A model generated the notes under the pieces. That model was given only the letters and a program-made list of their open reading frames with translations. It ran no database searches and had not been told where the DNA came from. A DNA stretch of 64,000 nt from Argopecten irradians (Eukaryota; Mollusca; Bivalvia; Pectinida; Pectinidae), in NCBI RefSeq assembly GCF_041381155.1, contig NC_091134.1, positions 11,782,008-11,846,007 on the forward strand, written 5' to 3'. Positions 1-64,000 of this stretch are shown here, piece after piece. Every line of letters starts with the position of its first letter. The stretch's first letter is position 1. A program made the position numbers and the translations under genes.

Positions 1-690
1 TGATAGTATACTTACCTAAATGCACTTGGTAGTTGCAGGTGAACCATCCGTCGTCATCCAATGATGCTTACCATGTTGCCTTTCCTGTCGTCACTCGGGT
101 CTCCAGTATAATATTCATGGAGTTGAACAATCCATCGTCATCCAAGGATGTTTACCATATTGCCCTTCCTGTCGTCACTAGGGTCTCGGAAAAATGAAAC
201 ATATAATCTCCAACAACGGCCACGTTTCGTGGTTACCATTTGCGTGAGAAGGAAATATATAATTACTGTAATGGCAATATATATATAAAGTGCTTATTTT
301 AACACGTCAATCAACATGGTCGACTTTTTTCTTCTATTTGATAAGTCGAAAGTTAGATAGTTCTGATTTCTATTGTGATTGATTTAGGCTTTGTCGCGCT
401 GTCGCATGGGCGACAATGCGACATTGAAACAATGAGCCATGCGACAAACACAATGTCGCATGGCACATTATCGCACTGTCGCATGACACATTTGCGCACA
501 AATTGATGAAAATGCATTAACCTGGCAGATAAACCTGGTGTTGTCACAGTGAGAGTATATTTACCTAAATGCACTTGGTAGTTTTTCACGACTCCAGTAT
601 ACCATTCATGGAGGTGAACCATCCGTCGTCATACAAGGATGCTTACCATGTTGCCTTTCCTGTCGTCACATGGATCTAGGAAAACTGAAA
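1..690 (-). repeat. Inverted outlying copy of the 430-bp GTCGCATG satellite
   Basis: About one and a half units of the family that forms the array at 31.9-43.5 kb, here in the opposite orientation. Shared landmarks in reverse complement are TTACCTAAATGCACTTGGTAG, the block CTTACCATGTTGCC-TTCCTGTCGTCACT and the cluster of GTCGCATG/CATGCGAC words at 390-490. The segment at 530-560 matches the start of the array near 31920-31960. Protein-like reading frames across it are a by-product of the repeat. Confidence 0.8.
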
Positions 691-1650
691 CATATAGTTA
701 ACTAATATAATTAAATTATAATCAATATCAAATGGATTGAGAGACACCCGGTTAGCTGTTTCCAGCTTGCTGTTCAAGTGTAAAATGATCAATCAATTTC
801 AATTACATCGATACCTCTTATTATTTAGCAAAACTTGTAACGGTAAATAGTTTGGATCCCTTTGATCTCCTGTACAGCTCGGCGACGATCAGTTTGCAAA
901 ACGTTTTTGATTGACTGAACAATGAAGGGGAGACAATACATCTCAGGACCACCTGCATAGATAGCAAGATATTTGTATAAAGATAAATTAGATGCCATCA
1001 TAAAAAAACCCACTTAATTCTAAATTCACAAAAATTATATTACAAAAAGGTACAGTGACAATATACTAAAGAATTATAACTAAAAATCATATCGAAATGT
1101 TTCTTATGTTTTTATCTTAAATCATGATGAATAAGTAAGAGAATGAAAGCAAATGAGTGTGGAATATATTCTGAAAACATACAATAAAGATTATGATTGT
1201 TTATAAGAAAAAAGAAAGCTAACAAAAGTATGGAAAGATGGATATAGATTGATTGACCAATATAAATCAGAAATTTGAATGGGAGTGTAAAAGTGAGTTA
1301 AAGTGTATGTATAGGAGTATATGTAATTATATGTTTATATATACTGTCAAGATGAAATGATAAATGGTAAAAGGAAAAAAGAAAGTAAAGCATTATCTAT
1401 TAAAGGGAGGTAATGTTATAAAGGAATGGATTGTCTCCCCTAGCTTAATGTTATAGAGTGGGAACAGATTGTCTCCCTTTATGTATTACACAAACTACAT
1501 GTATTTAATCTCTGGTAACTTCTGAAAATAATCCTCAACCAGGGTATTAAATCACCAAATATGATAAGTACAAAAGGCCCAGAGGGCCTTTAACTCAGTA
1601 AATATGACCAAAGTTAGCCCTTTTAGCCCCAGCTACTCCAGACTAGTCCC
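691..1650. other. AT-rich stretch, no gene seen
   Basis: No convincing coding signal. Two diverged direct repeats ending in GATTGTCTCCC lie at about 1383-1490, flanked by AAAGGGAGG, a common small-repeat terminus in molluscan DNA. Confidence 0.4.
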
Positions 1651-1653
1651 AAT

Positions 1654-2035
1654 CTTATTAAAATACATATCCTTATTATCACTACGTACGTTTGATAAGA
1701 AGATCTGACAACATCCCATTAGGGGTCACGTTTTGGTGACCTTTTGAAAAATATTGCTGCTGCCAGAATCATGTCTTGGGACGAATCAGTTTAAAAAAAC
1801 CAGTCAGAATTATTTAATGTACATAGTCATCTCGCCCAAAGAGCACAACAAAGCTAAGTGTATCTTTATACTGGGGCGAAATGGCGTTTTCAATTGATGT
1901 AGCTAGGTGTAGAAAATGCTTTTGATTTGATGTACAGGTGGTATAAAGGTTATGCGAACATGACCTCTTATGGGATGTTGTCAGATCCTCTTTTGAACGG
2001 AGTGGTTATAAGGATCTGTATTTTAATCAGATAAG
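1654..2035. mobile_element. MITE with about 75-bp terminal inverted repeats
   Basis: The left arm (about 1654-1728) and the right arm (about 1960-2035) are diverged reverse complements. The clearest core is GATCTGACAACATCCCAT on the left against ATGGGATGTTGTCAGATC on the right, with outer ends TTAAAATACATATCCTTAT and ATAAGGATCTGTATTTTAA. The centre has no coding sequence. A non-autonomous DNA transposon is the simplest reading; I could not fix a target-site duplication, so the superfamily is open. Confidence 0.7.
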
Positions 2036-2050
2036 TCTATTTACCATGTC

Positions 2051-2110
2051 CACAGGGACCTGGCACGAAATGTTTTAACCAACAGTATACATATATATAT
2101 ATATATATTT
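2051..2110 (+). mobile_element. Half copy of the CACAGGGACCTGG snapback element
   Basis: Begins CACAGGGACCTGGCACGAAA and runs through TTTTAACCAACAGTATAC into an AT dinucleotide run. It matches one arm of the complete foldback copy at 5091-5187. Further termini lie at 2711-2725 (inside the LINE) and about 4340-4395 in the opposite orientation. Confidence 0.6.
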
Positions 2111-2176
2111 ATATAGTAATATCTTATCAATACCTACAGCTTTGCCTATGTTTAGGAACTTAGAATATCGATAATA

Positions 2177-3400
2177 TCAGTATGCGTAAAAAACATCGCC
2201 CATGCGACTTTGTGTTCTGGTATTAACATATGGTAAGGGAACACCAGTATCACATAAGGTTGATATAGATACAAAGTAATCGTTTAAAACATTAGCTTTT
2301 CGTTCATTATCTACCCTAACAGTATTATTAACAGGATATCTTAATGGGGATATTAGAAACTGTATCACAACCCTTTATTTAATTACGCAGAAGTTTCCAG
2401 AAATCATTTTGGTTGTTTTTGGCAAAATTGTCTAATAGTCCATTTACATTAGCGAAAAATATTTCCCTGGTTCTGCGTTTTTTTTTCAAATTTATCTAAA
2501 TTTAGCAATGAATAGCTACGTTTAAGTTTTTTTATGTAACCTATTTCTCACTCTTATTTCATGTCGTAATTCATATGTAAACAAGGCTTATCATTAGGTC
2601 TTATAATAATATTTTTAGTGGGAATGAAAACACGGGCATATTCTGAGTATTTTTTTTTCAGAAAATAATTTACGCATATCATTACATGATTGAGCGCCTC
2701 TAAATAACAACCACAGGGACCTGGTATAGTTTACATAAGATCATTAAAGTATCGGTAATTAGCATTTTTATAGCATGGTCACCAGATCGAACGTAAACAA
2801 TTATTAGTACATTTCAACCATATTGACATCGATATCATGGTCAGAAATATATCGTGATCTACATACATCGATAACACCGGAAAGCTCTATTTCGCACGCA
2901 TCGCTGGCCAGCACGGGATCTAGTGACGAAGCGCGCGTTCGACCTACACGTGTAGGTTAGTGTATGACATTGGAAAAGGAATATGGACGTATACTATCAC
3001 TAAGTATATGTGACGGGTTTCTGAGAGTCAATAAATGTTCAAGTCTTGAACTATTATTACATGCCGATTTTCATCAAGTGCGGTTTCAGTGGAGTTTTCA
3101 AAATGTTCCCAAAAAGGATTTATACTGTCATTGGGTCTGTAAACTGTGCAAAGGAGGTATGAGGAATTATTAAAGAATATTCTACCCATACGACTTCATC
3201 TGATGGAAATTCTAAGTCAAGACAACGTTTGGCATAAATATAATAAGATATATAGAGACAACACCTCCACCATAGGAATGTACACGGTCTGTATATCGTC
3301 ATCAGAAATAGTGCTGTCTAAATGAGATTCGGTGATGCATACTACGTGGAATTCACCTGCAATGTTTTGGAGGTGAGTTATTTTATTTCGTAAGCTGCGA
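2177..3400 (-). mobile_element. CR1/L2-like LINE fragment, endonuclease to pre-RT, decayed
   Basis: Read on the minus strand, the pieces follow the order of an APE-type endonuclease. VCITESHLDSTISDDDIQ lies at about 3350-3280 (the ITE-HLD motif), then YAKRCLDLEFPSDEVVWVEY at about 3235-3180. Next come HVIIVQDLNIY near 3100-3070, LDPVLASDACEIE near 2920-2880 and YISDHDID (the SDH motif) near 2855-2830. The linker towards the reverse transcriptase follows: NQNDFWKLLRN near 2410, then NERKANVLNDYFVSISTL at about 2310-2255. Several frame changes and stops separate the blocks, so this is a dead, 3'-truncated copy. The clade call rests on motif style only. A CACAGGGACCTGG terminus at 2711 has inserted into or recombined with it. 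Confidence 0.75.
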
Positions 3401-3575
3401 TATTTATGTGGAATATAGTCAATATATCAGTGTTTGTGCCTTGACCGGGGTTTACATGTATATCCATACAAATTAATAGTAAAATATGTAGGACTAGAAT
3501 AAAGTTTGTATTATTGAAATAACCGTGTATAACCTGAAAAAGAAGAGTGTAAAATAAGATCTTGAATGGACAATT
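3401..3575. other. Short unassigned AT-rich spacer
   Basis: Lies between the LINE and the next inverted-repeat element; no gene or clear repeat. Confidence 0.3.
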
Positions 3576-4123
3576 AAGGTTTAAGACCCTGTTAAATATA
3601 TCATGTCTAAGCTGTAGTTGAACAAAATCTAAATAATGTCAAATTTTCCGGACAATTTATATGTGTATGCCTTTATAAAGTCGAATCCGGTCAAACCAGC
3701 GTTCCTACTACATGCTATAAACACTAGTAAACATAATGACATGGTTGTTTGGTGACAGAAATATGTACTGAACCCTGGACATGCAAAACTGAAAATTTAC
3801 ATTTTTTGCATAATTTGCCAAAATTTACAAACAACACATCAGCCTATACAGAGTCAACAGTTGATATCTAGTAAGGTTAGTACGGATGCATTGACACTTT
3901 TTAGTAACCATCCTCGATACTCCAGGTGTTCCAATCACTTACTATCTCTACACGTGTTGAGATCGTAAGTGATCGGAACCCCTGGAATATCGAGGATGTT
4001 TAGTAACTAAGTACATGTATATGTATGTTATGCAAATACACCTAAGAAGTGAATACAGAGATATACAATGTATAAGCATACAAAAACATCACTATAGCTA
4101 GTTTAAACAGGGTCTTAAACCTT
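3576..4123. mobile_element. MITE-like element with an 18-bp perfect TIR and a nested hairpin
   Basis: AAGGTTTAAGACCCTGTT at 3576-3593 is exactly inverted at 4106-4123. Between them, 3901-4008 is a second inverted repeat: TAGTAACCATCCTCGATACT pairs with the complement of ATATCGAGGATGTTTAGTAA, and CAATCACTTAC pairs with GTAAGTGATCG. The inner hairpin has diverged relatives at about 51190-51240 and 61345-61400 (the words TACTCCAG or TGCTCCAGGGGTTACT). It may be one element nested in another. Confidence 0.6.
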
Positions 4124-4339
4124 AAAATATTGAGAAGTTCATGGTTTTCATAAAAAAATACATGTAATTGTAATTTTGTGCGATAACTCAAATGATTGTG
4201 ATGTGTGCGCATGTAGAAATTGCATGTAGAAACTGAGATATGTTCATGAGTATGTCCAATGTTACGTGGCTTACATATTATATCAAACAAAGAGAAAAAC
4301 AATACAAAAAACGTACATGTGGTTTTAGGTTTTTTGAGA

Positions 4340-4395
4340 GAAGAGATATATACCGTTACCGTTGGTTATAAAATTCTTGCCAGGTCCCTGTGATT
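4340..4395 (-). mobile_element. CACAGGGACCTGG element terminus, reverse orientation
   Basis: GGTTATAAAATTCTTGCCAG followed by GTCCCTGTGATTT is the reverse complement of the 2051 and 5091 termini. Upstream lies AT-rich DNA of unknown nature. Confidence 0.5.
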
Positions 4396-5090
4396 TATGC
4401 CAGTATTACTTCACATACGGGAATGTAAGACTTTGTTAATAAGTCTTTAAATCTAAACAATACTGTATGTATATATATCGTATAAATGAAATGTTCAGAA
4501 CGGACTTGCCTTTTGCCTTTACAAAGCGTTGCAATTCGGAAGCTCAAAATTGTGTTGTCAGTTCGCCGGACTTCTCGTGAACAATGGATTAGGCGGGAAT
4601 ATTCCGACCAACGGTCAGATCGAGTCTTTGAAGTCATGTGACTAAGCACGGTCGCTTATGATGAGCATAATATCTATATCGATACGTGAACGCATTAAAA
4701 TACATATTACACATAGCAGTGAAGAAATGCGAAACATCATTTGTAATTCTACGAATTATCATTGAATTTAATTTTGATCTTATGCATTATACTGACTGTT
4801 ACACCATTTCCAATTATAATGAATACCTTGCCGGTTTTTAGCTACAGAACAGGCGTATACATGATCATGTTAAAACTATCTCGTTCAGAAATAATTGACG
4901 CCTGCATGAATTAATACACATTTGAACACTGGCTAAATCACGTGAAACCAGTCTATGTTAAATATGAAAAAGTTAAAGCAGAAGTATATGTTAGATATAA
5001 TGTCATAACTGTCAAAAAAATGACCTATTGAAAACCATCAGATTTGATGAATTAAACTGTGAAAATCATTCGAATGGACAGACAAACATG
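4396..5090. other. No gene seen
   Basis: AT-rich sequence without a convincing coding region or recognisable repeat apart from flanking element ends. Confidence 0.35.
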
Positions 5091-5187
5091 TCACAGGGAC
5101 CTGGCACGATTTTTTTAACTAACCGTATACATATATATAATGTATATATATGTATACTGTTGGTTAAAATTTTTCGTACCAGGTCTC
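5091..5187. mobile_element. Complete snapback element, CACAGGGACCTGG family
   Basis: A self-complementary unit: CCTGGCACGATTTTTTTAAC, TAACCGTATACATATATA, then the inverse TATATATGTATACTGTTGG, TTAAAATTTTTCGTACCAGG. The two arms meet at about 5140. This explains the half copies at 2051, 2711 and 4340 as single arms. Confidence 0.65.
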
Positions 5188-5575
5188 AGAAAGCACTGAA
5201 GGGATCTTTCTCAAATTTCATGTGTAGGTTCCCCTTGGTCCCTAGTTTTGCATATTGCATTTTGCGACCGATCGGAAAACAACATGGCCGACAGGCGGCC
5301 ATCTTGGATTTTGTCATTTGAAGTTTCTTATCGCTATTTCTCAGAAAGTACTAAAGGGATCTTTCTGAAATTTCATGTGTAGGTTCCCCTTGGTCCCTAG
5401 TCATGCATATTTCATTTTGGGACCAATCGGAAAACAACATGGCCGACAGGTGGAGAAAGCAGGGAAAGAAGGAAAAGCAGAGAAAAGATCAGTTTTACAA
5501 AGATCCAATAAAGTTCACTCAATGGTGGGCGCCAAGATCCCTCTGGGATCTCTTGTTATAACAAGTTATTATTAG
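5188..5575 (-). mobile_element. Pearl-like (HINE-type) non-autonomous element, 3' part
   Basis: Two copies of an internal repeat with the words TTTCTCAGAAAG..ACT.AAGGGATC, CATGTGTAGGTTCCCCTTGG, CCTAGT, TTTTG.GACC.ATCGGAAAAC and ACATGGCCGACAGG. The element ends at GGCGCCAAGATCCCTCTGGG, ATCTCTTGTT, whose AAGATCCC-TCT-GGGATCT core is a palindrome. Relatives lie at 7718-8575, 15278-15712, 24880-25075, 47925-48185 and 63360-63700. Known background: bivalve pearl elements carry core tandem repeats of about 160 bp and have been linked to Helentrons; assignment here is by architecture. Confidence 0.7.
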
Positions 5576-6045
5576 AAAAACATTGCCCTGTAGATTATCT
5601 TCAAATAACATAATTGCATGAAAGCTGTAAAACCAACGATAAGTTAGTTATGACCATTTAAACAATTTATTTATGATATACATGTGTATTTGACCCCTGT
5701 GAACTTGAATATGGGTCAAGGTCATTCCAAGTATCTGACTTTATAGCCCATCCCCTGGACATCTTATATATGAAATATGAAGATCCTAGACCTTACATAA
5801 CTTCAGGAGAAAAGTTTTCAACTTTATTGTTAAAAACAGGACCTTTAACATTTGACCCTTACCGAAAACCGGAAGTTGCCATTTTTTGTAATAACATGTA
5901 GAAGGAAAAAGTTTACGCTTCAGATTATCTGCAAAAAATATTATTGGATGAAATCTGTGAAAAGAACTGTTAGTGAGTTAAAAGCATTTTTAAAAAAAAA
6001 TTAAGATATGACGTCATAACGGCCATTTTTTTTATGAAGTTGAAG
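5576..6045 (-). repeat. Dispersed repeat shared with 47.5-47.9 kb
   Basis: The run from about 5600 to 5960 (GATAAGTTAGTTATGACCAT, TATTTGACCCCTGTGAACTT, GGACCTTTAACATTTGACCC, GGAAGTTGCCATTTTTTGTA) recurs in reverse complement at about 47590-47900. It is internal sequence of the larger element described at 46621-48455. Confidence 0.7.
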
Positions 6046-6048
6046 ATT

Positions 6049-6120
6049 TTGTAGCGGAAAAGATATCACCTTCTGACTGGAAAGTCAGCCGGTCAAAAGG
6101 TGATATCTTTTCCGCTACAA
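6049..6120. repeat. Perfect 24-bp-arm hairpin upstream of the FAAP20-like gene
   Basis: TTGTAGCGGAAAAGATATCA+CCTT at 6049-6072 is the exact reverse complement of 6097-6120. The 24-nt loop holds a small second stem, CTGACT (6073-6078) and AGTCAG (6083-6088). It is followed by two direct copies of ACAACAGTAGCTACATTGTA at 6117-6162. Perfect arms mean recent origin or ongoing correction: a tiny foldback transposon or a source of double-stranded RNA. It lies about 320 bp before the start codon at 6442. Confidence 0.8.
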
Positions 6121-6441
6121 CAGTAGCTACATTGTATGCTACAACAGTAGCTACATTGTATGATAGTTTACAATGCATACATGCATGGCTTTACTTGCTT
6201 GGTCCAGAAACATATATTTGCTGTATATATGTGTGTGTGTTTCTGCCTGATCGGATAATTTGTTTTAGACGTTTGTAAAAATGTACAAAATGTATTATTG
6301 ATGCGCGTTACGTAACGGCAAAGGCGTATCTAAAGTCTATAGTATATATCACTTATGATGCTTCTGCAAGGGAGGTAACTGAGACGGGTTCTAGATCTTT
6401 TGTCGTGGAGGTACAAAAAGGTGTTTAGTGGGAAATGTGAA

Positions 6442-9400
6442 ATGGCAGACAAGAAAAGAAAGAAGTTGAGTCTGAATCGCAAAACAATCTCTGGTAATTC
6501 ATCGCTGTTTAACTGTGTCGGGAATAGGCAAGCCTCACTTCGAGCTAACAAAAAAGACAAAGCTGTCGAGAATATTATTATAGATTTTTCTTCAGATTCT
6601 GACACAGACAGAGACTTGAAGGAACGTCATCCAACAAAACGTTTAAAAAGCGAAAAGTCATATCCTACTTCGGATAACGATGTTCTTAGTTACGACATTC
6701 ACCGACCGCGAGATACGAGCGGATCGACAGAACTCAAATCAAGACATGTACACTTGCCAAAGTAAGTATGGATTTCAGATGGATTTAAATTTATTTCATA
6801 ATCCGATGAAGTTAAAAAAATGTTACATCAATGCCATAATTATTTTTTTCAGACTACTTTAAAGATGCTCCACTGCTGACAAATGGTAACTTTTCTCTAT
6901 CAAAACCAGGACCAGACGATTTAGTATTTTTCTTCAGTTAAAAAAAATACCTATTTTACACACACCATTGAAAAGTTTTGACCTTCAAATTTTACTTCAA
7001 GATAAAAATACCAAAAATAATTAATTGCATCCCGAAAAAATTCCGTGGCACTATGCCCTATATGGAATGCAATAGTGATTGCGCATGCACCGAAAGCAAA
7101 ATAAATTATTTTGAATTACTTTTTGTGTTGATTAGACATATGTACACACGATTAAACACCAATTATTGCTCAAATGATGGATATAATTTATGCTCTGTCG
7201 GCGGTGGAGCATCTTTAAAGGGCACTACCTTTCCGGAGCAAAATATAAAGGTTTCTTAAAAAGTATAATTAACATCAGAAAATACAAACCGATGGACTAA
7301 GAATAGGTTACAACACCAAGCATATGCAATTTCCTGCGTAATATTACTCCAACAATGTTAGAGGTATAGCATGACGAGATACTTTTGGAACATTACAACA
7401 CGTCTAACCTCTAACTTCAGATAGGCCATTTACCTAAAGCGAAATGAATCTCCTCAGTTATCATATATTATGCTGAAAACTTTGCATATGTTTAATTTGG
7501 GGTTGTTACCTCATCTTAGGCCATTGATATGTATTTTCTTGCATAATATATGTTTTTGAGAAACCTTTCAATTTTTCTTCGGAAAGGTAGTGGGCCTTTA
7601 AATGGAAAACCAATTTCTGTATTCCTTTGTTTGAGTCCTTCATTCACAGCATCTATGCGTGACCTTGGCTCTTCGATTTCTAGAGACATTGACGTTGCAT
7701 ATTATATTGATTTAGACAAGAGATCCCAGAGGGATCTTGGCACCCAACAAAGAATGATCTACATCTGACAATGGAAATTTTCAAAATTTTATACAGATTA
7801 CTACTTATGAAATTTGAGAAAGATCCTTTCACTATATTCTGAGATATATAACAGTAACAAACTTCAATTATCAAAATCCAAGATGGCTACCTGTCGGCCA
7901 TCTTGGTGACTGATCGGTCCAAAAAAGCAATAAGGTCCAAGGGGAACTTACACAGAAAATTTCAGGCAGATTGCTTCAGTACTTTCTGAGAAAAAGCTGT
8001 AGCAAGCTTCAACTATCAAAATCTAAGTTGGTGGCCTGCAGCTGTCAGCCATATTGTTCACCGATCGGTCCAAAAATGCAATATGCACAACTGGATCCCT
8101 AGGGGAACCTGCACACAAAATTTGAGACCAATAAATTCCTTCAATACTTTTTGAGAAATACTTTATAGCGGCAACAAACTTCAATTGTAAAAATCCAAGA
8201 TGGCAGTCTGTCAGCCATCTTGTTGCCCAATCAGTCCCAAAATGCAATATGCAAAACTAGGGCCCTATAGGGGAACCTACATGTAAAATTGCAGAAGGAT
8301 CCCTTCAGTACTTTTTGAGAAATAGCGTTAAAAAAATTTTAACCATCAAAATCCAAGATGGCTGCGCATGCCTAGTGGTCATCTTAGCGGCTGATTGGTC
8401 CCAAAATACAATATGCACAACTAGGGCCCTAGGGGAACCTAAATGTGAAATTTGAGAAGGATCCCTTCTGTACTCTCTAAAAAATAAGGGTTACAAACTT
8501 TAACTATCAAAATCCAAGATGGAGGCCAGTCGGCCTGATTTGAATAGCCCAGCATCTAATGATAGTGGGCTAAAAAATAATTCTTTGGAATTGTACGTTT
8601 AATTAAACGTATTTTGTGTTATCAAGTAGTCTGAAATATTAATCATAAGCAATGATATAACTATTTTTTAACTTGATCGGGTTATGAAATGAATTTTGTT
8701 TGCAAACTTTTAGGAGAATCCACTATGCGAATTCACACAGTTTGTAAACAAAGTTTCTTTCATACCCCGATGAAGTAAAAAAAAGTTATATTAATGCTTA
8801 AAAGTAAAGATTGTAACCAAATTTTGCCAGAACTAGCAAGGTACTTGATCATGTGCAAAGGGGAGTAGAGTTTGTATTAGTGTTGTCCTGAGTAATCAAT
8901 TTTGTTGATGTCTAGTCATTTCAGCCGAAAAATTGATTAATCAATCTTCGTTTATCATGATCGATCACAATTTGACTAACTAACATTTACATACAAAAAT
9001 CCCGGTAAATTCATGACATCAAGCATGATGTTCAATCTCCAAAGAGATACTGAAAGCTTAAGTCCGAACGCTTCTTGAAACAATGGCACCGATTGGCTGA
9101 ATAGCTTAATACGACCAATCAGAATGGTTGTTTGAATTTGTATGTTGCATGGAGTCAGAGTTGTGGGTCACGAAGGTTGTTTCTCACAGAGGAAGCATTT
9201 TATTGTGGAAACAAATTTAATGATATGTAGCACTTAGACATTAGAGTGAACAGTCGGGCAAGGATGGCTAAAGTCGGTAAAAATGGTGTGAATGTATCCA
9301 GTATAATTTCTTATGAAATGGAAAAATAAAATCTCTCATCAAAATCTGTCTGCGTACGAAGAAATTAATTTAAAGTATGGAAATTCTAAAGCGTCCTCCC

Positions 9401-12400
9401 GGCTCACTATGTCCGTGGTTACATTTCCACGCAGCCTCGCTTTCAATGCTTTCAACTTTTCTTTACTTTAATGGTCAGAACTGGGAAACTAAGCAGAACT
9501 TGACCGTCGTATTAATATGTGAGAACTTTTGGAAGGCCAATGAACGCATTTAGACTGGTTTTCTTTGCCCGACTATTCACTTTAATACATGTTCGTTTTC
9601 CTATGTAAATATGTGAAAGACAGTCCCCGCTCTAACATCACGGCAAATGGATATTCCTGGAAACAAAAGTGAAAGTAGGTTTTGTTGAAAAAAAAAATGA
9701 AATGAAATCTACCTATTACCTCATTTATATATTTAGTTATTTAAAATGAAACTTCAATTCAATCATTAACGATCATTAGTCGATCATCAGTCACTTGGAA
9801 GTGATGATCGATCATGAAAATACAACCGATTTCCAACACTTGTTTAATTTGTATAAACCTTGGCTTTGACACTCCCCCCACCTCCTTAGCCACTTTAGAG
9901 CAGGAGAGCTGGGTCCAAATAGGAGAATTAGAGGTAAATCTTTAAAATCGTTGAGGAAAAAAACCCAATGTAGTCAGCAAATGACAAATGACTTTCACGA
10001 ACTAAAATTTAGGTGAGTGAAACAGGCCTCTTGGCTTCTTGTTGAATTCATAATTAATAATATTCTTTTCTTTTTCAGTGTATCCACAAAACAGTCCAGG
10101 TTTCTTGATGTTGACAATGACCTACAGAAATTAAGAATGATGTTTTTAAAGATCCAAGCTCCAAAATTAAATGTCAGAACTCTTGCCAGTCTTCCTGAGT
10201 TCTCTTATCCGCAGGTATAATGAATGTGTATAGATATGGGAAATTGAAATATTCTAGTTTCTATACCAAAAGTGTTGGTGATGATCAGCTGGTCAGTGTC
10301 ACTCAGGTAATTTATCTTGGAACAGCAGCTAGATGTAGAAACTCTGGTTCATTAATTGGTCATTAATGCATGACTATGTATAACAATTAATTCTAACATC
10401 AAAATTATAGGAAATTTTATATTAATTGATATGATCTAAAAACATATGAGCACTTTAGCAGTTTCCATTGTCTTTCGAGGTACACTCTAAACGAAGTCTA
10501 TTTTAGGTTAATGATGCAAGCCTTGATAGTACAGTAATCCTTAATTATACATTGATATTATTAATACGCGAAATATACCAAAATAGAGATAAAATAAACT
10601 CATATGCATACTGAAGAAATTATTTTAACTGGTATGCTGAATATCTGGTCTCTAGGCCTCTCAGTTATTCACAAGAAGTCTCTTAGAGATATTAGCCAAT
10701 ATGACCCCTGTGACCTTGAATGAAGGCCAAGGTAATTCACTTGAACTAACCTTTTATCCCTTCATCCTAGCATGCTGCCTACCCAAAATCAGGTCTCTCA
10801 GCCATTTAGTTATTCACAAGAAGTCGTTCAAAAGATTTTAGCCTATTTGACCCCTGTGAAACTTGAATGAAGATCAAGTTCATTTATTTTAACAAACTTG
10901 GTAGCCCTTCATCCCTGCATGCGCGATTGCCGTCTGCCCAAATATGAGTACCCTGGGACTTTTGGTTCTTGAAAAGAAATCATTTAAAGATTTTAGCCTA
11001 TTTGACCCCTGTGACCTTGAATAAAGGTCAAGATTATTCATTTCAACAAACTTGGTAGCCCTTCATCCCAGCATGCCACAGGCCTAATAATATCAGGTCT
11101 CTAGGCCTCTTCGTTATTCACAAGAAATTGTTTGAAGGTTTTAGCCAATTTGACCCCTGTGACCTTGAATGAAGGTCAAAGTCATTTATTTGAACAAACT
11201 TGGTCGCCATTCATCCTAGCATGCCGCAGGCCCAATATGAGTACCCTGGCCCTTTTGCTTCTTGAGAAGAAATCGTTTAAATATTTTAGCCTTTTTGACT
11301 CCTGTGACCTTGATAGAAGGTCAAGGTCATTTATTTGAACAAACTTGGTAGCCATTTATCCCAGTATGCTTTAGGCCAAATATCAGTTCCCTGGGCCTTT
11401 CAGTTATTTAGAAGAAGTTGTTTAAATGAAAAGTTTATGCACGGCGGACGAAGCACGACGACGAAAGATGCATGATGGCAATAGGTCAGGGCCCGGCTCC
11501 ATAAAACTATTCTCAGACAGATTTTTTACTCAAGTATATGACTTAACATAGACTTGAGTAAAAAAACATGTCTGAGAAAGTTTTATGGTGCCGGGCCCAG
11601 ATGACCTAAAAATCTTTTACTGAAATATCAGATATGGTAAATCAACTACTCTTCATGAATGGAAAGGTATTAAGGTTCCTTATGAAAATTGTGAATCATA
11701 TGACCTTGGGAATCGCATTGTCCTCTGGGGAGAGGTTCAAATTTACTACATTTGGATATATATAGTTTATATATATATGGAAAACACATTTTTTCAGCAT
11801 GATTTAGACATTTGTAATGGGAAATTAGTCAAATGTAGTTAGAATTATAATTACGAGATGGCCGTTGAATCCTATAGGCATGTTCCTATGACTGACCCTC
11901 AAAGCCTGAGGGTTGGGGCCAAATGAGGTCATAGTGGCTAAAACTTCAAAACTCTTCTGAAAGAATCAAATTCTCTTCATATAGATGGAAAGGTCTGATG
12001 TCCTTTACAAAAATTGTGAATTATATGGCCTTAGGGTCTTGCATTTCCTCTGGAAAGGGGGTCAAGTATACCCTAGTTTATATAGGGAAAACACATTTTA
12101 GAGCATTTCAGGGTTTTTGTAAGCGGTATTTTTGGGAAAAGGACCCCATGCAGAAATTGGGAAAATATCATAAGGTCATATAAATTTAATTTTCTTCACA
12201 ATTGTGATGAAATAATATCAATTTAGGGAAATTCAAATAACAATGATGGCTTAGCTTTTTTTTTTTTAAATGATATTTTAATATTCTTTACTTCTACTGT
12301 AACAGGATATTAATCTTACTAATGTCAAATGTATAATGGGGTTTAATTTGATTTAATTTTACTTCAATTGGGAAAAATACTGACTGAATTTAGGAAAATA

Positions 12401-14608
12401 CAGTTATGACTATGTTTTTCAATTGGGAATGGGTCCTTCTTGAGTCCTTCTACAGGACCCTTTAAAGGCCTTTGCTAGCCTACCAAAAACCCTGTCATTT
12501 ATTTAGTTATTTGTTATAGTAATGATCAGAGGTCAGAATTATCAGTATGAGATGGTGATTGAACTTTGTTGCCAAATTTTCCTAACTGACGCCCAGGGGT
12601 CTGAATGGAAGTGCAGGACCAAAAGGGGCCGAATTGGTGTTACATTTTGTAACCTTTTATGCTTCAAAAATCTTCTTCTCAAATTCAACAAATTGCATAA
12701 TCTGATTCTATTCACATACTTCATATAGAAAACTCATAAAGTCCTTTCAAATAAAATTGATTGACAGCAATTAGATATTAAATGTTCATGATGGTCCTGA
12801 CTGACATAAACTTGTAACACAGTACCAAGGTAAATCTCTACTCAGGTGACCGTCAAGGCCACTTGGACCTCATGTTTTTGGCTCAGCTGGTCTGAAGGAC
12901 CAAGGTGAGCTTTATGTGATACCGCAGCGTCCATCGTCCGTCAACAATTGACTTATTCTCCACAACTGCAGGCCGGAAATTAACAAAATTTGACTGGTAG
13001 CATCCTTATGGGTTACTGACTGAAAATTGTACAAATGGCCCAGGGACCTGAGGGGAGGGGCAAAAAGGGTAAATTTGACTATTTTCATCTAAACAACTTC
13101 TTCTCTGAAACTAAGCATGTGGTAGCACTCATAATGCAATGGTAGCTGCATCATTATAGGGTAGGAATTAAAAATTACACAAATGATGGAGCTGTTGCCC
13201 CAGGGGCCTGAGGGGTAGGGCCAAAAGGGATCAACATGGCGACTTTCATTATAATAATCAATTTCTCTGTAACTTAGTATTTACTAACACTCATAGTCAT
13301 TTAATAATGATAGCACCATTACATGGTTGGGATTCAAAATTAAACTAATCCTCGGGTCAATTTAGCTATTTATGATTGTAAGAGATTTTGTGATAATTAT
13401 AGTAAGAAAGAAAATTAGGTGAGCGATACAGGCGCTGTGGGCCTCTTGTTGTAAATTATGTTATTTTTTCTCCAGAAAATACACAACTGAAATGTTTTTG
13501 GTTTTTTTTTTTTACTGTTCAGGTTCTTGAATCAAACACGCCAGAGAAAGAAAATACCATTTTTCCATCTTTGCCTGAAATGTGTAAACGGTGTTTACGA
13601 CGGAGGCCAACGCATTATAGTGGACAGTATGATACAATGATTGAACAAGAACTAAATGGAAACAGCTCCCTGAGTGTTGCTCAACGGTCACATCATGATC
13701 AGTTATATGCCAAAGGAGAAGATTTTCTGACTACACAAGATGGAAAATTAGACAAACAAGGAAAGTCTGGATGGAGTTTATCTGTTGAAAGAGAGGAAAC
13801 ATTTGTTTCGGAAGGAAAATCAAGCGTCGGTAAAAAGAGGATTTTATCAGGAAGCGGTTGTTTAATTGATTTGTGTTCAGAAGCCAACAAACCTGATACT
13901 AGACACAAAGGCGATTCCACGATGCCTTCCAAATGTGAAAGCTTAAATCAGACCAGTGAAAATACAAGTATGTCTTCCACGGTAAAACAGTTGGGAAGTT
14001 TAATGACACCACCAGACATTGAAAAGTCACATCGTTCAAGTAACAATCTACATCGGCCCATTAGTATGACCAAACAGACTGTCAGAGGTGGTGTATCAGC
14101 ACAGCCTCATCTTAACATTTCTAAAACACTTGTCTCCAGCAAAAGAGAGATTGTCAATAAACAGATGGAGAACTCGGATATTACCAGTAATGCTGTCCAG
14201 TGCTGCCCTCTATGTCAGATCAACTTTGAAAAATGGTATGTAACTTCATATTTACTTCATTAGCAGTACTACATATATATATATATACTTTCCTTTCACA
14301 CTTAAAAAAAAAAGTAATGAATTATTGTTTGAGTTACCTCCCTTTGCTCACTATTCGTTGAAACTCCTGTTGATATATTATTCCCAGTTCTTATTGACCA
14401 ATGACCATTAAGGCAATAATTAAGGGATCTTTTACACTTTTCTTAAATATCAATTCACAAGGAAGCTTTGTATAATTGTTGATTCATCTCTATAAGGCTT
14501 TGGTTTATAAATATTTGCTTTTGTTGATTTTTCAGGGCTTCACAAATTGAAGTTGATAGTCACATTGCACTTTGTCTATCAATGTCGGGAGGGGATACAA
14601 CATGGTAA
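6442..14608 (+). CDS. FAAP20: FAAP20-like Fanconi anaemia core-complex subunit
   Basis: Four coding exons join in phase: 6442-6761 (GTAAGT donor), 10079-10214, 13523-14235 and 14536-14608 (stop TAA); 413 residues. The start is the first in-frame ATG and has G at -3 and +4. Residues 3-8 are basic (DKKRKK, NLS-like). I45-I-I-D followed by FSSDSDTD fits a SUMO-interacting motif. Residues 122-151 (LQKLRMMFLKIQAPKL, then TLASLPEFSYP) resemble the human FANCA-binding segment with its SLPAF core, recalled from memory. The C-terminus is a UBZ4 finger, C380-x2-C383...D397-S-H399-x3-C403, ending GDTTW with the stop straight after Trp. In human FAAP20 (180 residues) the finger binds ubiquitin chains and the last residue, Trp180, helps; the protein stabilises FANCA in the core complex that monoubiquitinates FANCD2-FANCI. 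The extra length is mainly a Ser/Thr/Lys-rich linker in exon 3 (residues about 170-375). Other UBZ4 proteins (RAD18, FAN1, WRNIP1) lack this C-terminal ending. Confidence 0.85.
6863..7214. mobile_element. TTAA-flanked MITE (AGATGCTCCACC family), copy 1
   Basis: Lies in intron 1 of the FAAP20-like gene. TTAA at 6859-6862 and 7215-7218 flank ends AGATGCTCCACTGCTGACA and TGTCGGCGGTGGAGCATCT. Other copies: 26983-27030 (one end), 29281-29639 (complete) and about 31350-31654 (3' part). TTAA target duplications are known for piggyBac and Kolobok transposons; the AG-starting terminus suits Kolobok better. No transposase is present. Confidence 0.85.
7598..7690. repeat. Short dispersed repeat shared with 44097-44165
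   Basis: TTCCTTTGTTTGAGTCCTTC and ATTCACAGCATCTATG occur at both loci with few differences over about 65 bp. Nature unknown; probably a fragment of an old mobile element. Confidence 0.6.
7718..8575 (+). mobile_element. Pearl-like element with five about-160-bp core repeats
   Basis: Starts AGAGATCCCAGAGGGATCTT, GGCACCCA at 7718 and ends at the imperfect hairpin AGCCCAGCATCTAATGATAG, TGGGCT near 8545-8573. The phrase ATCCAAGATGGC or close variants recurs at about 7878, 8038, 8198, 8351 and 8513, giving a period near 160 bp. The core also carries TCCCAAAATGCAATATGCA and AACTAGGGCCCTAGGGGAAC. Lies in intron 1 of the FAAP20-like gene. Confidence 0.8.
8877..9842. mobile_element. Possible hAT-type non-autonomous element
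   Basis: Left end TAGTGTTGTCCTGAGTAATC and right end CCGATTTCCAACACTTG are a rough inverted pair of the CAGTGTTG kind typical of hAT termini. Flanks GTTTGTAT and GTTTAATT could be a diverged 8-bp target duplication. ATCGATCA-rich inner segments lie at both ends (8960-8970, 9780-9815). Superfamily call is tentative. Confidence 0.4.
9245..9581. mobile_element. TTAA-type MITE nested in the hAT-like element
   Basis: AGTGAACAGTCGGGCAAGG at 9245 matches the inverse of TTGCCCGACTATTCACT ending at 9581. The flanks are TTAG on the left and TTAA on the right, so the likely duplication is TTAA with one change. The termini differ from the 6863 family. Confidence 0.65.
9843..10050 (+). repeat. Element end reaching almost to the exon 2 acceptor
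   Basis: GGTGAGTGAAACAGGCCTCT, TGGCTTCTTGTTG at about 10012-10044 is a variant of the terminus GGTGAGCGATACAGGC...GGGCCTCTTGTTG found at 13418-13452. It ends only about 35 bp before the acceptor of exon 2 (10077-10078) of the FAAP20-like gene. Confidence 0.5.
10620..11465 (+). mobile_element. Pearl-like element with about-148-bp core repeats
   Basis: GACCCCTGTGACCTTGAATG or a variant starts at about 10703, 10849, 11004, 11151 and 11297, giving five units of about 146-155 bp. Each unit also has AACAAACTTGGTAGCC.TTCATCC, CAGCATGC and a TTCTTGA.AAGAAATC segment. It closes with GCACGGCGGACGAAGCACGA near 11430, a motif common just inside such termini. The frequent (G/A)ACCTTGAA words are repeat, not coding, sequence. 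Confidence 0.75.
11489..11598. repeat. Snapback hairpin element, 47-bp arms
   Basis: GGGCCCGGCTCCATAAAACT, ATTCTCAGACAG and TTTTTTACTCAAGT (11489-11535) pair with ACTTGAGTAAAAAAACATGT, CTGAGAAAGTTTTATGG and TGCCGGGCCC (11552-11598), with a few mismatches and a 16-nt loop. A small foldback MITE in intron 2 of the FAAP20-like gene. Confidence 0.75.
11600..12835 (+). repeat. Diverged tandem repeat sequence in intron 2
   Basis: Two or more diverged copies of a unit with AAAATTGTGAAT.ATATG, CCTT.GG..T.GCATT and CCTCTGG (about 11680-11830 and 12005-12150). Reading frames here, such as those at 11998-12183 and 12522-12728, follow the repeat and show no domain. Probably the inside of the element that ends at 13452. 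Confidence 0.5.
12836..13453 (+). mobile_element. Second pearl-like element terminus, intron 2
   Basis: Contains TTGGCTCAGCTGGTCTGAAG, GACCAAGGTGAGCTT (near 12880-12915; the GGTCTGAAGGACC part is a hairpin). Two internal copies of a unit with GGGCCTGAGGGG, GGGCCAAAAGGG follow. It ends TTAGGTGAGCGATACAGGCG, CTGTGGGCCTCTTGTTG at 13416-13452. In reverse complement this end, AACAAGAGGCCCACAG, is built like the AACAAGAGATCCCAGAGGGA start of the 7718 family. The acceptor of exon 3 follows 70 bp later. Confidence 0.6.
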
Positions 14609-14744
14609 CATCGTTCTCACTCAGTATGAAAGACGAAGGCCTGGTGTTGGAACATTCTTATATACAATGAATTTATGAATAGACGTGACTGAAAACTTAT
14701 CTGGTCCTTCAAATGAACTTTGTTAAAATTAAATATATAAAACA

Positions 14745-14750
14745 AATAAA
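14745..14750 (+). promoter_or_regulatory. Poly(A) signal AATAAA, FAAP20-like gene
   Basis: First AATAAA after the stop codon at 14606-14608; a second one is at 14838-14843. Either would give a short 3' UTR of about 160-260 bp. No downstream element can be judged by eye. Confidence 0.5.
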
Positions 14751-14879
14751 TTATGTTAAAATTAAATATATAAAACTTCAATTAGAAATATGGATCACTT
14801 CTTTTTGATCAATCCATCATATTTCAAATCTTGTAAAAATAAAATAATATGGAGACTTCCATTTATAAAGAATACGTTA

Positions 14880-15277
14880 TTTTTCAATTTGGCCTATTTT
14901 GTCCTCAACATAGATTTATAGTAGAGTAGCATATGGCCAAAAAATGGAAAAATAGACCATTTCTATGATTCAAGCACGAAACTTGGCATGCAAGTAGTTA
15001 TGACTATTTAAAAGAGAATAAAGGTGGGAGCCTACTTCCGGTATTTTTCAAAATGGCCACCATTTTCGTGGTGAAACTTAGAAAACTAATGAAATAATAA
15101 GCTGTACCTTTTGATAAAAGCATGAAAGTTGGTATGTGAGTAGCTAAGACAATCAAAAATAGGAATCAAACAGGAAGCCATTGAAAAGGGTATCTACTTT
15201 CAGTATTTTTCAAGATGGCTGCCATTTTTGTAGATGAAACTTAGAGAAGTTACGAAATAACGCGCTGCACGTTTTGA
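14880..15277 (+). repeat. Tandem repeat unit of about 170 bp
   Basis: CGGTATTTTTCAAAATGGCC near 15038 and CAGTATTTTTCAAGATGGCT near 15208 head two copies, each followed by GTGAAACTTAGA or ATGAAACTTAGAG. A weaker copy seems to precede. It abuts the pearl-like terminus at 15283. Confidence 0.6.
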
Positions 15278-15712
15278 TAATAAAGAGATCCCAGAAGGAT
15301 CTTGGCGCCCACCAAAGAATGATCTACATCTGACAATGGAAAGAGGGATCTTTTCTCTGCTTTTCAAACTTTTACTACATATTATTACATATCAAATATG
15401 AGAAAGATCCCTTCCTAGGGGAACTTGCACATGAAATTTGAGAAAGATCGCTTTAGTACTTTCTGAGAAATTGCCGCAACAAACTTCAATTGTTAAAATC
15501 CAAGATGGCTGCCTGGCGGCCTTGTTGACCGATCAATCCCAAAATGAAATATGCACAACGCAGGTCCTAGGGGAAACTACATATAAAACTTGAGAAAGAT
15601 CCCTTCATCTCTTTCTGAGCAATAGCGGCAACAAGTAATGTTAACGGACGGAAGGACAGACAACGGACCACAGACAAAAAGCGATTTGAATATCCCTCCG
15701 CACTTCCACGTT
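15278..15712 (+). mobile_element. Pearl-like element, about two core repeats
   Basis: Starts AGAGATCCCAGAAGGATCTT, GGCGCCCACC and ends in GGACGGAAGGACAGACAACG, GACCACAGACAAAAAGCGAT, TTGAATATCCC, the same 3' sequence as the copy ending at 63690. Same family as 7718-8575, with a shorter core. Confidence 0.75.
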
Positions 15713-15783
15713 AATAGCTACTACATATATCACTTATAAACGTTAGCAGTATGGCTATTGGGGTGGACCATATGTATTATACA

Positions 15784-15958
15784 AATATTTCATGGGTTAC
15801 TGTGCTCTAGTTCATAATATTTATCCCTCGGTGATGGTAATCAACAAATGTTATATTGCACAAGGCCAATTAAAGACCGAGTGCAATATAACATTTGTTG
15901 ATTACCATCACCGAGGGATAAATAATATGAACTAGAGCACAGTAACCCATGAAATATT
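15784..15958. repeat. Near-perfect 78-bp-arm hairpin
   Basis: The arm 15784-15861 (from AATATTTCATGGGTTACTGT to ATGTTATATTGCAC) is the reverse complement of 15881-15958 with a single mismatch by my count; the loop is 19 nt (15862-15880). It lies about 1.2 kb past the stop of the FAAP20-like gene. A very young foldback element is the simplest reading. If transcribed, it would give one long double-stranded RNA. Confidence 0.9.
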
Positions 15959-16460
15959 ATTTTCATTACATAATCAATTAATAACCAGTTTTTTCAGTTG
16001 AATTTTAATGAATTCCAAAATCACAGATCAAAATCTTACTGGACGGGAAAACCTTCTAATCATATTGAAGATTGGCATTTAGGCCCGTTACTTCATAACT
16101 CCACTGTTCATGTCGTGTTGCATTCATTTAAATTTTTAGACCTGTATGCAGCCTTTAAATCCAATACATTGGTCGTGTTCGTCCTTCACTTTAACAAATT
16201 ATGTAATAAATATATACATATTACTTACATTGTCATGACTAGGGCTTAGCACAGAGAGGTTTTGTGCATATGTAGTTGTAATGATTTTACTCATAGTTCT
16301 GAAGAAGTAAAAAATGTAAATTGTTAACACCTGATGCATGACAAACCGAAGACGATAACACTAGATCACTTAAGGTTTTAATGGATTACATGACCCAAAT
16401 GATTTTGTAGAATCATTTTTTCTGTAAGTAAAAACAACACAAACTGTATTTTTCATAACA
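15959..16460. other. No supported gene
   Basis: An 83-codon reading frame at 15998-16249 (+) follows a pyrimidine tract and AG but has no domain, no partner exon in phase, and a hydrophobic AT-driven composition. I do not call it. Confidence 0.4.
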
Positions 16461-18149
16461 GGCAATTTATTTAAAATAATGTCAGTTTTCGTGGAAAACA
16501 TGGCGTCCATATACCAGTTTTAACAAATCAAACGAAATACACCTCTTTAACATGGAACATGAAACACAGTGACAGCATTTCCATGGCTAGGGAACTATAC
16601 CTAACATGTACAGACAGTCTGCTAACAAGATTAAGAAAAATCTAAATTCATCTGCAAATGAAAATTTCATTTTTTTGTTAGTTTTTTTTTCTTGGTTTTT
16701 AAGGGATGTAACATATTAAAACAAAACTAATAACTAAATATAAAGAGCACTGTCTTGGGACATGCACAGGTATGTTTAGTCTATTTTGACACAGTGTTAC
16801 TAAACAGTACCGAATACATGTAATATACTTAAAAACAATAATCACCTAAAAAGGAGAACTAATTGAAATCAACCTTATATCTAACTTTCATTAGGTTTTT
16901 GGAGTAAAGTTTTAATATACATAATAGGATAGGACCTTCCTCATATTTTGTACAACACAATATATATTAATATTGCACTGCCTTATACAAGAGGCTGAAT
17001 GTCAGAACGACAGCATGTAAACATTTACTGAAAAATAATGAAATTTATTGTCACAACACTTTCAACCTCTTTAAAATTCATATATATATATATAAATGTA
17101 TGGTTAGAATGACAATAATTTCAAGTGCACCATAAAGATTTTTTCTTTCTTCTTTTTTTTGGAAAACTTTAATTCCATACTGATCCAATGAGGTAATCAC
17201 ATACAAGAGGAAAAACAAACAAAGGAGACATTAGAACTGCCTAGGGGAATCACAATTAAGGTAACCTAAGGTGGAGGTATATCGCTATAGTAACAGAGGA
17301 AAGACATGTAACCACGGTAACAATCTACAAACATTAACATGAGTCTATAGGGTTGTAAATATACAAAGGAGATAGTGTGCAAGCTGTGCTTTCAATGTAA
17401 GATGCTCATAACTTGTTTGCAAAGAAAAAAAAAAAAAAAAATGTTATATATACAGGAACAACACCGGGGAGCAGCTATGCTTGCTATCAGCTTGTAACCA
17501 TGACGACACCTCAATCATTGTCATTGGCTAGTCCAAAGTCATGGAGTCAAACAAACAAAATCTTACTACAAAGAAATGAAAAAAGTATTCAAAATAAATA
17601 TTTAACAAAGTGGTGTCACCGGAAAGAGCAGGCCCTATTCTACCTAACTTTATAGAGATACAACAGGCATCACGGGAAGCCTCAATCTGAACAGAAAACA
17701 TGGCACTAATTGTTATACCGGGAAACACAAATATCACAGGAACCTGTCACAATATGTCCTTCTATGGGCCTACTGCTTAGTATATATGTACTTTTGTTAT
17801 AGCAGACAATCCATAGTTAACAGGATATGACAGGTCCCTATGCTAAATAAAGGGCCTTTTTGTGAGGAAGATATTCTGTCCAACTCTCTGCCACAACTTT
17901 CTGATAAGAATGGTTTTTCACACACCTACAACAAATATATACAGTACACATGCACTCAACCATTCAAACAGCATGGCATTCGTAACATTTGAAAAGAATG
18001 CAATTTGCCACTTTGGCCCGTGTTTGTGAACAGATTAACTAGCCACATTGATAATTTTGACATTAATATACTGATATTTTATATCTAATTTTTCAGCAAA
18101 ACCCCTTTTGCAATAACTAATTGATAATTTCTTCTTTATTAATTGCTAT

Positions 18150-18197
18150 CACACACACACACACACACCCACACCCACACACACACACACACACACA
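18150..18197. repeat. (AC)n microsatellite
   Basis: About 24 AC repeats with two CCC interruptions. Confidence 0.95.
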
Positions 18198-18969
18198 TAA
18201 AGATTCAGACAAGATTTCATTTTTCACCAAATCTGACAGTTTACCAATAATCCTCAGTGCTGGTGGGAGCTACTTATCGTTTACATCATGATAAATATAT
18301 CAATGGTGAAGACCACCTATAAAAAGCATAAACAGTGCATCAAGCAATTGATAGTGCATTATACGTCTACATCAGTAACTCAAAATAATACCAACATTTC
18401 TAAAACACACATAATTAAGCAGAGATCAAGTCATCAGCATACAAGTTGATATTTAGTCTATGGTGTGAATATACCAGGTTTGACGATGATTCAATTTTAG
18501 ACATTAATGTTTTTTAACCAAATAAATTACAGTAATAGAACAACATAAATTAATAGTACAACAAATGGTTTTTTTTCAAAATAGGAAAGATCAAGTTATT
18601 TATTACAATGGAAGTCTGAATGATTTTTGGTATAATTGATTAGAAAACTTAGCTTGATATACATAGCTAAACAAAAGTATTTTAATGTCATATTTGATGA
18701 TTAGATAAAAATCCATCAGCTGGCAAAATATAGACAGATAAGTGCTTTGCACTTTATGGTACATTACATCGATGATTTATCTTTTCTTTTTACATTCAAA
18801 TATAATAGCTTCACACATTCGTTTAAAATTAATTATACATTTTCTTAAAATTGAACATTATTTATACTGATAATTTCCCCTTTCTTTTCTTTTTGAAAAG
18901 AAGCATAGAATCTATGTTTGTCAAATATGTTTTCTGAAAATTTCCAGTAAAATATTGGCTTAACACATA

Positions 18970-19137
18970 TCTGGCCACACAAGTCTGACCCCCTACTCTC
19001 TGGCTATACAAGTCCGACCCTGTACTCTCTGGCCACACAAGTCTGGCCCCCTACTCTCTGGCCATACAAGTCTGACCCTTACACTCTGGCCACACAAGTC
19101 TAACCCCTAGTCTCTGGCCACACAAGTCTGACCCCAT
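18970..19137. repeat. 29-bp minisatellite, about six units
   Basis: The unit is roughly TCTGGCCACACAAGTCTGAC plus CCCCTACTC; units vary by a few bases and some are shortened. No spacer pattern. Confidence 0.9.
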
Positions 19138-20316
19138 AGCCAACATCACATAGAACTATGTACATAACACCTCAAGTTTAAGTGTAGATACACCAAAATC
19201 TTAAGTCTCAGCAGTGAATCATCATCGTTAAAGCTATTTCACGCAACTTCATAAATCAAACATTTTTGGATAAAACGTTAACAGAACAGGTATACAGTAT
19301 AACGTGTCAAAACGGGCACGGGTCTAATCCTATCTATTCATTGCCATGTAATTGTATGGCATTTCTTACTTATTCCGCCTTAGCATATTACAGAGTTAGC
19401 TCCCTTGCAGGTAGGTATTGATTGTTAGGTCATTATTTTATGAGCGCAATTCACGTCGTTTTCTCCGAAAAGTATGACGTTACGCTCACAACCACATGAT
19501 GTCACAATCGATACTTACCCAAAAGGGCAGATAACTCTGTAATATGCAAATAAGGAATACATGCAAATAAAGCCTGTGTTATTCAGGACATGGCTATACT
19601 GACCAAATATGATAGTCCAATTGACATATGGTTTGGCAAGTTACAGTGTAACATAATTTAAGTATGTTAGTATTGATAGAACAAAAGTATTATAGATTGA
19701 TAAAGAATGTCCAAAATAACAAAAACAAACCCTGTACATGTTATGTCAAGAACCTAAATAAGAAGCAACAAGCGACAGATTTACACATCGTAATCAACTT
19801 TCAACTACCTGTATAGTATAATCTACAAGACTTTAAACAGCAATGTATGACTGGAAAAATGCCCTATATATATCTATGATTGCCCCCGTCCTTGACCAAC
19901 ATCTCAGATATTGTATATGGTGTTGATTTCAAGATGAAGCAATCATTTCATTTTTTTTTTTTTTTTCAAAATATGCAAATCATATTTAGTGTTGGGGATA
20001 ATCTTTTGATTTGGTTTCTAGTAACAAAATGCCAATAATTTATCCAAAAACAAAATCAAAATCTTTAAAATCTTGACTATATTGTATAATAATATAGTGT
20101 GTTTTTCATTGTTTCCATGAAGACTTGGATGTGATTCAGTGCTAAGATATGTCCAAGTTAAATTTGATCTGGAGCAGGAAAATGATATATGCATTCACTT
20201 CAAAATGAATTTTGTTTACTTTAAATATCAATTGGTAAACTGTTACCAGTGGGTTTTTCCCCATTTTGAATATACACTGAAACCTGCTGATCAGTGATCA
20301 CTAAGACAAATAGTAT

Positions 20317-20352
20317 ATGATGATGATGATGATGATGATGATGATAATGATG
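20317..20352. repeat. (GAT)n microsatellite
   Basis: About 11 triplets, one interrupted. Confidence 0.95.
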
Positions 20353-20668
20353 TGATTACATAACTATATCTACATATTATGGAACTGGAACTCTTCACTA
20401 CAGATGAGTTATATATAATATATATATAATATGGTGGGCTTTCATGCCCTCACAACAAGCACTTTAAGATATACAATAATAAAAAACAAAAGCTTCACAG
20501 CTCTGAATTATTACAAGTCTTGTACCAACGCTGCAGCCGTTATTGATCCAGGGAACCTTGTATGAGCGTCTGCCGACAGTCGCGCGAACAAATCAATAAT
20601 GGTTCCTCCATTATAACCAGACCGAAGGCTGCTCCCCATCTCCTCTCATATGTAAAGTATTGCACAAC

Positions 20669-21544
20669 CTGAAGATCTTGGATGAAAGCTGATATTATGA
20701 AAACAAAATATGAAATCCATTTTTTTTCTCCATATCCTTGTTATTATAATTTGTTTTCCCCTTTGATGAAAGCTGACAAATTTTAATCAAGAAGTATGAT
20801 ATTAAAATGAAAGAAATATTACTGATGTTACACTTTGTATGTTGTATAAATCTAGTGTTTTGTATTTTTAGGTATGGGTTATTTTCACAAAATTCGGAAA
20901 CAGCTAGAATGGAAAGAGATTAAAGTACATAAACAACTGAAAATTATTGAAATGGTTTTAAAATTGATATAAATTTAACGGAGATCTGGACCCCAAAGGG
21001 AAAGCAATGGAAGCCTAATTTTTGGTTGTTATTGTAGTGTAGTGTTGTATCAGTGGAATACCACAACAAGTACACATTTTGGATGATATTTTCACGGATG
21101 AACGATCAGCATGCAGAATGGCACAAGACTTGATTAACACAAGGCGTGAATTAACAGTATAGCTCGTCCAATGCTTAGTGTCGTACAATATCACAACAGG
21201 TGCCCTGGTGTTGTAGTAGGGGCCAACACAATGTATGCATGATCGTTAACAGTAAAAAAGCTAATACTTTCAAGTATGTAATAGCATGTTTTGTCACCTC
21301 ACAAAACACAACTTCCTTCATTGCAAAACATAATAACAACAAAAACAATTGTATCTTATGAATGAATGATAAATAAAAATTAATTTCTTAAAAGTCTACT
21401 ATCACTCTGGTTTTAAATTTGAACAGCCAATCGGTTGGTGTATTGCAATCTTCTAACTTCAACTCTGATCTGATTGGCTGGTAGAATACAGATTTACCCC
21501 ACACTGCATGTTGGTTTTCATATTGATCATTTTAACCTTAAGGA
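20669..21544. other. No gene seen
   Basis: AT-rich sequence between the candidate minus-strand exon and the LINE; no recognisable repeat. Confidence 0.3.
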
Positions 21545-24500
21545 ACTCATGCCCTAATTGTATTGTATTCTCCAATGCCTGCTGAAGCCTTGCAATGGAA
21601 GCCTAACAACAGACGGCCGTGCATCAGGTGGTGTGGCGGTGGCGGTACATAAAAACGTCCCCCACAGACACATCCAGCTAAACACCACATTACAGCGCTA
21701 TTGTTGCAATCTTCACCGAGGGTTCTCTATACATTACCTCAATACTCCCATTTAGTTGTTTCGATCAACTTAGTAACATCGAGAGTTATCGCAAACTACC
21801 AGTGCCATATATTATCATATGTGACTTTAACGGTCATAATATGCCTCTGGGGCTCCAGCTCTGACGTTAGAGGTAGACGTTATCGAAAGAGTTTATTAAT
21901 AAAAACAGCTTAATGTCTTTATAACACCAATGCCCCAATATATTTACACCCTGCCTCTGGCTCGCTTAACCCACATTGATCTATCGTTGTGCCCATCCAT
22001 TAGTTCTTAAGTGGATAAATGATTGTAGGGTCAACGACGATCTTTTGTGGGAGCGATCACTTAATTCCAATTTTACTAAAAAAAGCATAGGGTCGCCAAA
22101 AAAAATCTTGAGGAGCCTATTCCTCGTTGGAATCTACATAAGAACGGACTGGGTTCAATTCAAAAAACCGTGTGCGCAGAGGAGCTCAATTGAGGAATAA
22201 TTTTTCAACACTTGATGACCCCATTAAAAATTTTCACAGAAGCGCTCACTTCTATCGCTACAAAAACCATACCAAAATCCGTGCCAAAACCTACAAAGTT
22301 CCTTCTCTCAAACGATTCATTCATCAATAGATCTGGTAGAAATGCAGCTCTGAGGCGGTACTTGGCTTCGCAAACCGTCTCAAACTATAACAATTTCAGG
22401 CAAAAGCTTGAAGGTCTATCAAATCCGACAAGAAAAGTATAGGAAAGAGTACTTCTCAAAAAACTAATTCCAATACATCTTCGAAGAAAGTTTGGGAAAT
22501 GATTGGTAAAATCAGTGGGAAAAGAAAAACAACACCATCCTCCCACCTCATTAACAAAAATTAAATATTCTCTTCAAAATCTGATATAGCTGACGCCTTT
22601 GCCAAAAAATTTGCTTAAAATTCATCCGTCGAAAATCATTCAAAAAAAATTTAAAAAAAAAAAATTAAAAAAAAAAGGAAAGGAAAAGAGACGTCATAAT
22701 TTTAAATCCTCCAATACTGAAAGTTATAATCGGCCCTTAGAAATACCAGAATTGATCAAGTCCCTTGAGAAATCAAAGGACTCGGCAGCTGGACCTGACG
22801 AAATTCCATATACGTTTTTAAAACAATTACCAGACTCTTTACTAAAATGTCTTTTAACTATATTTAACCAAGTTTATTCTTCTGGCAAAATTCCCGAGTC
22901 TTGGAAGAAATCTACTATTATACCCCTCCCGAACCCCGAAAAGGATGCTACAGATGCAAATAACTATCGTCCTATTTCATTGACGAGCTGCATTTGTAAA
23001 AACTCTAGAACGTATGATAAATACTATATTAGTTTAATACTATGCACACTATAGAACGACAACTACAACAATGTTTAGTAGACAAATTACAAAATTTGGA
23101 CTGACGAAAATGGCTTTAGATTTTCAAGATCAAAAACTGTATGCATGCATTTCTGTCAAAAATGAAAACCACACAAGTATCCAGACCTCACACTCAATGG
23201 CATTTAAATTCCAGTAGTTGAACTAAAGCTTAAATTTTTTGGACTAATATTTGATTCGAAACTGTCCTTTGTTCCATATATAAAACAGTGTCCGAAGGAG
23301 CTGAACATTTTTACGTGTTCTTTCACATTCTGATTGGGGTACAGACCGTGAAATGCTTCTGCGTATCTACCGGGCACTTATTAGAGCAAAACTTGACTAC
23401 GACTCGATTGTCTATAGATCGGCTCGCAGCTCCTATCTACAGATGCTTGACCCTATCCAGAATCAGGGACTGCGTCTCGCACTTATCCTTACAGTATGCT
23501 GCTCAACACAAATCTAATCTTAAAAAACCCCGCATTTAATCTTGTTTTTAACCCACAGCATCAAGAAAAATATTTACACAAAACTAAAAGCTGATACCAA
23601 CATTTGGCATCAGAATTTCAAAATGTTTGCAGGAACTAAATATAAACTTCGAAACCATTGACGAGTACACCGTATCGGATGTACCACCATGGCTCATTCA
23701 GACACCTGATATCAATTTATCTCTACATAAGAGGGCAAAGTCTAGTGCATTACCCGAAGACCACAAATCCTCCTTTCGGGAGTGCATTAGGGCTTTCCCT
23801 GATCATGTTCAGATCTACAATGACGGCTCAAAAGATCGTGACAACGTTGCGGCAGCATGCTGTTCATCTAATCACTGTTCCTCTATCCGACTCCCGGATG
23901 TTGTCTCCATTTTATCTGCGGAAGCATGTGCTATCGGTCTTGCGCTTGCCCATATCGAAGATCACCGCATTGAAACGGCAACCATCTGCTCCGACTCTTT
24001 TCGGTCCTGCAGGCTTTGAAATTAAGAAACCCTAGAAACACGTTATCCAAACTCTTTTTGATTAGAACATTTTGATTGTATTCTAAAACTCAAATTACTC
24101 ATATCTGGATTCGCAGCCATGTGGGTATAAAGGGGAATGAAAAGGCCGATAAAGCAGCTAAGACTGTTCTTCGCCTAGCACAAACAGATTTGAAACTACC
24201 TTACAATGACATCAAATCTTCAATTCAGTCAGCCATTAAACACCATTCGCAAACAAAGGTGGTCTACCGAGACAAACAATTAACTGTTTAAAATACAACC
24301 TACACTAAATCCTAAACTTTCCAGTCGGAGAGACCGCAGAGAGGAAATTGTTCTCTCTCGCGGCTCCGAACTGGACACACACATATTTTACACATTCCTA
24401 TCTATTGAGAGGGGAGGATCCTCCTACATGCCATGCATGTGATTCTCTTCTCACAGTGGAGCATGTTTTTATTGCATTGTATTAATTTTAAACACATACG

Positions 24501-24870
24501 AGATAAGTATTATGATGTCTCCGACATGTACACTTTGTTCCATGCCGTGAGACATAACCGTATTTTCAACTATCTAAAAGAGATCGGCTTTTTTAACAAA
24601 ATTTGAACGTTTTCCCATCTTATCTTTTATTCATAATAACGCAACACTCAACGTTTCATCAACATTGTGCATGAGTTTTCTCGTGTGTTTTAGGCAAAAC
24701 TATTTTATTCTATGTAACTCTCTTTTTATTAAATCAACATTTACAATTTTGTTTTAGATTTTACTTGCCTTTTTCTTATTCTTATCTTTTAGATACAGCC
24801 CTTGTTTATATCCTATTACTAATGCCTGCCTTGCAGTAGTTGTCGATTGGCCGTAAAACTCAAACAAACA
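21545..24870 (+). mobile_element. I/Nimb-like LINE with EN, RT and RNase H remains
   Basis: Endonuclease pieces: GGVAVAVHKNVPHRHIQLNT at about 21630-21690, a degraded SLYLPP-like stretch, LWGSSSDVRGR near 21845 and YLHPASGSLN near 21940. N-terminal RT: LIKSLEKSKDSAAGPDEIPY (22755-22815) and IPESWKKSTIIPLP...NNYRPISLTSCICK (22890-23000). The sequence then jumps to the post-catalytic part (ENGFRFSRSKTVCMHF near 23110), so the YADD core is deleted. RNase H: VQIYNDGSKD near 23810, LSAEACAIGLAL near 23920 and IWIRSHVGIKGNEKADKAAK near 24100. The 3' end is TGTCGATTGGCCGTAAAACT, CAAACAAACAA at 24840-24870. An RNase H domain plus APE endonuclease points to the I group (I, Nimb, Ingi). Several frameshifts and stops; dead. 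Confidence 0.85.
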
Positions 24871-24879
24871 ATTTCTTAT

Positions 24880-25075
24880 AAAGTGCTGAAGAGATCCAAC
24901 AGAGCCCTAGTTGTGCATTTTGGGACTGACCAGTCGATAAGATGGCCGCCAGGCATATCGGATTTTGATAGTAAAGTCTGTAACCGTTATTTATCAGAAC
25001 GAATTTTAATCAAATTTAATATGTAGGTTCCCTTCGCGCCCTAGTTGTGCCCTTTTTTATAGTACTATATAAAGT
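24880..25075 (-). mobile_element. Fragment of a pearl-like element
   Basis: GCCCTAGTTGTGCATTTTGG, GACTGACCAGTCGATAAGAT, GGCCGCCAGGC and AATATGTAGGTTCCCTTCGC belong to the 7718 family core. It begins right after the LINE tail, so the LINE may have landed in this element. Confidence 0.65.
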
Positions 25076-25079
25076 TGTG

Positions 25080-26980
25080 TCCTAGTTTTATAACAAGTAT
25101 CAACAGTCATTACTCCCCCTCGAAACATCTGGTTCATTTTTACACGAAATTATTATTTCTATATTTGGCTTATTGGGTGGTGATGGAGCAAAGAATCTGT
25201 CATGACATATATAATGAAACCAATCAACTCAGAACACGTGCACATTAATATGAAATATATGGAGGAAACTGCGCATTTAAAGTTGTTTCTTGGCTAAACG
25301 TTGACCTTCGTTTAGGACCAGCATGATAACATGTTTGCGATTTGTATGTCAGCAATTGAATAAACAAACATTGTAACAATGAAAAGAATTTCTGAAGAAT
25401 AAGACTGAGGATCATAGAGTTTGGAAAGTATTACTCCAAGCCTTTGCCTAGATTCAAATTTACGATCAAGTGCGCATAAATTTCATTTCATAATGAGTAC
25501 ATCATACTAAGATGATTAGTGAGAGGACTGATAGTTGTAAACATTATTAGCATACCAGTCATCGTTCCTCGATGCATCATCGACACCATTATTGACATGT
25601 GTGTTTACCATACCGCGACCTAACGCGTTAGGAAATCAGGCTACTGGTAGGAAGCAATTTGGATGTACTGCAATCTACAACCGGGATACCATACAGGTAC
25701 GAAACAATACACACTCAATGACGATAAGTAGGGATCAAGGTTTCATAAGCCATACTTTTTAGGGATACTTAAGGGACAGATTTTGTACACTCTAAAGTCA
25801 CTTATCACTTTCATAGACTACATTAATGATACATGTTCCAGCTATTACTTGTCTTTTTTGCGATTTTCGAGATAACAAATTTTCATAATATATGTTTTTG
25901 GCTCTGTTTGCTCATAATGATAATTGCAAGACAATAACTGCTTTGCTAGAAGTCAGATTTGCGCCAATTGTGTGTAAGATGAATAGATTGCTTAATATTT
26001 AAATGCTTGTAGTTACCTTCACATCTATATTAGAAGAATAAGAAGATTAAGATTAAGAAGATATTATGTAGTTTTGTTACCTGCATAAAGTTTATTTAAA
26101 ACGTCTTTCTTAATTTCACAAAGCAACGGTCACCCGTTTGAATTCAATTTAGTTATTACAAGTGAAAGCACTTTTTTTTATTTTCTTTGTCTTTGAGCAC
26201 CATTTCTCACCCATTTAAGGAAAAGTGTCGATTTTCTTTCACCGGGTTAATATGGTCATTTACAATTATTGCGTCAGAATTTAGAACAATTTGAATGGTA
26301 TAAAGTTTTACGATTTTGAATTCCTTTTGTAAGAAAAAAATTTGAATGGCATAAAAATATTAAGGGTTTTACTATGATACTCAAAAAATGCATGTGGTCT
26401 TTGACATATAGTAAATATATTTCATGCTGATTGGGTCATTGTGTCGGTGTAAAGATGTACAGTTTTATAGGTATCTATAAGTAGTTGATAGTTCGGTCAG
26501 TACTTCTAGAACTTCCTCTTACACAGTAATTATATAGTATTTACCAGACATATTTTATCTTCTGACACCAATCCTAGTCCTATGTCCGTCAATGCCACCT
26601 AGCTACATGACGAAAGTGCCGGGTCGCATCTGCTCTGACATTTATCGGTCAGGTCATGGTGTCTATGGTATATCACTGTACACATGCATTATGTGAAAGT
26701 TTATAAAAATGACCCACATATAATGTGTACTAGATTATGACAGCCGAATGAGGTGTCAAAGGACAAAAGCCCAAATAGCGGAAATGGGAGACAAAATGGC
26801 TGTCCTGAAGCCTATTCGGCATTGTTGATATAATGAAATGACGTCGTTTGAATACCATTAGTCCCATATTCAGGTGTTCATGTGACGTCACTCAGTATCA
26901 TTAATTATATGACGTCACGATCAGTGGAGGTAGGGCTTATCGTCATCTTACTATGGTATTTGAAACCCAAGTCTTCGTTT
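25080..26980. other. Unassigned AT-rich DNA with a pair of CRE-like sites
   Basis: No coding signal. Two perfect TGACGTCA palindromes lie at 26883-26890 and 26910-26917, with a near match (TGACGTCG) at about 26840. Without a nearby promoter their role is unknown. Confidence 0.35.
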
Positions 26981-26982
26981 AG

Positions 26983-27030
26983 AGATGCTCCACCGCTGAC
27001 AAATGGTATTTTTCACTATTAATCAAAGTA
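26983..27030. mobile_element. Single end of the AGATGCTCCACC MITE
   Basis: AGATGCTCCACCGCTGACAA, ATGGTATTTTTCACTAT matches the terminus of the complete copy at 29281-29639; homology stops near 27030. The flank is TTAG in place of TTAA. Confidence 0.7.
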
Positions 27031-28005
27031 CTGTAAGTACTGAACTGAAAAAGCATTGATGTAACAAAATTTTAGTTCAAAGAAGGCAAATATGTCATTA
27101 GTAACATTTTAGGGTGTGTATTTTCTTGCAAGTCCCATGTCATTATCAAGTTGGGTTATTTATCTTCCAAGTATTCATTTAATTAATTTTGGATAAATTG
27201 TTGAGATTGCAGACAACCATTCCTCCTCATATCAAAAGATGAATTTAAAAATTATGAGAAGATTTTAAGAAAATGCTAGAAAATTTCCTTTAGATTTGAA
27301 CTTTGAACCTATCTTGAATTCAACAAATATTTACAGTCAGTGTCATGTGACAGACCTACAGCTAATAACAATCTGCAGTAAAATGACAACAAGGGAAACA
27401 TTAAGACTCCATTAAGAAGAAAGTATAATCTGACACATGGATATCCCTTGATGGCATTTTTACAAAGTTCATGGCTTATGCTGCAAATGTTGTTTACAGA
27501 CCTCATTTATAAGGAACTATGTGCAATGCATATAATATACAAGTATTTTTTTCCGATGAACTATGTGGTACAGATCTGTTACAGGAGGAAAGGGCAAAAG
27601 GCAATTAATTAGATAATTTTCAAGAGAAGAAATGAAATGACAAAAACTATGGTTCAAATGTTCATTTAAATAATTGGTTACTGTATCAAAATCAAAACTG
27701 AATTGTTTTGATTTATGTTTATTCAAAAATACTTTAATACAAACATGAAATAACATCACAATACATTATTTTTTCTAGTTCTCTTCTGTGATACACACAA
27801 TGTATTCAGGCATATTAGTAAGTAAAGAGCAGTTCTTGATACTTTGCTGCAATATTGAAGAAAAGTCATATCAAAGTTAGATTCAGTATGATACTGTCTC
27901 TATATAATGCATAAAATGGACACCGAGAATTCTTAACAGCATATTAAAACAACCATTCTCAAAATCAGTGTGTTATTTGTATACATTGACATGTACATTG
28001 GACCC
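27031..28005. other. No gene seen
   Basis: AT-rich. Minus-strand frames at 27309-27506 and 27517-27759 show only composition-driven hydrophobic sequence. Confidence 0.35.
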
Positions 28006-28008
28006 TCG

Positions 28009-28075
28009 ATAATCTGGACACCTTTGTTCCCAGCCTAAACCGTCCAGATTACAAATTTTCCGGAATGCCGAATTT
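28009..28075. mobile_element. Possible pogo/Tigger-like transposon end
   Basis: GGACCCTCGATAATCTGGAC, ACCTTTGTTCCCAGCC and GTCCAGATTACAAATTTTCC, GG resemble the (C)CCTCGATAATCCGGAC...TCCGGATTA pattern common at Tigger/pogo ends. No matching opposite end was found. Confidence 0.35.
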
Positions 28076-29276
28076 CATGTACCCTAGTCAATTTTGAAAT
28101 TGTCATGTACAAGTTACTCCCCTTGACCTTGTAAATCAATGATCGGTTTTTATGTTTATGTACTAAAATAAATACTTTTTTTGTTATGTTTTAAAGGTTT
28201 TTTTCCCATTTAATTATGTTATGAATATGAAATTAACGTACATGTAATCACACATTATTGGCAACTTGTTGTTAATGTCACATTACTTACAACTGTTTAT
28301 ACATGTATTGGTAACAAGATCAGAAACAGTTGTAAAAACATTTGATAGAGGCATCAACTAATGGGAACAACCAATGGGCTATGTCACCAGAAGCGTTAAA
28401 ATTTGTGTCATTTTGGTGAACACGCTGCACAAAGTCAACAAGTAAAACTGTTTAATATGTTTCTGTTGTAGCAAATAAATGAATGTCATTCCATATACAA
28501 TGTACTTATATGGCCGTGTCACAGATGTGAATCATTGAAATATACATTGTAGTAATGATAATTCAGGCGTGATGATGGGTAAATAAATTATCAGTTTATA
28601 TTATAAATGTAGGATATTTCTATATATATCTAAATGCAAAGTTACTCGACACTCGCTAATTGTCATCACTTGATGTTTTGCAACATTACAGTCAATGGGA
28701 CAGAATTGTAGTTGTGATAATGACCGTCTGTCAGAACATATATAGTGTGTTTCATTCAAGCCAAGAAAACTCTTTTTGTTTGTATGAATTTTACAACAAA
28801 ACAGAAAGACTAACATGTGAGTCAGTCTGTGAAGTTAAAAGTTTAAACACCTTCTATCTCTCCACAGATTGATAACAATCGGCAGTATGTCAAATGGTGA
28901 CAACTCTTTGCAAAAGTTGCAAATATACTGGATTTACTTTTTTGTATTTTTGTGTTTTAATTGGCATTACGAAACAATGCGAATGAGAAGCGCCAATCCA
29001 TATGCTTGTTGTCCAGAGCTACATGTATGTTGTCGCAGCTAGTTTAATATATGCCTGGTAGTCATCCTTAGAATCATTTTACTGCTTCCAAAGTAATCCT
29101 GATAATCTCCAGTCTTCAACAATTATGAATCTGCTTCAGATGACTAGCCAATGAGTCCTGTAATTATAAAATTTAACATATATATCAATATTCTTAATTT
29201 GTAATAAAAAAGTTACAGAAATCATCTTACAATGACAAAAGGAAGAAATTGGACTCGTGTACACAAGTACTTTGAG
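28076..29276. other. No gene seen
   Basis: AT-rich; overlapping short frames on both strands near 28601-28872 have no recognisable content. Confidence 0.35.
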
Positions 29277-29280
29277 TTAA

Positions 29281-29639
29281 AGATGCTCCACCGCCGACAG
29301 AGTATAAATGATATTCATCATTTGAACAATAATTAGTGTTTTAATCGTGTATGCATAAGTCTAATTAACACAAAAAAATAATATAAAATAATTAATTTTG
29401 CCTTTGGGTCAAGGGCAATCAGTACTTCATTCCATATAGGATATAGTGCTACAGAATTTTTTCGGGATGCAATTTATTATTTTATTTATATTTTTAACTT
29501 TAAGTGAAATCGGAGCTCAAACGTTTCAACGGCGTTAATGGTGTAAAGTAAGTAACTTTTGTAACTGAAGAAAACTACTAAATTGTCTGCTGCCGTTTTT
29601 GATAGTGAAAAAATACCATTTGTCAGCGGTGAAGCATCT
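29281..29639. mobile_element. TTAA-flanked MITE, complete copy
   Basis: Reference copy of the family: TTAA at 29277-29280 and 29640-29643, ends AGATGCTCCACCGCCGACA and TGTCAGCGGTGAAGCATCT. The interior carries TTTTTTCGGGATGCAATTTA and a paired ACTAAATTGTCTGCTGCCGT, shared with the copies at 6863 and 31350. Confidence 0.9.
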
Positions 29640-29643
29640 TTAA

Positions 29644-31345
29644 TATATTAGCATCATAATTAATTTGTCTCCTATACCTGATACACATTGATAAAATACA
29701 ATGTTTTTTTCTGCTAGCAAAACTTACTTTAAACAAAATACTGTAATATTGAGCAAGTGTAAATTTACCATGTATGATATATTACAGTGCACAGGTTATT
29801 GTTTATTTTGGTAAGTGTTATTATAAATTCTCTGAATCCATGAAGTTATATATGTAGTGACTGTTTAATCGATGTTTTAAGTTCATACCGCCAATTTCGA
29901 AATCCCAGATATTAATTGTCTTAAATAAATCTAGCATTACTATTCTTCTATTTATCTAAATAAATTCTGTATTCACATGTGTATTACACACATATGTACG
30001 TATTGTGTATGGATCTATATCATGCATTGTTTTGCCTACAAATAAAACACATGCTTTGTGATGTTTATAGACATATTGACAATCTGGTAAATTGACTCTA
30101 TGCATTAATATTAAATTTGATGTCATCGCATTAGAAAATAATACCAAAAATGAATCTGGTCAACTGCTAATTATATACTGTAACAACAAACTACTTCAAA
30201 TTTAAAGTGATATTCAATTTTGTTGCGTAGTAATAAAGTAAAACGTCGATTATATGGATGTTAGCAGGAATTCACACATACTCATGATGTTGTAAGTTCA
30301 CTTCATGTGCCGATGTCTGTCAAATAGTTCATATAATAATATACCGACCCATTATAAGGCATGATAGGCAAAGAAGCAAAACGAAATGAAACTTACGATT
30401 TTCACTGCTTCTGTCTCCAAATACGAAAAGAATTCCGTAGTTTACTAGCAAAGTGGCTTGCAACATGCATTGCAACATGCAGTGTTCAAATATTCTTCGG
30501 TGTTTTTCAGATATGAGAATGCACTTATTACGCTCGATAATTAAATGGAAAATATTTCTTGACTTGCAAGTTTACATCACAGGTCCGCTTTGCGTGATGA
30601 CGTCTTTGCTTACATTCGGCCGTTTACACTATTGCTGAGTGTCACGATATTTCATTGTATCTGTATCCGTGTATTAAATATTCCCTCGTTAATGAAAGGA
30701 TGCGTTAGTTGACAATCCGTGCGAAATGATAAGGAACCAGCGTAACTCAGAATTTATCGTGTTTGTTAGCTTCTGCATAGATCACCCAGACGCTTGACGC
30801 GTACGTAGTTAACAAGCGTCTGTTTGAGTGAGACTTGGTTAAATTCAGTGGGCCATCGTAATGACATGATCACAATACGAACGTACCTGTTCTCCAAAAT
30901 GACTATCAATATAATACATGTAAAAACAAACAACTTTTGTATCTTTCTTACGTCGGGATGAATTAAAAAATTGTCATTATATAATAGATTATGAATGTAC
31001 ACATCAAACTACAATTAGATACTTACATACCAAAATCCTGACAATTCCTTTATTTAGTGTTACCCAAACCGGATGTTTACATAATTATATGCAAATGCTG
31101 CCGATCGCTACCACTGATGCAAATTATCCTTACTATTTTTCAATTATAGACGTTCATGCTATAGTTTTTGTAGACATGTTTGAAACTATTCTATTTAATG
31201 AAATACCATAGAAGTTGTTTAACTGCACTATGGCAGCATATTTGTTATAGAAAGAGGAAAATAGAAAAAAATCGCATGCAAATGAGAGGTCAATCGCATT
31301 TAAATTAGTGGGTCATCCGGGCCGTAGCAATACTGGAAAAGCAAG
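29644..31345. other. Mostly unassigned; holds one candidate first exon
   Basis: AT-rich except for a slightly richer patch at 30400-30850. See the candidate minus-strand exon at 30397-30466. Confidence 0.3.
30397..30466 (-). CDS. Candidate signal-peptide first exon
   Basis: On the minus strand ATG at 30466 begins MLQATLLVNYGILFVFGDRS, SEN and ends at a C|GTAAGT donor (exon end 30397, phase 1). A second in-frame ATG lies four codons upstream. A hydrophobic stretch of about 14 residues followed by a polar one looks like a cleavable signal peptide. I found no downstream exon with the right phase, and the candidate last exon at 20.6 kb cannot be joined to it directly. It could be chance. Confidence 0.2.
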
Positions 31346-31349
31346 CTTT

Positions 31350-31654
31350 TTCAGTAAAAACAGGAGCAGACGATTTAGTATTTTTCTTACTTTACACCAT
31401 TACCATCATCGAAAAGTTTGAGCTTCTAATTTTACTTCAAGTTTAAAATATGAAAAATAATAAATTGCATCCCGAAAAAAAATCGTACCACTATATCCTA
31501 TATGAAATGAACTACTGAATGCGCATGTACCAAAGGCAAAATAAATTATTTTATATTATGTTTTGTGTTAATTAGACTATCATATACACGATTAAACACC
31601 AATTATTGTTCAAATGATGAATATCATTTTTGGTCTGTCGGCGGTGGAGCATCT
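31350..31654. mobile_element. MITE of the AGATGCTCCACC family, one end lost
   Basis: From about 31350 the sequence follows the 6863 copy (AGCAGACGATTTAGTATTTT, TAAATTGCATCCCGAAAAAA). It ends TGTCGGCGGTGGAGCATCT at 31654 with TTAA at 31655-31658. The left terminus is missing. Confidence 0.8.
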
Positions 31655-31904
31655 TTAATAATTTCGATAACTTTCAAAATCGCATATACCATTTACATTA
31701 AATAATTAATATATAAAACAATAAATCCAATAGCACAATATATTACTGTATCCCACACCCTATGTCATACATTTAAAACAGAAATTATAAAATTTAATTT
31801 ACAGATTTAGTTAGTATTGCAATATGAAGGCTTGTCCTTTGTTTTACAATTCTCACTTGGTTTCTTTGCGCTAACTTCAATTAACAGTCTCAGTTTTGGT
31901 TTGT

Positions 31905-34900
31905 GATGATTTATACTCTCACTGTGACAACACCTGGTATATCTGCCAGGTTAATGCATTTTCATCAATTTCTATGCAAATGTGCCATGCGACAGTGAGA
32001 TAATGTGCCATGCGACATTGTGTTTGTCACATGGCTCATTGTTCCAATGTCGCATTGTCACCCATGCGACAGTGCGACAAAGCCTAAATCAGTCACCATA
32101 GAAATTAGAAATATCTTACTTTCGACTTATCAAATAGAAGGGGAAGCCGGTCATGTTGATTGACGTGTTAAAATAAGCACTTCATATCTATATTGCCATT
32201 ACAATAATTATATATTTTCTTCCCACGCAAATGGTAACCACGAAACGTGGCCCTTGTTGGAGACTATATCTTTCAGTTTTCCGAGACCCGAGTGACGACA
32301 GGAAGGGCAACATGGTAAGCATCCTTGGATGACAACGGATGGTTCTCCTTCATGAATGGTAAAAAAGAGTCGTGAAAAACTACCAACTGCATATAGGTAA
32401 GTATACTTCAACTTACGTAATTGTAAAGAAATTATTCTAATTAATGAATGTTTATCATTTTGTGCAATTATACGTCATTCGACAACTCGACATGCGCCAT
32501 GCGACAGTGTGTTTGTTGCATAGCGCATTGTCGTACTTGTCAAATGACATATTGTCGCACTATCGCATGGCATATTGGCGCACTGTTGCATGACCCATTG
32601 TCGTATTCATTGACGTTTCGAAATAAGCACGTGATATATACTGCTATCACGCTAATTATATACTTCTTTCTCTCGCAAATGGTAACAACGAGACATGGCC
32701 GTTGTTGGAGACTATGTTTTCAGTTTTTCGAGCCCGGAGTGGCGACAAGAAGGGCAACATGGTAAACATCCTTGAATGACGACGGATGGTTCGCCATCAT
32801 GAATGGTAAAAAAGAGTCGTGAAAAACTACCAACTGTATATAGGTAAGTATACTTTAACTTACGTTTTTGTAAAGAAACTATTCTATATAATGAATTTTG
32901 TCAATTTGATCGACTATACGGCATGCGACAACTCGACAATGCGCCATGTGACAATGTGTTTGTCGCATAGCGCATTGTCGTACTGTCGCATGGCATAATG
33001 TTTGCACTGTCGCATGGCGCATTGTAGTATTGATTGATGTCTAGAAATAAGCACACATCATATATACTGCTATCACACTAATTATATACTGCTTTCTCAC
33101 TCTAAAATGGTAACCACGAGAGGTGGCCGTACCATATGTTTTAGTTTTCCGAGATCCGAGTGACGACAGGAAAGGCAACATGGTAAGCATCCTTTGATGA
33201 CGACGGATGGTTCACCTCCATGAATGGTAAACTGAAATCGTCACGAACTACAAACTGCATTTAAGTAAGTATAAAAACGTGATAAACATATATCCAGAAT
33301 ATCTGCCCATATTAAGACACTGTTATAAAGATTGAATTTGTCTCACTATCGCATGACATATTGGCGCACTGTCGCATGATTCATTGCCGTATTCATTGAC
33401 GTTTCGAAATAAGCAAGTCATATATACTGTTATTACAATAATTATATACTTCCTTCTCTGCAAATGGTAACCACGTGGGGTGGCCATTTTTGAAGACTAT
33501 ATGTTTATCCAGTTTTCCGAGATCCCAGTGACGACAGGAATGGCAACAAGGAAAGCCATCCTTAGATGATCGACTCGGCTGTACACCACCATGACACGTC
33601 ACCAACTACAGAACTAGTCTACAGGCATTAAATTAAGTATAAAAACGTGAAGGGTCTAAATATCGACCTTTACTAGCTCAGTTTAAAATTGTAAAGTACA
33701 CTTGTTCTAAACTAAAGAATTTTCAGTGCAATTTTTGTGCGACTACATACGTCATGCGACAAGTCGACAAATGCGCCATGCGAACAGAAATGTTTTGATG
33801 CATAGCGCAATTGACGAGTTGACGGGCTTAGACATATTTAGGATTGTCTGCACTATCTCATACCAATAATGTACGCACTGACGCATGACGCATTTTCGTA
33901 TTCAATGACGTTCGAAATAAGCACTGTGCATAAACACTACTATCAACACTAAATAAATACATTCTATTTTGCTCGCAAATTTTTAACCAATTACGGTGGC
34001 CTGTATTCAGAAGACTATATGTATACAGTTTATCAGAGCACCCTATGTGACAACAAGAGGATGGCACCAAGGTAAGCAGACCTTAGATTTCGACTGCGGT
34101 TATACCTACATGAATGGTAAACTGGAGTTCCGATGAAAAAACTAACCAACTGCATTTAGTAAGTGTATACTTAGAATTTAAAGATTTTTGATAAGAAACA
34201 ACTCTAAATAAATTAAATTTATATCAATTTATAACGACTTTACTGCCATGCTATAACTTCTGACAATGACGCCATAGTGACTATGATTATTAGTCGCATA
34301 GTGCTTTGTCCGTACTGTTGCATGGGCATAATGTCGCACCAGTCCTGTGTCATGGCGCCAGTTGATGAGTATTGAATGATGTCCCCACGAACAAAATCAC
34401 ATCATATATACTCGCAATAAAACACAAATTATATACATCTTTCTCTTGCAAATGGTAAACCACGTGAGGTTGCCGTTTAATTGGAAACCATATGTTTTTC
34501 AGTTTTCCGAGACCCGAGTGACGACAGGAATGCCAACATGGTAAGCATTCTTGGAGGCGACGGATGGTTCACCTCCATGAATCGTCACAAACTACAAACT
34601 GCATTTAGGTAAGTATAAAAACGTGAACAACGTATATCCAGAATACCTGCTCAGTTTAATTGTAAAGTCAGTGTTCTTAATAATGAATTTGTATCAATTT
34701 GTGCGACTATACGTCATGCGACAACTCGACAATGCGCCATGCGACAGTGTGTTTGTTGCATATCGCATTGACGTATTGTCGCATGACCCATTGTCGTATT
34801 CATTGACGTTTCGAAATAAGCATATCAATATATACTGCTATCACACTAATTATATACTTCTTTCTCTTGCAAATGGTAACCACGAGAGGTGGCCGTTTTT

Positions 34901-35215
34901 GGAGACTATGTTTCAGTTTTCCGAAACCCGAGTGACGAAAGGAAGGGCAACATGGTAAGCATCCTTTGATGTGGACTCATGGTTAACCTCAATGAATGGT
35001 AAGCTGGTATCTTGAAAAACTACCAACTGCACTTTGGTAAGTATACTTTAAGTTAATTTAATGCTAAGTTAATTGTAATGAAACTTTTCTAAATAATCAT
35101 TTTTATCAATTTGGTCGACTTTAAGCCGTGCGACAACTCGACCATACGCCATGTGACAATGTGTTTGTCGCATAGGGTATTGTAGCACTATCGCATCCGG
35201 TCTTATGGCAGCTGC
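31905..35215 (+). repeat. GTCGCATG satellite array, first block
   Basis: About seven imperfect units of roughly 400-490 bp. In order, a unit has TTATCAATTTGTGCGACTA, a CGACAATGCGCCATGCGACA / TGTCGCATAGCGCATTGTCG hairpin, more CATGCGAC/GTCGCATG words, GTTTCGAAATAAGCAC, ACTGCTATCACACTAATTAT, CAAATGGTAACCACG, TTTTCCGAGACCCGAGTGAC, GACAGGAAGGGCAACATGG, TAAGCATCCTTGGATG and ACTACCAACTGCATTTAGG, TAAGTATA. Units from 33600 to 34480 carry many extra single bases compared with their neighbours. Short frames across the units are products of the repeat. Confidence 0.9.
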
Positions 35216-35789
35216 CATGTAAAAGTTCTAAACAAGATTATGATCTTTAAAATTTTCAATTCACAGGGTAGATAACCATAACGACCCTTTGGAGGTGACA
35301 GTATCTGTGAAACAGTTTTGTACGGAACTTCTGAAGTAGGTCTTCACACAAGATGCAGGTCCAGATATATTTTCAGTGAGAGGGTTTAATACATAAGGGT
35401 GGTGCTAATGTTGCTGTGTAAATTCATCATTGTTTTATAGCTGTTGCTATTGCTGGTGCTTGTTGAATTCATTGTATACCGTCTGCTTCAAACCATGTAA
35501 CTTGTCACCATCTTAATGTTTGTGTCTTAAGATGTCGCTTTAAATCATAAAGCCACATATTTTCTCTCAAGCAAAGATGATATTGGTGCTTCTTCCGTTA
35601 GACAGGGGACTTCTTCTTCGACTAGGGGTGTTGGTATAGGATTTAAACATCCTACCTGATTATGTTTCTTCTTGTGAAGTAGGTACTTATCTCATCGAGT
35701 AAATGTTTTGCTGCCATTTTTGCATCATTATTTTCCGCTTAGATTGGCCATTAGGCTTGATTTGTGACTAAAGCTTTGGTCACATGTGC

Positions 35790-36171
35790 CACAACGCTAA
35801 TTCAGGCGGGCTCTGCGATGGCAGTTCAAATTTCTGATCGAAGAGCGGACATTCTACGTAATAATTGCACAGTCAATTTTATTGTTTTTGTCATCAACTG
35901 CGATGCACCACTCCAAAAGCGTCCACATGAACTAGGGTGTACCGATTTAGGGCGGGATTACTTTTCTAGACGGAAAGAAAGAAAATAAGTAATCTGTCCC
36001 CGTAATTATCGGCAACCTTTCCGACTTATAGTTCATGTGGACACTTTAAGGGTAGTGCTGTACTGTTGGGAACAACTGCATTGAATTGACTGTGCAATTG
36101 CTGTAGAACGTCCGTTCTTCAAGTAGAAAATTGAATCGCCATCATAGAAAGCCCACCTGAATTATCATTGT
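35790..36171. mobile_element. Foldback MITE unit 1 of module A
   Basis: A diverged palindrome along its whole length. CACAACGCTAATTCAGGCGG answers CCACCTGAATTATCATTGTC; AATTGCACAGTCAATTT answers AATTGACTGTGCAATT; CGTCCACATGAACT answers AGTTCATGTGGACA. The centre is near 35990 (GGAAAGAAAGAAAATAAGTA). Confidence 0.75.
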
Positions 36172-36546
36172 CACAACGATAATCCAGTCGGACTTTTTGA
36201 TGGTTGTTTCATTTGATTGAAGAACGGTTTTATGTCAATCGCACAGTAAATTTCATCGCTTTTGTCATCAGCTGCGATGCACCACTCCAAAAGCGTCCCC
36301 ATGAACTAGGGTGTACCGGTTTAGGGCGAGATTACTTTTCTAGACGGAAAGAAAGAAAATAAGTAATCTGTCCCCGTAATTATCGGCAACCTTTCCGACT
36401 TATAGTTCATGTGGACACTTTAAGGGTAGTGCTGTGCTGTCGGGGATAACTGCATTGAATTGACTGTGCGATTGCTGTAGAACATTCGTCATTCAATCGG
36501 AAAATGGAACTGCCGTCACAGAAAGCCCACCTAAATTATCATTGGG
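36172..36546. mobile_element. Foldback MITE unit 2 of module A
   Basis: Head-to-tail with unit 1 and built alike: starts CACAACGATAATCCAGTCGG and ends CCCACCTAAATTATCATTGG. The middle 200 bp are nearly identical to unit 1 while the outer arms differ, which suggests partial gene conversion or an old tandem insertion. Confidence 0.7.
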
Positions 36547-37188
36547 GCACCTGTGCCCAAAGTCCACAAGTCAAGGCTGGAACGTCGGCATGAGTCGGCT
36601 TCCAGTGCTAAATGAAGCAGACAATTCAGATGCAAAAATTGCAACACAACATTTATTCGATGAGAAGTATCTACGTCACAAGAATAGCCATAATCAAGTA
36701 GGAATATTCAAATCCTATATCAACACCCCTAGACTAAGAAGAAGCCACCTGTCTAACGGAAGAATCATCAATGTCATCCTTGCTTCAGAGAACAATGTGG
36801 CCATTTGATTTAAAGCGGCATCTCGGACACAGACATTAAGATGGTTACAAGTTACATGCTTTGATGCAGACTCTATATGACGAATTGTAAACAACAGTAG
36901 CATCAGCAGCAACTATAAAACAATGGTGAATTTACCCAGCAACATCGACACCACCTCATTGTATTTAAACAACTTTTTACAGCAAAATATCTGGGCCTAC
37001 ATCTTGTGAGGAGACCTTCTAAGTTCTCAATTAACTGTTTGGCAAAGATATGGCCACCTCCACAAGGACGGTGTGGTTATCGGATTGCGGAGAAGACAAG
37101 CATGTAGCCTGTAGCAATGGAGAAGACATGAAGACTCGAGGAAGAAAAAAATAACAAACACGAAGACTTTGATACCATAATGAGGTAA

Positions 37189-37975
37189 AGCAGATCTGCT
37201 ACAACGATGAGGAACGGGTTAGGAACTATGGAAATTACGATAATGAAGGAATATCAGAGAAACAAGGTACTGGTGAAAATGGAGGGAACATGAAACTTGT
37301 GGAAATGAACATGTTTGATGCAAAGTTGAAGTCCAATTATCAGATACATTCTTCAGTTACAAAATTATTCAATACACGAAAAAGTCATAGATGATGTAAC
37401 AGAAGTCATTGATGTTGGAATCATTGTAATGAATACCTTTCAGTTGGCATTCATAGCCAATCAGACGACCATCAGGATAATGACATCCATCAGGATAGTG
37501 ACGACCATCAGGATAATGACAACCATCGGGATAGCGACGACCATCAGATGGCAGACATTCCTGGAGAGTGACTAAATTAAAATTGGTACTTTCCCAGATA
37601 TAATATGTTTTATAGAAATGAACGTTTTGTGTTATTTCTGTACTTGTTTGGAAAAAAACTTTTTGGAAAATAAAATAAATACAAGAAAATTTGCAATTAG
37701 ATCTTGAATATCGAAAGCGAAAGAATAGGTTTCGTAAAGTACATGTATTTGAAAAGAAAAAAAGAAGATTTTTTTACAATTTTGATAAGCAACTTTAACT
37801 AATAAAGATAGGCAATGGATTGGTTGGTTTTATTCATGTATTTTCCACTATATTAATGATATCAATATTTCTCCCAGAGTGACAACCATCAGGATAGTGA
37901 CGAACATCAGAATAGTGACAACCATCAGGATAGTGGCAACTATCAGATTAGGACTTGATTTACGTATTTGTAAAG
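37189..37975 (+). repeat. Spacer with a 21-bp CATCAGGATAATGAC repeat
   Basis: Present only after copy A. A 21-bp repeat, CATCAGGATAGTGACGAC plus 3 bases, lies at about 37467-37555 and again at 37878-37945. In one frame it reads DDHQDND-type heptads, in another TIRIMT; neither frame extends far, so I treat it as a minisatellite. Confidence 0.6.
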
Positions 37976-40900
37976 AAACTATTCTAAAATAATGAATTTT
38001 TATCAATTTGATCGACTATACGGCATGCGACAACTCGACAATGCGCCATGTGACAATGTGTTTGTCGCATAGCGCATTGTCGGACTGTCGCATGGCATAA
38101 TGTTGCACTGTCGCATGGCGCATTGTAGTATTGATTGATGTCTCGAAAAAAGCACATCATACTTACTGCTATCACACTAATTATACACTGCTTTTTCTCG
38201 CAAATGGTAACCACGAGAGGTGGCCGTACCATATGTTTTAGTTTTCGAGACCCGAGTGACGACAGGAAAGGCAACATGGTAAGCATCCTTGGATGACGAC
38301 GGATGACCTCCATGAATGGTAAACTGAAATCGTCACGAACTACAAACTGTAAGTATAAAAACTTGACAAACATATATCCAGAATATCTGCTCATATTAAT
38401 TGTAAAGACACTGTTATAAAGATTGAATTTGTCTCACTGTCGCATGACATATTGGCGCACTGTCGCATGAGTCATTGTCGTATTCATTGATGTTTCGAAA
38501 TAAGCAAGTCATATATACTGTTATTACAATAATTATAAACTTCTTTCTCTGCAAATGGTAACCACGTGGGGTGGCCATTTTTGAAGACTATATGTTTCAG
38601 TTTTCCGAGACCCGAGTGACGACAGAAAGGGGAACATGGTAAGCATTCTTAGATGTCGACTCATGGTTAACCTCCATGAATGGTAAACTGGAGTCATGAA
38701 AAACTACCAACTGCATTTAGGTAAGTAAACTTTAACTTACGTAATTGTAAAGAAATTATTCTAAATAATGAATGTTTATCAATTTGTGCAACTACACGCC
38801 ATGCGACAACTCGAAAATGTGCCATGCGACAGTTTGTTGCATAGCGCATTGTCGCACTATCGCATGATCAATTATCGCACTGTCGCATGACACATTGTCG
38901 TGTTCATTGACGTTTTGAAATAAGCAAGTCATATATATATACTGTTATTACAATAATTATATACTTCTTTCTCTGCAAATGGTAACCACATGGGGTGGCC
39001 ATTTTTGAAGACTATATGTTTCAGTTTTCCGAGACCCGATTGACGACAGAAAGGGGAACATGGTAAGCATCCTTAGATGTCGACCCACGGTTAACCTCCA
39101 TGAATGGTAAACTGGAGTCATGAAAAACTACCAACTGCATTTAGGTAAGTATACTTTAACTTACGTAATTCCAAAGAAATCATTCTAAATAATGAATGCT
39201 TATCAATTTGTGCAACTACACGCCATGCGACAACTCGACAATGCGCCATGCGACAGTTTGTTTGTTTGTTGCATAGCGCATTGTCTTGTTTTCGCATAGC
39301 ATATTTTCGCACTATCGCATGACACATTGTCGTATTCATTGACGTTTCGAAATAAGCACTGCTATCACACTAATTATATACTTCTTTTTCTTGCAAATGG
39401 TAACCGCGTACGGGGGCCGTTTTTAGAGACTGTATGTTTCAGTTTTCCGAGACCCGAGTGACGACAGAAAGGGGAACATGGTAAGCATCCTTAGATGTCG
39501 ACTCACGGTTAACCTCCATGAATGGTAAACTGGAGTCATGAAAAACTACCAACTGCATTTAGGTAAGTAAACTTTAAATAACGTAATTGTAAAGAAATTA
39601 TTCTAAATAATGAATGTTTATCAATTTGTGCAACTACACGCCATGCGACAACTCGAAAATGCGCCATGCGACAGTTTGTTGCATAGCGCATTGTCGTGTT
39701 TTCGCATAGCATATTGTCGCACTATCGCATGACCCATTATCGCACTGTCGCATGACACATTGTCGTGTTCATTGACGTTTCGAAATAAGCAAGTCATATA
39801 TACTGTTATTACAATAATTATATACTTCTTTCTCTGCAAATGGTAACCACGTGGGGTGGCCATTTTTGAAGACTATATGTTTCAGTTTTCCGAGACCCGA
39901 GTGACGACAGAAAGGGGAACATGGTAAGCATTCTTAGATGTCGACTCGTGGTTAACCTCCATGAATGGTAAACTGGAGTCATGAAAAACTACCAACTGCA
40001 TTTAGGTAAGTATACTTTAACTTACGTAAAAACTTACTTAAAAAATCATTCTAAATAATGAATGTTTATCAATTTGTGCAACTACACGCCATGCGACAAC
40101 TCGACAATGCGCCATGCGACAGTTTGTTTGTTGCATAGCGCATTGTCGTGTTTTCGCATAGCATATTGTCGCACTATCGCATGACACATTGTCGTATTCA
40201 TTGACGTTTTGAAATAAGCACGTCATATACACTGCTATCACACTAATTATATACTTCTTTTTCTTGCTAATGGTAACCACGTACGGTGGCCGTTTTTAGA
40301 GACTATATGTTTCAGTTTTTTGAGACCCGAGCGACGACAGAGAGGGCAACATGGTAAGCATCCTTAGATGTCGACTCATGGTTAACCTCCATGAATGGTA
40401 AACTGGAGTCATGAAAAACTACCAACTACATTTAGGTAGGTATACTTTGTTTTTAGTATTTGTTAAGAAACTATTCTAAATAATGAATGTTTATCAATTT
40501 GTGCAACTACACGCCATGCGATAACTCGACAATGCGCCATGTGACAATGTTTTTGTCGCATAGTGCATTGTCGTACTGTTGCATGGCATAATGTTGCAAT
40601 GTCGCATGGCGCATTGTTGTATTGATTGATATCTCGAAATAAGCACATCATACATACTGCTATCACACTAATTATACACTTCTTTCTTTCACAAATGGTA
40701 ACCACGTGAGTTGGCCGTTTTTGGAGACCATATGTTTCAGTTTTCCGAGACACGAGTGACGACAGGAATGGCAACATGGTAAGCATCCTTGGAGGCGACG
40801 GATGGTTTACCTCCATGAATCGTCACAAACTACAAACTGCATTTAGGTAAGTATAAAAACGTGAACAACGTATATCCAGAATACCTGCTCAGTTTAATTG

Positions 40901-41480
40901 TAAAGGCAGTGTTCTAAATAATGAATTTGTATAAATTTGTGCGACTATACGTCATGCGACAACTCCACAATGCGCCATGCGACTGTGTGTTTGTTGCATA
41001 TCGCATTGACGTATTGTCGCATGACATTTTGTTGCACTATCGCATGGCATATTGACGTACTGTCGCATGACCCATTGTCGTATTCATTGACGTTTCGAAA
41101 TAAGCATATCAATATATACTGCTATCACACTGATTATATATACTTCTTTCTCTTTCAAATGGAAACCACGAGAGGTGGCCGTTTTTGGAGACTATGTTTC
41201 AGTTTTCCGAAACCCGAGTGACGACAGGAAGGGCAACATGGTAAGCATCCTTTGATGTGGACTCATGGTTAACCTCAATGAATGGTAAGCTGGTATCTTG
41301 AAAAACTACCAACTGCACTTTGGTAAGTATACTTTAAGTTAATTTAATGCTAAGTTAATTGTAATGAAACTTCTAAATAATCATTTTTATCAATTTGATC
41401 GACTTTAAGCCGTGCGACAACTCGACCATGCGCCATGTGACAATGTGTTTGTCGCATAGGGTATTGTCGCACTATCGCAT
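37976..41480 (+). repeat. GTCGCATG satellite array, second block
   Basis: About nine units. Those from 38.6 to 40.4 kb are the most alike, with an almost invariant end AAACTGGAGTCATGAAAAAC, TACCAACTGCATTTAGG, TAAGTA, which points to recent local amplification. Minus-strand frames containing CRMAHCRVVAWRVVAQIDK recur because the unit lacks stops there. Confidence 0.9.
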
Positions 41481-43472
41481 CCGGTCTTATGGCAGCTGCC
41501 ATGTAAAAGTTCTAAACAAGATTACCAATCTTTAAAATTTTCAATTCACAGGGTAGATAACCATAACGACCCTTTGGAGGTGACAGTATCTGTGAAACAG
41601 TTTTGTACGGAACTTCTGAAGTAGGTCTTCACACAAGATGCAGGTCCAGATATATTTTCAGTGAGAGGGTTTAATACATAAGGGTGGTGCTAATGTTGCT
41701 GTGTAAATTCATCATTGTTTTATAACTGTTGCTATTGCTGGTGCTTGTTGAATTCATTGTATACCGTCTGCTTCAAACCATGTAACTTGTCACCATCTTA
41801 ATGTTTGTGTCTTAAGATGTCGCTTTAAATCATAAAGCCACATATATTCTCTCAAGCAAAGATGACATTGGTGCTTCTTCCGTTAGACAGGGGACTTCTT
41901 CTTCGACTAGGGGTGTTGGTATAGGATTTGAACATCCTACCTGATTATGCTTCTTCTTGTGAAGCAGGTACTTATCTCATCAAGTAAATGTTTTGGTGCC
42001 ATTTTTGCATCATTATTTTCCGCTTAGATTGGCCATTAGGCTTGATTTGTGACTAAAGCTTTGGTCACAGGTGCCACAACGCTAATCCAGGCGGGCTCTG
42101 CGATGGCAGTTCAAATTTCTGATCGAAGAACGGACATTCTACGTAATAATTGCTCAGTCAATTTTATTGTTTTTGTCATCAACTGCGATGCACCACTTCA
42201 AAAGCGTCCACATGAACTAGGGTGTACCGATTTAGGGCGGGATTACTTTTCTAGACGGAAAGAAAGAAAATAAGTAATCCGTCCCCGTAATTATCGGCAA
42301 CCTTTCCGACTTATAGTTCATGTGGACACTTTCAGGGTAGTGCTGTGCTGTTGGGAACAACTGCATTGAATTGACTGTGCAATTGCTGTAGAACGTCCGT
42401 TCTTCAAGTAGAAAATTGAATCGCCATCACAGAAAGCCCACCTGAATTATCATTGTCACAACGATAATCCAGTCGGACTTTTTGATGGTTGTTTCATTTG
42501 ATTGAAGAACGGTTTTATGTCAATCGCACAGTAAATTTCATCGCTTTTGTCATCAACTGCGATGCACCACTCCAAAAGCGTCCCCATGAACTAGGGTGTA
42601 CCGGTTTAGGGCGGGATTACTTTTCTAGACGGAAAGAAAGAAAATAAGTAATCTGTCCCCGTAATTATCGGCAACCTTTCCGACTTATAGTTCATGTGGA
42701 CACTTTCAGGGTAGTGCTGTGCTGTCGGGGATAACTGCATTGAATTGACTGTGCGATTGCTGTAGAACATTCGTCATTCAATCAGAAAATGGAACTGCCG
42801 TCACAGAAAGCCCACCTAAATTATCATTGGGGCACCTGTTGCCAAAGTCCACAAGTCAAGGCTGGTACGTCGGCATGAGTCGGCTTCCAGTGCTAAATGA
42901 AGCGGACAATTCAGATGCAAAAATTGCAAGACAAGATTTATTCGATGAGAAGTATCTACGTCACAAGAAGAGCCATAATCAAGTAGGAATGTTCAAATCC
43001 TTTATCAACACCCCTAGACTAAGAAGAAGCCACCTGTCTAACGGAAGAAGCATCAATGTCATCCTTGCTTCAGAGAACAATGTGGCCATTTGATTTAAAG
43101 CGGCATCTCGGACACAGACATTAAGATGGTTACAAGTAACATGTTTTGATGCAGACTCTAAATGACGAATTGTAAACAACAGTAGCATCAGCAGCAACTA
43201 TAAAACAATGGCGAATTTACCCAGCAACATCGACACAACCTCATTGTATTTAAACAACTTTTTACAGCAAAATATCTGGGCCTACATCTTGTGAGGAGAC
43301 CTTCTCAAAGTTCTCAATTAACTGTTTGGCAAAGATATGGCCACCTCCACAAGGACGGTATGGTTATCGGATTGCAGAGAAGACAAGCATGTAGCCTGTA
43401 ACAATGGAGAAGACATGAAGACTCGAGGGAAGAAAAAATAACAAACACGAAGCCTTTGATACCATAATGAGT
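41481..43472 (+). repeat. 2-kb module, copy B
   Basis: Matches 35216-37188 at an offset of about 6285 bp with scattered single-base differences, roughly one in fifty by eye. Matching begins within the array, at least from about 40800 against 34560. Copy B also has an extra stretch of about 47 bp in the CATGCGAC region near 41025. This is a tandem duplication of about 6.3 kb covering array and module. Confidence 0.9.
42075..42831. mobile_element. Foldback MITE units 1 and 2 of module B
   Basis: Units at 42075-42456 and 42457-42831, corresponding to the two in module A with the same arms and centre. Confidence 0.7.
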
Positions 43473-44096
43473 TGCCTCCTTCATACTAGGGATATATTAT
43501 TTTTAGCTACCTTTTAATCATATATCATTTTCAAACCAATACATATAGAAAGTATACATAAAAAGATGTCAATCTCTAGTCATGGCTATGATTTACAAGT
43601 CAAAAAACGGCAAATCAAAGAGATACCGGTACACATGTAAGCAGCCATGTTGGTTTTCTAAAAAGGAAACCAACACATAATCCGGAAATGGTAACCAACA
43701 CATAATCCGGAAATGGTAATACTTTTAATGTTATTTTTTTCGAAAATATTCTCAAATTAAGTAAACATTAAGATATGGATATATTTACATTTTTATTTTA
43801 TTTTTTTCTTTGAAGAGACATTGGTAATTTTAGTAATTAATATATGAATATAGAAATGATTATTTTGATTAAGAAACGGCACTTAGATTTTTACCGGATT
43901 TATTAGTGTTGAAATTGTTATTTCAGAAATAAGAAATTTAAAATAAATGTATTTCAGTTATTTCAGGAGAATACGTTATTCAACTTATTGATCTTGAATC
44001 AACTTTAAATATCAAAAATAAATTAATATCGTTTGTTTAACTCTAACATTCAACATTGTACAAAATATACTACAGGTATACTAAATTCAATATAAA
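43473..44096. other. AT-rich spacer, no gene seen
   Basis: Contains a 25-bp direct duplication, ACCAACACATAATCCGGAAA plus TGGTA, at about 43668-43718. Confidence 0.4.
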
Positions 44097-44165
44097 TGAT
44101 AAGCCAATTTCTTTATTCCTTTGTTTGAGTCCTTCATTCACAGCATCTATGAGTGGCTTGTCTGG
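44097..44165. repeat. Second copy of the 7598 dispersed repeat
   Basis: TTCCTTTGTTTGAGTCCTTC, ATTCACAGCATCTATGAG, as at 7618-7660. Confidence 0.6.
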
Positions 44166-44216
44166 TTCTAAAATGTACTTGGTTTTAACCTTCGAGCCCT
44201 ATTCTGTGTGTTACAG

Positions 44217-45919
44217 ATTCACCCCCCAACCCTTGCAACAACTCGGCGCCAGTTAAGTTTTCGGAGAAGCAGACTTTCTGCAACTGTTACAAAACATGCC
44301 AGTGAGGATAGGTCCGAGGACAGTTCCTTGACACCACCAAGTGCTCCCGAAATACAGACAACATACGACACCTCAGACGATCAAGATGTGAGTACACTTC
44401 ATTGATTGATTATATGGGCGTGCTACCTTTCTTGTTTGCATACAGACAGTATGTTACCAATTGTATGTATTTTCTCTGTTACAGGAGTCAGACGGACCTA
44501 ATGGAATGGGGGGCTATGGAGCGGTGGAGGCCCTAGCAGATAACCTTGTGTCCCTGAGGGATCAGATGACAGCCCTGGCCAGACGACAGGTGATCACCAT
44601 CGTTCCCCTGTGGAGCGGCCTTCATCCCTTTGACAGGAGTCTTACCACCTTCCCCTCTCGTCACCGAAGTAGGGCAGTCGCCCGATTCGAGGCGTCGAAG
44701 AGAGGGTGGCCCTTGGAGTGGAGTCAACCAAACAATACTTCCTCGGTCAGAACGCAGGACCTGCACAGTGGCCCGACTCTTAACGTGGAGGCAATCATCA
44801 TACGCCTATGCAGGGATTTCTCGTCACCAGTGAAGAAGCAGGGAGCCTCTTGTACCAAGTGGACCATGGTGATGCAGGTATAAGGCGATCCGCGACAAGT
44901 TCCTTGACAACCAGCAGGTCATGTCGCAGATTCAGCTTGTGTCACCAGTGGTAAGTAATATATGTATATATATTGTGTATGTAAAATGCTACAAAGAATA
45001 TAGAAAGGTGGAAATGTAAAAAGTAATTGTTTTGGCTTATTGTGAAACTATTGCATACAATGAAAACAATTTGATGTTTCATTCCGGTATTTTACAGGTT
45101 CAACAGAAGATAGAAGAGACATGATCACAGTGCGTTGAAGCAAGGGTTACAGATCGAGATTTCGGAGGAGAGCTGAAAGCTCCTGTCCCACGTCGTTTGA
45201 ACATGCAACCTCACCGGTCAGGGTATCCCAAAGCCAGCAACACCAGTTTGATTCGTCATCCAACACCACAGGTCAGTCACCAACACGGAAATGTCGTCAG
45301 AAGTTCATATTGCCAACGAGCAGCGCCACGCCAGTTACATTCGGTTGCCGCGACCGTTGTCTCTGCGCCGGTTTCTGTTACTTCTGTTCCGGCTCCCTTT
45401 GACACGATTCCTCAAGGGCCATACCAGATATACTTTGGGTCTGCGCCTTCGATGACTCTTCCTCTTCTGTTACAGATACCTAGTCCAGGTCAGCAGTTTG
45501 TTCCGATACCAATACAGCCATCTCCGCCTCAACAAAGTCCTGTTCAGGTGGTTCCTCAAAGCGCCATTCCGATTCAGCAGTTCGTCCCTATACAGATACT
45601 GCCATGCTCTCTACGAAGTCCTGTTCAGGTGGTTCCTTAAGGCACCATTCCGACTCAGCAGTTCGTCCCTATACAGATACTGCCATTCCCTCCTCTACCA
45701 AGTCCTGCCACAGTGGTTCCTCAAAGCACCACTCCATCACAGCAGTTTGGCTCGATTGTACCACAGGAATCCACGATGTCGCGTCTACCATCACCACTTC
45801 GTCCGTCACCATCCAGCCCTGGCCCATCGCGAAGCAGCAACTCATACTACAAACATCAAAACGAAGAGGTCGAGAAAGGCAGGGTTGTGAGGACTGCAAT
45901 ATTATCATTTGAAGAATGA
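44217..45919 (+). pseudogene. P/Q/S-rich multi-exon gene or decaying copy
   Basis: Two exons join cleanly in phase 0. 44217-44390 (after TGTTACAG; IHPPTLATTRRQLSFRR, ending TTYDTSDDQD at a GTGAGT donor) joins 44486 onwards (after TGTTACAG; ESDGPNGMGGYGAVEALADN, LVSLRDQMTALARRQ). The reading then becomes unsure: one frame stays open to 44880, but protein-like stretches also appear in other frames (YKAIRDKFLDNQQVMSQIQL near 44880-44945). After a TTTTACAG acceptor at about 45098, VQQKIEET and later KAPVPRRLN lead into a Pro/Gln/Ser-rich tail. That tail has imperfect repeats of PIQQFVPIQI/SPVQVVPQS to about 45919, with the frame broken at least once. No known domain is visible; a low-complexity regulatory protein or a broken member of a repeated family are both possible. 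Confidence 0.35.
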
Positions 45920-46169
45920 ACAGAGACGATGAAGGCTAGAAGCTACACCACCAGAGAAATCCCAAGATTTAGGGATCCCTGATCTCCGTTTACATATACC
46001 AAGTGCTGGACAACAAGGCACAAGGGGGGGGATATAAATATTTTAATGCTGCCTAGCAACATTGCTAGAAGGTCCCAAGCCCTTGAAAAAGCAGAGGGGA
46101 AATATTTGTATTCACTGAAGAAAAAAAAACCCAACAAACACTGTGATAAATCGTGTAGTGTCGATAGCA

Positions 46170-46231
46170 ATTCCTATGATGAAGTGGCTATCACAATTAA
46201 CTAAGACCCGGGTTCGATTCCTGGTGGGAAT
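46170..46231 (+). mobile_element. tRNA-derived repeat, copy 1 (damaged)
   Basis: ATTCCTATGATGAAGTGGCT, ATCACA, then GACCCGGGTTCGATTCCTGG, TGGGAAT. The anticodon-arm region is shortened compared with copy 2. Followed by the same TTTCAGCACAATTGGTTTGT tail. Confidence 0.6.
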
Positions 46232-46486
46232 TTCAGCACAATTGGTTTGTTACAGCTTTTTTTGTCATATTTTGATATCTCGAGTCATAATCATATGAAG
46301 GATCATTCAAAGATAAAATTCTTGGTTCATGTTGCGAATTAAATTGTGTAATTGTATATGAAATTTTCCTTTTTGGTTCATTTTACAAATTAAATTGTGT
46401 AATTTTATGTGAAATTTCCATATTTTTTTCTTTTCATTTGAAAAAAATCAACAAACATTGTGAAACACCATGTAGTGTTGAAAGCA

Positions 46487-46562
46487 ATTCCTATCCTGGT
46501 GAAGTGGTTATCACACTTGTCACTATGTGGCAGGAGACCCGGGTTCGATTCCCGGTGGGAAT
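46487..46562 (+). mobile_element. tRNA-derived repeat, copy 2
   Basis: About 76 bp with a closing acceptor-like stem (ATTCC...GGGAAT), a D-arm-like GTGAAGTGGTTATCAC and an intact B box GGTTCGATTCC with T stem CCGGG/CCCGG. The anticodon arm is irregular (loop ACTATGT without the usual T33). The unit and its flank (TTTCAGCACAATTGGTTTGT, GATATCTCGAGTCATAA) repeat copy 1 about 320 bp upstream. It is therefore a duplicated tRNA-derived repeat rather than a working tRNA gene. Confidence 0.6.
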
Positions 46563-46620
46563 TTCAGCACAATTGGTTTGTTATAGCTTTTTTGGTCATA
46601 TTTTGATATCTCGAGTCATA

Positions 46621-46985
46621 ATTAGGGCTTTTCACCCTATTGTTTTTGTTCTGTTTTTAGGGCTTTTCACCATGTGGTGAAAAGACCTATTGTTATTGTT
46701 CTGTTTTTAGGGATTTTCACCATGTGGTGAAAAGACCTTTTTTGTTTGTTTTTAGGTTTTCACCATGTGGTGAAAAGACCTATTGTTATTGTTCTGTTTT
46801 TAGGATTTTACCATGTGTGGGATTTCTGTTTTAGGGATTTTCACCATGTGGTGAAAAGACCTATTGTTATTGTTCTGTTTTTAGGGATTTTCACCATGTG
46901 GTGAAAAGACCTATTGTTATTGTTCTGTTTTTAGGGATTTTCACCATGTGGTGAAAAGACCTATTGTTTTTGTTCTGTTTATTAT
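46621..46985. repeat. Tandem palindromic minisatellite, about 52-bp period
   Basis: Six to seven units of (A)GGGATTTTCACCATGTGG, TGAAAAGACCTATTGTTATT, GTTCTGTTTTT. TTTTCACCATGTGGTGAAAA is a palindrome apart from its centre. The unit is the terminus of the element at 46621-48455 and occurs once, diverged, at 55036-55085. Confidence 0.9.
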
Positions 46986-47924
46986 TATTATTATTATTCT
47001 ACACTTTTTGTGTCCAAAAGATCTTCAAAATGGTAAGAGGTATGCCAATGGCCTTATTGTTATATTGTATGGCATGAGTTGAAGGGGTGACCGCAACATT
47101 TTTAAGTAGGTCAAAAATCCAAGATGGCCGGCATGACGTCATACCTAAAAAGTTTAAAACAGCCATAACTCAAAAACCGTTTAAGATACAGCAAATATTT
47201 TTGATGTTTTATGTAGATCGTATAAAAGACTAAATGGGGTCAAAGTTCACGATTTTTATTTTTTTTTTTGATTTTGCGAAATTTCTTTTTACATATCGAT
47301 GCAAAATGTCATTCTGATGAATTTGGTGTCTTTTAATTTTCGGTAGCACTTCCGTTTAATGCTGTATGCCATTTTGAAAAACAATCCTTTGATCTTTGCT
47401 AAATTCCCGCCAAAATGTTTAACATTATATATTGTCGAACTGAATGACTAATATAGTCTGCAATTGCTATAGAAAAGACCCCTCTAATGTTCTCTAACGT
47501 TTGATGTGATTTTCATCTTCATCAAAAAACAAAATGGCCGCTATGACGTCATATCTTAAAATTTAAAAACGCTTATATCTCACTAACAGATCTTTTCACA
47601 GATTTCATCCAATTATATTTTTTGCAGATAATCTTAAGCGTAAACTTTTTCTCTCTACATGTTATTACAAAAAATGGCAACTTCCGGTTTTCGGTAAGGG
47701 TCAAATGTTAAAGGTCCTGTTTTTAACAATAAACTTGAAAACTTTTCTCCTGAAGTTCTGTAAGGTCTAGGATCTTCATATTTCATATATAACATGTCCA
47801 GGGGATGGGCTATAAAGTCAGATACTAGGAAAGACCTTGACCCATATTCAAGTTCCCAGGGGTCAAATACACATATCATAAATAAATTGTTTAAATGGTC
47901 ATAACTAACTTATCGTTGCTTTTA

Positions 47925-48185
47925 CAACGAGATCCCAGATGGATTTTGGCGCCAACCATTGAGTGAACTTTATTGGATCTTTATAAGACTGATCTTTTCT
48001 CCTCTGCTTTTCCTTCTTTCCCTGCTTCCTCCACCTGTCGGCCATGTTGATTTCCGATTGGTCCCAAAATGCAATATGCATAACTAGGGACCAAGGGAAA
48101 CCTACACATGAAATTTCAGAAAGATCCCTTTAGTACTTTCTGAGAAATAGCGATAAGAAACTTCAAATGACAAAATCCAAGATGA
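47925..48185 (+). mobile_element. Pearl-like element inserted in the 46.6-kb element
   Basis: Starts GAGATCCCAGATGGATTTTG, GCGCC and carries one core copy (CTGTCGGCCATGTTGATTTC, CGATTGGTCCCAAAATGCAA, ATCCAAGATG). It is the reverse-orientation relative of 5188-5575. At 5.2 kb the same two families also lie side by side, but the join is at a different base. Confidence 0.7.
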
Positions 48186-48604
48186 CGTTAAGGCGCATTC
48201 GATCTCGTTATCATTTGCCCGAACGAATTTGGAAATTTGAATTGGATTAAGATGAGAGTTCTCTTCGGCTGATCAAACTTCATGCAGATCTTCACTAAAA
48301 CACTTTTATTCAGGGCTGAAAGACAAGGTCATTTATTGGTTACAACTTCAAAACCCATGCATTACCTAGTTCTTAACTTACCTGACATGACGGTATTGTA
48401 AACTAAATATAGTGAAAAGCCTGCCAAATTGTCTATGACAATTTCTAGTTCTGTTTTTCATTAACCAGATGAAAGCAATCGGGAAACTGAAAAAAAGTTC
48501 CTCTGTCTCGATCCCGACGACAACTACACAAACTACCAAATCACTACATATCTGTCCCAGCAGTTGGAGTAATAATGTCTTCATTTGTTCCTGAAATAAC
48601 TTCT

Positions 48605-49735
48605 TGACAGCGACCTGATTACACAGCCGACCTGATTGCAGAAACGCATTGGTGTCATTACGTTTCTGATGCAGTTAGAGAAACTCTAAAACGTAAAGCA
48701 GAAAACCCGAATGAAACCGAAGGACAGATCATCTGTCATGGGCTGCCTACAACTCAGACAACCAACAAGGCAGATTTACTGGTAACACTGCAATTAGTAC
48801 ACTCCCACCTCTTTTCCGGATGACTCAAAATATATGGCTTTGATAAAACATTCGATGGATATGGTAAGATCATCCTAATAAAGACCAAGTCCCTGTGATA
48901 GCATGTGATCGGCCACTATACAAAATTGCTAAGGACATCGAATGGACGTGGCCAGACACTCATGGTGAAAATTGTTTTGTGGTAATGTTAGGTGGTCTAT
49001 ACATCAAGATAACATTGCTTAGGTGACCGTTTGGATGGAACAGGATGGACATCGGCTATATACCGAAAGTAGCCATAACGACAGCAGACAACAGATGGGT
49101 TTTCTGTAAGCGTCCATTGTTAAGAAAGAAGCTAAAGCCAACCAGGTAAATGCGTGTGCATTATTCAAGCTACACCAGGATACATACTCTTGTTCAGGAA
49201 CAGATCTGTCCAAAACCGAGTGGTCAAAACACCGTATAGAAGTCATATTCCTCAATTTCGATTTTGGGAACTATTCCGTGAAACTGAACTAACCATCCTG
49301 GTATGGGACAGCGCAATCCACGAAGGGAACTTTCCCTTGTATGTAAAAACACTTTCTTTTCTTCAGTGGATCTTCCATGCTTTTTAGACCAATTGAATTA
49401 TGCCAAAGCAATCGGGGTTCACCTCCGTGACCTGCTGACATTGGAAGGGCAGCATCCTGAAATCTGCGTGGAAAAAATTGTAAGTGAAACTTCACATGGG
49501 GTTAAAGATTAAATCGACCATTGCCTAGCATGTCATTGGATGAAAGTCATGAACAAAACAACGCATGCGCTAAAGACGTGGGTGGGGCTATATGTCTAAC
49601 AGAAAAAACCAGCTGCTCTTCTGCGATGGATGATTGCAGATCCGCAGATGGCGTATGTGGTGACGGAGTTTCTAGACCCACTGGATGACATATCGACTCA
49701 CATACAGACAGGACACCATGAGGATAGTGCAGGTA
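48605..49735 (+). pseudogene. Broken copy of an uncharacterised repetitive animal gene family
   Basis: Protein-like pieces in order: RPDYTADLIAETHWCHYVSD, AVRETLKRKAENPNETEGQI (48610-48730); RPLYKIAKDIEWTWPDTHGE, NCFVVMLGGLYIK (48910-49010); LDQLNYAKAIGVHLRDLLTL, EGQHPEICVEK (49385-49480); HALKTWVGLY (about 49565-49595); and AALLRWMIADPQMAYVVTEF (49615-49670). From memory, this order matches a long protein seen in many copies in cnidarian and molluscan genomes, with blocks like WTWPDT-GE, NYARWLPVHLRDM, HEQNNA-VKGDGGAVGLTE and ALRRWMV-GPE. I know no established function; its copy number suggests it travels with a mobile element. This copy has several breaks. Confidence 0.6.
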
Positions 49736-49739
49736 AGTA

Positions 49740-52150
49740 TTTAAATACACTTAGTCTCGAGAAAGCAGAAATGATTTAATGATAAGAATGTAGAAAAGTA
49801 TCCAAGTAAATCAAAGACTAGGTTTTATTCTTTTTTTTCTTGACAAATTAGTCATTCAGGAAGCCAGGAAACGTTTCTTCGTCATGTGCCTTCCGTATGG
49901 TCGACTGTTACAGAAATGTTTAATCCATTCTAGGACAAAAGTGGCGATATAATTGTTCTTGATACAAATGTGTTGACAAATTGTACTGCCGTTGATTCCA
50001 TCAAGACATTAAAATAGCGAGACAAGACAAATATTAAAGCTATAGGAGAAAAACATTTTGCTCAGTACTATACCAAATATTCTACTTTTTATTTTTAATT
50101 TTTGAGCGTCAAATGAATGTTCGCAATATCCAATTATAAACAATTTGGCAATTTTTCGAAGAAAAATAATTATATTACATTTTATTGAACACTATACAAT
50201 TATAACTTTCTGTATTTTTATACCTTGTAGATTGTGTATCGATCTTGTCATGCATATGTCTATTGTGTCCTCTTGTAACGTATATTCATGTTTCTGAGCG
50301 AAATAATAAAAATCTGGAAATTAACTACTTTTAAGTGTATTCTCTTTTAAACATAATGTTTTAAATTGCATCAATGCAAAAGGTAAACTATTATATCATG
50401 GCTTGATATGAGAAGTTTCCCCGATTACTATGATTTGAGGAAAATGAACATTGGATTTGGAATGCATGAAAAATAGCAATGATACCTATCTTTTTTTTTT
50501 TTTTTTTCTTCTTCAAAACCAGACTTCCAAAACTGGAAATGTGTTATGATTTTATAAGTATATATTTTAAAATACTGTTTTTTTTTTAATCAAAGTTATC
50601 CTCCTGCATTTAACTGGATATTAAAAAAAACAACAACAAACAAACAAAAAAAAAACCTGTATCTAAAATACCTAAGTACAAAATGGCGGAGTTGCCAATC
50701 TCTGTAATATACATGTATGTTTCTGATGGGATACACACTAAAAGTAATTCTTAAACTTAAATGAGTTCCCATACCCAGTCATGTCAAAGTAGTAAAAGTG
50801 CCTGAGAACTTGTAAGAACAAACGCGATAATACTCATTGTTTTGAAGTCAAGTTATGTCTTGTATTAGTACTAGTACTTAATGTCCGGATGGATTCGTTA
50901 CGTACCTAAACGCTCACCATGCAATAAAAACAAATTTCCTCGAGCGTAAATAGCGTACCGTATGATTAGCTCCGCTGGAATAGATTTACGGTTTGAACAA
51001 AACAAACAAAAACATTTATTTTTTTAATTCAAATAACACTATTTCAAATTCTTACTTTTCAACGAGATGATCCATCTTCGGTTATATAGACATTATGACA
51101 TGGTCCGATATGACCAAATTAGGCTTGAATGTGAAATATCTGGGAATCAGGGATAAGATTATGATTTTTAACACTTTTAGCTAGGCTTTTCATCCTTGGT
51201 ACTCCAGTGGTTACTTTCAATGTCGTTATATCCACCCCTGGAGTGTCTTTGGGCGAGCCACTCTTTTCCTATCATGTTCTAATGAATTCTCGCCCAAACA
51301 ACGTGAACATATCCTAAGAACAAATATGGCGATTGCCGGAGTAGGGAACTTGGAAACATTATCAGTTTATCACTTTATAGATGATCTTATAAACATTGAT
51401 GAAACCGATTCGGAGAGACCACTTAATACACATTTACAATCCTGAAAAAAACCCACACCTTTTAATTCTGATTATTAAAAAAAAATTCAGATTCAATAAA
51501 ATAAATTTCACTTTATTAATGTAATCTTATCAGTCAATATTTTTATGTCTAATACATAATTGACACTCGTGCCGGTGTTTCTCGCATTTCTAAACACGTG
51601 GCGTTTACGGCGACGTTAGGTCAATATACATGTACATGTAAATATAAAATTGGAAATTCGTCAATAAACAAACTTCATATCATTTTACGACCTATAATCA
51701 CTTAAAATTGAAGCGAAAGGCCAACCACTACTTTACCGCCATGTTTTGTTCTTGTTTGTTTTCTTGCTCATGCTTTGGAGGTGGTGTGAGATTTTGTTCC
51801 AAGAACTGAGAACGGCCACAGAAACGGCTAGCAACATAATAATGGAAACTCACTCATATGCAATATGTGCAAGCTGGAGAGAAAAGACAACCAATTGGTA
51901 AGTCTATCGGTCATTCGAGCACTCCCCAGCCAGCGGCCGACCTTGGAGGAGCAAGCCTATAACAGATGTAACATCAAACTGTTTTAGAAACATTTGATAA
52001 TAAGTTTGCTTACTATTTCGCATTTTGTGGAGATGCTACTGTTAATAAGTTAGACATCATTGTGCATTGTCTCCGTACTAAAAATAAAGTCATTATATAC
52101 ACAGTATACAGTAGATGCAAAACTACTTCAATAACAAGCGCATTCTTAAC
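49740..52150. other. Mostly unassigned AT-rich DNA
   Basis: Several T or A runs (50490-50510, 50575-50590, 50640-50660). At about 51190-51300 lies a relative of the 3901 hairpin (TACTCCAGTGGTTACT, ACCCCTGGAGTGT) with an outer inverted pair TTTGGGCGAG/CTCGCCCAAA. No gene. Confidence 0.4.
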
Positions 52151-52165
52151 GTCAGGGACATAAAG

Positions 52166-52714
52166 CTAAGATGTGGACACTGTAGGTAAAGTCATTTCGC
52201 CAGATTCTTCCGGAAGTATGCTTCTCGAATTTCGCGCCACACGTGACCTCGGGCGCTTACACAGTTGGTGGCGCACAAATCGCTTCAGCATTTTCCATTG
52301 GGCACATAAGACTGGGAAGTCACATGTAATAATCACTGCGATTACTGCTATCAGTGTAAGAAGCGCCACAGTTCCTATACTGACAGACAAAGGCCTATGA
52401 TCTGCAATACTATGTAACCTCCGCTGAAACTTATTTGTTTGTTTAACATCAATTTTCAAGTCTGCTACAACATCATTAAAAGACGTCCCAACAGAGCTTC
52501 TTGTTGTGGTGGCATTTTGATGAGCATAACAACAGGAGAGACAACTCGAAAGTCTATGTGGATAGCAAGCATTACTGTTTGTAGTCATTACACTCACAGA
52601 TGTGGTATATACCGTGTTCGAACTTGGAACTGTCGTGATGGTATTTGTAGTTATGGTTTGTGGAACTGTCGTGTTGGTATTTGTAGTTATGGTTTTGTGG
52701 TAACATGGCATTTG
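52166..52714 (-). CDS. Tandem duplicate of the lectin gene's last exon
   Basis: A copy of the terminal exon at 52718-53358, offset by exactly 552 bp (184 codons), so its frame continues that of the first copy after the first stop. It encodes the end of the Thr-rich stalk (TITTNTNTTVPQ), the Cys-rich segment (ACYPHRLSSCLSCCYAHQNA), the coil-like stretch, the transmembrane helix and the tail. It differs by a few bases (for example SILPEE against SIFPEE). No intron acceptor sits right before it, since the copied block starts inside the Thr repeats. It may serve as an alternative terminal exon, be silent, or be an assembly artefact. Confidence 0.6.
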   Translation of the reverse strand, partial: QMPCYHKTITTNTNTTVPQTITTNTITTVPSSNTVYTTSVSVMTTNSNACYPHRLSSCLSCCYAHQNATTTRSSVGTSFNDVVADLKIDVKQTNKFQRRLHSIADHRPLSVSIGTVALLTLIAVIAVIITCDFPVLCAQWKMLKRFVRHQLCKRPRSRVARNSRSILPEESGEMTLPTVSTS

Positions 52715-52717
52715 AAG

Positions 52718-55700
52718 CTAAGATGTGGACACTGTAGGTAAAGTCATTTCGCCAGATTCTTCCGGAAATATGCTTCTCGAATTTCGCGCCACACGTGACC
52801 TCGGGCGCTTACACAGTTGGTGGCGCACAAATCGCTTCAGCATTTTCCATTGGGCACATAAGACTGGGAAGTCACATGTAATAATCACTGCGATTACTGC
52901 TATCAGAGTAAGAAGCGCCACAGTTCCTATACTGACAGACAAAGGCCTATGATCTGCAATACTATGTAACCTCCGCTGAAACTTATTTGTTTGTTTAACA
53001 TCAATTTTCAAGTCTGCTACAACATCATTAAAAGACGTCCCAACAGAGCTTCTTGTTGTGGTGGCATTTTGATGAGCATAACAACAGGAGAGACAACTCG
53101 AAAGTCTATGTGGATAGCAAGCATTACTGTTTGTAGTCATTACACTCACAGATGTGGTATATACCGTGTTCGAACTTGGAACTGTCGTGATGGTATTTGT
53201 AGTTATGGTTTGTGGAACTGTCGTGTTGGTATTTGTAGTTATGGTTTGTGGAACTGTCGTGTTGGCATTTGAAGTTATAGTTTGTGGAACTGTCGTGTCG
53301 GCGCTAGCGACTCCACCAGAGATCACAGCGCCAGAACATGTATTGGAATCCAAAGGATCTGTAAATGTAATAATAAAAGACGTAAACTCATTAAATATCC
53401 AGACATGTCAGAGTATATGTTTCAGTAGGATATCAATATAGTAGGCACAGTGACACACCACATATATATATATATATATATATATATTCAAAGTTAATTT
53501 TCCAAAACTATGAATCAAAAGTATCCGCCTTCCGGTCGACTTTTTTTTGCAAATGACAAACGATAAACAAGAAATATAGTTAAAATAAGATTTGATTGAC
53601 ATATTACAGTAAAAAGATTAGTTGATTCTATATCTAGAAACACCACATTAGATATTATACATTGAAATATTGTGGGGGACTATTTTTATTGATATAAAAC
53701 TGGCGCATTGTTCGAAATCAGCTGATCGATGCACGAGAATTGTTGTATTCATAGTGTATTCATAGTGTTTTCATAGAGAAAGTTTGTTTTCGTCAGTTGG
53801 TTGATTCATATAGTGACGAAACACTCAGAATGTAAATATAAAACATCTGAACACACAGGTCCTCAAAATAAAAACATATGAACACAAAGGTCGTCAAAAA
53901 AACATCGGAATACACAGGTCGTCAAAAAACATCGGAACACACAGGTCGTCAAAAAATATCGGAACACACAGGTCGTCAAAAAACTTCTGAACGCACAGAT
54001 CGTCAAAATAAAAACATATGAACACACAGATCGTCAAAATAAAAACATATGAACACAAAGGTCGTCAAAAAAATATCTGAACACACAGGTCGTCAAAAAA
54101 AACCACCAAACGCTTATTATTTTATCAAAAAATAAAATTGATAAAAAATTATACTCTTAAAAGTTATTTTGCCCACAAGAGTGTGGTTAAGAGTTTTTGT
54201 AGTTTATCTTGTTAAAACTGTGTTATTCTTACCGATGACACAGAAGCAGACGGCGGGAATGTGGTCGTTACAATGTGTGGTGTACCATTCATAACTGACT
54301 GGATGCATGTAGACACAGTACTTGAAGGACTGTGGTTCCGCGGTTGCCCAGTTTGCGTAGGTCAGAACTCCACCTGACCATGTCTGGAAATTCCCTGTAT
54401 TAGTTATATCCCTTACTCCTATATAAACGTTTTCCGAAACACTGTAATTAAGTAAGACATATTAATGATGATGATTTTATATGTCTTCCAAACGAAGTTA
54501 GGCGACCAAATGTTTTGCACGCGATTGTTATTTCTTCCACTTTCTACCACAGTGAAGGCTTCAGGAGCTTTTCTCACAAACTAATTGGCGGAAGATGGCC
54601 TCCTGGATGTATTTACTGTTTTTGTATTTCGGTCTCTTTTGTTGACAATTGGTATATTCAGGTCTATAGGATTCCGAACAACATAACAAATTTTTAAAAG
54701 ATGAAATGCCATGTTAACAAATTCAATTGGAAGCCTCTGATCGGTCGAATTTTGATCGTTGTTCGAACAAAGCTGAAAATTGGTATATCTTACGAATTAA
54801 ATCGCCGATATTATGTTAAAATGTTTTCTTGGTTTCAGGAAGTATGCAACTACATGTAAATGAATATTGATATAGCATCTATGTCAACATAAATGCCAGA
54901 GCGTTGCAGACATCCGATCTTCCTATTGCGCATGACAGTTTTAATTCTGTAAAAACTATAATTAAAAAGTAAAAAATTAAAAGCAAAAAACTGTAAAAAA
55001 AAAAGTCTGATGACTTCTTTACAACATATCATCATTTTATTAGAGCTTTTCGCCTATGGGTGAAAAGACCTGTTTTTGTTCTGTTTTTTTGTTTTTCTTC
55101 ATTGAAGGTCAAATGGGTCAAATGGGTCAAATAACCTTAAATCTTTAAACAACATCTTGTCAAGTTCTGGATGGTCTAATGATCTGATATTGGGACTGTG
55201 CGTGCGGATATAAAGGACTAACACGTTTGTCAAGAGAAAAGCCTGTCAAATTGCCCAATGGCAATTTCTAGTTGATAAAATGATTTTACTATAAATCCTG
55301 GTTTAATGATATATCGCCTGAAGGGACATTAATACACACCTCCATGTTGATCCTAGTGCCGTCTTAACAACCGTCTCGTGCTCTGCTGATGGTAGACTGG
55401 CAAGTGTACCGCCGTTCTGAGCACACATGATCGCCTGAAAGTTTGACGATTGGCCAGTACTTTTCAGCCAGTAACACCACGTGAGGCCACTGTTGTCTAT
55501 ATAGGAAACTGGGGATGGTGTGACATCAGGGCATCCGATAATAGAGGATCTGGCTAAAACGATATCGAGAAAACATGCGATAATAGAGGATCTGGCTAAA
55601 ACGATATCGAGAAAACATGCTATATTAGAGGATCTGGCTAAAACGACATCGAAAGGACTTGAAATATTAGAGAATATGGCATTAAAGATATCGAGAGGCA

Positions 55701-58700
55701 AGCCATATTAGAGTATATGGCAAAAACGATATCGAGAAGATATTGAGGATCTGGCTAAAAAGACATCGAGAGGACATGCGATATTACAGGATCTGGCTAA
55801 AACGATATCGAGAAAACATGCGATATTGATGATCTGGCTAAAAAGACATTGAGAGGACATGCAACATTACAGGATCTGGCTAAAACGATATCGAGAAAAC
55901 ATGCGATATTGAGGATCTGGCTAAAAAGACATCGAGAGGACATGCAATATTACAGGATCTGGCTAAAACGACATCGAGAAAACATGCGATATTGAGGATC
56001 TGGCTAAAAAGGCATCGAGAGGACATGCGATATTAGAGAATATGGCATAAAAGATATCGAAAGGCAAGCCATATAGAGCTTATGGCAAAAACGATACCGA
56101 GAGGACATTCGATATTACAGAATCTGGCTAAAACGATATCGAGAAAACATGCGATATTAGAGTATATGGTAAAAACGATATATCGGGAGGACATTCGATA
56201 TTAGAGGGTCTAGCTGACACATCGAGAGGGCATCCGATAATAGAGGATCTGGCTAAAATGATATTGAGAGAACATCCGATGTTAAAGGATCTGCCTTCAA
56301 CTATATTGAGATCTTCAAAGATGATCTGGCAAAAACGACATCGTGGACATCCTATAATAGAGGATCATGCTAAAACGATATAATGGTATTTCTAGAATTG
56401 AATATAGCGTGTGGTACTTGGAGGTTACATCCATGTGAAAGGATATAGCGTGTGGTACTGGGAGGTGACATCCATGTGAAGGGGTACAGAGTGTGGTACT
56501 GGGAGATGACATCCATGTGAAGGGATTCAGAGTGTGGTACTGGGAGGTGACATCCATGTGAAGGGATACAGAGTGTGGTACTGGGAGATGACATCCATGT
56601 GAAGTGGGATACAGAGTGTGGTACTGGGAGGTGACATCCATGTGAAGGGATACAGAGTGTGGTACTGGGAGATGACATCCATGTGACGGGATACAGTGTG
56701 TGGTACTGGGAGATGACATCCATGTGAAGGGATTCAGAGTGTGGTACTGGGAGATGACATCCATGTGAAGGGATACAGAGTGTGGTACTGGGAGGTGACA
56801 TCCATGTGAAGGGATACAGAGTGTGGTACTGGGAGATGACATCCATGTGAAGGGATTACAGAGTGTGGTACTGGGAGATGACATCCATGTGAAGGGGTAC
56901 AGAGTGTGGTACTGGGAGATGACATCCATGTGAAGGGGTACAGAGTGTGGTACTGGGAGGTGACATCCATGTGAAGGGATACAGAGTGTGGTACTGGGAG
57001 ATGACATCCATGTGAAGGGATACAGAGTGTGGTACTGGGAGATGACATCCATGTGAAGGGATACAGAGTGTGGTACTGGGAGATGACATCCATGTGAAGG
57101 GATACAGAGTGTGGTACTGGGAGATGACATCCATGTGAAGGGATACAGAGTGTGGTACTGGGAGGTGACATCCATGTGAAGGGATTCAGAGTGTGGTACT
57201 GGGAGATGACATCCATGTGAAGGGATACAGAGTGTGGTACTGGGAGATGACATCCATGTGAAGGGATACAGAGTGTGGTACTGGGAGATGACATCCATGT
57301 GAAGGGATACAGAGTGTGGTACTGGGAGATGACATCCATGTGAAGGGATACAGAGTGTGGTACTGGGAGATGACATCCATGTGAAGGGGTACAGAGTGTG
57401 GTACTGGGAGATGACATCCATGTGAAGGGATACAGAGTGTGGTACTGGGAGATGACATCCATGTGAAGGGATACAGAGTGTGGTACTGGGAGGTGACATC
57501 CATGTGAAGGGATACAGAGTGTGGTACTGGGAGATGACATCCATGTGAAGGGATACAGAGTGTGGTACTGGGAGATGACATCCACGGTGATGTGGTACTG
57601 GGATGTGACATCCATGTGAAGGGATACAGAGTGTGGTACTGGGAGATGACATCCATGTGAAGGGATACAGAGTGTGGTACTGGGAGTTGACATCCATGTG
57701 AAGGGATACAGAGTGTGGTACTGGGAGATGACATCCATGTGAAGGGATACAGAGAGTGTGGTACTGGGAGGTGATTTTTCATGTGAAGGGATTCAGAGTG
57801 TGGTACTGGGAGATGACATCCATGTGAAGGGGTACAGAGTGTGGTACTGGGAGATGACATCCATGTGAAGGGATACAGAGTGTGGTACTGGGAGGTGATT
57901 TTCATGTTATATTCATTCATTTACATATATATCTATCACATATATTCACTCATCCATATCCTTACATATATCCATCCATATATTCACTAATCCATATCCT
58001 TACATATATCCATCCACATATTCACTCATCCATATCCTTACATCACCATCCACGTTTTCACTCATCCATATCCCAACATACCCATCAACATATTCACTCA
58101 TCCATATTCTTACATATATTCACCCAAATGTTTACTCATCCATATCTTTAAATACCCATCCATATATTCACTAATCCATATCCTTACATATATCCATCCA
58201 CATATTCACTCATCTATATCCTTACATAACCATCCACGTTTTCACTCATCCAAATCCCAACATACCCATCAACATATTCACTCATCCATGTCCTTACATA
58301 TACCCATCCACGTTTTCACTCATCCATATCCTTACACATCCATCCATATATTCACTCATCCATATCCTTACATATATCCATCCACATATCCACTCATCTA
58401 TATCCTTACATATACCCATTCACGTATTCACTCATCCATATCCTTACACATCCATCCACATATTCACTCATCCATATCCTTACATATTCCATCCACATAT
58501 TCATTCATCCATATCCTTACACATCCATCCACATATTCACTCATTTACATCCTTAACTATCCATTCACATATTCATTCATCCATATCCTTACATATATCC
58601 ATCCACATATTCAATAATATACCCATATTCAGTCCCACATTTAACCAACTTACCTTTTTGAAACAACCAGGAACTGATGAACAGCATGAAAAGCTACAAC

Positions 58701-59395
58701 ACCAAAATACGAATACATACATATTTACATATATATAGTAGACTTGAATGGATACAATAAGAAATTTTAACGGGGCATTTAAGAATACAAATCATCTACA
58801 ACAGATCAAAATGCGTTTTCCTCAAAGAAATGTGTTTTTCTTAGACGAATGCATGATGGTCACAAGCAAAATAATTCGCTTGTCCTGGATATTAATATGG
58901 TATGGGGAAAATACGGTCATGGATATAAAGCTTTTTTATAACTCTTTTATATGTGGATAAAAAGGATAGAGAGGGTCACAAAATGTAGTAAAACCCGAGA
59001 CTTCCTGAGAGTTTTACAACTTTGATCCCGACACATTATGAACTAGTTAACTTCTAAATAAAATAGCCTAGACTACGCCGTCCGCAATAAAGCGTAGGGA
59101 TGAGGCAGGATTATCGTTTAGAGAATTGGTTATATCTCTAAAAATAAAAGTACTTGATAATGCAGAATTGATCTGTTATAAGGAAAAAAATAATTGTTTT
59201 TTGAATTCCAAGTATGTATCATAAATACGGATAATGTAAAATTTATATTCCAACTAATTTACACTACGTCATTGGAGGCAACGTTTTTGATATACATGTA
59301 TCACGGTCTAAATAAGGTAATAGCGAGGTGTTGTGTTTTTGATGATTTCAGAGAAAAAAGAGAATGCTTACCTGCGATAACGGGGAAGAATTCAT
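52718..59395 (-). CDS. Membrane C-type lectin with Thr-rich stalk
   Basis: Five exons on the minus strand join in phase: 59395-59372, 58693-58654, 55553-55340, 54441-54233 and 53358-52718; 375 residues. Exons 1-2 give a signal peptide (MNSSPLSQLFMLFISSWLFQ). Exons 3-4 give one CTLD at about 29-160: C29-P...W47-C-Y, FQAIMCAQNGGTLASLPSAE, VYIGVRD in place of WIGL, FQTWSGGVLTYANWATAEP, and W-Y-T-T-H-C...PAVCF. EPN/QPD is EPQ and WND is WYT, so classical Ca-dependent sugar binding is doubtful. Exon 5 gives the stalk (DTTVPQTITSNANTTVPQ), a Cys-rich patch (ACYPHRLSSCLSCCYAH), about 55 polar residues, a transmembrane helix at about 302-323 and a basic tail of about 50 residues. A cell-surface recognition role is inferred from lectin families in bivalves; the ligand is unknown. 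The start ATG has A at -3. Confidence 0.85.
53459..53487. repeat. (AT)n microsatellite
   Basis: About 14 AT units in the 3' part of lectin intron 4, roughly 100 bp before the last exon in gene orientation. Confidence 0.95.
53868..54105. repeat. Minisatellite of 25-32 bp units in lectin intron 4
   Basis: About eight units of GAACACACAGGTCGTCAAAA plus A-rich filler (AAACATATG or ACATCG). Confidence 0.9.
55036..55275 (+). mobile_element. Short relative of the 46.6-kb hairpin-end element
   Basis: Ends TTAGAGCTTTTCGCCTATGG, GTGAAAAGACC and AAGCCTGTCAAATTGCCCAA, TGGCAATTTCTAG; both ends contain hairpins. Lies in intron 3 of the lectin gene. Confidence 0.7.
55540..56385 (-). repeat. 42-bp minisatellite carrying the CTLD acceptor
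   Basis: About 20 imperfect units of GAGGATCTGGCTAAAACGAT, ATCGAGAAAACATGCGATAT, TA on the plus strand; the first units are exactly 42 bp apart (55541, 55583). On the minus strand each unit reads TTCTCGATATCGTTTTAG, CCAGATCCTC, a pyrimidine-rich tract with an AG acceptor. The real acceptor of lectin exon 3 (55555-55554) is in the last unit. The lectin frame stays open upstream to about 55701. Confidence 0.9.
56395..57905. repeat. 42-bp minisatellite, about 35 units
   Basis: The unit is TACAGAGTGTGGTACTGGGA, GATGACATCCATGTGAAGGG, GA with little variation. Because 42 is a multiple of three and the unit has no stop in any minus-strand frame, all three frames stay open (up to 460 codons, SHGCHLPVPHSVSLHMDV...). 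There are no splice sites or non-repeat coding ends, so this is intron 2 of the lectin gene, not a gene. Confidence 0.95.
57915..58625. repeat. About 36-bp minisatellite, roughly 18 units
   Basis: The unit is near TATCCATCCACATATTCACT, CATCCATATCCTTACA, with length variants. It abuts the 42-bp array and ends about 30 bp short of lectin exon 2 (58654). Confidence 0.95.
58694..59371 (-). other. Intron 1 of the lectin gene
   Basis: AT-rich, no repeats recognised; GTAAGC donor at 59371 and GTTGTAG acceptor at 58694. Confidence 0.6.
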
Positions 59396-59640
59396 TTCTT
59401 GTGTTGTAACTAAGGGCTTTTCCAGAGCTCCAGAGTGATACTAGAACGAATCAGCATACCCTGCCTCCACTCCGTTCCCGGTATCTCAGAAATCGTCCGT
59501 CCGTCGTTCAGAGCTACGTCATCGCAGAGTTCTAGATCGTGATTCCTACAACCTATCAACGACACTACAGTCGAGCTAGTAGATCCAATGGTTATAAAGC
59601 AGCTCGTACTTGTCCCCAATAAATGCTATCCAAAATCGGG
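59396..59640 (-). promoter_or_regulatory. Probable 5' UTR and promoter of the lectin gene
   Basis: More GC-rich than the surroundings, with no TATA box at a clear distance. The 70-codon minus-strand frame at 59410-59619 has no ATG start and no domain, so it is best read as UTR. The transcription start cannot be placed by eye. Confidence 0.35.
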
Positions 59641-60311
59641 ATTTCTTTTGTCAAGGATTTCGAACAGGTAAATTATTTGAAATCATTTGTTTTCAGTTTT
59701 ATCACTGCAACTGATTGATTTTCTATTTTAAGAATAAGTACGCTAAGAGAAGCCACACACTTCAATTCGGTACAGCATGAGAAAAGTCAATAAAGCTGAC
59801 AGTGGTATTTGGTGATCTTTCAATTAAAAAATCAATTTGTTGAAATATCAAACGGCATCTTTCACGTTGCACTCGTAAATGTTTACACAGATGATTGGTG
59901 TAGAATTACAGTGTAATCCACACGACAATGATCTGGTCCTGTTAATACCTTATATAGCAGTCAGCTGCAACAGTAGTTAACTTCAACAAACGTTTGCGAA
60001 AATCCAAAATCAAACGCTTATCAATAACATTTACCTGTATAATATTAGAACATCCGTGATTTAAGTTACGCCAAATAAATGTAAGATTTCTTGTGATCTG
60101 GTGCCATTTCATTTTGCGAATTTAATCGGCCGCTATTTTTGTCACGTGGCACTGGAATTTAGCGAAATAATACACATAAGTTTGATCAGTATATTAATTA
60201 AATAAATTTGTTAACATCGATTTTCTATTCTTTGTCTTTGATAGTATTGCCAAATCAGCTGGATACTCATGTATATGCTGTTGTAATATATGTGTTCATT
60301 GTATTATTGTT
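59641..60311. other. No gene seen
   Basis: AT-rich intergenic DNA upstream of the lectin gene. Confidence 0.4.
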
Positions 60312-60530
60312 GGGGCCGCGGTGGCCGAGTGGTTAAGATGTACCGACATATTACCACATGCCCTCCACCTCTGGGTCACGAGTTCGAATCCCATGTGGGG
60401 CAGTTGCCAGGTACTGGCCGCTGGTCGGTGGTTTTTCTCCGTGTACTCCGGCTTTTCTCCACCAACAAACCTGGCACGTCCTTAAATGACCCTGGCTGTT
60501 AATAGGACGTTAAACTAATCAAACAAACAA
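60312..60530 (+). mobile_element. tRNA-derived SINE, full length
   Basis: tRNA(Leu/Ser)-like head with A box GTGGCCGAGTGG (60321-60332) and B box GAGTTCGAATCCC (60380-60392). The core that follows (GGTGGTTTTTCTCCGTGTAC, TCCGGCTTTTCTCCACCAAC) is widespread in SINEs of marine invertebrates. The tail GGACGTTAAACTAATCAAAC, AAACAAA resembles the 3' end of the LINE at 24840-24870. Pol III transcription of such elements is established; activity of this copy is not known. Confidence 0.9.
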
Positions 60531-60842
60531 AGTATTGTTGTTATAACTTGTTTTTTAGACATTAGTTTGTCGAAATACAAGCTCTTCTGAACTTATATTG
60601 TATGTTTACTATATTCGACATTTAATAAAGCTTCTGTATCTGTATAATTCTTTTCGCCAACAGTGCTCCAAATGGCCAATTACCTCTTCTGTACTATTTT
60701 TTTAACCTAGCACCTAATTCACATGTTTGCGATAAGTATAAATGTCGACGGTTTTGACTTAGACAGTTATTCCAGGGAATATGTAACTATACATATATCC
60801 CCAATATGAGACTGGCCACCAGTCTCCAGAATATTTAAAAAA

Positions 60843-60875
<33 letters not shown>

Positions 60876-61344
60876 CCCGAAAATTTGGCTTGATTATTTT
60901 TGTTTCTACTACATGCCTAATTCTAGAGTTTCAAACTAGGGGAGATAATCTAGTAAAGAACTTTTGAGAAAGTCTCATCTACAACTTAGGGTCTGGTGGC
61001 TAGCCAGCTGTCTACCACAATAATAGTGGTAGATTTTGCATTGGTATTTGTTGACATAGTCAGTGTCTGTTGACAAGATACTAACCACACTACTCAGCAC
61101 AAAACATGGAATCGATCTAAAATACTACTATACTAAAGCTATGTCACACGTGACTTCCTTGAACCATGGGGCTTTCACACAAAACACAAATATTCAGTAT
61201 TTCCTAATTTCTAGCCATGTACGTGTATTATTGATTTAGTGAAAAATAGAACACAGACACACAAATATACATAAAATAACGACGACGCATCAAATAGTGG
61301 CTGCTGAACTTCGACATAATATGTGGTTCGGGGATAGCAACTGA
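60531..61344. other. No gene seen; poly(A) run
   Basis: A/T-rich, with an A run at about 60834-60876. No element attached to it was recognised. Confidence 0.4.
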
Positions 61345-61400
61345 ACCAACATTTTCGATGCTCCAGGGGTTACTATCATTGATCTTACATCCAACCAACC
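61345..61400. repeat. Relative of the 3901 hairpin element
   Basis: TTTTCGATGCTCCAGGGGTT, ACTATCATTGATCTTAC resembles one arm of 3901-4008. Confidence 0.45.
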
Positions 61401-62025
61401 TTGCTTTATATACATATATTTTGTGTGTAAATGTATGAGAGCTTAAGTGTGTGTGTGTCTGTCAAAATTTCACGTATATATAATGTTTTGTATGTGAAAC
61501 TGATCACAGGGATCTGAGAATTAGTAACAGATTATATAATCTTGGACCCACCAGATTGCCCTAAGACCATTTTTAGACGTTTTAGAGGTCTAGATAAAAA
61601 ACGATAAAAAACATATTCTACATGGTACTATATAGGGTGGAAAGCCTTAGGACTCCATTTCTAACCCGCTCAACTTTAGCGGCTATAAAAACACATTTCT
61701 AATACATCGTCATAAAAACGGTTACTACCGTTGGAAAGAGCGATAATTTTCCGTTCAAATTCATCCTACACATCTATACAAAGTACCTTCATTAAGACGA
61801 CATAAGCCCCACTATGACAAACATCTTGAACATCAGCTAATTACAAATGCAAGAGGCGGTGTGGCTGATATAATATGCATCAGCGAGGCTTCGGCTGCAA
61901 TCTCATTGGTCGGCTATAAAAAGTTTATCGTACATCTGTATATGGATTTCGCCGTTACTATTAAAACATATACAACTGTGGACTTTTTATAGCCTACCAA
62001 AACGTGCAGCAAATCTGCACCAACC
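61401..62025. other. Unassigned
   Basis: No gene. GACTTTTTATAGCC near 61981 and CGGCTATAAAAAGTTT near 61911 form a short inverted pair, perhaps an element edge. Confidence 0.3.
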
Positions 62026-62520
62026 GTGATAAAACGTAGGAAAAACGCAACAGAACGTGACAAAAACTGAACAAATTCATCGTGAGATTCCGGGGAACGT
62101 GCTTGCTGCCCGTTCCACCACGGATCGTCTGGAAGTTTTGTTACGTCCTCGTACGCACTGTTACGTTTTGTTACGTTAATCCCGTTTTATTACGTCCTGT
62201 GGCGTTCACCATCTGTACCGTGACTGCCGTGGCAAATTTTTTGACAGTTTGAAAATCTGGCACGGCACCCACGGTAATCAGATTCACGGTCGCTCACGTC
62301 TGTCTATCACGTTTTTCTGCGTTGTCTCACGTTGTCTCGCGGTCACAATATTTTGTTCAAGGTAGCCTGCCAATCGGATACCCTCGGAGAAATTTCCGGT
62401 AACCTTCGGAAATATAACAATATATTTCCGAAGATTCACGGAAATTACTCCGAGGTGTCGCGATTGGGTAGCCTGAAACGGGGCTGCCGTGGCTGCCGGG
62501 AACATAGTGTAAACCTAGCT
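62026..62520. mobile_element. Repeat with TTACGT words and an inner inverted repeat
   Basis: Dense CpG and the words GTTACGTT, TTACGTCC, CACGGT, unlike the flanks. At 62368-62476, AGGTAGCCTGCCAATCG, ACCCTCGGAGAAATTTCCGG and CTTCGGAAATAT pair with ATATTTCCGAAG, CACGGAAATTACTCCGAGG and CGATTGGGTAGCCT. Both strands have short frames here, as expected of a palindrome. Confidence 0.6.
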
Positions 62521-63355
62521 CAACCGATGACGTAAATCGACTTCTTTATTTACATCCTACCAACACTTGATGAACCGTATCAAACAAGATATGTAGTAGT
62601 TCCTTTTACAAATATCAAATAAATGCAAATTATAAGAAGAACGATGGTCATAGGCTGTCACCCTGAAGGTACACGAGTAAATATTTTATATATGGAACTT
62701 CACGGGACCATGTATTAGTCAATGAGAGTAGCAGAAAATTAATCACAAATCTAATATCTACTCTCAGGTGCGTACATGTAGCTGAAGGATGTTGGCCGTG
62801 TAAGCACTTCTTAGAGGCGAGCGCCGCAGGCGCAGGAAGAAGCTTGGAAGGTGGCCCGGGGGAGTTCCCGGGAAAAAAATATAAATTTAGATTTCAAATG
62901 GTGCCATTTGGTCGCTTTTGACAGTTTTTGCGTGATCTACAATCATGCATATTAAAGAAACAGATGAATCGGTCTTATCCATATACAGAGTGAGCATCAC
63001 CACGTCAAAACTCAAACACTTACATCAAGGATTTATAAGTGAGAATATACGTCATTGCTTACATGTATGTTCTGTGAGTCCATACAATGATCTCTAATCC
63101 ACGACTTCCAAACCTGAAATGCCTAGAATCAAATTAAAGTTCCTCTCAGGCCAAAAAACCCATTACCTTCCTAAAAATTCTAATCATGAGGTGATGAGGG
63201 AACTCCATGTAATCTCACCAAAGTAGCTTTTTGACATAACATTACGCTATTTCTTTGCTGTTCATACGGATGCGAGCTAGGCTAGTCGCGAATATTACAG
63301 GTAAAACAATATACAGTTTTTATACATGTATATTAGTTCCCAATACTTTTAGATA
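62521..63355. other. No gene; GC-rich repeat patch at 62815-62925
   Basis: GCGAGCGCCGCAGGCGCAGG, AAGAAGCTTGGAAGGTGGCC and CGGGGGAGTTCCCGGGAAAA look like a dispersed-repeat piece of a kind I have seen in invertebrate DNA. The rest is unassigned. Confidence 0.4.
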
Positions 63356-63359
63356 GATT

Positions 63360-63700
63360 TTGACAGATTGGTTCCAAAAAATGCAAAATGCACAATAAGA
63401 CCCCTAGGGGGTACCCACATATACAATTTGAGACAAATTGCTTAAGTATTTTATGAGATCTATATTCTTGTCCGATTGATCCCAAAATGCAATGTGTATA
63501 ACTAAGGCCCTAGGGGTACCTACATGTGAAATTTGAGAAGGATAACCTACATGAAATAAGATCCCTTAAGCCCTTTCTGAGAAATAGTGGTAACAAGCAA
63601 TGTTAAAGGACGGAAGAACGGATGGAAGGACGGACGTTGGACCACGGACGAAAAGCGACTTGAATAGCCAACCATCTGATGATGGTGGGCTTAAAATTCA
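63360..63700 (+). mobile_element. Pearl-like element, 3' part with terminal hairpin
   Basis: Two diverged core pieces (CAAAATGCACAATAAGACCC, CTAGGGG; CCCAAAATGCAATGTGTATA, ACTAAGGCCCTAGGGG) are followed by GGACGGAAGAACGGATGGAA, GGACGGACGTTGGACCACGG. The terminus is GCGACTTGAATAGCCAACCA, TCTGATGATGGTGGGCT, where AGCCAACCATC pairs with GATGGTGGGCT. This is the best-preserved 3' end of the family here. Confidence 0.75.
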
Positions 63701-64000
63701 GTATTGGCAAAATAACTTGATAACATAATAACTGTAAATCGGATGAGGCTACAGGTACATGTAGTCACATGTAAATATCGATTTCATTATGGGCTTTCAA
63801 AGCTACACAAAAAAATGGCTGTGTATTGATTTGAAATCAGACACAACCATTAAGTGCCATAATACAGTTCTTTTGTGATTTTATAATTTAAAAAAATGTT
63901 GTAACGGTAAGATCAATGGACGTAACTATCATTTTAATAAATAAAAAAAAAAGAAAAAATATCCCTGTCCTCACTTAGGATCAATATTTGTGTTTTGTTA
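63701..64000. other. No gene seen
   Basis: AT-rich to the window end. Confidence 0.4.

Follow-up and report, generated by a model that had tools for sequence, protein, structure and literature searches.

A 42-bp minisatellite that copies the intron 1/exon 2 junction of a predicted membrane C-type lectin gene in Argopecten irradians

Background

Amphioxus mirages are minisatellite-like tandem copies that lie across an intron-exon boundary, with the splice signals copied along with them (PMC3087553). They are described in Adh3 and the globin genes BflGb6 and BflGb9, with unit lengths of 10-72 bp in Adh3 and about 150-160 bp in the globins (PMC3087553), and are also reported in TnC and PGBD5 (PMC3902484). 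The BflGb6 repeat is composed of the 3′ end of the intron and the 5′ part of exon 2, with 6 units in one haplotype and 3 in another (PMC3087553). These authors take RT-PCR and Adh3 data as suggesting that splicing is regular, and put mirages forward as a source of new introns (PMC3087553). Tandem repeats at exon-intron boundaries of recently duplicated human genes are reported to be able to change splicing (PMC2812944), and variable tandem coding repeats are described in the Rlec C-type lectins of prawns (PMC7536079). Among the titles and abstract openings surveyed for molluscs, bivalves and lectins, no junction-spanning minisatellite was found, an absence that is not proof.

In human coagulation factor VII, a minisatellite in intron 7 copies a splice site and adjoins the authentic one. 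Here we describe an array in a lectin gene of Argopecten irradians, termed array 1, which is real, specific to its locus and of an already known kind. Like the amphioxus mirages, it consists of tandem units that span a junction and carry splice signals.

Results

Gene model and predicted protein

Coordinates are those of the window, the whole stretch of DNA analysed (64,000 nucleotides; NC_091134.1, positions 11,782,008 to 11,846,007 of the forward strand). The gene model comprises the following features.

52718 to 53358, minus strand: exon 4, encoding a Thr-rich stalk with a 36-bp coding repeat, a transmembrane segment, a cytoplasmic tail and the stop
54233 to 54441, minus strand: exon 3, second half of the lectin domain
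55340 to 55553, minus strand: exon 2, first half of the C-type lectin domain, with a phase-1 acceptor before 55553 and a phase-2 donor after 55340
55554 to 58653, minus strand: putative intron 1 of the model, 3100 bp
58654 to 58687, minus strand: uncertain candidate for the first coding exon, MLFISSWLFQK plus 1 nt, phase 1, donor AAG/GTAAGT

Exons 2, 3 and 4 have GT/AG ends and matching phases that give a single open frame when joined, and the model is open across 365 codons when the exon 1 candidate is included. The spliced model matches Pfam Lectin_C at E=3.1e-11 (44.4 bits vs the curated cut-off of 22.6), and its relatives of solved structure include mannose receptor 2. The lectin domain is N-terminal, followed by the Thr-rich stalk, a single transmembrane segment (mean hydropathy 2.82; VSIGTVALLTLIAVIAVII) and a cytoplasmic tail. 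The predicted product is a single-pass membrane C-type lectin. The canonical sugar-binding motifs of C-type lectins are EPN or QPD and WND, and membership of the domain family is possible without them. Both are absent from this lectin sequence, which has EPQ instead of EPN, and WYTTHCND with no WND triplet; their loss makes ordinary calcium-dependent sugar binding less probable and would leave membership of the Lectin_C family unaffected. Searched against the genome, the C-terminal exon gave 87 matches at E up to 1. Among them, weak matches at C12:31895311 (E=0.08) and C12:31991967 (E=0.04, one stop) lie 3′ of the lectin exons L004 and L007, respectively, and on their strand; these are suggestive only.

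Tandem arrays of intron 1

Three tandem-repeat arrays make up 97% of intron 1 in the model.

55528 to 56381, minus strand: array 1, 21 unit positions with a period of 42 bp, each with about 26 nt of exon 2 start plus a polypyrimidine tract
56402 to 57898, minus strand: array 2, 41-bp units without significant likeness to exon 2 or array 1
57927 to 58613, minus strand: array 3, 36-bp units, beginning 40 bp inside the donor

The initial annotation had placed the acceptor of the lectin domain inside a 42-bp minisatellite, and this was confirmed, as array 1 runs into exon 2 with 55553 inside it. Tandem Repeats Finder gave 20.9 copies, 74% matches and a score of 804. That every unit would carry a pyrimidine tract plus TTTTAG was correct as to a 42-bp array copying the junction, but TTTTAG is present in only 13 of the 21 units, with CCAGAT next in 12 of those 13. 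When units were split by their core, the complete ones measured 34-44 bp, with 10 of 20 exactly 42 bp. TTTTAG followed by CCAGATCC occurs at 55553, 55595 and 55637, spaced by 42 bp.

The unit at 56252 matches the first 26 nt of exon 2 without a difference and diverges beyond them. The unit consensus scored 46 against exon 2 (shuffle maximum 33; none of 300 shuffles reached 46). In the 846 Mb genome, all six exact matches of the unit core lie within array 1, as do five of the six one-mismatch matches. With up to two mismatches there were 69 genome matches, 14 of them in array 1; those outside it are near background, because a reversed-pattern control gave 42. The array 1 locus had one match in the single assembly searched. 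The unit core is locus-specific and the array copies the intron 1/exon 2 junction. Given the identity with exon 2 and the confinement of the exact core to this locus, the array therefore appears to have arisen in place, copying the acceptor with both flanks. As in mirages, the units contain an intron end and an exon start, and many keep the splice AG; the 42-bp unit falls in the reported range of mirage unit lengths.

The neighboring arrays gave no such signal. The score of array 2 as a copy of exon 2 was reached by 264 of 300 shuffles, and array 2 had no significant likeness to array 3. A donor-side mirage in array 3 was likewise rejected (unit vs donor flank score 24; 41 of 300 shuffles scored at least as high).

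Choice of acceptor

Acceptor 55553 adjoins the exon, is in phase 1 and lies 7 residues ahead of the first cysteine of the domain. The closest paralogue, L003, likewise has 7 residues before this cysteine, and L004 and L006 have 6. Among the 15 paralogues of a first set that were scored (L005 being left out of acceptor scoring), 13 have their top-scoring acceptor in phase 1, as do 7 of 9 in a second set. The DNA likeness of the unit or of exon 1 to paralogue junctions was not above that of shuffles, so that the agreement is one of position and phase alone. Taken together, 55553, the copy nearest the exon, is likely the real acceptor.

An alternative is that the true acceptor lies outside the array at 55508 (CCCCAG/TTTCC, phase 1) and that array 1 is purely intronic. 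This site is in frame and yields an intact open reading frame, but it would delete the first domain cysteine, which was found in 14 of 14 aligned sequences (three of the 17 loci of the first paralogue set not being included), and the closest paralogues begin 6-7 residues ahead of that cysteine. It also scores 0.3 vs 3.0 for 55553, and we regard it as very unlikely.

By the same simple frequency-based score, eleven other TTTTAG copies reach 2.3-4.2 and the copy at 56369 reaches -0.4. As the copies score about equal to 55553, no local feature singles out the last site, and any preference for it would have to come from exon length or exonic signals. Exon sizes are 214, 256 and 298 nt for the three in-frame acceptors and 415-1030 nt for the other ten. 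Concealment of decoy acceptors by RNA structure was rejected, since folding gave no sign of it (z from -0.95 to 0.72 at 12 sites and -0.50 for the whole array). A phase-2 donor fits CCAG/A at 55549, 55591 and 55633 with the proteins also intact, which could place the splice point 4 nt further along; a phase-0 donor fits no acceptor in the open region.

Reading-frame outcomes of the upstream copies

Two upstream copies are in frame with exon 2.

55595, minus strand: first exon base after an in-frame phase-1 acceptor copy; its use would add 14 residues
55637, minus strand: first exon base after an in-frame phase-1 acceptor copy; its use would add 28 residues

The lectin frame had been described as open through about three upstream units. 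It is indeed open from 55707 down to exon 2, but this region contains three TTTTAG acceptors and therefore only two beyond 55553. When the exon 1 candidate was joined to each of the 13 TTTTAG acceptors, three full-length proteins resulted (366, 380 and 394 codons including the stop) and ten products ended early, at codons 13-53. The proposal that upstream copies add 14-residue blocks in frame would thus hold for 55595 and 55637 and fails for the other ten acceptors, and with ten of 13 leading to stops, the wider claim that copy number varies the length of the N-terminus is not supported. If 55553 is used, copy number leaves the protein untouched. Divisibility of 42 by three was to preserve the frame; the period is as stated, but half of the complete units depart from it. 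Even the openness of the frame is weak evidence, as two of the three gene-strand frames of the unit adjoining the exon are without stops.

Each 14-residue block reads ARSSIIACFLDIVL and brings one extra cysteine. The block is hydrophobic because it is a read-through of the polypyrimidine tract, and it would stand N-terminal to the lectin domain. It is not the stalk it had been called, since the membrane-side stalk is the separate Thr-rich 36-bp coding repeat of exon 4. Variable N-terminal blocks are no more than a possibility, for at most two extra copies in the present state of the array, and the initial interpretation as a whole is only partly borne out.

The first exon

Exon 1 is the weakest and an uncertain part of the model, and intron 1 itself is provisional because exon 1 is not secured. 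The donor after 58654 is one of three MAGGTAAGT matches in the window when both strands are counted; 0.89 would be expected, and three or more occurred in 6 of 100 shuffles. MLFISSWLFQK had been taken for a signal peptide, a reading we do not retain, as the signal exons of two paralogues make it look short and weakly hydrophobic. These positive controls, L007 (MESAIVLYSVIIAVYLLGFTLGSHA) and L017 (MVTDILCFVIIAVYLNGITDGTHT), have phase-1 donors and best 10-mer hydropathies of 2.96 and 3.15. A scan was made for peptides with a hydrophobic stretch reaching a donor, scoring at least 6 in the upstream part of the window and at least 5 in the next 10 kb. Only three frames ending at 58654 passed in the upstream part of the window, of which MLFISSWLFQK (phase 1) and MYSYFGVVAFHAVHQFLVVSK (phase 2) are joinable, and no candidate signal exon was found in the next 10 kb. 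A laxer scan over 18.4 kb gave no phase-1 signal exon and five phase-2 candidates, all past the window end and with weak donors (2.6-4.4). The best of these, MLINIINRILILTFVLYVVFFSFLS, lies 1.5 kb past the window end (hydropathy 2.96, donor 3.8). For L003, the sole phase-1 candidate for exon 1, MHAVCCVYVVR (11 residues), was not accepted.

It is conceivable that an in-frame unit itself supplies the signal peptide, with IIACFLDIVLA as hydrophobic core and 55595 as the productive acceptor. One block raises the best N-terminal 10-mer hydropathy from 1.36 to 2.89, near the values of the L007 and L017 signal exons, and the array of paralogue L013 has an in-frame ATG followed by hydrophobic read-through. 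Against this, the proposed core contains an Asp, and in-frame polypyrimidine tracts tend to be hydrophobic anyway (paralogue intron tails, 2.37 in L007 and 2.68 in L013). We consider such an origin of the signal peptide quite improbable.

The missing phase-1 signal exon, the confinement of a strong donor to the short candidates at 58654, the weak donors of the phase-2 candidates and the repeat-ridden intron would also suit a decaying gene, in which the array is without consequence. Decay is unlikely in view of the 365 open codons with matching phases and the lectin domain at E=3.1e-11.

Junction-spanning repeats at other lectin exons

Repeats span the junction in three further lectin exons, making 4 of 75 distinct lectin exons including the original case, a count that leaves out 37 further lectin rows without loci, except those already among the 75. 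The best acceptor lies inside an array in 3 of 43 N-terminal exons (this gene, L013 and L018) and 1 of 32 second-half exons (L033). In L013 (C16), a 54-bp unit is repeated 2.6 times across the acceptor, with three phase-1 AGs in one open frame, and in L018 (C6) a 59-bp unit is present in 2.2 copies. In L033 (C3), about 28 copies of a 50-bp unit fill the upstream locus and enter the exon. All 27 unit positions of L033 have AG at the junction, with only the exon-proximal one in phase and open, so that an intact lectin frame needs the last acceptor. The copies there score 0.7-3.4, six of them at 3.4, and the proximal site 3.3. Enrichment of such repeats at lectin exons was not shown by 4 of 75; tandem repeats cover 8.8% of the lectin loci examined, and therefore no special targeting is needed. 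A period that is a multiple of three was rejected as a sign of selection (two of four; 42 and 54 vs 59 and 50; not significant).

These loci bear on the proposal that splicing into upstream acceptors is frequent enough to be useful and that 14-residue blocks diversify the lectin N-terminus. The three in-frame phase-1 acceptors of near-equal score, 42 bp apart, and the open frame of L013 speak for it. So do two published systems: activity of prawn Rlec lectins is reported to rise with more 30/33-bp coding repeats (PMC7536079), and 66% of human genes with repeat-driven intron changes are reported to have a repeat-keeping transcript as well (PMC2812944). However, only two extra copies work in array 1, half of its complete units are off period, and the blocks are hydrophobic with an extra cysteine each. 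Two of the four junction-spanning repeats have a period that is not a multiple of three, and frame-keeping as design finds no support in L033, in which all 26 upstream copies break the frame, a pattern that fits decoys better than useful variants. Amphioxus genes of similar anatomy are also reported to splice regularly (PMC3087553, PMC3902484). Useful diversification by the blocks is therefore judged unlikely.

Discussion

We propose, with a probability of roughly 70%, that array 1 is an in-situ amplified intron 1/exon 2 junction of the mirage kind, in which 55553 is mostly used and the upstream copies are decoys. The boundary would have been tandemly amplified in place in a mirage-like manner, each unit combining some 26 nt from the start of the exon with some 16 nt from the end of the intron, which would make most units ready-made 3′ splice sites. 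The spliceosome would act mostly at the exon-proximal 55553 to give the 214-nt exon. Two of the presumed decoys would be tolerated because they are in frame, and the others would lead to early stops and probably to mRNA decay. Ordinary minisatellite turnover may change the length of the array, for the most part leaving the protein unaffected.

A bolder reading holds that amplified acceptors before signal-proximal lectin exons form a splice-selectable cassette, whose polypyrimidine-encoded, signal-like blocks are rewritten by turnover along with the N-terminus and secretion; we think this highly improbable. That reading draws on units that keep the frame, 42 bp here and 54 bp in L013.

Amplification of the junction with 55553 as the main acceptor would carry the mirage phenomenon beyond amphioxus to another animal and into a large lectin family, in which a single genome holds at least four cases. 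It would also offer a natural test of how the spliceosome chooses one acceptor among a dozen (array 1) or 27 (L033) that are almost identical. Should upstream copies be used, minisatellite turnover would lead directly to protein variation in a recognition gene.

Compared with known systems, the factor VII minisatellite copies a donor (5′) site, whereas array 1 copies an acceptor. The human boundary repeats are described as giving novel introns with transcript evidence (PMC2812944), whereas array 1 is an amplified existing acceptor seen in DNA alone. Prawn Rlec resembles it as a C-type lectin with multiple-of-three repeats outside the lectin domain, but the Rlec repeats are described as lying inside exon 2 and being present in cDNA (PMC7536079), while array 1 lies across the acceptor and is mostly intronic. 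For the amphioxus mirages, length polymorphism and regular splicing are reported, whereas array 1 is known solely from the DNA of one assembly. Unlike BflGb6, with its 6 and 3 units, array 1 has about 21 copies of a 42-bp unit, belongs to a lectin gene and includes two in-frame copies.

Repeats in and around the lectin gene

The inferred first intron of the minus-strand C-type lectin gene (55554-58653) is 97% minisatellite, with three adjoining arrays of 42-, 41- and 36-bp units. On the gene strand, an ORF scan of the 41-bp array returned long open stretches (56315-57778), including ORFs of 487 and 352 aa. These ORFs are an artefact of the 41-bp unit, which contains no stop codons. Two further tandem repeats in the window were recorded as follows.

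53177-53298: 36-bp coding repeat of TTVPQTITTNTN-like units in exon 4, forming a Thr-rich stalk
38429-41480: tandem repeat of seven copies of a 424-bp unit, with an internal 23-bp period

The 36-bp stalk repeat is the more plausible candidate for an in-frame, length-variable part of the protein. The terminal exon that carries it (52718-53358) is followed in tandem by a near-identical copy at 52166-52717 (99.3% identity over 539 aligned bases). This copy is positioned past the stop codon, and is probably either 3' UTR or a dead copy.

Junction-spanning arrays at other lectin exons

Arrays that span the acceptor of a lectin exon or gene were found at three other loci in the genome assembly (G000).

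L018, contig C6, ~9297459-9297590: 59-bp copies across a lectin-gene acceptor
L033, contig C3, ~1.4 kb upstream of 20455696, minus strand: 50-bp unit, ~28 copies, across a lectin-exon acceptor
L013, positions 1379-1520 (contig C16, ~10532808-10532949): 54-bp unit, 2.6 copies, across a lectin-gene acceptor

The 59-bp period of the L018 array is not divisible by three. At L033 the AG is kept at all 27 of 27 unit positions, of which only the last is in frame; the array fills the locus, and its true length may therefore exceed ~28 copies. The L013 array holds three phase-1 AGs, all of them within one open frame.
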